Shown: positions 1-35,145 of the stretch, piece after piece
Layout: each line of letters begins with the position of its first letter
Position numbering within the stretch: position 1 is the first letter of the stretch
Assembly: GCA_015490755.1 (NCBI GenBank)
Contig: WFXF01000036.1
Coordinates: 1-35,145 of the forward strand
Origin: Gammaproteobacteria bacterium
GTDB lineage: Bacteria; Pseudomonadota; Gammaproteobacteria; JAADGQ01
Reading direction: 5' to 3'
DNA: 35,145 bases
Position numbers and translations under genes: made by a program
The notes under the pieces: generated by a model
The model's input: the letters and a program-made list of their open reading frames with translations, nothing else
Database searches by the model: none
What the model was told of the DNA's origin: nothing

Positions 1-503
1 AGTGAAATATTTCGCAGTAAAATAATTCCGGCCAAACCTGTAGCAATCAGGCAAAAAGCTAAAAATACTTTACCAAAACCGATATGAACCCATAACCAGG
101 GCGTATCAAATGTAGGGGGAAAATTGCTCGGCCTCGGCTCTAGCGTAAGCACCCACGCACCAAGTACCCACATAATGGGCAGTACCACTACAGCACTTGC
201 ACGCAGTATTGGAAAACGCCAATAGATCAAGGCATAAATTAACCCCAAGCTGAATAACTGGCTTACAATCAGTTCAAATAAATTCACAAAAGGGCCGTGA
301 CCTAAATGCAGCCAACGCACTGCCATCGCAACCACAAGCAGTAAAACACCAGCTGAAATAAAACCCAGCACAATCATTTCGTCACGCTGACTGGTCACTT
401 TTTGTGACTGAAAAACCACAGAGTAAATCGCCACAAATGTCGCTATTGCATAAGCTGCCAACCCTGCCCATAACCACGGAAGTTCACTTGCATACCCAAT
501 CAT
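1..503 (-). CDS. ccsA: CcsA/CcmC-type cytochrome c assembly protein (partial)
   Basis: This is the 5' part (about 167 codons) of an integral membrane haem-handling protein; the rest lies beyond the window. The start is the ATG at 503, one base after the resB stop codon, so the pair should be translated together. The visible protein has several hydrophobic helices separated by short loops. It contains the segment VRWLHLGHGPFVNLFE and a later WVHIGFGKVF, which place histidines and aromatics as in CcsA, the haem-presenting half of the System II (Ccs) ligation machine. In this family CcsA and ResB together move haem across the inner membrane and attach it to CXXCH motifs outside. The position directly after cytochrome genes fits a role in maturing them. 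A CcmC/CcmF-like System I protein is less likely because ResB is its neighbour. Confidence 0.85.
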   Translation of the reverse strand, partial: MIGYASELPWLWAGLAAYAIATFVAIYSVVFQSQKVTSQRDEMIVLGFISAGVLLLVVAMAVRWLHLGHGPFVNLFELIVSQLFSLGLIYALIYWRFPILRASAVVVLPIMWVLGAWVLTLEPRPSNFPPTFDTPWLWVHIGFGKVFLAFCLIATGLAGIILLRNIS

Positions 504-504
504 A

Positions 505-1455
505 TTAATTTTTATTAACCTTTTGCCAAAAATGAAACAACAATCCTATCACTCCAATTACTGATGTAAAAAACAGCCAATGTAACGTTGGATCATAAAA
601 CACTTTATAGCCCATCCAGCTGGTCATGTATTCATAACGCAATTGACCATCAGGCAGCTGGGCTATTTCTCCCGGTTGCAACTCAATACGTTGATCGTCA
701 CTATTCACGACCAATATACCTGTTGATTTGTTAGCATCCAGTACCCAGTCACTGCTTGCATCAATCCCGGTATCCAGCCGCAACCAGAATTTGATCTCTG
801 GTGCCCCGGGAGGTTGCCAGCGATTTGCCTGCCGGTAATCATAGAGTGGATAGGGCGGCATGTGCACTGTACCTGTGACTTTTTCGCCTTGATCGGGAAT
901 CCAAGTCATGATTGGAGCAAAACCTTTATGAAAACTGGTATAAAAACGGTAACCTTGTATTACTAATGGAACAGCGTCGCCAAATGTCACTGCCTCTCCT
1001 TCACCATCATCCGTCGGCAATATCACCTGATTACGTGTTGGACCGCGCGCAATACCCGGGGAATAGCTGATGGTATAGTCACCCTGAATAAACCGGATAT
1101 TGTCCAGAGCACTCTTGTTATGTAAAGGTCCTTTCCGGATATTAAATAGGTCTGAAGGATCAAAAGCTGTACCATTCAGCATTTCAACGTGTGCATCAAA
1201 GTGAGTCAGCCGACCAATGGCTGCAAGAATCACCACGCCCAGTAAACCGGCATGAAATACCAATAGGCCGTAACGGCGATTAATTCGAGGATTACTGATC
1301 ATGGCGCAAACCAGATTCAGCGCCAAAAGAGCCATGGGAACAACTAATACCCATACGGGCATATCGGCAGGATTGCCATAACTAAGAATTGCACCCCCAC
1401 CAAGAAGCAGCATTCCCACCAATGTCAAGCGGGAAGAGGCCAGCACCTTAATCAT
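505..1455 (-). CDS. resB: ResB/Ccs1-like cytochrome c biogenesis protein
   Basis: A 316-residue membrane protein with two or three N-terminal transmembrane helices (about residues 8-26, 34-52 and 62-82), a large extracytoplasmic domain, and a C-terminal helix near residues 293-310. This is a compact version of the ResB/Ccs1 layout. ResB is the partner of CcsA in System II cytochrome c maturation; together they deliver and ligate haem. The histidine-bearing segment after the third helix (LTHFDAHVEML) is in the expected place. The ATG at 1455 overlaps the stop of the 11-haem cytochrome by 4 bases (ATGA), which implies translational coupling. It is shorter than many ResB proteins, as seen for versions that sit inside multihaem cytochrome clusters. 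I infer that it serves the cytochromes of this locus. Confidence 0.85.
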   Translation of the reverse strand: MIKVLASSRLTLVGMLLLGGGAILSYGNPADMPVWVLVVPMALLALNLVCAMISNPRINRRYGLLVFHAGLLGVVILAAIGRLTHFDAHVEMLNGTAFDPSDLFNIRKGPLHNKSALDNIRFIQGDYTISYSPGIARGPTRNQVILPTDDGEGEAVTFGDAVPLVIQGYRFYTSFHKGFAPIMTWIPDQGEKVTGTVHMPPYPLYDYRQANRWQPPGAPEIKFWLRLDTGIDASSDWVLDANKSTGILVVNSDDQRIELQPGEIAQLPDGQLRYEYMTSWMGYKVFYDPTLHWLFFTSVIGVIGLLFHFWQKVNKN

Positions 1456-4061
1456 GGAATTGCGTTACACCCTTCACTGTTAGGATCAGGTACCTGGTTT
1501 GGACTGCCTTTTTGCCCCGTCATCCAGTTCAATCCTGATTCACCATTACCTGGCCCCCCGACTGAACCACAATTTTCAGGAAGCCATTCGCCACTTCGTG
1601 CGAAATTTTTTACCTTCAATACACTACCATTGTAATAGGGACCCTGGTAATAACGCTTCTCAGTATTATTTCTTACCTGAGTTCCCGCTGGCAATCCTGC
1701 TTCAGGCCCCACATCATTCAAGTTTGCAAGGAATGTTTTATTTTTCCAACCATGTGGCACGGCAACATGACACAATGAACAGCGAAAATTAGTCACTCCC
1801 GTCAACGCTTGTACATGTCCACTATGTAAATTTTTACTTTGAAAAGCAAAGTCGATACATTGGGAGTCAGTAATTGAAGCCGACTGTACCTGAAACCCGC
1901 TCTCACCAGACATTTCACCGTTTGAAAGATCAATAAATTTCCCATAGTCATTATAGTCATGGCACTTAAAACAGAGTGCATTTGGAGTCCCGCCACTTGC
2001 TCCATCGCCTCCGGTTTGATCATTCCAAGCACCTTTCAATATGAAATTATTATTCGAACCATGTGGCCCCCAGGCAAAGCCATTCTCTCCCCCCATCGGT
2101 TCGATAGAGCCCGGCGGTGTATCTGAACCATGGCAATCAGTGCAGTACATAGTCTGGTTGCCAACATTCTGATTAAAAGGAGGCAACCAGTTATCTTTAT
2201 TGGCTTTGCGAACTTCAGGAGTCCTTCCAGTATCTTTAACCACAGGGTGCCATGATCGATGATTATTGTTTGCGTAATCGGAGTGAGCGCCTGTAGGAGT
2301 TAAAGACGTACTTCCGCCCTTATGGTCATCAGGCGACTGGAATTCCATTGCTTGATCAGTGTATTGCTCCATTGCATTCGTACCGGGCGGTGTACCCCCT
2401 CGATAGCGCCCTCCTAACATTGGTGGAGTATCATAAGCATAAGTTGAATGGCATTTAAAACAGAGCTGATATTCACGAGTTAAATGTTCCGATTCAACTG
2501 CTTCACTGGCTCCAACGCCACCATCACCCCGCTTCACATCATAACCTGTTGCCAGCGAACCAAATGCAGTATTACCATATCTTGGCTCCACACCAAATAC
2601 ACCTCGCAATACGCCTGATGCAATATTTGTTGGCGCAATATGTGTGCCCCCCTCATCAGGAATGGCACCATCATCATTAAATTTACGTTTCTTCATAACA
2701 CGGTGTGGATTATGGCAATCTGTACACTCTGCATGACGGTTATTCAAGTCACCATATCCTAACAGTTCACGAGACTCTACAAAGTCTTTACCAAGTTGTG
2801 TTCCATTACCTGTGCCAATTGAATGAACCTCTACACCACCGGGCTGATCAGCGGTCGCAATCGGCATACGACGCAACATCGTTGTAAAATCAGTTTTTAC
2901 ATCAGGCACCTGAAAACCTGCACTCCCTTGCCCTTGCAAAACACCCCCATCTTTTGAATGACACATATAACATGTTTCTTCGATAGCCGGGTTACCACCC
3001 TGTTTGTATTTAGCCCCATTGAGCGCAACTTGCTCTGAACCATCAGTGCCTTCACGCAATATGCGGCGAGAACCTTCAACGGCATGTGGGTCATGGCAGT
3101 TCACACAAGCACCTTGCCACACCGGCATATTTTTCGGAAACTCACGTAACTCAGCGGCTGAATTTTCATACAGTTCATCGGCAACAAGAGGGTTGGCATG
3201 CGCTGAGTTCACCCAACCGGCTTTATTGTGACAACCCAAACAGATAATATCACCACGTTCATTAAAAGTGCCTTCAGTTGGAGGCACTTGTTGAAAACGA
3301 TTCACACGTAAAAACTTGGTACTGACTTCAGAAGCATCATCTGTGACATGCGGATCATGACAGCTGATACACTCCATCTGGTTATCTTCCAATGGTAGCG
3401 TTGGATGAGTTCCTGGAACACGCTCTGCAACCGATGCGCCAGGTTCATTTGGTGTACGTAGCTCACCATCTCGCACACTCAATGCACTGTCATATGTAAA
3501 AGAGATTGGGTGATCATTTGAAAGATCAACTCCGAGCCGCCGAGTATAGCCACTACCTGAGCCTTGCTCCCCACCACCAATCGAACCATCAGATTCGACT
3601 CCACTTAAAGAGATGGTCGTGTTTTCTTTGCGATTTAACACGTTCACTGAACCCACAGCAATCGTGCCATCATGACATGACAGACAAAGTTTTGATTTTC
3701 CTTCAGGCTGGCCTAAATCAGTCGCATCTAAAGAGCTGGAGCTATAAGGTATATAAGAGCTGGTAGATAGTGAACGGTTCCACAGCGGCGCTTTCGGTAT
3801 ATCTGATGCTCCATGTGGAGTATGGCAAAACACACAAACCTGTGATTCGTTCGAAGCCATCATATCCCGATTTTGATTACCAGGCAGTTGAGGAGGCAGT
3901 GATGCTGAAAAATTATGTTTTGTGTTTCTGACATCAGAGACGATTTCAGCATGTGATGAAACGGTAAAAAAAATTAAAATAAATAACAAAATTCCTTTTA
4001 TTGTTATTAAAAAAAAGGGATTAAATTGACCGAAAAATGGCAAGTCATTTTTTCTGTTCAC
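1452..4061 (-). CDS. 11-haem c-type cytochrome
   Basis: An 869-residue exported protein with 11 CXXCH haem-attachment motifs: CVFCH, CLSCH, CISCH, CLGCH, CVNCH, CYMCH, CTDCH, CFKCH, CTDCH, CFKCH and CSLCH. A hydrophobic signal segment covers about residues 14-38 and ends in VSSHAE. About 20 further histidines are available as distal ligands, so bis-His coordination of every haem is possible. The first ~290 residues repeat the module of the tetrahaem protein at 12665-13498: TKHN, CVFCHTPH, PLWNR, CLSCHDG, SNDHP, SCHDPH and FLRV appear in the same order. The start is a GTG at 4061 with only a weak ribosome site; no internal ATG precedes the signal peptide. The protein is probably periplasmic or on the outer surface as the large electron-carrying element of the locus. 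The substrate is unknown. No CXXCK catalytic motif was seen, which argues against a nitrite reductase of the NrfA type. Confidence 0.9.
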   Translation of the reverse strand: MNRKNDLPFFGQFNPFFLITIKGILLFILIFFTVSSHAEIVSDVRNTKHNFSASLPPQLPGNQNRDMMASNESQVCVFCHTPHGASDIPKAPLWNRSLSTSSYIPYSSSSLDATDLGQPEGKSKLCLSCHDGTIAVGSVNVLNRKENTTISLSGVESDGSIGGGEQGSGSGYTRRLGVDLSNDHPISFTYDSALSVRDGELRTPNEPGASVAERVPGTHPTLPLEDNQMECISCHDPHVTDDASEVSTKFLRVNRFQQVPPTEGTFNERGDIICLGCHNKAGWVNSAHANPLVADELYENSAAELREFPKNMPVWQGACVNCHDPHAVEGSRRILREGTDGSEQVALNGAKYKQGGNPAIEETCYMCHSKDGGVLQGQGSAGFQVPDVKTDFTTMLRRMPIATADQPGGVEVHSIGTGNGTQLGKDFVESRELLGYGDLNNRHAECTDCHNPHRVMKKRKFNDDGAIPDEGGTHIAPTNIASGVLRGVFGVEPRYGNTAFGSLATGYDVKRGDGGVGASEAVESEHLTREYQLCFKCHSTYAYDTPPMLGGRYRGGTPPGTNAMEQYTDQAMEFQSPDDHKGGSTSLTPTGAHSDYANNNHRSWHPVVKDTGRTPEVRKANKDNWLPPFNQNVGNQTMYCTDCHGSDTPPGSIEPMGGENGFAWGPHGSNNNFILKGAWNDQTGGDGASGGTPNALCFKCHDYNDYGKFIDLSNGEMSGESGFQVQSASITDSQCIDFAFQSKNLHSGHVQALTGVTNFRCSLCHVAVPHGWKNKTFLANLNDVGPEAGLPAGTQVRNNTEKRYYQGPYYNGSVLKVKNFARSGEWLPENCGSVGGPGNGESGLNWMTGQKGSPNQVPDPNSEGCNAIP

Positions 4062-4096
4062 TGATTTTTACCCAATATTTTAGCTATCCGCTGCTA

Positions 4097-5191
4097 TTAG
4101 TAAGTACTGCTGATCATATCTGACTCCAGATATTGGAAAATAGCAACTCGCCCGTTAAACATGTCTGCGATATAAATTCTGTTTTCTTGATCGATCCAGA
4201 CACCAGCAGGCAAATAAAATTGACCAACACCATGCCCACTACCTCCAATCGGTAATAACAGATCACCCTCCTGATTATAAACCAGCAAGTGATCGTAATA
4301 GGACTCCATTACATAAACATGACCTTTTGTATCGACAGCAACACCTTTTGGGCGAGGAAGATCACCCACATACAGACCGCGTTTACCAATAATTTTAAGT
4401 ACTTCGCCGCTTAGATCAAGCACTTTGATTCGTGAATTGAATGTATCGGTGATATAGAGCTGATCATTGAAAAGAGATAGATAAGTGGGAGTATTGAATG
4501 CGTCAATCGTTTCACCGTGATATCCCCACGTTTCAAGAAGCACACCATCAGCATCCAGCACTTTAATATTATGTTCGCGCACATCGGCCACATAAATTCG
4601 ACCCGTATTAACGTGACGAACCAAACCAACAGGACGCACTACAATCTCATCCGCAAAAACTTCTTGTGGACGACCCTCACGATCCAGACGAACGATCATC
4701 CCAAGCTCGGCATCGGCGACCAGAAAGCCCTCTTGACCATCTTCAACAATTGCAGAAGGGGCAATGAAACGACGATTCTTCTCTGCCATCTCCCATATAT
4801 CCAGCTTGCCATTTTTTTTATCAAAAACATAAATGGCCTGACGACTGACATCAGTCACCAATATTCGCCCATCACTATCAACCAATCCATTTTGAGGTCG
4901 TTGCAGAACTTTGGGCTGATATTTTTTTGAAGTGAGCCCAACCAGCCATTTAAAAGCCTGCGCTACAAAATTTTTCCTATCTTCACTTGTGGACTGAAAA
5001 TTCTCTTCACCGATCAATTCCCCGACATATCGATAACGTGCGACCTCAGGTTCCGTAGGCCAAACTTGTGGTGTGTTCTCATGCGGTTGAATAAAAGATA
5101 AGGTTGCAGGTGCTGTTGCACACCCGGACATAAGCAAAATGACTACAACAAATAAAACAACATAAAAAAGCCTCTTTTCAAGAAGTTTCAT
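4097..5191 (-). CDS. NHL-repeat (beta-propeller) lipoprotein
   Basis: A 364-residue protein with a lipoprotein signal: a hydrophobic N-terminus ends in LLMSGC at about residue 24. The rest is a run of NHL-type repeats, recognised by recurring elements such as GLVDSDGRILVTDVS, GVAVDTKGHVYVMES and GVWIDQENRIYIADM, each about 45 residues apart. This is typical of a six-bladed propeller. Such propellers usually bind proteins or carbohydrates rather than catalyse. The ATG overlaps the stop of the preceding NHL gene by one base (TAATG), so the two are coupled. The gene is followed 35 bases later by the 11-haem cytochrome. I infer an envelope scaffold or docking factor for the cytochromes; the sequence does not give a specific partner. 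Confidence 0.85.
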   Translation of the reverse strand: MKLLEKRLFYVVLFVVVILLMSGCATAPATLSFIQPHENTPQVWPTEPEVARYRYVGELIGEENFQSTSEDRKNFVAQAFKWLVGLTSKKYQPKVLQRPQNGLVDSDGRILVTDVSRQAIYVFDKKNGKLDIWEMAEKNRRFIAPSAIVEDGQEGFLVADAELGMIVRLDREGRPQEVFADEIVVRPVGLVRHVNTGRIYVADVREHNIKVLDADGVLLETWGYHGETIDAFNTPTYLSLFNDQLYITDTFNSRIKVLDLSGEVLKIIGKRGLYVGDLPRPKGVAVDTKGHVYVMESYYDHLLVYNQEGDLLLPIGGSGHGVGQFYLPAGVWIDQENRIYIADMFNGRVAIFQYLESDMISSTY

Positions 5192-6315
5192 TATTCAGAC
5201 AAAGGCTCCAGCAACCCTTCAGGAACAATACGAAGCACTTGAATACGCTTATTTAAGTTATCCGTCACATACAAGAACCCCTCATCCAGCCACATATCAG
5301 TAATCCTGTTAAATCGACCCGGGCCATTACCTGTACCTCCAAATGTAGAAATCAACTCACCTTTTCTATAAATTTTTATTTTGTTATCAAATGAATCACT
5401 GACAAAGGCTTGATTATCCTCATCAATAACAATGGCCGTAGGAAATATCAAAGTATTCTCTTGAAAGGCATAGCGAAAACGACTATCCAGATTAACAACT
5501 TGAGCTCTTGTACCAATGCGAGATGTAACATAAACACCTTCGTTACCTATGGCAAGAGCAGTCACCCCCCTGAATTCACCCTGTTTTTTTCCACGAGCAC
5601 CGATTGCATCAAGAAGGGTCCCTTGGCGATCAAAAACCAGAATATAGTCGTACGAACCATCCGCAATGAGTACAAAACCTCGATGCTCATCAACAGTAAT
5701 GCCGACAGGCCTGGACATATTCAAATAATTTTCAAATACCTGTATTAGTTTTCCTGACTGGCTAAAGTGTAATACACGGCCTGCACTGGAATCAGTGAGA
5801 TAAAAAGAGAGGTCAGGTGCAACATAAATATCAGTAATTTCCTGTTTGATATGCTTAGCTACACCAGATATTAATTGAAGCTGATCCAGATCATTATCAT
5901 AGAGATAAACCCCCTTTTCTGCTTCATCAACAATATAAACATATTTACCTCGTGCAGCAGTTGCAACAGGGTTTTTAAGCTGTTGTCTGGTTAAGCCTGT
6001 TAATCTATTTCCAACAGCTCCACCATCAATAGTCGACCAATTAATCAAAATTGATTCATTCGCTAAAGAAGGGAGCTCTAAACCACCCTCATCATCTAGC
6101 AATAGCTCAGGTGAATCCGCCAGTTTATCAAGTACACCTGAGTGTGAAGGAGGAGCGGGCACAGAGTCAGGTACAGCAGAAATAGCCCATGCAGGTGGAG
6201 GCTTAGGCTCAGACGCACACCCTGCAAAAGCAAGCAGTGTGACGAACAAAGCGCTAAAACGAAACAACCCTTCTATTGTCGTAACAACTTGGTTTTTCGA
6301 GGTTCGGAATGACAT
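5191..6315 (-). CDS. NHL-repeat (beta-propeller) lipoprotein
   Basis: About 374 residues, with a lipobox ending in LLAFAGC near residue 33 followed by a proline-rich linker, then NHL-type repeats (GITVDEHRGFVLIADG, AIVIDEDNQAFVSDS and DMWLDEGFLYVTDN are examples). A TTG at 6324 also opens the frame, but the ATG at 6315 lies behind a GTGGG stretch and gives the more usual N-terminus, so I chose it. It still overlaps the upstream trihaem cytochrome gene by 43 bases, an unusually long overlap within this operon. The protein is a paralogue in architecture of the next gene but the two are clearly divergent. Tandem NHL proteins beside multihaem cytochromes suggest an assembly or anchoring function in the outer envelope; this is inference. 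Confidence 0.82.
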   Translation of the reverse strand: MSFRTSKNQVVTTIEGLFRFSALFVTLLAFAGCASEPKPPPAWAISAVPDSVPAPPSHSGVLDKLADSPELLLDDEGGLELPSLANESILINWSTIDGGAVGNRLTGLTRQQLKNPVATAARGKYVYIVDEAEKGVYLYDNDLDQLQLISGVAKHIKQEITDIYVAPDLSFYLTDSSAGRVLHFSQSGKLIQVFENYLNMSRPVGITVDEHRGFVLIADGSYDYILVFDRQGTLLDAIGARGKKQGEFRGVTALAIGNEGVYVTSRIGTRAQVVNLDSRFRYAFQENTLIFPTAIVIDEDNQAFVSDSFDNKIKIYRKGELISTFGGTGNGPGRFNRITDMWLDEGFLYVTDNLNKRIQVLRIVPEGLLEPLSE

Positions 6316-6896
6316 CGCCCACAATTCATTGTTGGTGGAAAAGCAACTTTACCATGACAAACCCCACAGTACTTCCCTTGCATAATTGCGGACATTGTCA
6401 CAGGATTTGCACCCTTTTCAGGAATAAATATTTTGGGGTGACAATTCGCACAAGTCAGCCACTCTGTATGCTGTTTATGTGGATAGCGCACAACAGGCAT
6501 AGACCCTGTCTTATCAAAAACAATATCAAAATCTACAACCGTCATTTTTTCTTTGCCAGAACCCTCTCTTCCCATGCGTGGATTAATCAGGCCCTTTTCA
6601 ATAGCTTGCACCCAGTCTGTTATTCCAGCAGAGTCACGAGGAAAATCTTTCATCGCTTCGACGGGTGCCTGCAAATTTTTTACAGCACCATTCGAAGCAT
6701 CATGAATACCATCCTTTTCAACGGGAACAATTTCAGCTTCTGTCTGAAAATGTGAACCGCGCTCAGGCAGAACAGGAACCAACTTACTTTTTTCATCTGC
6801 AATAGCAAGTCCACTTCCCATTCCGAAAACAGTAGCACTCACTAAAAGGACACTGGAAACAAGATTTCCAACACACTTTCTAAGGTCATATCTCAT
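6273..6896 (-). CDS. Trihaem c7-type cytochrome
   Basis: A 207-residue exported protein. The N-terminal signal (about residues 10-33) ends in GLAIADE. Three CXXCH motifs lie in the C-terminal third: CANCH, CGVCH and CGRCH, with the conserved distal histidine pair PHKQHTEW just before the first haem. This is the c7/c3-like trihaem fold used by small periplasmic electron shuttles. Residues 60-140 carry an extra conserved region (GIHDASNGAV, then a helical stretch) that is shared with the paralogue at 8578-9243. The two proteins match nearly residue for residue around the haems. It probably passes electrons between inner-membrane donors and the outer-membrane parts of this locus. It follows the cupredoxin lipoprotein gene by 34 bases. 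Confidence 0.87.
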   Translation of the reverse strand: MRYDLRKCVGNLVSSVLLVSATVFGMGSGLAIADEKSKLVPVLPERGSHFQTEAEIVPVEKDGIHDASNGAVKNLQAPVEAMKDFPRDSAGITDWVQAIEKGLINPRMGREGSGKEKMTVVDFDIVFDKTGSMPVVRYPHKQHTEWLTCANCHPKIFIPEKGANPVTMSAIMQGKYCGVCHGKVAFPPTMNCGRCHSEPRKTKLLRQ

Positions 6897-6930
6897 CTAA
6901 AATTTACTCTATTACTCACAGTTTATTAAA

Positions 6931-8409
6931 CTATGAACCTACTCCGATCATTCGTAAAGCACGAATCAAGTTATCTGTTGCTGCCTGCAAAGCAAGTATG
7001 CCATTGCTATAATCACCTTTTTTCCCAAGCTCAATACCCTCCTTTTTTATAGATTTGCTCTTTTTGACAAAGTTATCCATTAATCTCAAGGTACCTGCAG
7101 AAGGTTGTTTTTGATCAATTCCTAATGGAATCAGTTCTTCATAACTTAGGTGACGCGCCAGTTCATACTCATACTCTTCTTTGGGGGTTTCAAAGTTTTT
7201 ATCGTAAACCACTGTTTTGGCGTGAAGTATTTTATTAAGAGAGCCCGCGATTATTTTTTGAGCCTCCTGTAAATCTTTATTTGCTGCCGCATAATCCCCC
7301 GAACTTGCCAACTTTTCAGCCTCTTCAACTAATGCTGAAAACCGACCTTCATCCATTTTATCAGCACTTTTAGCACCTTTCACATGGGTCTTATATGTTT
7401 TTTCATATTTATTCACTTCATCCAAAAGCTCTGCATACCGTGCCTCCTGGTCAATAACAGATTCAGTACTTGGCACCATGCGCGTTGCATCATTCATTGT
7501 ACGTAATGATAAATCGACTTTATCCAGTGCCTCAGAATTTTTACCCGCTTTCAACAAGGTGCGAGATTCGTCCAGATAGTCTTGAGCCTTTTGCATGAGG
7601 CCTTTTGCCTCATCATGGCCGCTTGCAGCAATGCGCTGTGCGGACTTTGATGAATCACTCAACATCATGTTTGCAAAGTTAATTTTCTGTTTAACCTGAT
7701 TGGAAGAAACAGATCTTTTTACAGGTTTACCGACAATAGGGCTTTTACGTTTTGACAAAGCATCAATGTCAATTCTTTCACCTTTATCAACTACGTAAAT
7801 CTTGCCGCCCATATACTTATGGTTAACACATTGATAATAAAGTACGTCAGGCGTTTTTTCATTGGGAGTCAAACTCACTTTTCCTATATAAGTAAACTGC
7901 CCTGTTACACCCTCTTTTTCTGTAATCGCGCCTGCACCCCATCCTTTTGGATTAGTCGTCAAATAAAAGTCGTGAGTCACCCCTGTATCAATATCAAAGG
8001 TGTAATTTTGACCCCGCTCAACAACAAAGTCTTTTCCAGGAACACCATTCACAGTGAATCCTATATCAGTCCCCTGTTGATATTTTGGATGACTGGAATC
8101 TTTTTTGACTGAGCGAACAATGAATGTATTTTTATCTGCAGGCAGCACTACTTCTTTTGCTTTTACATCCTCTACGACCAAGCCACCACTCTCTTCTTTC
8201 ACCGCATCGTTAAGTGGAATTACAACAGCTTCTTCAATTTTCTTTTCAGCTTGAGGTTGTACTGATTTAACAACATCAACCGCTTGTTCTTTTAAATCAC
8301 TACCCATTTCAGGCAGTACTTCTTCGGACTTTTTAATACCAGAGCCACACGCGGCCACGCTAAAAGTCATTGCTACCAAGACGCTCTTTTGCAACAGTTT
8401 TTTATTCAT
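6931..8409 (-). CDS. Lipoprotein with cupredoxin domain and helical C-terminal domain
   Basis: A 492-residue lipoprotein; the signal ends in SVAAC with the lipid-bearing Cys at residue 21. Residues ~30-90 form a charged, low-complexity tether. Residues ~94-208 are a cupredoxin-like beta domain with a complete type 1 copper ligand set: His146 (GVTHDFY), then Cys194, His197 and Met200 in YYQCVNHKYMGG. Residues ~240-490 are alpha-helical and charged, resembling TPR-like or coiled helical hairpins (SEALDKVDLSLRT, GDYAAANKDLQEAQ, GDYSNGILALQAA). The ribosome site GGAGG precedes the ATG well. A one-electron blue copper carrier fused to a helical scaffold, between cytochrome genes, suggests an electron-transfer bridge tethered to a membrane. 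I do not know a named family with this domain order, and the helical part has no function I can assign. Confidence 0.8.
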   Translation of the reverse strand: MNKKLLQKSVLVAMTFSVAACGSGIKKSEEVLPEMGSDLKEQAVDVVKSVQPQAEKKIEEAVVIPLNDAVKEESGGLVVEDVKAKEVVLPADKNTFIVRSVKKDSSHPKYQQGTDIGFTVNGVPGKDFVVERGQNYTFDIDTGVTHDFYLTTNPKGWGAGAITEKEGVTGQFTYIGKVSLTPNEKTPDVLYYQCVNHKYMGGKIYVVDKGERIDIDALSKRKSPIVGKPVKRSVSSNQVKQKINFANMMLSDSSKSAQRIAASGHDEAKGLMQKAQDYLDESRTLLKAGKNSEALDKVDLSLRTMNDATRMVPSTESVIDQEARYAELLDEVNKYEKTYKTHVKGAKSADKMDEGRFSALVEEAEKLASSGDYAAANKDLQEAQKIIAGSLNKILHAKTVVYDKNFETPKEEYEYELARHLSYEELIPLGIDQKQPSAGTLRLMDNFVKKSKSIKKEGIELGKKGDYSNGILALQAATDNLIRALRMIGVGS

Positions 8410-8481
8410 TATTTTCTGCCTCCAAGTTAGTCAGACATAGCTCGCTACAACTCTCCATGCTTAACTATCCGTATAATTTTA

Positions 8482-8510
8482 AAAATATTGATTTACTTTA
8501 TTTATATCAA
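8482..8510 (-). promoter_or_regulatory. Candidate sigma70 promoter for the cupredoxin lipoprotein gene
   Basis: On the minus strand, TTGATA (8510-8505) and TATTTT (8487-8482) are separated by 17 bases, about 70 bases upstream of the ATG at 8409. The same stretch is bounded by an inverted TTGAT...ATCAA pair (8488-8510). It lies in a 168-base gap that separates the two trihaem genes upstream from the rest of the locus, so it may give the downstream genes a separate start. The prediction rests on consensus matching only. Confidence 0.35.
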
Positions 8511-8577
8511 CACACGGGTTAAGCCAAAAAATATGACCTAACCCATATCTTCTATTTAAAACCAAACTCTTAAAAAA

Positions 8578-9243
8578 TCATTTCCAGGGATTTTTAAGTG
8601 ATGCCTGACTCATGGGTGGTTCCCAATCAGCAGGTTTTGGTTTTGAATGGCATAAACCACATGATTTTGTGGTCACTGGAAAAGATACTTTGCCATGACA
8701 TACACCACAATCCTTACCTAGCAAAATCGAAGACATATTAAATTGGTTTGCATTTTGCTGTGGAATGAAAATTGTTGGATGACAATTCGCGCAAGCCAGC
8801 CACTCAGTATGCTGACGATGAGGAAAAATAACATCAGGCACTGAAGATTTGACTTCACGCACAATATCCATATCCATTACAAACGCTTCTTCTGCAGGGT
8901 TGATTCGATCCCAACGAGGGTTAATCTTCCCTTCTTCCAAAGTTTTCACCCAATCCACATAATTGCCAAACTTGCTTGTTACAAAACCACTAAAAGCTTC
9001 TTTAGGCGGCTGCAGAACATGCGTACTATCATTTGCAGGATCATGAATGCCATCTTCTGATGGAGCAGCATTAATATTAGTCTCTTTTTTAAGGTTACGG
9101 TTAAAAGTGTTAACCGCACTTACAGAAGCGACGTTTATTGTGTCAGACTGGGCAATGACTGCATCTTCTGCTTGCACTGCACTCAATGGAGCAACCGCAA
9201 CTAAAGCGAAAGCTAGAGAAATCGATTTTGTTTTAAAATTCAT
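8578..9243 (-). CDS. Trihaem c7-type cytochrome
   Basis: About 221 residues from the ATG at 9243, chosen because AGGAG lies 7 bases before it and the protein then begins with a clean signal peptide (MNFKTKSISLAFALVAVAP...VQA). Upstream in-frame codons add only a charged leader. Three haem motifs, CANCH, CGVCH and CGLCH, follow the distal-ligand segment PHRQHTEW. The protein is a close paralogue of the one at 6273-6896: PHxQHTEWLxCANCHP, IFIP, GKxCGVCHGKV and the middle GIHD region are shared. A duplication inside the locus is the simple explanation. The role is probably a periplasmic electron shuttle. Its stop is followed by a 168-base gap before the cupredoxin gene. Confidence 0.87.
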   Translation of the reverse strand: MNFKTKSISLAFALVAVAPLSAVQAEDAVIAQSDTINVASVSAVNTFNRNLKKETNINAAPSEDGIHDPANDSTHVLQPPKEAFSGFVTSKFGNYVDWVKTLEEGKINPRWDRINPAEEAFVMDMDIVREVKSSVPDVIFPHRQHTEWLACANCHPTIFIPQQNANQFNMSSILLGKDCGVCHGKVSFPVTTKSCGLCHSKPKPADWEPPMSQASLKNPWK

Positions 9244-9253
9244 AACCCTCTCC

Positions 9254-9682
9254 TTATTTGCTTTCCAGCGATTTATACGCAGGAGCAACTAAACGTTGCA
9301 CTGTGCTACCATGAAAATGCGTTGGTGTACCAGGGTTACCTGAATGACACATATTACAGTTTTCTACAGACCACGCGACTTCGCCATTGTGGCAAGCTCC
9401 ACAGAACTGACCATCAATAATTTTTGCCATCGTAATTTTGTTACCGCCCGCTTTAAATTCAAAACCCAAATCGGCATGACATACTTTGCAACGAAAACGA
9501 ATGCGATGAAACCAGTGTGGAAAAACAGCAGGACGCATACCCGCTGCGTCAGAATAGTTATTTATAACCACATCGCCATATTCTGCATGAACATTCTGAG
9601 AACCTAACATCAGAACTAATCCAGCCAATATCCCGACACAAGCAAATTTATTTATAAATTTGCGCAAGGGATTGAGTATCAT
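9254..9682 (-). CDS. Small trihaem c7-type cytochrome
   Basis: About 142 residues from the ATG at 9682; an excellent ribosome site (GAGGAGGT, 5 bases away) decides this start over a codon seven residues upstream. The signal peptide ends in QNVHAEYGD. Three motifs, CKVCH, CGACH and CNMCH, follow the distal segment FPHWFHRIRF. It shares the FPHxxH...CxxCH...GxxCGxCH...CxxCHS spacing with the two larger trihaem proteins but lacks their N-terminal extension. It is thus a minimal c7-type domain. It is followed after 10 bases by the larger paralogue, so both are likely made together. It is probably a soluble periplasmic carrier. Confidence 0.87.
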   Translation of the reverse strand: MILNPLRKFINKFACVGILAGLVLMLGSQNVHAEYGDVVINNYSDAAGMRPAVFPHWFHRIRFRCKVCHADLGFEFKAGGNKITMAKIIDGQFCGACHNGEVAWSVENCNMCHSGNPGTPTHFHGSTVQRLVAPAYKSLESK

Positions 9683-9781
9683 TGAACACCTCCTCGTCAA
9701 CAAAATAAAAAGTAATTATTAAAAAACACACTTACCCTTTTACAAACAGGTTACCAAATATTCCTTGTTGTATAAAAGCTG

Positions 9782-9819
9782 TCAGATTATGAAAAAATAG
9801 AAGTATCCCCATAATCTGA
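9782..9819. repeat. 10-bp perfect inverted repeat in the gap between the beta-barrel and trihaem genes
   Basis: TCAGATTATG (9782-9791) and CATAATCTGA (9810-9819) are exact reverse complements with an 18-base loop. They lie in the 212-base gap between the beta-barrel stop and the small trihaem gene. No T-run follows on the minus strand, so a classical terminator is unlikely. An operator or an RNA-processing hairpin is possible. The rest of the gap is AT-rich without other clear signals. Confidence 0.4.
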
Positions 9820-9894
9820 GAGCCTTTCAGAACACTCACTGCTCCCTGCCATAAAAGATTTTTTCAACCAAGTGGGTTAAAAATACCTTCCTGG

Positions 9895-11661
9895 TTAAAA
9901 TCGTCGAGTTACCCGAACCAGCATTAAATTGCTACGATCACCTTCACGATCAATGATTCGATAACTTAAACTGCAATCAAGCAAACCGATACTGTAGTCC
10001 AGGCGATTATCCCACTCTGAACGATCCACACCATTGCTTAATGACACCTTTGAAATATTCAGATCAGAACGAAACCCTAGATTGGTCACTCCAAAAATGC
10101 GTTGGTGATAATAACCGATTTGGCCTGATGTTGTCTCTATATTCTCCAAATCGCCATAACGTGTACGCTGTGCCGTCATACTCGCATTCAACTCACTTCG
10201 GCGATTTAGAGGAAGCACTCCTGACAATTGAAAGTTAAATAACTGTTGTGCATTATCTTGATCATCAATATCACGTCGATCCTCTATGAACAGTCGCGCA
10301 TAAGCTGAAATCCATTTTACCGACTTGTTCCAACCGAAGCTTGCTGAATGGTCAATTTTTGTGACTGTGTCACTTTGATCACCAGACAGCTTGTTTTGAT
10401 TAACTGCTTGACTTAAATTCAGATTAAGGCGAGACGACAGAGGTGCAATCCATACTCTTTCCATATTATGTCCAATACGCCCCAAAACACTATTTTTTAC
10501 TTCATCAACCTCATCAGAACGTTGTATTGAACCTGAAGCATACCACTGATAAGTAACATCATAAAAAGGCTCATATAGATCTGATTGATATAACCCACCC
10601 ATACGTAGATTATTAAAATCTTTTTGAGTCTGGCCATCATCATTGGTGCCAACACTTGCGCCAACATCACCTCTGAAGTTTTTAGTAAACTGATAAATTG
10701 CGCCTCCACGAACAGTTGTTGAAAAAACGCCACCCGCATTATCAGTTATATCCGTATCAATATCCGCAATCCTCACACCACCATTCACGGTGAGCAAGCG
10801 ACTGTTTGATCGCCATAATGCAAAGCTGGACATCTGTATGGTATTCACTGTTGTATCATCAAATTCAACCAATGTTGGCTGCTGCAACGAAGTATCCACA
10901 TTGGACAGGCTAAACATCGAATCAATCGTCAACGACTCTGTAGGTCTCCAGAAATGATCGACATCAAGCAAACGATTTTCCGTCTTTCTTTTTTCTGTTG
11001 TTGCAAAACTTGTCGACTGACTGTTAAGTGTTGTCGTTAAAGTCTGGTTTGGAAAGCGTAATCTCGCTTCCAACCCCACATTTTGATCGTCATAACGGTC
11101 GCTATCTGAAGTCCATCGCCCCTTACTGAAACGTCCTTGAAAGCGGTGATTTTCAGCCGTAACCCATGATTGACGAAGATCAAGGCGGTTTGTTTTATAG
11201 TTTTGCCCTGAATCAACCAGCAAATTATTGTCACTTTGAGTATCGACACGACTATCACTTGCGTGAAAAACCAGTGAAAAAGGTGCTCGACTCCGAGGCA
11301 GAACATTCAAGTTAAACTCACCCGTTATAATTTTTGCATCCTTGCCTTGCTGCCCAATACTATAATCATAATCACTGCTATCAAGTGTTACACTCAATCG
11401 CCCACCCGCAGTAGCAAACCAGGGTTGCCACAAATAGGATGAACCTTTTATTGAGCCTTCCAACTGATTACTAATCACTTTATCACCATCTGTTTGAGCA
11501 TGAGAACGGTAATTGTAACCAACACTTCCTGACAAATTCAAAGCAGCGGCTCCTATGGCCAGACTACCCCATAAAATAGTGAACAATAAAACAGACAACA
11601 GGGCGATACCACTCAATAATGGCTTAAGCGCCTTTCTGCTCACTATTGAATTTATCGCCAT
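9895..11661 (-). CDS. Outer-membrane beta-barrel protein of the cytochrome locus
   Basis: A 588-residue protein with a signal segment (about residues 16-40, ending near GAAALNLSG) and then alternating short polar/hydrophobic strands throughout. It ends in VRVTRRF, a terminal phenylalanine typical of barrels inserted by BamA. Repeated aromatic-girdle strands such as VGYNYRS, VTYQWYASGS and LDYSIGLLDCSLSY support a large barrel of perhaps 20 or more strands. There is no CXXCH. Its size and position among cytochrome genes resemble the porins of porin-cytochrome conduits, but I see no MtrB-type CXXC near the N-terminus and do not assign it to that family. The gene starts 8 bases after the prolyl isomerase stop, without a strong ribosome site, so coupling is likely. 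Confidence 0.8.
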   Translation of the reverse strand: MAINSIVSRKALKPLLSGIALLSVLLFTILWGSLAIGAAALNLSGSVGYNYRSHAQTDGDKVISNQLEGSIKGSSYLWQPWFATAGGRLSVTLDSSDYDYSIGQQGKDAKIITGEFNLNVLPRSRAPFSLVFHASDSRVDTQSDNNLLVDSGQNYKTNRLDLRQSWVTAENHRFQGRFSKGRWTSDSDRYDDQNVGLEARLRFPNQTLTTTLNSQSTSFATTEKRKTENRLLDVDHFWRPTESLTIDSMFSLSNVDTSLQQPTLVEFDDTTVNTIQMSSFALWRSNSRLLTVNGGVRIADIDTDITDNAGGVFSTTVRGGAIYQFTKNFRGDVGASVGTNDDGQTQKDFNNLRMGGLYQSDLYEPFYDVTYQWYASGSIQRSDEVDEVKNSVLGRIGHNMERVWIAPLSSRLNLNLSQAVNQNKLSGDQSDTVTKIDHSASFGWNKSVKWISAYARLFIEDRRDIDDQDNAQQLFNFQLSGVLPLNRRSELNASMTAQRTRYGDLENIETTSGQIGYYHQRIFGVTNLGFRSDLNISKVSLSNGVDRSEWDNRLDYSIGLLDCSLSYRIIDREGDRSNLMLVRVTRRF

Positions 11662-11669
11662 ACAGTTAT

Positions 11670-12659
11670 TTATTCGATGCTAGCCAAAACCGACTTATTC
11701 GTTGTTATTGGTGTCGTATTACGCAATTTATTAATAAACTTGCTGAGCGCAAGCTCGCGATTTTCTCGTAACCATAAATCGCTTGCCCGCTCTTTAACGT
11801 CCACAAATTTATTTAACCTGGATGAACGTTTATCAAGCAATTTCATAATAGCCACCCCTTGTAATAAAACCACAGGTTTAGAGACATCACCACGAGCCAT
11901 TCCATCCAATACGCTCTGTGCTTGTGGTGCCAACATCCCTTTATGTATATATCCCAAATCCCCTCCATTAGCCGCTGACTCATGCTTAGAGTAGCGGCGA
12001 GCCAGATCTGAAAAATCAGCACCGCCCTTAATTTTAGAAACCAGGCTTTCGGCTTTTGAAAATTCGGACTCCCATACCTCACCTTTTGATGAAGGCGCCA
12101 CCTTTAACAAAATCAATGAAATATGAAACTGCTCCGGTGTTGTAAATTTATCTGTATTTTGCTTGTAATAACTCAGAATCTCCTCTTCCTTTACTGCAAC
12201 ACCATCCTTAATTTTCAAGCTCATCTGATCAATCAGACTCTTTTCTTTAAGTTCTTGAGCGACTGACTTTAACCATACATCGCTCGTTGATTGCCAACCC
12301 CTGGCATTAATGCGTCTCTTCCATTGCTGGACTTCGCTACTGACCCAGCGCTCATCTGGTTTCAGACCACGTTTGATCGACTCTTGAAGCAACAACCTTT
12401 TATCAACCATATCGGCTAATACTTCCTGACGTAGAGCTATTTTTTTTTCTGCGGAAGCCGAGCCATGATAAAATTTACGACGAAGCTCCGCATGAAAAGC
12501 GGCTTTAAACTGCAACACTGTGATTTTCTCATCACCCACTGTTGCAACTATTGATGCATCATTGATAATAGTATCAGCCGCAATATCACTGACATTTAAA
12601 AAAAACATCATAAAAAAACCTACAATAGGTATAACTGTTTTTTTTAAACTTAGCATCAT
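11670..12659 (-). CDS. Parvulin-type (PpiC/SurA-like) peptidyl-prolyl isomerase
   Basis: A 329-residue exported foldase. The N-terminal hydrophobic segment (about residues 9-27) is followed by a SurA-like helical chaperone region (VATVGDEKITVLQFKAAF, then EVLADMVDKRLLLQE). A parvulin domain lies at about residues 175-275; characteristic elements are FHISLILLKV, KIKGGADFSDLARRYS and AANGGDLGYIHKGML. Such proteins isomerise prolyl bonds and escort barrels or secreted proteins through the periplasm. It lies between the tetrahaem cytochrome (5 bases upstream) and the beta-barrel (8 bases downstream). I infer a dedicated chaperone for one or both. Prolyl isomerases of this type also accompany multihaem cytochrome genes in Geobacter-like bacteria, as far as I recall. 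Confidence 0.88.
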   Translation of the reverse strand: MMLSLKKTVIPIVGFFMMFFLNVSDIAADTIINDASIVATVGDEKITVLQFKAAFHAELRRKFYHGSASAEKKIALRQEVLADMVDKRLLLQESIKRGLKPDERWVSSEVQQWKRRINARGWQSTSDVWLKSVAQELKEKSLIDQMSLKIKDGVAVKEEEILSYYKQNTDKFTTPEQFHISLILLKVAPSSKGEVWESEFSKAESLVSKIKGGADFSDLARRYSKHESAANGGDLGYIHKGMLAPQAQSVLDGMARGDVSKPVVLLQGVAIMKLLDKRSSRLNKFVDVKERASDLWLRENRELALSKFINKLRNTTPITTNKSVLASIE

Positions 12660-12664
12660 GAGTA

Positions 12665-13498
12665 TTATTTAGTGTGACAAGCCAGACAAACAGTGCTTCC
12701 AGAAGGCGTAACACGCAAAAAAGTAGGGTTTTCATCGACATGAGGATCATGACAAGAAGCGCATTCAACATACGGCTGAGGTTCACCTAACCATCTACCA
12801 CGAGTGCCCACACGTGTATAGAGCTTCATATCCGTTCTTTCATACCCACTCGTCCCACCTTCCGTTGCGGTATTCACCCACCAGACACGTGTCGTCCCGT
12901 TTATTTCAGTAACAGGGGGCTTAAAATCTCTATCAACCCCTGGGCCTTGAGGATTTGCATTAGAGTAGCCACCTCCAGCATATTGAACACCCACCGGATG
13001 ATCATTGGTTAAATCTTTGCCAAGGTTCGTTATAACATCAACTGGAATCGTACCATCGGTATTTGCAACCAACCCACTCCACGACCCAGCAGAATAGGCC
13101 GGCACATCCAGACCGGAGCCTGGTTCATTGATGACAGAATCCATGGCTTGCGAACCATCATGGCAAGACAAACATGCCAAAGAGACCGATCCAATTGCCT
13201 CTACACCACCATCAAGTGTCGTAGTTCCCGTTTGATCATACGTCGCAAAAGCACCCGAGTTCGTTAAATTGCGATTCCAAAGAGGCACTGCAGCTTCGCG
13301 ATTAGCCGCATGGGGTGTATGACAAAACACACAAACTTCTGCTGTGCCACTAAAGTTGCTGGTTCCACCAATGCCGGTACTACCTAAGTTATGCTTGGTA
13401 TTTGCAATACCCGCACTACTCAAATGACTTGAAACAAGCAATATTCCAAACAACAAAAAGGAAGCTCTTTGTGGCTTAATAATTTGATCTATCCGCAA
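12665..13498 (-). CDS. Tetrahaem c-type cytochrome, possible filament-forming (OmcE-like) type
   Basis: A 277-residue protein and the first gene of the locus. The start is a TTG at 13498 with AAGGTG 7 bases upstream; no ATG fits before the signal peptide (about residues 12-32, LLFGILLVSSHLSSAGIA). Four haem motifs are present: CVFCH (56-60), CLSCH, CASCH and CLACH. After the signal peptide there are exactly four other histidines: TKHN, CHTPH, NDHP and CHDPH. That is one distal ligand per haem. The spacing TKHN-CVFCHTPH-PLWNR-CLSCHDG-NDHPV-CHDPH-FLR-CLACH is also found at the start of the 11-haem protein. The tetrahaem layout resembles the extracellular OmcE type of Geobacter; that assignment is inference from memory, not from alignment. 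The chain ends three residues after the last CXXC (HTK), so nothing extends beyond the final haem. Confidence 0.85.
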   Translation of the reverse strand: MRIDQIIKPQRASFLLFGILLVSSHLSSAGIANTKHNLGSTGIGGTSNFSGTAEVCVFCHTPHAANREAAVPLWNRNLTNSGAFATYDQTGTTTLDGGVEAIGSVSLACLSCHDGSQAMDSVINEPGSGLDVPAYSAGSWSGLVANTDGTIPVDVITNLGKDLTNDHPVGVQYAGGGYSNANPQGPGVDRDFKPPVTEINGTTRVWWVNTATEGGTSGYERTDMKLYTRVGTRGRWLGEPQPYVECASCHDPHVDENPTFLRVTPSGSTVCLACHTK

Positions 13499-13598
13499 CC
13501 CAACACACCTTAAAGTTAAACTATGAATGTTTTACGACAAACGACCCTGCGCAGAACACGCTGATTGCCCATTGAGCTTTGTGTCATATTCCACAAAA

Positions 13599-13627
13599 AC
13601 TTTACCGTATCCGTATCTTTTTTTCAA
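13599..13627 (-). promoter_or_regulatory. Candidate promoter for the cytochrome locus
   Basis: On the minus strand TTGAAA (13627-13622) and TAAAGT (13604-13599) lie 17 bases apart, about 100 bases upstream of the TTG start of the tetrahaem gene. The gap 13499-13755 separates this locus from the divergent nfo gene and must hold both promoters. Apart from these weak boxes I see no strong operator in it. Confidence 0.35.
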
Positions 13628-13675
13628 TTGTCCGACCATTATTTTGACGGGCTTCTTTAACGTTATCGGGAATTA

Positions 13676-13706
13676 TTATAAAAGCCAAAGTTTTTTCAGC
13701 TATAAT
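13676..13706 (+). promoter_or_regulatory. Candidate promoter for nfo
   Basis: A perfect TATAAT lies at 13701-13706, 49 bases before the nfo ATG. The best -35 match (TTATAA at 13676-13681, 19-base spacer) is poor. The call rests mainly on the -10 box and its position. Confidence 0.3.
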
Positions 13707-13755
13707 TTTACCCAACAACAAGCAATCACTCTATAAAACTACAGGGTCAATCATA

Positions 13756-14607
13756 ATGAAAAGAATTGGTGCGCATGTCAGTGCAGCAGGTGGCGTACAA
13801 AATGCACCATTAAATGCAAGTAAAATTGGTGCAAAAGCCTTTGCGTTATTTACAAAAAATCAACGTCAGTGGTCAGCAAAACCATTAACTACTGAACAAA
13901 TAGACCAATTTTACAAAAACATGAATGCCGGTGGATTTCGCCCACAGGATGTATTGCCGCATGACAGCTACCTGATCAACCTGGGGCATCCTGATGAAGT
14001 TGCCCGCCACAAGTCACTGAATGCATTTATTGATGAAATGGAGCGCTGTGAACAACTAAGCTTACCTTACCTTAATTTTCACCCTGGCAGCCACCTTAGA
14101 AAAATTTCTGAAGAAGAGTGCCTTAACTTCATTGCAGAGTCGATCAACCAAGCCATTGATGCAACAACAAACACAATTGCTGTCATAGAAAACACATCAG
14201 GCCAAGGCTCAAACTTAGGTTACCGTTTTGAGCATCTTGCATATATTATCGATAAAGTAGAAGACAAAAGCCGTATCGGTGTTTGCCTGGACACCTGCCA
14301 CACTTTTACCGCTGGTTATGATCTTCGCAGCCGTGAAGCTTATGATAAAACAATGGACGCATTTGAAGAAATTGTTGGTTTTCAATACCTGAAAGGAATG
14401 CATATTAATGACTCAAAACCCGATCTTGGCAGCCGGGTCGATCGACACCACAGTATCGGTGAAGGAAAAATCGGGGTTGAACCTTTTGAGTTTATTATGA
14501 ACGACCCTCGAATGGATGAAATGCCATTAATTCTGGAAACTATTAATGCTGATATCTGGCCACAAGAAATTGAACTGCTTTACAGCATGATTAAACCAAA
14601 CAACTAA
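13756..14607 (+). CDS. nfo: Endonuclease IV (AP endonuclease)
   Basis: A 283-residue protein, close to the length of E. coli Nfo (285), and alignable with it from the first residues ([13 protein letters not shown]). It cuts DNA 5' to abasic sites in base-excision repair. The TIM-barrel metal-site signatures are present: [58 protein letters not shown] and PLILETIN; these carry the His, Asp and Glu ligands of the trinuclear zinc centre. The gene stands alone, divergent from the cytochrome locus, and is closed by a strong terminator. I see nothing unusual in the protein. Confidence 0.97.
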
Positions 14608-14611
14608 TATT

Positions 14612-14638
14612 AAAAAGCCCCAATGAAGGGGGCTTTTT
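14612..14638 (+). terminator. nfo: Rho-independent terminator after nfo
   Basis: AAAAAGCCCC (14612-14621) pairs perfectly with GGGGCTTTTT (14629-14638) around a 7-base loop, four bases after the nfo stop. The A-run on the left and T-run on the right allow it to work in both directions. Confidence 0.9.
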
Positions 14639-14644
14639 ATTAAA

Positions 14645-14713
14645 CGTCTTGTCTGGAATAAGTTCTACCTCATACTCTATCTGCCCACATAAACAGCTAC
14701 CTTGGGTCATCAT
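14645..14713 (-). pseudogene. 5' fragment of a GFA-family gene
   Basis: Reading from the ATG at 14713, which has AAGGAG 6 bases before it, the frame gives MMTQGSCLCGQIEYEVELIP. This matches the start of GFA/CENP-V-type zinc proteins (GSCLCGxIxYEV), whose first cysteines bind zinc. After about 23 codons the frame runs into the nfo terminator and ends without the rest of the family's cysteines. It is therefore a truncated 5' remnant. Its ribosome site overlaps the 3' end of the decayed lipoprotein gene upstream. Confidence 0.55.
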
Positions 14714-15202
14714 ATCTTTCTCCTTTTAAATCTACATCTCCTGCAACAAAATCAGGCTGAGGCTCAATCCAGGGCTCTTCTTTAAATAAGATTTTTCTAT
14801 AACTGTAAAGTTTTCATCATTCGGTGATGGCATTATTTGGGGGTCGTCTGGTGCAGCACTTACAGTCGAATCCCCACCTGAAACAGCAACGCCAGAGCCA
14901 GTGCTATTAAGATTACTGAATTGACTTTCATATAAGCCATCAATGCATTTATTAATTTCATCATTTGCTTTCACCAGCGCTTCAGTCACATTGTAAGTGA
15001 GATTTCATTTTCTGGAATCATTATTGCAGTGACTTTGGAATCTCAATACTTCTTTGGGCAGGTAAGTTTTAACTGGTAAGCACCAACGCGATCACCACCT
15101 GACTTACCACCTTCAGGTGAATCAGAGTTTCCACCACATACACTCAACACGAGCGCAATAGATCTGATCAAGTATGGTCTCTTTTATTTTTATTTTATTC
15201 AT
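14697..15202 (-). pseudogene. Decayed small lipoprotein gene with several frameshifts
   Basis: A lipoprotein-like gene can be followed in pieces. The ATG at 15202 has AGAGGA nearby and starts MNKIKIKETIL. One frame over comes a hydrophobic run ending in ALVLSVCGGNS, a lipobox, then a glycine-rich stretch and a TGA at 15045-15043. The same frame resumes for 18 codons (DSKVTAIMIPENE). Another frame then carries VTEALVKANDEINKCIDGLY through a Gly/Ser-rich linker to about 14770. A last shift gives KEEPWIEPQPDFVAGDVDL and the stop at 14697. At least three frame changes are needed, so it is not functional as one protein. I do not recognise the family. A chain of separate short genes is a less likely reading. 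Confidence 0.5.
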
Positions 15203-15244
15203 AACCAATCCTCTCTATTTAAATAACAAATTAATAACAAAAAT

Positions 15245-15337
15245 TTAGAGAAGCTTCCGTGCAATGACCCCAACCGCATCGTTCCGCTTCAATTCTACAA
15301 ACTCAACCATTTCAATAATGTGTCGTACCGCACTGTT
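15245..15337 (-). pseudogene. Orphan C-terminal gene fragment
   Basis: Thirty codons between stops read as ordinary protein ending in ELKRNDAVGVIARKLL and a TAA at 15247-15245. There is no start codon with a ribosome site and no continuation upstream. It looks like the 3' tip of a lost gene; I cannot name the family. The case rests on protein-like composition only. Confidence 0.25.
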
Positions 15338-15371
15338 TCAACTACACTTTAACTCTAAATACTTTAAGTGA

Positions 15372-15443
15372 TATAAGGATGTTGATGAAATGGAATCTCT
15401 GGTTGAAACATTACTCGACACACCAAGCTGGATCAATCAATGA
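15372..15443 (+). pseudogene. Orphan C-terminal fragment overlapping the pseudouridine synthase start
   Basis: After an in-frame TGA at 15369-15371 the frame reads YKDVDEMESLVETLLDTPSW to a TGA at 15441-15443, which overlaps the next gene's ATG (ATGA). Upstream of the TGA the same frame continues for several codons (FNSKYFK). It may be the end of a vanished upstream partner of the next gene, or a very short ORF starting at 15390. The family is not recognised. Confidence 0.25.
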
Positions 15444-16291
15444 TTAAACTGGTAAAAATCCAAATGAAATTAGAAAAATGTATAGAGGTCGATCACTCAG
15501 ATAAAACCGCTGTTGATATTCTGGGAGAGTCAACAAAATTAACAAAGCAAATCATCAAAAAAACCATGACAAAAGGCGCGGTATGGTTGAGCAGAAATCA
15601 GAGTACACAACGCATCAGGCGGGCCGATAAAATATTAAAACCCGGTGATCGCCTACATCTCTATTATGATCAGGAAATTTTAGACAAACAGCCTGATGAT
15701 GCGACTTTAATTGCCGATGAAAATGTCTATAGCATCTGGTTTAAGCCCTATGGAATGCTCAGTCAGGGTTCAAAATGGGGGGATCATTGCACCATAAACC
15801 GTTGGGTGGAAAAAAATCTGCAACCCCAACGCCCTGCCTTTATTGTTCACAGACTGGATCGTGCCGCCACTGGCCTGATGATTATTGCTCATCAGAAAAA
15901 AATAGCCGCCTATTTTTCCAGATTATTTCAAAGTCGCCAAGTTGAAAAACAGTATCGAGCCATCGTACATGGCAAATTTCCTGATCATAAAACACTGGAT
16001 TCAAAAATTAACGACAAACCTGCAATAAGCCATACTAAATCCCTTAAATATGATGCCTCGATAAATCAGTCATATCTCGAAATTTCAATAGAGACTGGTA
16101 GAAAGCACCAGATCAGACAGCACTTATCAGAAGCAGGTTTTCCAATCGTAGGTGATAGATTGTATGGTCGCGAAGCTGACTCATACGACAAAAACCTGTG
16201 CCTCATATCCTGCTATTTATCTTTCACTTCTCCAATTGATGCTACAAAAAAAATCTATACTTTGCCTGAAAAGCTGTTACCCGGAATTTAG
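15440..16291 (+). CDS. RluA-family pseudouridine synthase
   Basis: A 283-residue enzyme that converts specific uridines in RNA to pseudouridine. An N-terminal S4-like RNA-binding region (TAVDILGESTKLTKQIIKKTM...GAVWLS) is followed by the catalytic domain. The active-site signature HRLDRAATGLMIIAHQ carries the catalytic Asp. Other family elements are KPYGMLSQG, EKQYRAIVHG, GRKHQIRQHL and PIVGDRLYG. The target (23S rRNA or tRNA) cannot be told from the sequence. The ATG at 15440 has GGA 7 bases upstream; a second ATG at 15464 is possible. It sits in a region of gene debris but is itself intact. Confidence 0.87.
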   Translation: MIKLVKIQMKLEKCIEVDHSDKTAVDILGESTKLTKQIIKKTMTKGAVWLSRNQSTQRIRRADKILKPGDRLHLYYDQEILDKQPDDATLIADENVYSIWFKPYGMLSQGSKWGDHCTINRWVEKNLQPQRPAFIVHRLDRAATGLMIIAHQKKIAAYFSRLFQSRQVEKQYRAIVHGKFPDHKTLDSKINDKPAISHTKSLKYDASINQSYLEISIETGRKHQIRQHLSEAGFPIVGDRLYGREADSYDKNLCLISCYLSFTSPIDATKKIYTLPEKLLPGI

Positions 16292-16356
16292 GCAATGGTG
16301 ACCATATACCGATGTATCATTTAGCTTTGATTTAAACGCACAGGATGTAACAAATT

Positions 16357-16534
16357 ATGGGCAATAATAAACCGTCAAGAACTTTGGTGATTGACTACTT
16401 TAGTGACGTGTTATGCATTTGGGCCTATGGCGCTCAAATTAGAATTGATCAATTAAAAGAAGAGTTTGGTGAGCGTATTGAATTACGTTACCGTTTTATC
16501 CCGCTGTTTGGTGCGACTTCAATAAAAAACCATT
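16357..16534 (+). pseudogene. Truncated DsbA-family (FrnE/HCCA isomerase-like) gene
   Basis: The frame from the ATG at 16357 starts like a DsbA-superfamily thioredoxin-fold protein: VIDYFSDVLCIWAYGAQIR is the first strand and active-site helix of that family, followed by ELRYRFIPLFGA. Homology stops around 16520, after about 55 codons. The frame then runs antisense through the 3' end of rbgA, whose stop is at 16535, and ends at 16662. The normal protein has about 200 residues, so about three quarters is missing. A deletion that joined the gene to the rbgA end explains this. Confidence 0.65.
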
Positions 16535-17362
16535 TTATACCGGGCGCTCCAAACTCACACGTCCCAAGGCACCTGACCGCAAATCATGAATCAAAACTTC
16601 GGATGCCTTATGTAAATCAACCATCCCACCCGACCGCAAGCCTCCCCTTTTACGCCCGATAACATCCAGAAGCTGCTCATCACTGATCGGCAGCTCTTTT
16701 AATTTATAACGATCCATCACGCGCTGCGGATAACTTTCCAATAAAAATCCAGCCGCATAAAGAGCAATATCTTCATACTCAATCGCTGTATTTTTAATTG
16801 CACCCGTCACGGCAAGGCGATACCCGCTATTTTCATCCTCTATTTTTGGCCAGAGGATACCAGGGGTATCTGATAGAACAATACCGTTATCCAGATAAAT
16901 CCTTTGCTGAGCTTTTGTAACAGCGGGTTCATTACCTACTTTTGCAATGATCTTTCCGGTGAGAATATTGATCAATGTCGATTTTCCAACATTAGGAATA
17001 CCCATAATCATGGTGCGAATGCGCTTCTCTTTTTGGGCTTTACCGGGTAACAACTGCCTGCAGATACTCGATATTTTACGAATCTGCCCGGGTTTTTCAG
17101 AAGTCATCGCCAGAGCTTTTACACCCCGCTCCTGCTCCAGATGATCCAGCCATGCCTTCGTAACCAATGGATCAGCCAGATCACTTTTATTCAAAATTTT
17201 AATGCAGGGTCGATCACCTCGAAGCTCTGTAACCAATGGGTTTTCACTACTAAATGGCAACCGCGCATCCATCACTTCAATCACAAGATCAATCTTTGGC
17301 ATCGCTTCAACAATCTTTTTACGCGCCTTGTGCATATGGCCGGGATACCATTGAATCGCCAT
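16535..17362 (-). CDS. rbgA: Ribosome biogenesis GTPase RbgA/YlqF
   Basis: A 275-residue circularly permuted GTPase that acts in late assembly of the large ribosomal subunit. It starts with the family signature IQWYPGHMHKARK. The G motifs come in permuted order: G4 LNKSDLAD at about residue 57, G5 near AMTSEKP, G1 GIPNVGKST at about 122, and G3 DTPGILWPK at about 165. A C-terminal helical domain ends in IHDLRSGALGRVSLE, as expected for a full-length protein. The ribosome site AGGAGG lies 7 bases before the ATG. The gene begins 18 bases after rhlE, so both may share a transcript. Its 3' end touches the truncated DsbA-family gene. Confidence 0.93.
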   Translation of the reverse strand: MAIQWYPGHMHKARKKIVEAMPKIDLVIEVMDARLPFSSENPLVTELRGDRPCIKILNKSDLADPLVTKAWLDHLEQERGVKALAMTSEKPGQIRKISSICRQLLPGKAQKEKRIRTMIMGIPNVGKSTLINILTGKIIAKVGNEPAVTKAQQRIYLDNGIVLSDTPGILWPKIEDENSGYRLAVTGAIKNTAIEYEDIALYAAGFLLESYPQRVMDRYKLKELPISDEQLLDVIGRKRGGLRSGGMVDLHKASEVLIHDLRSGALGRVSLERPV

Positions 17363-17380
17363 CGATTGGCCTCCTGAGTA

Positions 17381-18694
17381 CTATCGAGCTGCTCTTGAGC
17401 GACGTTGCCCCTGATTACGTGAACCTGCCCTTTCACCTTGAGAGCGATCATGTCTGCGATGCTTTGATTCAGCACTGTGCCCTTCGTGGCGAATTTTAGG
17501 CTTTTTCGGTTTTTTAGGGGCTTTGGAGCCACCTTTACGTGGCTCAGTCAGCGGCACTGTATGTTTAGGTTCAAAACCCACTTCCGTTTCACGCGGCAAG
17601 CGCTGCTGAATCAAGGTTTCGATTCCTTGCAGCAGCTTCGCTTCATCGGCACTCACCAGAGAGATCGCTTCCCCTTCGGAGCCTGCACGTCCGGTACGCC
17701 CGATACGATGTACATAATCTTCCGCAACATTAGGCAGCTCAAAGTTAACAACATGCGGCAGCTGATCAATATCGATGCCACGCGCAGCAATATCCGTCGC
17801 CACCAGCACACGAACGGCTCCAGACTTAAATTGCGCCAAAGCTTTGGTACGTGCCCCCTGGCTTTTATTGCCATGTATCGCTGCGGCTTTGATGCCATCC
17901 CGCTCAAGCTTTTGAGTCAGGCGATTTGCACCATGCTTGGTACGAGTAAATACCAATACTTGCTGCCAGTTATTATCACCAACAAGAAAACTCAGCAGTG
18001 CAGATTTGCTGCTTTTATCCACTTCAAAAACAGTCTGCTTAACACTCTTCGCAGCCGCATTGCGCGGACTCACTTCGACCTGAATCGGATCATGTAAAAT
18101 ACCGCCAGACAAGCGGCGGATTTCATTAGAGAACGTAGCAGAAAAAAGCAGGTTCTGGCGATACTTAGGCAACGCGGCAAGAATTTTGCGAATATCACGG
18201 ATAAAGCCCATATCCAACATACGATCCGCTTCATCCAGCACCAATATCTCTATTTGGGAAAACTTAACAGCATTCTGCTGAAAAAGATCAAGCAAGCGCC
18301 CAGGTGTCGCTACTAATACATCAACCCCACCACGCAATTTTTGCATCTGTGGATTAATCTTTACACCGCCAAACACCACGGTTGAAGTCAGTGAAAGGTA
18401 CTTGCTATAGGTCGCGACACTTTCGCCCACTTGTGCAGCCAATTCGCGAGTCGGAGTCAGCACCAGTGCTCTCACACAATTGGATTTGGCTTTCTCACCA
18501 CCCGACAATTGCTGTAACAACGGCAAAGTAAAACCGGCTGTTTTACCCGTTCCTGTCTGCGCTGCAGCCATCACATCGCGCCCCGCAAGTACAGCAGGAA
18601 TTGCTTCTTTTTGTACCGGAGAAGGGGTGTCATAACCCTGCTCGCTGACGGCACGCAAAAGAGCATCGGATAAACCAAGAGAAGAAAATGTCAT
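17381..18694 (-). CDS. rhlE: DEAD-box ATP-dependent RNA helicase RhlE
   Basis: About 437 residues from the ATG at 18694 ([16 protein letters not shown]); in-frame upstream codons give a low-complexity leader that is not family-like. All DEAD-box motifs are present: Q motif with GYDTPSPVQ, motif [25 protein letters not shown], motif II VLDEAD, motif III SAT, and motif [10 protein letters not shown]. The C-terminal ~55 residues are strongly basic ([10 protein letters not shown] and later RGS-type repeats), which in this family help bind RNA. RhlE remodels RNA in ribosome maturation and decay. Transcription must start close to or inside the 164-bp palindromic element that lies about 96 bases upstream. 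Confidence 0.93.
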
Positions 18695-18789
18695 AAAATT
18701 AAGGTACTCAAAAAACTTAAAGGTAATAAAAATAGCTATCAAATAAAGATATCATGCGGGAACTCACAACCAAACATCAAAACTGGCTC

Positions 18790-18953
18790 TAAGGAACGTG
18801 CACGGAATAACTTCTGCAACTATGGCGTAGAAATTTTGCTTCGGCTCAAACGATCTCAAGAGGCGCATAGCTGGCCTATGTAACGATTGAGATCGTTTGA
18901 GCTGGAGTAAAATGGCAAGCCAGAGTGCAGAAGTTATTTCGTGAACGTTCCTA
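18790..18953. repeat. 164-bp palindromic element (MITE-like), copy 1
   Basis: The element starts TAAGGAACGTGCACGGAATA and ends with its near complement (about 24 of 26 terminal bases pair). An inner perfect 16-bp pair, GCTCAAACGATCTCAA (18844-18859) and its complement (18887-18902), encloses a 27-bp core (18860-18886) containing the small hairpin CATAG-N5-CTATG. There is no ORF. Copy 2 at 34981-35144 has the same length, ends and core. The size and terminal inverted repeats suggest a non-autonomous mobile element or a structured intergenic repeat. A flanking duplication is not clear (TA on the left, AA or A on the right). It fills most of the 329-base gap 18695-19023; the rest holds nothing I can identify. 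Confidence 0.75.
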
Positions 18954-19023
18954 AGCTGTTTAGATTGGGCACATTGTATCAAATCACGGAGAAATGAGAC
19001 CTTATTATTTTATGAACGTTCAT

Positions 19024-19599
19024 CTAACATTGATTATGCTTCCAACACCGCTTTCGCCAATCACTCGGATAAACCGGTTTATCCTGTTGCCAAACGCCTA
19101 AACCAGCTTCTTTTGCGGTTTTTTCAGCCGAATAACTCTCTTTATCCCTCACCCATGCAGACTTACGAAAAACCATCGCCCAGCCACGCTTTAACATCTC
19201 CAGATTCAAATTCACACCATTTACAAAAACATGACAAACACTGCGCCCATAAATATCCAGCTCATAACACTTTGCATGTATGGAAGTACCTAATGGCGCA
19301 AGCGCTTTCAATGCATTTCCAGCCTCAGTGCCAAAAGGTTGTCCAATACGCTCTTTTAATGGATCACAATGGCATTTGAAATTTTGACCCGCCTTGTGAG
19401 CAATTTCAGGGCTATCAATATCAGACAACCGGATTCGGAACGTCACTCCATTTTTCACACGAAGACTCAGGCTATCCCCATCATCAATTTTCGTCACTAC
19501 ACCATTCAAGACAAAAGCAACATCATTTTCAGGCACTTCAGCCGTTGCTCCACCCCAAATAAAAATGGATAAAAAAAGTACAATACGAGCTCTTTTCAT
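19024..19599 (-). CDS. Exported thermonuclease-like (SNase family) protein
   Basis: About 191 residues from the ATG at 19599, selected because AGGA lies 5 bases upstream and a signal peptide follows at once (MKRARIVLFLSIFIWGGATA). The body is a staphylococcal-nuclease fold: VVTKIDDGDSLSLRV, FRIRLSDIDSPEIAH with the family Arg, Asp and Glu, and YELDIYGRSVCHVFV with the second catalytic Arg. It should be a periplasmic or secreted calcium-dependent nuclease that hydrolyses DNA or RNA. Several cysteines (KCHC and CWKHNQC near the end) may form disulfides. It is divergent from the xpaC-telA group. Confidence 0.88.
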   Translation of the reverse strand: MKRARIVLFLSIFIWGGATAEVPENDVAFVLNGVVTKIDDGDSLSLRVKNGVTFRIRLSDIDSPEIAHKAGQNFKCHCDPLKERIGQPFGTEAGNALKALAPLGTSIHAKCYELDIYGRSVCHVFVNGVNLNLEMLKRGWAMVFRKSAWVRDKESYSAEKTAKEAGLGVWQQDKPVYPSDWRKRCWKHNQC

Positions 19600-19607
19600 A
19601 ATCATCC

Positions 19608-19637
19608 TTGATAAATACTGAAAATAAGTTTTATATA
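19608..19637 (+). promoter_or_regulatory. Candidate sigma70 promoter for the xpaC-telA operon
   Basis: TTGATA (19608-19613) and TATATA (19632-19637) with an 18-base spacer, about 43 bases ahead of the small ORF at 19681. The match is good for both boxes. It overlaps the start region of the divergent nuclease gene. Confidence 0.45.
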
Positions 19638-19680
19638 GCCTTATAAGCAATCATAAATTTTTGAGAACATCAGGTGAATT

Positions 19681-19770
19681 ATGCCACCCATATTAAAAAA
19701 AATTATCGGCTTTATTCTATTGTCAGCCACAGTTGGGTTAATCGCCATACAAGTTCCTTTTTATATTTAA
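19681..19770 (+). CDS. 29-residue putative membrane peptide upstream of xpaC
   Basis: An ATG at 19681 with AGGTG 5 bases upstream opens a 29-codon frame ending in TAA at 19768-19770, four bases before the next gene. The peptide has a short cationic start (MPPILKK), one hydrophobic span (IIGFILLSATVGLIAI) and a short tail. Good ribosome site, clean spacing and a transmembrane helix argue for a real gene. It could be a small membrane subunit or a leader for XpaC. No family is recognised. Confidence 0.5.
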   Translation: MPPILKKIIGFILLSATVGLIAIQVPFYI

Positions 19771-19774
19771 AGTC

Positions 19775-20608
19775 ATGCGCACTATTCTAAACTCACCCAA
19801 TATCAACAAAGTTACCGCCGGCCTCAAAGGGCTCTGGTTATACTTCATGCCGACACCTATTTTCATCGCGGCCATCATTGCGCTGCTCAAAGGAGATTTT
19901 CTAAATACATTACTCGCCGCTGCTTCATTCAGCGGCTTTATGCTGTCAACAATTATTGCCCGTCGTGGTTTTAAACAAGAGAACCAATACAAGCAACAAC
20001 ACCTTGCTCGCGCACCACGCTTGCCTTTTAAAACAGTTGCCGCATCACTGCTCTCCATCACTACGGGAGCCACCGCTTTTTTGCTCGCTGATTACAGCCT
20101 GCTGAGCAGTATACTTTTTGGGTTGACCACACTGTTGGGGTTTTACTTTTATTACGGCCTTGATCCACGTAAAAACAAGGTCGGTGACCGCTGGTTTGAA
20201 AGCGGTCAGGAAGAACTGTTTGATGCATTGGAAGCTGCCGAAATAAAAATTCGTGCCATTGAGAACGCACAAAAAAGTATTGGTAATATCGAATTTGACC
20301 GGCGTCTGGATCGCATTATCAACAAAGCACGTAATGTGCTCACCATCATCGCTGATGACCCCAAAGACCTACCCCACTCCCGAAAGTTTTTAAAAGTATA
20401 TCTGGATGGAACCCAGAGAGTGACAGAAAGCTATGCCAAAACCCATAAAAAAGAGGCCACCACCGAAGCTTTGGATACAAACTTTTTCAATGTTCTCGAA
20501 TCCATTGAAAAAACCTTTGATGAACAGCACAACAAGCTATTAAAAAATGACCAGTTTGACCTTGATGTAAAAATTGAAGTATTGAAAACCCAGTTAAAAC
20601 AAGTTTGA
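19775..20608 (+). CDS. XpaC-like membrane protein (5-bromo-4-chloroindolyl phosphate hydrolysis family)
   Basis: A 277-residue protein. Residues ~20-130 have four hydrophobic helices in two pairs. The rest is cytoplasmic, charged and helical (EELFDALEAAEIKIRAIENA, DRRLDRIINKARNVLTIIADDP, then a coiled-coil-like end). This matches the XpaC family, named for hydrolysis of X-phosphate in Bacillus though its true role is not settled. The family is typically encoded next to TelA, as here (gap 16 bases). By association it may act in envelope stress or toxic-anion tolerance. The naming depends on architecture and neighbour. Confidence 0.75.
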   Translation: MRTILNSPNINKVTAGLKGLWLYFMPTPIFIAAIIALLKGDFLNTLLAAASFSGFMLSTIIARRGFKQENQYKQQHLARAPRLPFKTVAASLLSITTGATAFLLADYSLLSSILFGLTTLLGFYFYYGLDPRKNKVGDRWFESGQEELFDALEAAEIKIRAIENAQKSIGNIEFDRRLDRIINKARNVLTIIADDPKDLPHSRKFLKVYLDGTQRVTESYAKTHKKEATTEALDTNFFNVLESIEKTFDEQHNKLLKNDQFDLDVKIEVLKTQLKQV

Positions 20609-20624
20609 CCTTTGAGGAAAAGTG

Positions 20625-21776
20625 ATGCAAAAAAATAACACAACCACAGCAGAACCCTCCCCGATTCCTGGCACTGAAACTGTGCTTTCAAAAATGCCAC
20701 CCAAAGAAATTGCAAGCTATCAGCAAGCCGCTGCCGAAGATCAACCCAAACTTCAAGCCCTGATTTCCGAAATTGACACCTATGACCGCTCCACCATTAT
20801 GTTTTTTGGCAGCAATGCCCAGGAGGAGATGAGCACGATCTCAGAAAATATGCTCGAAGGTGTACGTAACAAAGATTTAGGAAAAGCCGGTGATTTATTA
20901 AACAACATGATTACCGCGATTAAAGGCTTTGATATTGATCACCTCAATCCAAACAAGAGACTGGGCTTTTTTGCCAAACTGTTTGGCAAAGCAAAACCTA
21001 TAGTAAAATTTCTAAACCAATATGAAGAGGTGGGAAAACAGATCAATCGCATCAGTGATCAGCTGGAAGAACACAAAACCCAAATTCTCACAGACATTAT
21101 TTCACTGGATAAACTTTATGAGGCTAACCTGGATTACTTTCATAATTTAGAGCTCTATATTGCCGCCGGTGATGAAAAGTTACGTCTGATTAATGATGAA
21201 GAAATACCCGCCCTCACTCAAGAAGCCAAAACCAATCAGGAAAACCTGCTCGCCGCACAAAGCCTGCGAGACCTGCACAGCGCACGGGATGATCTGGAAC
21301 GCCGCATTCACGACCTGCGCCTGACGCGCCAGGTTGCGATGCAGAGCCTGCCCAGCATTCGCATGGTTCAGGAAAATGACAAAATGCTGATCAACAAAAT
21401 AAATTCAACATTGATCAATACCGTTCCACTCTGGAAGAACCAGTTAGCACAAGCCGTCACCATCTTTCGCATGAGCGATGCTGCAAAAACTGTGAAAAGT
21501 GCGACTGACCTTACCAACGAGCTGCTTGAAAGTAATGCTGACAATTTGCGTACCGCTAATATTGAAGTGCGCAAACAGATGGAGCGCGGTGTATTTGATA
21601 TTGAATCTGTGAAAAAGGCGAATCAGACATTGATTGAAACAATTAACGACAGTTTAAAAATTGCCGAAAAGGGCAAGGCGGCACGAACCAAAGCCAGCAT
21701 AGAGCTGGAGTCAATGGAAAATGAGCTACGCCAAGTGCTTATGTCCGCCAAAGCACGCACCGAACAAGCCACATAA
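20625..21776 (+). CDS. telA: TelA/KlaA family protein (toxic anion resistance)
   Basis: About 383 residues, almost entirely alpha-helical and without transmembrane segments. The ATG at 20625 follows GAGGA by 6 bases; a GTG directly before it is the less likely start. The family pattern is visible: DTYDRSTIMFFGSNAQEEMS, then GKAGDLLNNMI, GFFAKLFGKAKP, LEEHKTQILTDIISLDKLYE and a long helical C-terminal half with SLPSIRMVQENDKMLINKI. TelA proteins are linked to tellurite and other envelope stresses; the molecular activity is unclear. The operon order, small peptide, xpaC, telA, cyclase, suggests one stress-related unit. Confidence 0.9.
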   Translation: MQKNNTTTAEPSPIPGTETVLSKMPPKEIASYQQAAAEDQPKLQALISEIDTYDRSTIMFFGSNAQEEMSTISENMLEGVRNKDLGKAGDLLNNMITAIKGFDIDHLNPNKRLGFFAKLFGKAKPIVKFLNQYEEVGKQINRISDQLEEHKTQILTDIISLDKLYEANLDYFHNLELYIAAGDEKLRLINDEEIPALTQEAKTNQENLLAAQSLRDLHSARDDLERRIHDLRLTRQVAMQSLPSIRMVQENDKMLINKINSTLINTVPLWKNQLAQAVTIFRMSDAAKTVKSATDLTNELLESNADNLRTANIEVRKQMERGVFDIESVKKANQTLIETINDSLKIAEKGKAARTKASIELESMENELRQVLMSAKARTEQAT

Positions 21777-21785
21777 ACGATCAGT

Positions 21786-22865
21786 ATGCCCATAAAGTCT
21801 AACAAATGGATCTCGCAATTTATTGAGACCACCAGAGAAACGTTGTCTCTTTCCATGGATACAGAAACAGAAAGCACACTGCGGACCGCACTCGCCAAGC
21901 GCCTCACCGAAGCGAACTCAAATACCGAAATTGCCGAAACAAAAAAAGTCACCATTTTACTTTCGGATCTACGTGGCTTCACTGCAATAGCCGAGCAATA
22001 TTCAGCGATTGAGATGATTTCACTGCTCAACCGATATTTTTCACGCATGAGTGAAATCATCATCAGCCATGGTGGTACTATTGATAAATTTATGGGCGAT
22101 GCCATCATGGCTCTTTTCGGTGCACCGAAAAGCCGTGAAGATGATCTGGATCGAGCCATTCTTTGTGCCGTTGAAATGCAACGAGCGATGCACGACATCA
22201 ATCAAGTCAACAAACAGTTCAATATGCCTCCCCTGTTTATGGGAATCGGCATTAATACCGGAGAGGTCGTCGCTGGCCAGCTCGGCTCTGTATTACATAG
22301 CGAATACACCGTCATCGGTGATGAAGTGAATCTGGCCTCCCGAATCGAAGCCCACAGCCTGCGTGGACAGGTGCTCATCAGTGAGGCATCTTATCAGGAA
22401 GCACATCAATATATTGAAATAGGCCAAATTAATGAAGTACAAGTCAAAGGAAAGCGAGAGCCCGTAAAGCTCTACGAGCTGCTGTCTGTATTAGGAAAAA
22501 AAGAGCTTTCAGTACCGCGCGTAGAAGTGCGAAAAAGCCCTAGAATTGAAGTCTGGATGCCGCTGGAATTTCAATGTATATCAGGAAAAGTGATATCCAA
22601 ACAGATCCTTCAAGGTGATATTATTGATATTGCTTATAATGGAATCGCCGCAATCACTGCCATATCACTTCCACTGTTATCTGAAATCAAAATCACACTG
22701 CCACTTACTGTAACGGGGAATCAAAATAGTGATATTTACGCAAAAGTGTTGCATAGCACTGAAGTCGATCATCGTTACAAAATAAGTCTGGAATTCACAT
22801 CCATTGATGAAATAAGCCAGGCAGCCATTAAAGATTACATTGACCGGATTATTGGAAGCCGATAA
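21786..22865 (+). CDS. Class III adenylate/guanylate cyclase with C-terminal PilZ-like domain
   Basis: A 359-residue protein without membrane helices. Residues ~50-235 form a class III cyclase domain with an apparently full catalytic set: metal-binding Asp61 (LLSDLRGF) and Asp105 (MGDAIMALFG), base-selecting Lys101 and Asp179 (a Lys/Asp pair, which favours ATP), and Asn182 and Arg186 (VNLASR). Residues ~247-357 resemble PilZ: RKSPR near the start and DIIDIAYNGI about 40 residues later, which approximates the RxxxR and D/NxSxxG c-di-GMP-binding motifs, with Ala-Tyr in place of Ser. If both work, c-di-GMP could control cAMP synthesis. It begins 10 bases after telA. Confidence 0.85.
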   Translation: MPIKSNKWISQFIETTRETLSLSMDTETESTLRTALAKRLTEANSNTEIAETKKVTILLSDLRGFTAIAEQYSAIEMISLLNRYFSRMSEIIISHGGTIDKFMGDAIMALFGAPKSREDDLDRAILCAVEMQRAMHDINQVNKQFNMPPLFMGIGINTGEVVAGQLGSVLHSEYTVIGDEVNLASRIEAHSLRGQVLISEASYQEAHQYIEIGQINEVQVKGKREPVKLYELLSVLGKKELSVPRVEVRKSPRIEVWMPLEFQCISGKVISKQILQGDIIDIAYNGIAAITAISLPLLSEIKITLPLTVTGNQNSDIYAKVLHSTEVDHRYKISLEFTSIDEISQAAIKDYIDRIIGSR

Positions 22866-22959
22866 TCGAGATTAAAACAGCATCCAGCGCACTTCTATTT
22901 GATTTTTTCTTGATGTTTCTATGACCTTTAATTGATTCAGGTTTTATTACACTGCTCAA

Positions 22960-23394
22960 ATGATAAGAGCAGGTAAACAGATCATCAATACACCCAAGGT
23001 AAATTCATTTATTCAACCCATGCGGTTTGCCCTGTCAGGTGGACTGGCTACGGCTTCTCATTGGTTAGTCATGGCTCTCATGATCAACGTGGGCACCCTG
23101 CCTGCTACAGCAACCGCTGTCGGTGCATTCATTGGTGCGGTTGTTAATTATATTCTACAGCGCAACGTAACATTTAAGTCCAATGCCGCCCATCGTTCCA
23201 CACTTCGGCGTTATTTTGCCGTTTGTACGCTGCTATGGGTCGCTAATCTGCTATTTTTTTCCATTTTTCATCACGCCATCTTGCTCAGTGCGATGTATGC
23301 GCAGGGTATCACCACGCTTGTAGTAGCACTTATGAGTTACTTTTTATACAAAAGGATTGTATTCAATGACCATCAATCACAATCAATCTACTAA
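22960..23394 (+). CDS. GtrA-family membrane protein
   Basis: A 144-residue protein with four transmembrane helices and the GtrA family pattern MRFALSGGLATASHWL, VGAFIGAVVNYILQRNVTF and a last helix ending in LYKRIVF. GtrA-like proteins are thought to move polyprenyl-phosphate-linked sugars across the inner membrane for surface glycosylation. The gene overlaps the GT2 glycosyltransferase by 29 bases, and the GT39 gene follows. The three therefore form a sugar-transfer unit. Confidence 0.88.
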   Translation: MIRAGKQIINTPKVNSFIQPMRFALSGGLATASHWLVMALMINVGTLPATATAVGAFIGAVVNYILQRNVTFKSNAAHRSTLRRYFAVCTLLWVANLLFFSIFHHAILLSAMYAQGITTLVVALMSYFLYKRIVFNDHQSQSIY

Positions 23395-24397
23395 AAATGA
23401 TCTGAATCGACCCGTGCTGAGTATCATCATTCCCGTCTATAACGAGCGTGAGGTCTTACCATTGTGTCTGCAACGACTGAATGATGTGGCAAAACAGCTC
23501 AATGCCACCACTGAACTCCTGTTTGTCGATGACGGCAGTTGTGATGGAAGTGCAGATTATCTGGCAGGGCAAGTCACCATGGATACCTCCATCCGTATCA
23601 TCAGGCTCAGTCGTAATTTTGGCAAAGAGGCTGCACTCACAGCAGGGATCGATTATGCCATAGGTGAGGCGGTTGTTATTTTGGATGCCGATTTACAAGA
23701 CCCACCAGAACTGATTCCAAAAATGATAGAACAATGGCGTAAAGGTGCCGACGTTGTTCTAATGCAACGGCGTTCAAGAGCCGGTGAAAGCTGGTTCAAA
23801 CGAACGACATCTCATCTGTTTTATCGCCTTTTGCAACACCTGAGCCGTTCACAAATTCCGATGGATACCGGTGATTTTCGTTTAATGAGCCGACGTGCCG
23901 TTGAAGCATTGAAACAACTGCCTGAACGAAACCGTTTTATGAAGGGCTTATTTGCCTGGGTCGGCATGCCAACGGTCATATTAAAATATGACCGTGATCC
24001 ACGTGCAGCGGGTACAAGCAAGTGGGATTATCTCGGTTTGCTGCGACTGGCCCTCGAAGGCATCACCTCATTTTCTATTAGACCACTGCGTTGGGCGATG
24101 GGTTTAGGTATTATTGCCGCACTCATCGGTGGAGCTTTTGGCCTCTGGATCGCCTTTAAAGCATTTATGTTAGGTGATCCGGTTCATGGTTACCCCTCAC
24201 TCATTTCAGTCATCACTTTTTTGGGCGGCATTCAGCTAATAGCCTTGGGCATTGTGGGTGAGTATGTCGGAAAAACCTATATCGAAACTAAACAGCGACC
24301 AAACTACCTGATTCGTGATGTAACACATGCACCTGAAATTACCAACATACATCCAACAAACAAAGTTAAGGAAGATATTCATGTTCAAGCGTCTTGA
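23366..24397 (+). CDS. GT2 polyprenyl-phosphate glycosyltransferase (GtrB/DPM1/ArnC-like)
   Basis: About 343 residues from the ATG at 23366 (AGGA 9 bases upstream). The N-terminal GT-A domain has SIIIPVYNEREVLP, LLFVDDGSCDGS and ILDADLQDPPELI, with the DAD metal motif. It then has MDTGDFRLMSRRAVEAL and KYDRDPRAAGTSKW, typical of dolichol/undecaprenyl-phosphate sugar transferases. Two C-terminal membrane helices (about residues 230-255 and 275-300) anchor it. It should load a sugar from a nucleotide donor onto undecaprenyl phosphate. The sugar cannot be told. The stop overlaps the next gene by 17 bases. Confidence 0.92.
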   Translation: MTINHNQSTKNDLNRPVLSIIIPVYNEREVLPLCLQRLNDVAKQLNATTELLFVDDGSCDGSADYLAGQVTMDTSIRIIRLSRNFGKEAALTAGIDYAIGEAVVILDADLQDPPELIPKMIEQWRKGADVVLMQRRSRAGESWFKRTTSHLFYRLLQHLSRSQIPMDTGDFRLMSRRAVEALKQLPERNRFMKGLFAWVGMPTVILKYDRDPRAAGTSKWDYLGLLRLALEGITSFSIRPLRWAMGLGIIAALIGGAFGLWIAFKAFMLGDPVHGYPSLISVITFLGGIQLIALGIVGEYVGKTYIETKQRPNYLIRDVTHAPEITNIHPTNKVKEDIHVQAS

Positions 24398-25835
24398 TTG
24401 GCTGCTCTGGTTATTAGCGATCATCGTTCTCAGTAGACTGTTAAGCATGGCGATGATACCGATGCTTGATACTACCGAAGCAAGGTATGGTGAGGTTGCT
24501 CGCATTATGGCTGAGACAGGCGACTGGATTACGCCATGGTTCGACTATGGTGTACCATTTTGGGGCAAACCTCCCTTATCATTTTGGTCAGAGGCGCTTT
24601 CATTCCGACTATTTGGTGTCACAGAATTTGCTGCGCGCTTACCATCATGGCTAGCCAATCTGGGCATGTTGGCACTGATTTACCATTTAACAAAAAAGAT
24701 AACAGGACAACACCAGGCACTCGTTGCCACCCTGATTTTTTCCACCATGGCACTCAGCTTCTTGATGTCCGGTGCCGTATTGACCGACCCCTTCCTCGCA
24801 TTGGGCACAACACTCGCATTAGTCAGTATTATTCTTGCTTTAAGGCAACCCGATTCACTCTGGTGCTGGTGGTTTTTTGCAGGTCTCTCTATTGGGCTAT
24901 TGGCAAAAGGGCCTTTGACACTCGTACTAGTCTTTGGCCCACTTTTTTTATGGGTTATATGGCGGCGGCAATGGCATGATCTGCGTAAAATACCTTGGCT
25001 TCGGGGGACGCTTTTCACCATTTTACTCACCTTTCCCTGGTATATTGCCGCAGAACTGAAAACACCGGGTTTTCTCAATTATTTTATTGTTGGCGAACAC
25101 TTTTTACGTTTTGTTGACTCAGGCTGGAGTGGTGATCTTTATGGTAGCGCTCATAATCAGCCTTTTGGAACCATTTGGCTCTATTGGATATGGGCCTCTT
25201 TACCTTGGGGACCGATTGCTGTCATAGTGCTTTTTTGGCGCTGGATCGTCACAAGAAAGCAGCACGCTCTTCCCAAACAGAAACTGAATGATGAACAGCG
25301 GCTGCTACTGCTTTCAGCTCTGTTTCCAAGCCTGTTTTTTACTTTTTCAAGCAATATTCTATGGACTTATCAGCTAACCGCACTGCCACCACTTGCTATA
25401 TTGATCGCAATGTTGATGGCAAACCCGCTTCCAGCCAACAGGTTTAGTAAATTTGGTATAATAACCGCAACGGTATTTGTACCATTTATTGTAATACTCA
25501 TCGGCTTTAGGGCACATTTCTATCCTGATAAACTGAAAACAGAAAAAACGTTGATATCGTATTACAATGAACATAAAAATAACGACACCCAGCCGCTCAT
25601 CTATATTGGAAAGCCACCCTTCTCTGCACGATTTTATTCAAAAGGGCGTGTTAAAACGATGGAATTGCCTGAGGTAAACTCATTGATGAAAAATGGTACT
25701 GAACCGATATATTTTGTCGCCATTGCCAACGAAAACAGGGATGAAATGATTACATCACTGACAGGTCAGGTTAAGATAGAGTTCGCCAATCGGCGTTTTA
25801 CTCTATTGCAAATCAATAGAGCCGCCCGAAACTGA
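24381..25835 (+). CDS. GT39-type (ArnT-like) glycosyltransferase
   Basis: About 484 residues from the ATG at 24381, chosen because AAGGAAG stands 6 bases before it. It is a polytopic membrane protein with around ten or more helices. The first periplasmic loop carries the GT-C motif: DTTEARYGEVARIM, then TGDWITP and FWGKPPLSFW, as in the protein mannosyltransferase/ArnT family, with acidic catalytic residues after helix 1. A soluble C-terminal part begins near residue 400. Such enzymes move a sugar from a polyprenyl carrier to lipid A, protein or another acceptor. With GtrA and the GT2 enzyme directly upstream it completes a lipid-linked sugar pathway. Lipid A modification is possible but not shown. 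Confidence 0.88.
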   Translation: MFKRLDWLLWLLAIIVLSRLLSMAMIPMLDTTEARYGEVARIMAETGDWITPWFDYGVPFWGKPPLSFWSEALSFRLFGVTEFAARLPSWLANLGMLALIYHLTKKITGQHQALVATLIFSTMALSFLMSGAVLTDPFLALGTTLALVSIILALRQPDSLWCWWFFAGLSIGLLAKGPLTLVLVFGPLFLWVIWRRQWHDLRKIPWLRGTLFTILLTFPWYIAAELKTPGFLNYFIVGEHFLRFVDSGWSGDLYGSAHNQPFGTIWLYWIWASLPWGPIAVIVLFWRWIVTRKQHALPKQKLNDEQRLLLLSALFPSLFFTFSSNILWTYQLTALPPLAILIAMLMANPLPANRFSKFGIITATVFVPFIVILIGFRAHFYPDKLKTEKTLISYYNEHKNNDTQPLIYIGKPPFSARFYSKGRVKTMELPEVNSLMKNGTEPIYFVAIANENRDEMITSLTGQVKIEFANRRFTLLQINRAARN

Positions 25836-25849
25836 GATGGAGCGAGAGA

Positions 25850-26563
25850 TTGTCCCCAGATTTACAAATCGGTAAAAAACATCTGCGGGTTCTTATCGTA
25901 GAGGATCACAGAGCACTGGCCGAGAATATCTTTGAGTTTCTGGGAGAAACATATTATTGCCTCGATTTTGCCTACGACGGCCTGACTGCACTGCATTTGG
26001 TATCAGTCAATCAGTATGATGTCATTGTGCTGGATATTATGTTGCCAGGCCTCTCGGGGTTGAAGCTCTGCGAGCGAATTCGTAACGATCTGAAGTGCAA
26101 TACCCCCATTCTGTTCATGACGGCTCGTGATGCGATCGAAGATAAAACCTCCGGCTTTTCACTCGGTGGAGATGATTACCTGGTAAAACCCTTTGATATG
26201 CGAGAAATGGAGCTGCGCATTCAGGCGCTTTCACGTAGAGGTGCGAGCAATCAGAATGAACGAAATGCAGGCAGTATTTGCTTTAACACTGGCACACTGG
26301 AGGTTTCTCTCAGCAATGGAAAAAAAGTGGAACTCTCCGGTGCAAATGCCAGACTGTTTGAGATATTGATGCAGGCTTACCCACGCTTTGTTTCTCACGA
26401 AACCTTAAGCCAGGCCGTCTGGGGCATTGATGATATTGATCTTCATACGCTTCGTACTCACATCTACAATTTACGAAAATTACTTAACGACACATTGAAT
26501 CATTCACTGATCAAAACCCTGCGCGGCCGTGGTTACCGTTTAATCCCGCCAGAAGACAAATAA
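25850..26563 (+). CDS. OmpR-family response regulator
   Basis: A 237-residue two-domain regulator. The receiver domain has the acidic pocket IVEDH, phospho-acceptor Asp62 (VLDIMLPG), the Thr switch FMTARDA and Lys in LVKPFD. A winged-helix DNA-binding domain follows (LSGANARLFEIL, TLRTHIYNLRKLL, IKTLRGRGYRL). The start is a TTG at 25850 with GGAG 7 bases upstream; the nearby ATG at 25836 closes after 12 codons. It begins 14 bases after the GT39 gene and precedes its kinase. It may therefore regulate the surface glycosylation genes in the same transcript. Confidence 0.92.
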   Translation: MSPDLQIGKKHLRVLIVEDHRALAENIFEFLGETYYCLDFAYDGLTALHLVSVNQYDVIVLDIMLPGLSGLKLCERIRNDLKCNTPILFMTARDAIEDKTSGFSLGGDDYLVKPFDMREMELRIQALSRRGASNQNERNAGSICFNTGTLEVSLSNGKKVELSGANARLFEILMQAYPRFVSHETLSQAVWGIDDIDLHTLRTHIYNLRKLLNDTLNHSLIKTLRGRGYRLIPPEDK

Positions 26564-26573
26564 TCTTTTTTCC

Positions 26574-27839
26574 ATGCGCCCCTCCATTAAGAACCACATT
26601 TTCCGACAGTTTTTTTCGTTGAGCTTATTGACCATCGTTGCACTTATTGCACTGCTTGAAGTGCTCTCTGATGACCTGGAAAGAAGCATGGTGGCACTTG
26701 AACTGGAATCTGAACAGACTCATTACTTCTCAATGATCAAGGATACTCCACAGACCTGGATAACCGCCACAACTTTAGTCGCTTTTGTACCAGAGCATAT
26801 AGCACAATTCCCAGAGTTGCCCCCGGTATTTCAGGGGTTACCCGTACCATTCTCCGGGGAGGCCGAAACCGTTGATGCAGATTACTGGGTGAATATTAGT
26901 CAAACGCCAACAGGGACACTTTATATTGCCAAGGGGACATATCTATTCGAACAGCGTGAAAAAGTATTTCTTTTCGGGATTATGGTCGTTGGCGTGCTGT
27001 TCATTACGATTAGCTTCATCCTGACCCAGTTAAGTGCGCGGCGAATCGTTAAACCGTTAACTGCATTGACTCAGGAAATCAGTCACATTGACCCTCAACA
27101 CCGAACCATGCGCGTCTCGGAAAATTATCACGATCAGGAGCTCTATTCCATCGCGACGACATTCAACACCTACCTCAACACCATGGAAGAGTATGTAAAG
27201 CGGGAGAAGATGCTGATTGGCATGGCCAGCCATGAATTACGAACTCCGATTGCTGTTATCTCCGGCGCACTTGATGTCATTGAAGAACGTGACACGATGA
27301 GTGAAAAAGATAAAAAAACGGTTGCGCGTATTCGAGGAGCCGCCAATGAGATGAATGCCAATGTTGTGGCCATTCTTATGCTCGCCAGAAAACAACCGAC
27401 TCCCCATCAACTCACTCAAATTCTATTAAGCCAAACGCTTCAAACAGCCGTACAGGAACGACTGAACACTCACCCTGAAGACCAGGCGCGTCTATCAATA
27501 ATGCCCAGCGAAATTGATCATGAACTTCTCTCCGACATAACATTGCTCCGAATGCTATTGAAAAACCTGATTCAAAATGCACTGGAACACACTCAAGGCA
27601 ATGTGACTTTACAGCAAAACAAGCTGGGATTATTGATCTCGGATGAAGGTGCAGGTCTACCACAAAATGTGCGTTTACAGCTCAGTCAGAAAACACCTAT
27701 ACCTAATGGGTATCTTAATGAATCAGGTTTAGGTCTTTTTATCGTAACACTGATTTGTGAACGTTTGGGCTGGAGAATAGAAGTTGATCAGCAGGCAAAA
27801 ATCGGGACAGCTCTTCAACTCTATTTCCCATCAAGTTGA
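26574..27839 (+). CDS. Sensor histidine kinase
   Basis: A 421-residue membrane kinase, partner of the response regulator 10 bases upstream. Helix 1 covers about residues 12-30, a short periplasmic sensor domain about 31-130, helix 2 about 131-152, then a HAMP-like linker. The phospho-acceptor is His220 in MASHELRTPIAVI. The ATPase has N box LLKNLIQNALEHT, G1 SDEGAGLP and G2 SGLGLFIV. The C-terminal half is compact. The sensed signal is unknown; the setting suggests envelope or antimicrobial-peptide stress. Confidence 0.92.
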   Translation: MRPSIKNHIFRQFFSLSLLTIVALIALLEVLSDDLERSMVALELESEQTHYFSMIKDTPQTWITATTLVAFVPEHIAQFPELPPVFQGLPVPFSGEAETVDADYWVNISQTPTGTLYIAKGTYLFEQREKVFLFGIMVVGVLFITISFILTQLSARRIVKPLTALTQEISHIDPQHRTMRVSENYHDQELYSIATTFNTYLNTMEEYVKREKMLIGMASHELRTPIAVISGALDVIEERDTMSEKDKKTVARIRGAANEMNANVVAILMLARKQPTPHQLTQILLSQTLQTAVQERLNTHPEDQARLSIMPSEIDHELLSDITLLRMLLKNLIQNALEHTQGNVTLQQNKLGLLISDEGAGLPQNVRLQLSQKTPIPNGYLNESGLGLFIVTLICERLGWRIEVDQQAKIGTALQLYFPSS

Positions 27840-27888
27840 CCTGCAATACAAACTCGCTTTATCGTGCACTATACTCAAAATGCGCATC

Positions 27889-29295
27889 TCAAACGGTGAC
27901 AGGTAATTTGACGGTAAAACAGCTGCCTTTTCCCAAGCAACTGCTCAAACTAATATCACCGCCATGAGAGCGAGCAACGGCTCTGGAGAAACTTAGCCCC
28001 AGACCACACCCATCATGAGAACGGCTCTGATCACAACGAAAAAAACGGTCAAATACCCGTGCCTGATCGTTTTCCGGGATTCCCGCACCTGTATCCATCA
28101 CCATAATTTCAATGCTCTGTTTAGTGCAGGTTAAAGCGATATCGACCTGACCGTTAGCTAATGTGTATTTGATGGCGTTATCCAGAAGGTTGGCCAGCAT
28201 ACGTTGCAGGCTTTGGATGTTACCGTCAATGTGACAACTATTTTCCAGACGACAAACTAGTTTGATGCGTTTTTGCTCAGCCATCGCCTCAAAAAGTTCA
28301 CAGGCATCCTGAACCAATTGTGAGATATTAATTTTTTGTTTCGTTATGTGAAGTACGCCGGCCTCAGCCTCTGCAACATCAAGTATGGAGTTGATCATTT
28401 GTAATAACCAGTCACACTCTTCTATGGTATCCGAGGCAGCAGACTTAAACTCCTGAGGGGTGTTATCATCTGATAATACTGATTCTGAAATCACTCTGAT
28501 GCGTGCCAATGGGCTGCGTAGATCGTGGGCAATATTATCAGTCATCTCTTTCATCTCGGATATCAAGACCCTTATCCTGTCCAGCATGGCATTAAATGTA
28601 TTAACAAGCCATGTGATTTCATCTCCTTGTGCAGAGACAGCGACACGTTGATCTAATTTTCCTTTTTCTATTTCTGAAGCAATGCGACTGACTTCTTTTA
28701 TACCTTTGACCGCATGCCTTGCCATTAACCAGCCAATAATGGATGCAAATGGAATAACGATTAAAAACACGGTAATAAAGACATTGGATAGCAGCGTCAT
28801 TATATTTTGCATTTCTTCTACGGATTCCCCGGTATACAACAGAACATCAGGAGAAATTAAGCCGTGAATCGTTTTCGTTTTATATTCTGCCTCCGGAACA
28901 CTTATAGTTTGAAAAGTAGATTCCCCTGAGGAAAACACCTGCTTAATAATGTGCGGGTTTTCAGGCAGGAATTGCCAGTGAGATAGATCAGAGCTATAAA
29001 TTTGAGCGCCATTTTTATGAAGCAATAGAAAAAAGAGCCTCTCCTCATCATCCAGCCTCATTTCGCGTTCGATTTCTTGCTTAACCCCGTCTAGCCCTTC
29101 GTTTTCGTAAAGTATTTTAAATTCGATGATATCGTCAAACAGATCGGACTCTATATTCTGATCCAATGTTTTTTTGAGTGAAAAGTAAGAAGCACTAAAG
29201 GCTATGGTTATCAGGGTGATAACCACTAACGTGTACCAAAAGGTTAACCTGAATGCCAGGGTGTTAGGGAAACGAATCATTTTTTTTGAAAACAT
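27889..29295 (-). CDS. Sensor histidine kinase (CusS/QseC-like layout)
   Basis: About 468 residues. Two transmembrane helices (about residues 16-36 and 175-197 of this form) enclose a periplasmic sensor domain of about 135 residues. A HAMP domain (IASEIEKGKLDQRVAV) follows. The H box is NIAHDLRSPLARI, the N box MLANLLDNAIKYT, G1 DTGAGIPE, the F box FDRFFR, and G2 GCGLGLSF. The start is uncertain: a GTG at 29307, ATG at 29295 and ATG at 29280 are all in frame. I chose 29295 because GGA lies 7 bases before it. Every option overlaps the regulator gene. It converges with the other kinase gene with only 49 bases between; no terminator is evident there. Confidence 0.9.
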   Translation of the reverse strand: MFSKKMIRFPNTLAFRLTFWYTLVVITLITIAFSASYFSLKKTLDQNIESDLFDDIIEFKILYENEGLDGVKQEIEREMRLDDEERLFFLLLHKNGAQIYSSDLSHWQFLPENPHIIKQVFSSGESTFQTISVPEAEYKTKTIHGLISPDVLLYTGESVEEMQNIMTLLSNVFITVFLIVIPFASIIGWLMARHAVKGIKEVSRIASEIEKGKLDQRVAVSAQGDEITWLVNTFNAMLDRIRVLISEMKEMTDNIAHDLRSPLARIRVISESVLSDDNTPQEFKSAASDTIEECDWLLQMINSILDVAEAEAGVLHITKQKINISQLVQDACELFEAMAEQKRIKLVCRLENSCHIDGNIQSLQRMLANLLDNAIKYTLANGQVDIALTCTKQSIEIMVMDTGAGIPENDQARVFDRFFRCDQSRSHDGCGLGLSFSRAVARSHGGDISLSSCLGKGSCFTVKLPVTV

Positions 29296-29950
29296 AACCA
29301 AGTCCACGAATCGTGTGAATCAAGGAAGCATTGAAATTTTTGTCCACCTTCTCTCTAAGTTTACTGATGCGTGCTTCAACAACATTGGTTTGTGGATCAA
29401 AATTATAATTCCAGACGCGCTCCATAATCATGGTTTTTGAAACTATATTCCCGGCATTGCGCATAAGGTACTCCAAAAGCGCGAACTCTTTGGGTTGCAA
29501 ATCAATTTGCTCTCCCTCACGAGTAACTGTTCGAGCCAGTAAATCAAGTGATACACCATGGAGAGTTAATCCGGTGGTTTCAGTTACATTGGTGAAGCGT
29601 CGTAAATGTGCTTGTATGCGCGCCAACAACTCACTAAATGAAAATGGTTTAATAAGATAATCATCCCCTCCACTTTGCAACCCTTTTACACGATCATCAA
29701 CGGAGTGTTTGGCACTAAGGATAATAACCGGCATTTCAATTTTTTGTTTACGCATTCTCTCTATGATCAGCAAGCCATCCAGCTTGGGGAGCATTATGTC
29801 AATAATGCCAAGATCGTAGCTGTTGTTGAGTGCGAGATCCAACCCTTCAAGCCCATCGGCAGCGTGATCAACACAATAGCCTGCCTCTTTCAATCCCTTG
29901 ACAATAAAGTTGGCAATGACCTGGTCATCTTCAATAAGTAGAACTCTCAT
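29264..29950 (-). CDS. OmpR/CusR-like response regulator
   Basis: About 228 residues from the ATG at 29950 (MRVLLIEDDQ), the usual family start; upstream codons are atypical. The receiver has IEDD, phospho-acceptor Asp51 (IIDIMLPK), Ser in ILSAKHS and Lys in LIKPFS. The winged-helix domain carries LQPKEFALLEYL, VVEARISKLREKV and IHTIRGLGYVF. This resembles CusR/CopR-type regulators. The gene lies between the beta-barrel gene (73 bases upstream) and its overlapping kinase. Control of the barrel gene and autoregulation are plausible. Confidence 0.92.
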   Translation of the reverse strand: MRVLLIEDDQVIANFIVKGLKEAGYCVDHAADGLEGLDLALNNSYDLGIIDIMLPKLDGLLIIERMRKQKIEMPVIILSAKHSVDDRVKGLQSGGDDYLIKPFSFSELLARIQAHLRRFTNVTETTGLTLHGVSLDLLARTVTREGEQIDLQPKEFALLEYLMRNAGNIVSKTMIMERVWNYNFDPQTNVVEARISKLREKVDKNFNASLIHTIRGLGYVFKKNDSFP

Positions 29951-29973
29951 TACAGTAAATTTTCCGGTTTTAA

Positions 29974-29986
29974 TGCAGAGTCTGCA
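29974..29986. promoter_or_regulatory. Dyad symmetry upstream of the response regulator
   Basis: TGCAGA-G-TCTGCA is a perfect 6+1+6 palindrome, 24 bases before the regulator ATG. It could be an operator for autoregulation or a small hairpin between the barrel and regulator genes. No T-run follows on the minus strand. Confidence 0.3.
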
Positions 29987-30023
29987 CAATATTTTTTATG
30001 CTGGGAGGGAATAAGAGACCTTG

Positions 30024-30968
30024 TTAAAATATGTGTGAATACGTGAGCGAAATTTCGGTCACATCATCAAGTTCATATATAGCCCCTGCTTTCCCTGCTC
30101 TATCGGTAAAGCTTAACTCCCTTCCGGTATTTTGCTGAACTGAAAACGACAAAGAACCTTCATTTGTCAAATCATAATCAAGTTGAATGCCAAGGCTATT
30201 ATATTCGTCCTCTAAATATCCACCCTGCATGCCGGTCACCGGGCTGCTGTCAGAAAGCCTGATTGTATTCGTGCCGCTTTCATTATAAAACATCGTGGTC
30301 GAAAATTCTTTGATGAAGTGATAAGTCAGACTGGTTTCCGGAAATTCACTGCTCACTTCAAACTCACCTGACCAACCCTCTTGTTTGTCATGATTCCACT
30401 CAATTCCAAGATCTACCCCAAGCGCTCCTCCCTCTGCATCTAAATATTCAAAATTTGTGTTTAATGTAAAAGCCCAGCTGTCAGACAGATCATAAGTAAA
30501 ATCGACACCTGCCTCATACTCTCTGGATTCACTTGTTTGTTTTTCAAATGAAGATTCCGCTTCAACATAATATTTAAACTCCCATTGCTCACTTATGTCT
30601 TGCTCATAAGACCAACCAAACTGTAACGTGCTGAAAGTGCTCCAAGGATTATTACCGGCCGTGCCGGAGACAAAAGAGAGGTTTTCAGGATTTGTCCAGT
30701 TATAACTCCAGCGTTCGTAATTGAATGAAAAACTCATGTCGTCGTTTTCGTACTCAGTCTCAAGAAGCACACCAGAAGTGCCAACCTGTGCGTTTCCGGT
30801 CTTCGATTTTGAGTCGCCCATACTAAAAAATTCGATCTCGATGTTACTTTCAACACCGTCTGAATTAGAATGAGTATGCCCTCCACCCGCAAAGGAAGTG
30901 GTTGGCAATCCAAGGGCAAAAATATAAGTGAGTAAAAAAAACCGTTTTTCACTGGTTCTATGTTTCAT
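30024..30968 (-). CDS. Outer-membrane beta-barrel protein next to a two-component system
   Basis: A 314-residue exported protein. The signal peptide ends in PTTSFAGGG and is followed by a His-bearing GGGHTHSNSD segment. The rest alternates in strand-like stretches with many aromatic residues (MSFSFNYERWSYNW, WEFKYYVEAESS, WAFTLNTNFEYLD). It ends in LTYSHIF, the terminal Phe expected of outer-membrane barrels. About 12 strands seem likely. A good ribosome site (AAAGGAAA) precedes the ATG. No family is recognised. The His segment and the CusR-like regulator hint at a metal-related role, but this is weak inference. Confidence 0.75.
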   Translation of the reverse strand: MKHRTSEKRFFLLTYIFALGLPTTSFAGGGHTHSNSDGVESNIEIEFFSMGDSKSKTGNAQVGTSGVLLETEYENDDMSFSFNYERWSYNWTNPENLSFVSGTAGNNPWSTFSTLQFGWSYEQDISEQWEFKYYVEAESSFEKQTSESREYEAGVDFTYDLSDSWAFTLNTNFEYLDAEGGALGVDLGIEWNHDKQEGWSGEFEVSSEFPETSLTYHFIKEFSTTMFYNESGTNTIRLSDSSPVTGMQGGYLEDEYNSLGIQLDYDLTNEGSLSFSVQQNTGRELSFTDRAGKAGAIYELDDVTEISLTYSHIF

Positions 30969-31015
30969 ACTGATTTCCTTTCTTTAACCGGCTGGGCGTG
31001 TTAACTCTGTTGTAG

Positions 31016-31044
31016 AAAATATGGAATGTGCTTGCACACATCAA
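31016..31044 (-). promoter_or_regulatory. Candidate promoter of the barrel/two-component operon with a dyad in the spacer
   Basis: On the minus strand TTGATG (31044-31039) and TATTTT (31021-31016) are 17 bases apart, about 48 bases upstream of the ATG. The spacer contains TGTGC-TT-GCACA (31027-31038), a perfect dyad in the place where a regulator could act on promoter opening. Confidence 0.4.
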
Positions 31045-31328
31045 ATGTCTGTCTCAGGAAACTCTGATCAGATCCGGATGAGAAACTTGATCATGGCTTC
31101 CTTTAGAGGTGGGTACTTTGTCAGATACAGATCATCTAAACGTTACCAGTAGATTATCAAATGGTAATTTTTCAGGAATGAGCAGCTTGGGTGATGAGTT
31201 TTCACATCAGAAAGTGCGAAGTGTTTTCGATTGCTGGCAGCATATACTCAACAACGCTTTACGGCACATTTTTCGGTACGCTTTTGGAGCCTGAAGAGCT
31301 GATTCCATGAATGAAAGAAGGCTGAGGG
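31045..31328. other. Intergenic stretch without a confident gene
   Basis: Between the barrel promoter and the end of alkC. A GTG-started plus-strand frame of 61 codons (31109-31294, ends RHIFRYAFGA) has no strong ribosome site and no recognisable family; alternative frames look equally protein-like in parts, which suggests decayed coding DNA. I see no terminator for alkC here. Confidence 0.3.
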
Positions 31329-32456
31329 CTACATGAGCAACTCAAAATCAGCCACCGTTTGGCTCACTCCATTCACCATAATTTCAATACGATGTTCACC
31401 AGGGTAATAAACTCGTGTTGTGACCTTTTTAATCGCATGTTTTTTTTGTACCGTGATCATTTTTTCTGGATGAAGCGTCATATTCTTCCATTTAAAAACC
31501 TTCGGTGTCATCTCTCCGTTAGCTTTTTGATGGTGAATAATGTAGTCAATAATCAATGGCTGTGCTTCATGGCTCATTGATGTAAGCGATAACTCAAAGA
31601 TCAATGTCTGACCAAAATCAACGGTCGGTGTCAGTACGTTCAAGTGATTTAATTTTATTTTTGGCTCTCCATAACCTAATGCTTGCAAAGTTCTTTGGTG
31701 CCCCTGCTTGATCAGAGTACGACATGCGTGACGTACAAGTTTTTCTCGTGATCTATTCGCACCAACCAACCAATGTTCTGCAATTTCAGCCACTCGCTCA
31801 GGATGGTCTTTTGCAATGTCATTCAAATTATTTGCAACCGAGCGACGTACATACTCTTCAGGATCATCTTTGAGTGCCTCGAGAAGCGGCAGCAGGGGTG
31901 CTGGGTCTTTGACAAAAGCGGATAATTGCATCGCCCACGGCAATCGTGGCCGTGTACCTTCTGATATCAAACGACGTACATGTCGGCTTTTATCATTTGT
32001 CCACTGGCTCAATATCTCCAGAGTTTCTTCCTGTTTTTCCAGCAACAGAAAACGAATCCCAAACTCGGATGTAAAGCGCTTGGTTAACTCTTTAAGCAAA
32101 TTCATCGCGAGTTCAAGGTGATTTGCCCCATGCAGACCTGCATAATGTGCCATCGGCATGATCGCCCAACCGGCAATGCCATCACTTGTCACGGTGATGC
32201 CCGATATATCGCCATCATCATCGGGTGTAAGAGTGGCTAAAATGATCTCACACGACCTTTCAAAATCATCTGGCAAATATCGAACCATCGCTTCAGTGAT
32301 CTGATTTGAACGTGCTTTAAGCTCCAATGTATCCAGACGATGCGTTGCAGTCTCAACAAAGCCGGCACAATCAAACTCAGGCCAAGCACTTAAAAAGTGC
32401 TCTCCCATCCCCTTGATAATCTCTGTATTGAATGAGTTTTTAAATGGCTCGGTCAT
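31329..32456 (-). CDS. alkC: DNA alkylation repair glycosylase AlkC
   Basis: A 375-residue HEAT-like repeat DNA glycosylase. Paired helices are visible from about residue 110 to 245 (FGIRFLLLEKQEETLEILSQW, RHVRRLISEGTRPRLPW, YVRRSVANNLNDIAKDHPE, LVRHACRTLIKQG). This is the ALK-fold that excises 3-methyladenine and related bases without flipping them. Residues ~265-375 are beta-rich (VDFGQTLIFELSLTS, RVYYPGEHRIEIMVNG) and fit the Ig-like C-terminal domain known in some AlkC proteins. Plain AlkD lacks it, which supports the AlkC name. The gene follows ada by 9 bases and is likely induced with it by methylation damage. Confidence 0.85.
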   Translation of the reverse strand: MTEPFKNSFNTEIIKGMGEHFLSAWPEFDCAGFVETATHRLDTLELKARSNQITEAMVRYLPDDFERSCEIILATLTPDDDGDISGITVTSDGIAGWAIMPMAHYAGLHGANHLELAMNLLKELTKRFTSEFGIRFLLLEKQEETLEILSQWTNDKSRHVRRLISEGTRPRLPWAMQLSAFVKDPAPLLPLLEALKDDPEEYVRRSVANNLNDIAKDHPERVAEIAEHWLVGANRSREKLVRHACRTLIKQGHQRTLQALGYGEPKIKLNHLNVLTPTVDFGQTLIFELSLTSMSHEAQPLIIDYIIHHQKANGEMTPKVFKWKNMTLHPEKMITVQKKHAIKKVTTRVYYPGEHRIEIMVNGVSQTVADFELLM

Positions 32457-32465
32457 ATTACTTCC

Positions 32466-33512
32466 CTAAGTATTTGACTGCTCAAAATCAAGTAACCATT
32501 TTTTTCGATGCAACCCTCCACCATAGCCGACCAAACGACCATCAGAGCCGATGACTCGGTGACAAGGAATGATGATACCGACACGATTATAACCATTAGC
32601 AGATGCAACCGCGCGCACTGCTTTCGGGTTATTCATCGCAATGGCTTGCTGCTTGTATGAGCGAGTTTCACCATAAGGGATTTCTTGCAATATCTTCCAT
32701 ACCGATTGCTGAAAATCAGTACCCGGAGTATGCAGCGGAACTGTAAATTTTTTTCTTTTCCCTGAAAAATACTCTGATAGTTCAGATTGAACCTGATCCA
32801 GGTGCGAATTAGCTCCCGGTAAAATAACGGCACTCAGCCTTTTACATAAATCTTTAAATTCCGTCTCTAGCATCTTTCTATCAGTAAAATCCAACAGACA
32901 GATCCCTTTTTGACTGGCGCAGGCGAACATGGGTCCGATAGGGGTTGTGAAGCGAACGATATTTATAATGGACTTGTCATTAGAGTGCATGGCTGAATCA
33001 CCAAAAATAGAACGGTAGCTTTCATTAAACCCACTGAGTGAATCATAACCACTTTCAAGCGCTGAGTTCGTCACTGTCTCACCTTTTTTAATACTGTTAA
33101 ACGCTGTGTTAATACGCAACATTCTTTGGTAAGCATGAAATGTGATATTGTGATGCTTTTTAAACCATCGCCTAATTTGGCTCGGCTCAATTCCTCTTTG
33201 TCTTAAATCATAATCCTTGATTCTCAAATAAGGGTTTTTATGCAAATCTTTAATGATATTTTTGACATACTCAGGAGTTTCATCCATTTTTTCCATTGGC
33301 TTACAGACCTTACATGGCCTAAAACCGTTTTGTATTGCTTCCTGAGCTGTATCATAAAAAACAACATTTTCAGCTTTTGGTTTCCTTGCCCGGCAGGATG
33401 GGCGACAAAATATTCCAGTTGTTTTAACAGCCGTAAAAAATATACCCTCAAACAGAGCATTTTGACGACCAATCACTTCATATTTTTCTTGGAAAGTTAA
33501 TGTTTTTTTCAT
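32466..33512 (-). CDS. ada: Bifunctional Ada: methylphosphotriester/O6-methylguanine methyltransferase and regulator
   Basis: A 348-residue protein with the full Ada layout. The N-terminal zinc domain has Cys36, Cys40 (GIFCRPSC), Cys67 and Cys70 (PCKVCK); Cys36 corresponds to the acceptor of methyl groups from phosphotriesters. Residues ~90-175 are the AraC-type helix-turn-helix region (GIEPSQIRRWFKKHHN, ALESGYDSLSGFNESY). The C-terminal methyltransferase has IPCHRVIG with the second acceptor, Cys317. Methylation at the N-terminus turns Ada into an activator of its own operon in E. coli; the same is expected here, with alkC as the second gene. The ATG has only a poor ribosome site (AGG one base away), and I found no convincing Ada box. 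Confidence 0.96.
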   Translation of the reverse strand: MKKTLTFQEKYEVIGRQNALFEGIFFTAVKTTGIFCRPSCRARKPKAENVVFYDTAQEAIQNGFRPCKVCKPMEKMDETPEYVKNIIKDLHKNPYLRIKDYDLRQRGIEPSQIRRWFKKHHNITFHAYQRMLRINTAFNSIKKGETVTNSALESGYDSLSGFNESYRSIFGDSAMHSNDKSIINIVRFTTPIGPMFACASQKGICLLDFTDRKMLETEFKDLCKRLSAVILPGANSHLDQVQSELSEYFSGKRKKFTVPLHTPGTDFQQSVWKILQEIPYGETRSYKQQAIAMNNPKAVRAVASANGYNRVGIIIPCHRVIGSDGRLVGYGGGLHRKKWLLDFEQSNT

Positions 33513-33627
33513 ACCTATTTTGCAACCAGCTCAATATGCGTGTCGATTAAAAAACAGATTTTAACTGAGTGAGATTTTCCTGCTACCGAAAAATTAACAA
33601 CTATATTTGGTTTATCTGAGCCCATTA

Positions 33628-33664
33628 GGTTAGTATTTTTCAGTATCAACACAAAATACTAACC
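33628..33664. repeat. 12-bp perfect inverted repeat between fic and ada
   Basis: GGTTAGTATTTT (33628-33639) and AAAATACTAACC (33653-33664) are exact complements with a 13-base loop, 8 bases after the fic stop and about 115 bases upstream of ada. The stem is AT-rich and not followed by a T-run on the minus strand, so it is an unusual terminator. A palindromic operator for ada or fic is an alternative. Confidence 0.5.
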
Positions 33665-33672
33665 ACATCCGA

Positions 33673-34840
33673 TCAGCGTGGTAGCTCGGTACCTTCGTTC
33701 ATAATCTGAATGTATTCCACGTAGGAATAAAGACGGTTCCGCTTCTGACCGGTCACCTCTTTGACAATGCCAAGCTGCTCCAATTCACGCAGGCACGCGT
33801 TGACGGTTGCCGGTGAGAGCTGGGTCTTTTCTTGAATCCAGTTTGGCGAGGCCATCGGTCGCTCCAGCATCGCTTTATGAATCAGATGTGCAGAGCCGGA
33901 AATGCGTTTGAGACCATTGATACATTGACCATCATCTGCCGACAGCTTCACTAACTGCTGAGCGGTATCCACCGCCTGCGTTGCTGAGTGAGTGACAGCA
34001 TCGGCAAAGAAGTGCAGCCATGCCTCCCAATCACCGGTCAGGCGTACTTCATTCAGCAGCTCATAGTACCGCTGGCGGTGAGTCTTAAAATATAAACTCA
34101 GGTACAGCATCGGTTCTTTTAGCACCTTCTCGGAGCAGAGCAGCAAGGCGATGATCAGACGGCCCAGACGTCCGTTACCGTCGAGGAATGGGTGGATGGT
34201 TTCAAACTGAACATGGGCCAATGCCGCTTTGATAAGAACAGATGTCTTTTCCGGTTGATCGTGTAAAAACAGCTCAAGTTTTCCCATACATTCTTGCACA
34301 TATTCCGGTGGCGGAGGTACGAAAGCTGCTGTACCGGGGCGACTGCCACCAATCCAGTTCTGACTTCTGCGAAATTCACCCGGATTACATTCCTTGCCGC
34401 GCCCTTTCGACAGCAGGACACTGTGAATCTCTTTCAGCAATCGAAGCGAAAGCGGAAAACCTTCATTCAAACGGTTCAGTCCGTGATTCAGCGCTGCCAC
34501 ATAATTGCTGACCTCCTGCACATCATCCAGTGGCACTCCCGGCTGGTGTTCAAATTCGAACAACAGCAGGTCGGAAAGGGAGGACTGGGTACCCTCAATC
34601 ATCGATGAAAGCACCGCCTCTTTGCGCACATACATGTAAAGGAAGAGCGAGGTGTCTGGGAGCAATACCGAAACACTGTCCAAACGACCTAGAGCCAGCA
34701 GAGCCTGATCAAACTTTTCCCAAAGTTCCAGATGACCATTCAATAGGGGGTGTTGGCGGCAACGGAGCCGGAACAAAGGCTTGCACCTTTTCCCCGACAG
34801 TTGAAATGGTAATGTAATGGCCTTGTAGCTCCCTGTTCAT
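33673..34840 (-). CDS. Fic-family AMP-transferase-like protein, with apparent N-terminal frameshift
   Basis: The main frame (34776-33673) encodes a Fic domain with the active-site motif HPFLDGNGRLGR, the class II inhibitory helix motif SSMIEG before it, and a C-terminal winged-helix region (SPNWIQEKTQLSPATVNACL). Fic proteins usually transfer AMP to target hydroxyls. The expected N-terminus (MNRELQGHYITISTVGEK, then FVPAPLPPTPPIEW) lies in another frame, starting at the ATG at 34840. The two join if one base is dropped near 34729-34737. The cause may be a true frameshift mutation, a sequencing error at a site close to a run of five Gs, or start at the internal ATG at 34776. The catalytic core is intact either way. 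Solo Fic proteins with this layout often act on themselves or on gyrase-type targets; no target can be read here. Confidence 0.85.
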
Positions 34841-34924
34841 GCTCTTATTTCACTTTTTGAATTAATGGATTTTTTATTTTAATTTAAACCTCAATCTAAA
34901 ACAAAGTAGTAGCGTCGGGTTGTC

Positions 34925-34942
34925 AAGAGCCTGTTCCGTAAT
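34925..34942. repeat. Possible solo end fragment of the palindromic element
   Basis: AGAGCCTGTTCCGTAATG resembles the right end of copy 2 read inward (GGAGCCTGTCCAAGAATG). It lies about 40 bases before that element. It may be the relic of an earlier copy. The match is short. Confidence 0.25.
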
Positions 34943-34980
34943 GTCATTCAGACTCGGGTTGAGAAAAAATGTACATCCTT

Positions 34981-35144
34981 TAGGAGGCTGTCCGAGAATG
35001 GAAGTCGTAGCGAGGGAAAGCCATTTTGAGGCAGATTTGGTGTAAATTTGAGGCGAATAGTTGTTCTATTTAACGAAAATTTACACCAAATATGGCCGAA
35101 ATGGATTTTCCGCAGTAGACTTTTCATTCTTGGACAGGCTCCTA
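34981..35144. repeat. 164-bp palindromic element (MITE-like), copy 2
   Basis: The element begins TAGGAGGCTGTCCGAGAATG and ends with its near complement (GGACAGGCTCCTA). The inner arm ATTTGGTGTAAATTT (35035-35049) pairs perfectly with 35077-35091. Between them lies a 27-bp core (35050-35076) that matches copy 1 at 22 of 27 positions, including GAGGCG, ATAG, CTAT and TAACGA. The length is identical to copy 1. The arms have a different sequence from copy 1 but are again complementary. No ORF. It lies upstream of the fic gene at the window edge. Confidence 0.75.
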
Positions 35145-35145
35145 G

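Follow-up and report, generated by a model that had tools for sequence, protein, structure and literature searches.

A probable undecahaem electron transfer (Uet/MHCR) locus in a gammaproteobacterial genome, with homologues of the OmcE nanowire subunit

The Uet (undecahaem electron transfer) or MHCR cluster has already been described in cathode-growing bacteria, and its proposed role is to carry electrons between the cell and a mineral or electrode. In its published form, UetA is a tetrahaem cytochrome, UetB a peptidyl-prolyl isomerase (PPIase), UetC a barrel, UetD, UetE and UetG trihaem cytochromes, UetH and UetI NHL proteins, and UetJ an undecahaem cytochrome (PMC10734462; PMC12575090). The locus tags reported for ‘Ca. 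Tenderia electrophaga’, which run from Tel_16500 to Tel_16545, include three trihaem cytochromes (Tel_16515, Tel_16520 and Tel_16530), a TPR protein (Tel_16525) and an undecahaem cytochrome (Tel_16545), and the trihaem genes rank among the most expressed at the cathode (PMC5371394). A homologous MHCR cluster, which includes Ccm and CcsXAB genes, is present in cathode-enriched and cathode-grown Thiomicrorhabdus, where SREC-4 showed 13CO2 fixation with an electrode as the electron source (PMC9751133, PMC13293256). We found no demonstration of function by mutation for any uet gene in the Uet/MHCR literature searched.

We analyzed a window of 35,145 nucleotides, i.e., the whole stretch of gammaproteobacterial DNA presented here, which contains the following genes:

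12665–13498, minus strand: uetA, a tetrahaem c-type cytochrome and OmcE homologue (4 CXXCH; phmmer to PDB 7tfs, E = 8.8e-27)
11670–12659, minus strand: uetB, a periplasmic PPIC-type peptidyl-prolyl isomerase with a SurA-like N-terminus (PF13616, E = 1.4e-17)
9895–11661, minus strand: uetC, an outer-membrane beta-barrel with 28 predicted strands (AlphaFold2 model, mean pLDDT 83.7)
9254–9703, minus strand: uetD, a c7-type trihaem cytochrome (TIGR04257, E = 2.8e-18; PDB 3ov0, E = 1.2e-42)
8578–9288, minus strand: uetE, a c7-type trihaem cytochrome with an N-terminal extension of ~130 aa (TIGR04257, E = 7.1e-17; PDB 3ov0, E = 2.3e-28)
6931–8409, minus strand: uetF, a lipoprotein with a cupredoxin domain and a C-terminal helical/TPR-like domain (PF25489, E = 7.7e-8)
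6273–6896, minus strand: uetG, a c7-type trihaem cytochrome with an N-terminal extension (TIGR04257, E = 1.3e-19)
5191–6324, minus strand: uetH, an NHL-repeat beta-propeller lipoprotein (PF01436, E = 4.3e-10; lipobox LAFAGC)
4097–5191, minus strand: uetI, an NHL-repeat beta-propeller lipoprotein (PF01436, E = 1.1e-19; lipobox LMSGC)
1452–4061, minus strand: uetJ, an undecahaem cytochrome with an OmcE/UetA-like N-terminal four-haem module (11 CXXCH; residues 36–248 to PDB 7tfs)
505–1455, minus strand: a ResB (Ccs1)-like System II haem-ligation protein (PF05140, E = 4.1e-10)
3–503, minus strand: the N-terminal half of a CcsA/CcsB System II protein, with the rest on contig C92 (TIGR03144, E = 6.4e-9; 18-nt overlap, frame continues)

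A script count of CXXCH motifs gave 4, 3, 3, 3 and 11 in uetA, uetD, uetE, uetG and uetJ, respectively, for a total of 24, all on the minus strand. This agrees with the five cytochrome genes of the original prediction, and the other parts that it had named from the letters were likewise recovered, i.e., a beta-barrel (the 588-aa UetC), a periplasmic prolyl isomerase, two NHL lipoproteins, a copper lipoprotein and haem-ligation genes. When all six frames of the 35 kb were scanned, just three other CXXCH motifs came up (+6387, which is antisense, +32139 and -33992), all of them isolated, and the cluster of haem motifs is therefore not due to chance. The 4- and 11-haem proteins both contain a Paired_CXXCH domain.

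The gene set and order in the window are those of uetABCDEFGHIJ in ‘Ca. Tenderia electrophaga’, as matched by published descriptions (PMC10734462, PMC5371394, PMC12575090) rather than by Tenderia sequences. As in the Uet cluster of this organism, of Tenderiales and of some Gallionella, ten gene types from A to J occur in the same order, with a tetrahaem A, PPIase B, barrel C, three trihaem proteins, NHL proteins H and I and an 11-haem J. The positions of Tel_16515/16520/16530, Tel_16525 and Tel_16545 are exactly those of D, E and G, of F, and of J. The undecahaem UetJ (11 CXXCH in 869 aa) has full-length homologues in many families, and ResB and CcsA adjoin uetJ. We conclude that the locus is very probably a complete uetABCDEFGHIJ (MHCR) cluster with System II haem-ligation genes, whose products would carry electrons across the outer membrane. 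The original prediction had seen a conduit for electrons to or from the cell exterior, which agrees with the literature on this gene set, but had matched the set to no named system. A novel, unnamed system was rejected, as the Uet/MHCR publications describe the same genes; the System II genes (CcsXAB) belong to the MHCR cluster (PMC9751133) and are a standard part of it. The established pathway, although genetically unproven, has the same purpose as had been guessed and not a different one. The main value of the analysis for this locus is its correct naming, with which the source genome joins the likely electroactive autotrophs.

The locus differs from that of Tenderia in its host and in UetF, which we read as a cupredoxin and helical lipoprotein, whereas the 2017 text gives Tel_16525 only as a TPR protein. 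It resembles the MHCR of ‘Ca. Thiomicrorhabdus electrophagus’ ISEC-1 and of SREC-4 in its multihaem set of up to 11 haems, its barrel, six-blade propellers, System II (CcsXAB) and System I; there, however, 30 genes form one cluster, whereas here another contig, C88, holds the System I genes together with additional propeller and cytochrome genes. Besides the ccm operon of System I, contig C88 encodes a UetA-like cytochrome with five haems and a third NHL lipoprotein, and the description of the locus as self-contained was therefore too strong. The contig edge truncates CcsA at position 1, but the locus extends beyond it: the gene carries on in contig C92, which shares 18 nt with the start of the window, and a TPR gene comes next. 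Primers for qPCR of the SREC-4 11-haem gene gave best matches with 5–9 mismatches of 22, which is about background, and were uninformative as a link.

Our survey of relatives showed that the Uet block recurs in ~22 loci of gamma-, beta- and magnetotactic Proteobacteria, with the A-J-ResB-CcsA order kept across many families and ResB-CcsA following UetJ in nearly all complete loci. The barrel and the undecahaem protein occur together in 14 of 14 carriers (94 genomes), which bears out the co-conservation of barrel and cytochromes on which the original prediction had been staked. In a set of 398 genomes from the phylum, almost every strong UetA has a UetJ no more than about 11 kb away. A search for UetJ in plasmids gave no match. 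The cultured Sedimenticola hydrogenitrophicus carries the locus (L035), the cluster is also reported from an Azoarcus strain (PMC9751133), and growth or enrichment on cathodes has been reported for relatives (PMC5371394, PMC9751133, PMC13293256).

From these parts we infer an electron path and its partner contacts as follows. Outside the cell, OmcE-like UetA and undecahaem UetJ would contact a mineral, electrode or partner; at the large UetC barrel, electrons would pass to the trihaem proteins UetD, UetE and UetG (and the UetF copper site), and then to the inner-membrane chain. UetB may aid the folding of the surface cytochromes and the UetH and UetI propellers their assembly, with ResB/CcsA attaching haem to the haem-rich products. 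The domains of the trihaem proteins share homology with the c7-type repeats of the poly-c7 protein in PDB 3ov0 (318-aa chain, four matched stretches), but in Uet they are separate three-haem proteins and not one fused chain.

The type-1 copper ligands of UetF (H146, C194, H197 and M200, i.e., His-Cys-His-Met) are invariant in 12 of 12 homologues, which supports its prediction as a copper lipoprotein. A UetF profile searched against PDB sequences found no cupredoxin; its matches were limited to an antibody and designed helical proteins. Examination of the relatives demonstrated that the cluster occurs in two forms, one with the cupredoxin UetF and one with an extra trihaem protein in its place; we found no mention of these two forms in the Uet/MHCR literature, of which coverage was incomplete.

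UetA shows full-length homology to OmcE, the nanowire subunit of Geobacter sulfurreducens (PDB 7TFS), with all four haem motifs collinear, and also matches PDB 9yuq (E = 1e-22). Residues 36–248 of UetJ match the same structure (E = 3.3e-20; profile E = 5.4e-36), and the UetA profile also covers the fourth haem of UetJ. The mature UetA has a total of eight His, two for each haem; every one of them, including that of the N-terminal NTKH, is invariant in 17 homologues, and the candidate haem-ligand His are all conserved in UetA and the UetJ N-terminal module relative to OmcE. Judged by these alignments, both UetA and the UetJ N-terminal module are clearly homologous to OmcE; no mention of this was found in the Uet/MHCR literature, again with incomplete coverage. 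Compared with OmcE, Uet adds a dedicated barrel, three trihaem proteins and an undecahaem fusion. A six-haem protein beside Bacillota NHL and 15-haem genes (L037), compared with the solved nanowires, had no PDB match.

The OmcE filament has a helical rise of 34 Å (PMC12954529). In OmcE and OmcS, subunits are linked by a His that ligates the haem of the neighbour (PMC9473688); the first candidates for a counterpart of this His are H36 in UetA and H49 in UetJ. This linkage, together with the full-length UetA match, its paired invariant His and the OmcE module of UetJ, suggests a refinement that is compatible with the conduit and that we consider quite possible, although tentative: UetA may be an extracellular nanowire that polymerizes like OmcE, UetJ may start or cap the filament at the outer membrane, and the PPIase and NHL proteins may be filament-assembly factors. 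Set against this, homology to a filament subunit is no proof of filament formation, and the predicted structure of UetJ (pLDDT 31.5) is unusable, so that the geometry is not derivable from it. A wider proposal, which we regard as rather doubtful, is that Uet takes up electrons through a nanowire, with UetA as an OmcE-type filament outside the cell, UetJ (OmcE module plus seven haems) as the adaptor to the barrel conduit, nanowire, base and envelope path encoded in one operon, and the cupredoxin UetF and the extra trihaem protein as interchangeable carriers in two cluster lineages. This addresses how nanowires attach to the cell envelope, and whether they can bring electrons in as well as discharge them. 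Both questions become testable in a cultured carrier such as Sedimenticola hydrogenitrophicus, since a single conserved operon encodes an OmcE homologue, a fusion sharing its module, periplasmic cytochromes and a large barrel.

Electron flow through the Uet conduit is probably inward here, since the source genome encodes large and small RuBisCO subunits with CsoS2-like and carboxysomal-carbonic-anhydrase-like ORFs, as well as two haem-copper oxidases, and a search of it found no SoxB and no DsrA above the cut-off. Such inward flow would most likely feed aerobic respiration and CO2 fixation. The genome also contains a NapC-family cytochrome and a NiFe-hydrogenase-family gene, the latter making other electron donors possible. 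The same conduit run outward, with electrons leaving to metal oxides or another extracellular acceptor, is unlikely, given the RuBisCO, carboxysome-type and oxidase genes and the fact that the experimentally studied carriers were cathode enrichments; in its favour, OmcE and the PDB relatives of the trihaem proteins stem largely from metal reducers. Multihaem conduits are, in addition, generally thought to be reversible (PMC10734462), and undecahaem clusters are reported in the Mn reducer ‘Ca. Dechloromonas occultata’ (cited in PMC13264449), so that gene content does not fix the direction.

A large barrel with a surface multihaem cytochrome is also found in MtrCAB and MtoAB, but Uet is without the decahaem MtrA/MtoA and has c7-type trihaem proteins in its place, and the barrels share no detectable sequence family. 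There is no decahaem ORF in the window, where the cytochromes adjoining the barrel have three haems, and a DmsE/MtrA-type model scored far below the cut-off against the window proteins. UetC has no Pfam or NCBIfam family match; its top Foldseek match is MtrB (6r2q_B, E = 1.3e-9), but with a TM of only 0.39 and an rmsd of 15 Å. VIA-align returned many unrelated large barrels (Z 15–20, rmsd mostly ~11 Å), with MtrB not among the matches listed, and as these score about equally it was dropped as a means of family assignment. Such even resemblance to many large barrels would fit a different role for these components, such as storing electrons in the periplasm or respiring a soluble substrate, in which the barrel would be an ordinary porin or transporter. 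This is very unlikely, given that barrel and undecahaem protein strictly co-occur, that the 28 predicted strands are MtrB-size and above general-porin size, and that MtrB is the top Foldseek match, weak as it is.

Scans for promoters and terminators were at chance level (37 found against 37.0 expected, and 11 against 12.5). The many gene overlaps described earlier stand in part: some listed starts, being the first in-frame start codon, are probably too early, and the overlaps are therefore partly inflated. For example, uetE probably starts at an ATG slightly downstream of TTG 9288.

Our analysis of contig WFXF01000036.1, part of a 2.63 Mb assembly of 94 contigs (completeness 99.67), identified twelve closely packed genes running from position 13498 to position 3 on the minus strand. 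This confirmed the multihaem locus described in the original prediction, since a scripted count places 24 CXXCH motifs in five of the twelve genes (4, 3, 3, 3 and 11), with just three more, all isolated, elsewhere in the six frames of the 35 kb. Domain searches identified a PPIase of the PPIC type, three trihaem proteins of the c7 type, a pair of NHL-propeller proteins, ResB and the beginning of CcsA. CcsA is interrupted by the end of the contig; a second contig (C92) of the same genome overlaps it by 18 nt and holds the remainder of CcsA and a TPR gene. In G001, a close relative, the identical gene order is unbroken.

This gene set and order is that of uetABCDEFGHIJ, matched to Tenderia through published gene descriptions. 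The cluster was named from ‘Ca. Tenderia electrophaga’ and occurs in Tenderiales and some Gallionella, with A a tetrahaem cytochrome, B a PPIase, C a barrel, D, E and G trihaem proteins, H and I NHL proteins, and J an undecahaem cytochrome (PMC10734462, PMC12575090); Leptothrix is another listed carrier of UetJ (PMC13386937). According to the Tenderia paper of 2017, trihaem Tel_16515, 16520 and 16530 sit at the positions of D, E and G, with the TPR protein Tel_16525 at the place of F and undecahaem Tel_16545 at that of J. The MHCR cluster of cathode-enriched Thiomicrorhabdus is homologous, and includes a barrel, propellers with 6 blades and both systems for cytochrome c maturation (PMC9751133); SREC-4, an MHCR carrier, fixed 13CO2 with its electrons supplied by electricity (PMC13293256). 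The electron conduit first proposed is reasonable, but its novelty is not upheld, the locus being a further member of this known system. A useful lead from it is the OmcE module shared by UetA and UetJ. Elsewhere in the same genome, on contig C88 (L058, 1241-16035), a System I ccm operon that looks complete precedes genes for a monohaem cytochrome, for two propeller proteins of the Reg_prop type and for a GGDEF/EAL protein, after which come an NHL lipoprotein and an OmcE/UetA-like cytochrome with 5 haems. This stretch is probably the second half of a gene set of the MHCR type.

UetA matches the subunit of the OmcE nanowire (7tfs) over its full length (E 8.8e-27) with all four haem motifs collinear, and also matches 9yuq, an entry of 16 chains whose sole name is ‘putative multiheme cytochrome c’ (E 1e-22). 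Past its likely signal peptide, UetA contains exactly eight His: one in each of the four CXXCH motifs, plus four more. All eight are invariant in 17 homologues. The N-terminus of UetJ is the same module (residues 36-248 against OmcE, E 3.3e-20; profile E 5.4e-36); the UetA profile also covers its fourth haem, and the matching His do not vary among 13 homologues. The 5-haem protein of contig C88 is an OmcE relative too (E 7.5e-14). In OmcE and OmcS, a haem of the next subunit is ligated by a His from its neighbour (PMC9473688), which, with the homology and the invariant His, suggests that UetA may form a polymer, a filament for which UetJ could serve as starter or cap. We did not meet this link in the literature searched, outside which the primary Uet and OmcE papers lie, and claim no novelty for it.

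Among 94 genomes sampled as relatives, mostly one per family, 14 were positive for the UetC barrel profile, and these same 14 all contain strong UetJ matches (that in G054 running into a contig end); J-like matches in G047, G069, G083 and G088 were only partial or weak, and occurred without the barrel. Gene order A-B-C-D-E-F-G-H-I-J-ResB-CcsA, or a close variant, was found in about 22 other loci, from Gammaproteobacteria, Nitrosomonadales, Magnetococcales and Sedimenticola hydrogenitrophicus. Strong UetA matches occur in about 22 of 398 genomes of the phylum, our genome included, nearly all with UetJ within about 11 kb. Barrel and cytochromes are thus co-conserved; a lack of such co-conservation was one of two findings that, by the original prediction, would have refuted it. 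OmcE-like/UetJ-like cytochrome segments in genomes lacking UetC (G047, contig C7, 179537-185371; G069, contig C73, 6110-11729) are perhaps another conduit built on the same module. Undecahaem UetJ is present as two tandem copies in locus L028 (9920-15073), and G066 carries two copies on contig C212 and a third on another contig.

The cluster exists in two forms. In the copper-type form (our locus and 11/11 such loci), UetF has a copper motif, UetD is single and UetH is present; in our locus UetF is a 492-aa lipoprotein whose His/Cys/His/Met copper-ligand set is invariant across 12 homologues. The other form has a short UetF of about 300 aa, in one to three copies, and mostly no UetH. Between G and I it carries a second trihaem protein resembling UetD, and its UetE is often a four-haem protein; all nine scored loci lack the copper motif and contain the second UetD. 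This alternation suggests similar roles for the copper domain and the extra trihaem.

UetA and UetJ would lie at the cell exterior, with UetC crossing the membrane. The 588-aa UetC had no family match in domain searches and is modelled as a 28-strand barrel (mean pLDDT 83.7), the size of MtrB. MtrB was its top Foldseek match, yet with a TM of 0.39 and rmsd of 15 A, and VIA-align did not single it out, so that common descent is not established. On the inner side would be UetD/E/G, related to the c7-type domains of PDB 3ov0, and the copper site of UetF, with UetB and UetH/I likely folding and assembly factors. Outward electron flow through this conduit is possible, an undecahaem cluster having been reported in a Mn reducer. 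Inward flow supporting CO2 fixation is favoured, since in this genome the RuBisCO subunits adjoin ORFs reading as CsoS2 and carboxysomal carbonic anhydrase, two haem-copper oxidase genes are present, no SoxB was found and no DsrA scored above the cut-off. The genome also contains a NiFe-hydrogenase-family gene and a NapC-family cytochrome.

In three loci of Bacillota and Chloroflexi MAGs (L037, L038 and L039), an NHL protein, a six-haem protein (with no solved relative for that of L037) and a 15-haem UetJ-like giant (1683-2180 aa) adjoin, with CcsA nearby in two; these sets are a possible distant Uet counterpart. In a Bacillota MAG (L036, 2967-4979, on a contig labelled Bacillota), an 11-haem UetJ relative of 671 aa (27% identity) adjoins an NHL gene.

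Follow-up and report, generated by a model that had tools for sequence, protein, structure and literature searches.

Does a gammaproteobacterium encode the subunit of an OmcE-type cytochrome filament, and could such a filament carry electrons into the cell? The question is raised by a gene for a putatively secreted tetrahaem cytochrome in the window, by which we mean the whole stretch of 35,145 nucleotides that was analysed (contig WFXF01000036.1 of the Gammaproteobacteria bacterium assembly GCA_015490755.1). Most cytochrome filaments known to date are from organisms that have been studied as electron exporters, and the uptake of electrons by autotrophs and iron oxidisers (Tenderiales, Gallionella, Leptothrix) has so far been explained by porin complexes alone. 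Here we assign the gene, uetA, to the OmcE family and consider, with moderate confidence, that its product most likely builds up, as the repeating unit, an extracellular haem filament for electron uptake.

UetA shares its haem order and ligands with OmcE

The uetA product is 277 residues long and begins with a TTG codon, the likely start given that a genome of the same genus is 90% identical from residue 1 and that no ATG lies nearby. By inspection, residues 12-29 form a hydrophobic, signal-like segment, with a similar segment in the relatives. The mature part carries four CXXCH motifs (C56-H60, C109-H113, C246-H250 and C271-H275) and exactly four spare histidines, H36 (NTKH), H63 (CHTPH), H167 (NDHP) and H253 (CHDPH), so that the translated open reading frame bears out this count from a preliminary description of the DNA. 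The same description had placed three of the four at motif-linked positions, which has to be amended, as two stand in CXXCHxxH and the other two belong to the equally conserved NTKH and NDHP. It was right that the chain ends directly after the last haem: the C-terminus reads CLACHTK, and all 94 relatives likewise end exactly two residues past the last CXXCH. A scan around uetA for promoters and terminators gave three promoter-like sites against 2.6 expected, and no terminators.

Among all solved structures, the best phmmer match of UetA is the Geobacter OmcE filament (7tfs, E=9e-27), followed by 9yuq (E=1e-22), a putative multihaem cytochrome with 16 identical chains in one entry, a number that is the only hint of a filament in its case; a profile built from 58 relatives gave 1.7e-42 and 1.4e-40 for the two, respectively. 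The homology to OmcE spans the full mature chain, and in both OmcE and 9yuq every haem motif and the four distal histidines align with those of UetA. As the alignment with OmcE that had been proposed agrees in haem order, distal histidines and C-terminal end, the suggestion of an OmcE-like subunit outside the Desulfuromonadota holds at the sequence level. The OmcS filament protein (6ef8) gave only a short motif match with the family profile (E=0.004), and UetA, with its four haems, falls outside the OmcS family, which is defined by six haems and OmcS homology. The archaeal ECN proteins (AvECN, PcECN; 8e5f/8e5g) were absent among the profile matches at E<=0.01, in a comparison at the sequence level.

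Across 91 aligned relatives, no haem-motif residue varies, nor do H36, H167 and H253, and 87 of the sequences retain H63; judged by this invariance and by the common chain end, the pattern is far beyond chance. UetA is about 45 residues longer than OmcE, the extra residues lying between NDHP and haem 3, and the two proteins sit on separate branches of the family tree. An AlphaFold2 model of mature UetA, made with an alignment of 57 relatives, reached a mean pLDDT of only 58, and no geometry was therefore taken from it; its sole long stretch modelled with confidence is the insert, which is beta-rich and might alter the subunit interface. A Foldseek search with this low-confidence model returned nothing significant and is hence uninformative.

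Table 1. Positions and supporting evidence for the features of the uet locus and for related genes; positions are those of the window unless preceded by another label
Feature	Position	Strand	Evidence or remark
uetA: putatively secreted tetrahaem cytochrome of the OmcE family, proposed filament subunit	12665..13498	minus	ORF, homology search, alignment
H36 of NTKH, distal haem ligand	13391..13393	minus	invariant, 91/91 relatives
Haem motif 1, CVFCH	13319..13333	minus	invariant in 91 aligned relatives
H63 of CHTPH, proposed subunit-bridging ligand	13310..13312	minus	87/91 relatives; absent only in specialised paralogues
Haem motif 2, CLSCH; counterpart of the haem ligated in trans in OmcE	13160..13174	minus	PMC12203936 for OmcE haem 2
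H167 of NDHP, distal haem ligand	12998..13000	minus	invariant, 91/91 relatives
Haem motif 3, CASCH	12749..12763	minus	invariant in 91 aligned relatives
H253 of CHDPH, distal haem ligand	12740..12742	minus	invariant, 91/91 relatives
Haem motif 4, CLACH; 2 residues from chain end	12674..12688	minus	end position same in 94/94 relatives
uetB: periplasmic PpiC/SurA-type prolyl isomerase	11670..12659	minus	Pfam PF13616, PF00639, SurA_N
uetC: large outer-membrane beta-barrel, 28 predicted strands	9895..11661	minus	AF2 pLDDT 92; Foldseek best match MtrB 6r2q_B
uetD: trihaem c7-type cytochrome	9254..9703	minus	TIGR04257, PF14522
uetE: trihaem c7-type cytochrome	8578..9288	minus	TIGR04257, PF14522
uetF: putative lipoprotein	6931..8409	minus	lipobox by eye; PF25489 match
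uetG: trihaem c7-type cytochrome	6273..6896	minus	TIGR04257, PF14522
uetH: NHL-repeat lipoprotein	5191..6324	minus	PF01436
uetI: NHL-repeat lipoprotein	4097..5191	minus	PF01436
uetJ: undecahaem cytochrome, 11 CXXCH	1452..4061	minus	motif count
N-terminal OmcE/UetA-like tetrahaem module of uetJ, all 4 distal His	3216..3926	minus	blastp, phmmer
ResB-like cytochrome c maturation protein, overlaps uetJ	505..1455	minus	PF05140
Probable CcsA-like cytochrome c maturation protein, runs off window	3..503	minus	open frame; identified by eye only
Pentahaem OmcE-like paralogue without the CHTPH His	own genome C88:34294-35034	minus	search of genome; orthologues L103-L132
Second H63-less tetrahaem paralogue group	L051:7375-8160, L053:7555-8490, L061:3415-4440		upstream of UetA, NHL-repeat gene between

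uetA opens a conserved electron-uptake operon

The name uet stands for undecahaem electron transfer. Judged by gene content and order, uetA stands at the head of the already described uetABCDEFGHIJ (Tenderiales) cluster, since the tetrahaem protein, prolyl isomerase, barrel, three trihaem proteins, two NHL-repeat proteins and undecahaem protein of the published gene list (PMC10734462) are all present in the conserved order, including the isomerase and barrel that the preliminary description had seen beside the gene and that Pfam matches and a confident model now support (Table 1). The cluster was named in Ca. Tenderia electrophaga (PMC10734462), occurs whole or in part in relatives of Gallionella and Leptothrix (PMC10734462, PMC13386937, PMC12575090), and has been described as a system for extracellular electron uptake, from electroautotrophs and iron oxidisers (PMC10734462, PMC12575090). 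In our searches the A-J order recurred in dozens of gammaproteobacterial loci and, in more divergent form, in magnetococcal, beta- and alphaproteobacterial ones, with UetB or UetC directly downstream of UetA in 71 of 74 places; a Tenderia MAG carries orthologues, its UetA matching that of the window at 69%. Culturable species with uetA include Leptothrix discophora, Sphaerotilus mobilis, Ferrimonas sediminicola and Sedimenticola hydrogenitrophicus. One UetA member from a contig labelled Caldilineales (Chloroflexota; JAGFJG010000022.1) has the same N-terminus as two gammaproteobacterial members and was set aside as probably mis-binned.

RuBisCO is encoded in the host genome, and the host is therefore probably autotrophic; taken together with the occurrence of the cluster in electroautotrophs and iron oxidisers, this suggests that electrons probably flow inward. 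The ResB-like gene and the CcsA-like frame (3-1455, minus strand) make up a System II haem-attachment pair, apparently dedicated to the uet operon, and ResB adjoins uetJ in three further genomes.

H63 and the paralogues that have lost it

The subunit-bridging residue of OmcS, which we take to be His16, is the last histidine of its first CHTMH motif and the counterpart of UetA H63, and by analogy with it H63 would be the bridging ligand of UetA. In the solved filaments, OmcE haem 2 (PMC12203936) and OmcS haem 5 (PMC9473688) are each ligated by a histidine of the adjacent subunit, and we infer filament formation for UetA.

Unlike H36, H167 and H253, which are essentially never lost, H63 is missing from specialised paralogues, and only from these, with other histidines gained instead. 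The host's own genome encodes a pentahaem paralogue that lacks only H63 among the four UetA distal histidines; all 30 fetched orthologues have CH[LIV]P[PDEA] in its place and an NHL-repeat gene, for a lipoprotein, directly downstream, and the 26 that were aligned have five haem motifs with exactly five invariant spare histidines, three of them the equivalents of H36, H167 and H253. Given this consistency, a reading of the pentahaem proteins as degenerate copies was ruled out. In a second, tetrahaem group from three genomes, only the CHTPH histidine has been lost, its place being taken by Q, R and M. The pentahaem and tetrahaem proteins form separate groups in the tree, with supports of 1.0 and 0.967, from which it follows that H63 has been lost at least twice. 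As the missing residue matches the subunit-bridging histidine of OmcS, the pentahaem protein is probably unable to continue the chain, and the H63-less paralogues would fit a gain of ligands within the chain together with the loss of the one that reaches outward.

In a sample of 369 gammaproteobacterial genomes plus that of the window, strong pentahaem matches were found in 32 genomes and strong UetA matches in 39, with both in 31 (Fisher p=1e-36, a value inflated by kinship among the genomes, which nevertheless span many families); the single pentahaem genome lacking a strong UetA has a partial UetA match. Near the pentahaem gene (L094:8292-9035) lies another redox surface cluster (L094:2122-4490), made up of two tandem beta-propeller-like lipoprotein or anchored genes together with those for a thioredoxin-like protein and a small cytochrome c.

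UetA might instead be a tetrahaem cytochrome that works as a separate molecule, soluble or attached to the surface; in touch with minerals, Fe(II) or an electrode, it would pass electrons to UetJ or UetC without polymerising, with H63 acting in cis. A polymer is not required for an extracellular location, the uet papers call UetA simply an extracellular tetrahaem cytochrome (PMC10734462), and homologues of filament cytochromes need not polymerise, the paralogues OmcT and OmcJ not being known as filament formers (PMC12977616). However, UetA keeps all the ligands of a proven filament subunit, including the H63 that was lost in specialised paralogues, and OmcE, which likewise has four spare histidines for its four haems, uses one of them in trans (PMC12203936), which makes a discrete UetA conceivable but unlikely.

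An OmcE module in UetJ and a possible base for a proposed wire

The undecahaem UetJ starts with a full OmcE-type module that matches UetA at 7e-21 (blastp) and OmcE 7tfs at 3e-20 (phmmer) and is followed by seven more haems, so that the porin-associated cytochrome and the proposed wire subunit are homologous. The H63 equivalent is kept in all 28 UetJ-type modules of the tree set.

Such a module would also suit an arrangement in which UetA is a fixed part of a porin-cytochrome complex, with one or a few copies forming a short stack with UetJ inside the UetC barrel or on it. The barrel is wide and finds its best Foldseek match in MtrB, UetJ has been called a porin-associated cytochrome (PMC10734462), and the module would allow a single UetA to form a hetero-stack with UetJ; yet the ligands of UetA are self-complementary, and nothing visible except a separate end piece would halt the stack at one copy, for which reason we give this arrangement little credence. 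That UetA is an ordinary periplasmic multihaem c-type cytochrome without any role outside the cell is hardly believable, even if Pfam gives only the general doubled-CXXCH and other short haem-motif families, as among solved structures it is closest to the OmcE filament and 9yuq, its operon holds a barrel and periplasmic c7 proteins, and the cluster has been described as one for extracellular electron uptake.

For the preferred reading, that of UetA as a filament subunit, we propose the following mechanism. UetB would fold UetA in the periplasm, and UetC, with its 28 predicted strands, would be the passage of UetA, or of its base, through the outer membrane. H36, H167 and H253 would be the three in-chain distal ligands of each subunit, and H63, beside haem 1, would reach into the neighbour and complete the ligation of haem 2 there, as in OmcE and OmcS. 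With H63 pointing out and haem 2 awaiting the H63 of a neighbour, UetA would be self-complementary and could thus polymerise without separate glue. UetJ might serve as the base, at which the first UetA docks by the same ligand exchange, since it carries the same OmcE module, H63 included, together with seven further haems. The trihaem UetD, UetE and UetG would then carry electrons between this base and the inner membrane. A further, tentative and on balance doubtful proposal is that of a wire in three pieces, with UetA as the link, UetJ as the anchored base, its seven extra haems lying near the outer-membrane barrel, and the NHL-linked, H63-less pentahaem protein as an end piece or off-ramp with no ligand to donate onward, the whole drawing electrons inward for CO2 fixation.

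Implications and comparison with known systems

If UetA polymerises, the OmcE architecture is also in use for taking up electrons, by autotrophs and iron oxidisers (Tenderiales, Gallionella, Leptothrix), and bacteria that draw electrons inward may grow the same kind of wire that Geobacter uses for outward electrons. Should the three-piece proposal hold as well, the start, middle and end of this wire would each be a defined piece, an arrangement that to our knowledge is known for no cytochrome filament yet. The assembly and anchoring of cytochrome wires are largely unknown (PMC12307469), and the OmcE module in UetJ and the H63-less paralogue represent two specific, testable candidates for the anchoring and the ending of a wire, respectively.

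The uet cluster itself, filaments in archaea (PMC12307469) and OmcE homologues beyond Geobacter were already known, the last having been reported outside the Desulfuromonadota in general terms (Baquero 2023, as cited in PMC12307469). As far as the literature searched shows, the placement of UetA in the OmcE family, the OmcE module in UetJ and the co-occurrence of UetA with an H63-less pentahaem protein appear to be new: no link between UetA and OmcE, no mention of the module or of a separate pentahaem paralogue and no filament from any uet organism was found in it, the founding uet paper (Eddie 2022) lying outside its scope, so that priority is uncertain.

The OmcE filament of Geobacter sulfurreducens (7tfs) is like UetA in the order of its four CXXCH motifs, in its NTKH, CHTPH, NDHP and CHxxH ligands and in its chain end. 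UetA differs in sitting in a uet operon of a gammaproteobacterium with RuBisCO, in its extra residues and in its separate tree branch. The uet cluster of Ca. Tenderia electrophaga and Gallionella (PMC10734462) has the same gene set, gene order and 11-haem UetJ as the locus described here. With the OmcS filament of Geobacter, for which an eight-gene maturation cluster is described (Shen 2025, as cited in PMC12977616), the proposed UetA wire would share dedicated maturation or secretion genes and ligation by a histidine of the neighbouring subunit, whereas UetA has four haems in place of six and a homology limited to the haem motifs (6ef8, E=0.004). Finally, the MtrCAB complex of Shewanella provides the best Foldseek match of UetC in MtrB, although many large barrels tie with MtrB by VIA-align Z. 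UetC has 28 predicted strands and not the 26 of MtrB, and its cytochrome partners at the uet locus comprise trihaem carriers, an undecahaem protein and a subunit of the OmcE type.

Follow-up and report, generated by a model that had tools for sequence, protein, structure and literature searches.

Bacterial MITEs are usually viewed as shrunken transposons whose interior is unimportant. Two palindromes in a gammaproteobacterial genome (GenBank assembly GCA_015490755.1) raise the question of whether the fold of such an interior can itself be kept, as the initial annotation had held in calling these elements unusual for plain MITEs. The window analysed here, 35,145 nucleotides, is the whole of contig C36 (WFXF01000036.1), whose end falls just past the second palindrome; it stops there because contig ends often fall inside such elements.

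Boundaries and parts of the two elements

The palindromes were found at 18790-18953 and 34981-35144, where the initial annotation had placed them, but they are not both 164 bp long as it had stated, the flanking target bases having been counted in. Element 1 (family B; palindromic, non-autonomous, with ISAzo13-type ends) occupies 18793..18951 on the + strand (159 bp), and element 2 (family A; palindromic, non-autonomous, with IS1182-type ends that match those of the IS1182-family transposon L212) occupies 34983..35142, also on the + strand (160 bp). The ends, previously described as similar and TAGGA-like, resemble each other only superficially, with GGAACGTKCACG.AATAACTT (ISAzo13 type) in element 1 and GGAGNCTGTCCGAGAAT (IS1182 type) in element 2.

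Element 1 starts with the terminal inverted repeat GGAACGTGCACGGAATAACTTCTGCA (18793..18818, + strand), which is of the same type as the ISAzo13-family ends of L290, and closes with the corresponding right repeat (18926..18951, - strand); on both sides the target duplication TAA is read directly (18790..18792 and 18952..18954, unstranded). Element 2 is flanked on the left by the target site TA (34981..34982, unstranded; CTAG-type, here TTA followed by GGAG) and on the right by TAG (35143..35145, unstranded).

The 27-nt cores, both on the + strand, read GAGGCG-C-ATAG-CTGGC-CTAT-G-TAACGA in element 1 (18860..18886) and GAGGCG-A-ATAG-TTGTT-CTAT-T-TAACGA in element 2 (35050..35076). They share 22 of the 27 bases, and a C-G pair adjoining the tip stem in the former corresponds to an A-T pair in the latter, both as first described. 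The core of element 1 is matched by the other copies in the genome and contains invariant positions of an alignment of diverse copies (A1, see below), in which the core of element 2 is likewise conserved. The pairing of the arms, which had been thought perfect, is interrupted by conserved unpaired segments: GAGGCG/TAACGA in both elements and, in element 2, two asymmetric loops on the + strand, namely TCGTAGCGAGG/CGCAGTAGA (35005..35015, near-invariant in A1, and 35111..35119, conserved in A1) and GAGGC/GGCC (35028..35032 and 35094..35097, both conserved).

Mobility, target sites and candidate partner transposons

Both elements are non-coding, repeated and inserted relative to a sister species (G001), and they carry the ends of known transposon families. 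They are about 160 bp long and belong to groups of high copy number, their terminal inverted repeats are shared with L212 and L290, both in other genomes, family B has a target duplication, and the joined flanks were continuous in G001 at six sites, including that of element 1. At the L010 site, G001 has a single TAA, and TAA stands on both sides of L010 here. At the element 1 site, G001 shows small indels and lacks an intact TAA; this site therefore demonstrates the absence of the element and not the duplication. By structure, that is, copy number, shared repeats, duplication and empty sites, these are MITEs, and what set them apart in the first description comes down to an extra, conserved and structured core.

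Among the family-A copies, 69 of 119 are flanked by CTA on the left and TAG on the right, where a 2-bp TA and a 4-bp CTAG duplication are indistinguishable; beyond these bases, complementarity between the flanks is at chance level. The flank variants CCA and TGG co-occur five times where about one case is expected; such coupling would fit palindrome correction or repair of CTAGG to CCAGG. In family B, which in this genome comprises element 1 and about 20 more full or partial copies, 19 of the 32 elements examined had a perfect 3-bp direct repeat, in most cases TTA or TAA.

Candidate partners were found in other genomes. An intact 1.57-kb transposon (L212, in genome G092) has family-A ends, CTAGCAGTCCGTCGGACTTAGG / CTAGGAGCCTGTCGGACTTAA, and a transposase of the IS1182 family (NF033551, 334 bits; cut-off 270), and decayed IS1182 copies with family-A ends are present in two further genomes (G357 and G352); the IS1182 link is based on ends of about 20 bp from these three genomes. 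For family B, a 1.33-kb transposon with the ends GGAACGAGCACGAAATAACTT and TTA/TTA flanks (L290 and L291, in G249) encodes a transposase of the ISAzo13 family (NF033519, 479 bits). Four full-length ISAzo13 matches are found in G249, and ISAzo13 remnants lie at most 150 bp from a family-B end in G180 and about 1 kb from one in G198.

Family A thus has in common with the IS1182-family insertion sequences the ends of about 20 bp and the CTAG-type site, and family B has in common with the ISAzo13 family (PF07592, NF033519) the GGAACG..CACG.AATAACTT ends and the TTA/TAA duplication of L290 and L291. Only the outer 20 to 27 bp or so are shared between the autonomous transposons and the elements; family-A elements differ from IS1182/IS1272 in that they lack coding sequence and their interior is structured, and the interior of family B is unrelated to the transposase gene and bears the family-A core. 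At 160 bp both are too short for a transposase frame and are non-autonomous partners of these families rather than members proper. The interior does not derive from the autonomous transposons, and a single core is carried by two unrelated transposon types. Family-B ends are also found on other palindromic interiors (L292, L299, L300 and L301), so the interior is a replaceable part. The tip of L301, CAGGCATGTAG-CCACC-CTACATAACTG, appears to be distantly related to the core (AGGC...TAG / CTA...AAC).

Mobilisation in trans by transposases of the IS1182 and ISAzo13 families would account for both families. The partners are inferred from other genomes because neither was recognised in this one: only weak, sub-threshold IS1182 matches and no ISAzo13 transposase match were obtained here, and IS1182-type end matches on contigs C18, C32, C28 and C82 yielded no autonomous transposon. 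The partner in this genome may have been lost, be missing from the assembly, or have escaped recognition. A stretch of about 140 bp upstream of serS occurs on two contigs (the end of G000:C32 and G000:C38:10442-10579); in C32 it is joined to a family-A end, perhaps through chimeric assembly.

Folding of one strand and the explanations for it

Template switching can maintain the symmetry of a palindrome and so inflate covariation. The fold was assessed in alignment A1, which holds 30 diverse sequences from both families and has 21 invariant positions, all except one within the core. RNAalifold predicted 55 pairs, of which 48 had changed on both sides, with a covariation of 0.662 compared to 0.207 when shuffled and at most 0.189 (about 0.19) when slid; 92.4% of the pair counts were paired (67.2% shuffled), and double-change cells numbered 387 (119 shuffled), although the copies share ancestry and these changes are not independent events. 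Covariation was strong between families and between species. In the tip, a single pair varies (A-U in 23, C-G in 6); the remaining tip pairs are invariant and thus uninformative on covariation by themselves.

Furthermore, in 74 of 76 representatives (37 of 39 at 62% identity) the predicted fold of the GAGGCG...TAACGA strand was stabler than that of its complement; the difference averaged 16 kcal/mol and fell to about 4 after mismatched pairs were randomly complemented. Isolated mismatches in the inner stem of 45 diverged representatives were G.T rather than A.C (46 versus 5) and G.A rather than C.T (53 versus 5), with less bias in the outer stem (19 to 9). Given this strand preference and mismatch bias, selection appears to act on a single strand, RNA or single-stranded DNA, which the mismatches do not separate because G.T and G.A favour both. 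The proposal that the folding itself is kept is upheld by these data, and selection on the fold of one strand is strongly supported; covariation and strand preference together are as expected of a structured single-strand element. A search of the window and seven loci against Rfam 15 gave nothing that reached the gathering threshold, only sub-threshold matches to hairpin-like miRNA and rox1 families. Two or three levels of a single hairpin seem to bear the AGGC/AACG loop motif in L079 and L098, for instance CAAGGC/TAACGC and GAGGC/CAACGC in L079.

Separate evidence exists for the mobility, for the match of the end families and for selection on the fold of the GAGGCG...TAACGA strand, and we consider it probable that both elements are MITEs, non-autonomous DDE transposons moved in trans, that have a long hairpin as interior, a shared tip, a stem whose fold is kept, and a single-strand core. 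An IS1182-family transposase supplied in trans would recognise the terminal inverted repeats of the element 2 family and insert it at CTAG-type sites, and an ISAzo13-family transposase, also in trans, would recognise the ends of the element 1 family with a 3-bp TTA/TAA duplication. The interior is a long imperfect hairpin and not a shrunken transposase gene, with the 27-nt tip common to both families and the stem preserved by compensatory change. The folded strand may be a transcript, which is slightly favoured, or DNA that becomes single-stranded in the course of replication or transposition. A protein might bind the conserved G.A-rich loops, to the element's benefit and regardless of the transposase that moves it. 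More tentatively, and at less than even probability, the core could be a self-standing folded module, most likely RNA, that has been combined with the ends of two or more unrelated families of DDE transposons and has spread in the Gammaproteobacteria and beyond; its one-strand fold would be required for the propagation of the elements, and the module would be selfish and independent of whichever transposase moves it.

It is possible, if doubtful, that the folded strand is single-stranded DNA, i.e., a hairpin of the lagging strand or of a transposition intermediate recognised by a host or transposon protein, comparable to HUH-transposase and integron systems. The + strand is favoured with DNA energies too (70/76), the elements have no orientation bias to genes, and element 1 lacks a promoter-like site, but the normal 3-bp target duplications of family B are typical of DDE transposition of double-stranded DNA. 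IS1272 is counted among the IS1182 family and has been reported to act on stem-loops, targeting and replacing them (PMC5678879). For family A, replacement of this type was not seen and was rejected, as the flanks have no inverted complementarity above chance beyond CTA/TAG.

The elements could also be ordinary MITEs whose arms are kept palindromic by template switching, that is, quasi-palindrome correction, around a passive core without function, which we regard as improbable. Arm conversion does occur in this genome: the right arm of L154 is copied from the left, the reverse is the case in L160 and L164, and L003 (G000:C2:58093-61119; core 1501-1527) is a chimera of sub-families, in which a left inner arm from the GTGGATC sub-family is joined to a TTGTT sub-family core and the right arm repeats the usual left arm in reverse complement. 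These symmetric derivatives are best read as the known quasi-palindrome correction, and they are the few instances of the suggested rewriting of the arms during copying; they are rare, and rewriting leaves the conserved asymmetric loops unexplained. Near identity of copies within a family and the core-less deletion derivatives L174, L224 and L226 would also suit a passive core. The latter, like L223 and L229, are derivatives of about 60 bp with both ends and no interior, as expected from deletion in long palindromes. In contrast, asymmetric loops would be lost through correction, which works on both strands, but they are invariant between distant genomes while the stems change, nor can correction yield the observed G.T excess over A.C or the 16 kcal/mol difference between strands. 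As a full explanation, quasi-palindrome correction is thus contradicted by the strand bias and the conserved loops. A family-A element of about 270 bp (L214, G250:C4:33600-34300) has small repeats inserted in the tip and the right arm.

Distribution, gene context and relation to known elements

A search of the genome for the core with up to 2 mismatches gave 58 copies in 2.63 Mb and none of the reversed pattern, a recurrence far above chance. Two main sub-families (A...T and C...G) make up most of these copies, with smaller variants besides, and copies within one family are nearly identical, as in ordinary MITEs. Among 369 sampled genomes of the class, 30 had the core, with 1 to 57 copies each, and exact copies were present in at least 113 further GTDB stretches, chiefly from Gammaproteobacteria. 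Nitrosomonas, Desulfobulbaceae, Bacteroidetes and others are also represented, several of these records being metagenome bins in which the outermost taxonomic assignments may be contamination. The core is present on two viral contigs; element 1 had no match in the plasmid collection and a family-A element none in the phage collection, the single partial plasmid match being Pseudomonas pMPC6-328K. In the complete 3.4-Mb genome G357 (G357:C1), about 188 family-A end matches point to about 94 elements, whose core has diverged (GAGGACAATAG...CTATTCGACGA); this genome, complete and with many elements, is a good experimental system.

The elements are mostly intergenic (86, versus 4 in long open reading frames) and close to gene ends, with 25 sites between convergent genes and 10 between divergent genes. 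They are oriented with the neighbouring gene in 24 cases and against it in 27, without bias; element 1 has neither a terminator-like nor an internal promoter-like site, and no gene family recurred next to the elements in 115 loci, only spurious frames within the elements. Given the balanced orientation and the lack of such sites, a cis-acting host function is unlikely, and a function in the element's own life cycle fits better. A regulatory RNA or terminator that serves the host and was spread by transposition would suit the intergenic and convergent positions near gene ends, but is very improbable in view of the unbiased orientation, the lack of a terminator-like site in element 1, the unconserved neighbours and the patchy occurrence across species.

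Integron attC sites have the outer boxes RYYYAAC...GTTRRRY and lie in gene cassettes. Here the ends are GGAG.CTGTCSG or GGAACG, the size is wrong and no cassette array was seen, so the elements were not assigned to this class. GTAG-tagged REPs with RAYT transposases (PMC3733652) are likewise imperfect palindromes with conserved unpaired bases, but REPs have 20 to 40 bp, a GTAG foot and a Y1 transposase, whereas the elements here have about 160 bp, terminal repeats and a target duplication. Immediately inside a family-B end there is a RAYT-like gene (L220, G000:C69:7700-8300; by eye, PDHLHCIWHLP motif), accompanied by a different palindrome of its own, GTAGGTCGGGTTAGCGCAGCGTAACCCGACA. Palindromic MITEs described from one or a few related genera, i.e., QMITE2 of Coxiella, YPAL/RU-2 of Yersinia, NEMIS/Correia of Neisseria and RPE of Rickettsia (PMC5896051, PMC2229807, PMC10969869), are alike in size (100 to 190 bp), long hairpin, high copy number and mostly intergenic position. 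The available portions of these reports make no mention of a core under two types of ends or of strand-specific covariation; it is by these descriptions that they are set apart, and kinship is possible. No description of the core was found in the openly accessible literature. New in these MITEs is a one-strand fold that is conserved under two different types of transposon end, the core being retained while nearly every stem pair has changed in a compensated manner, with the signature confined to one strand. If confirmed, this would show selection for a single-strand fold in a selfish element, and would be a clear example in which to ask what the fold binds. A widespread structured element missing from Rfam, and one that breaks up short-read assemblies, would also be added.

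Elsewhere in the window, a gene for a Fic/DOC family protein (33673-34776, - strand) adjoins element 2. A cluster at 1452-13498 (- strand), possibly involved in extracellular electron transfer, encodes CXXCH proteins, of which one is large and multihaem (MtrC/MtrF-like domain, Paired_CXXCH) and others are smaller, as well as proteins with NHL-like repeats and one resembling PpiC (by eye).
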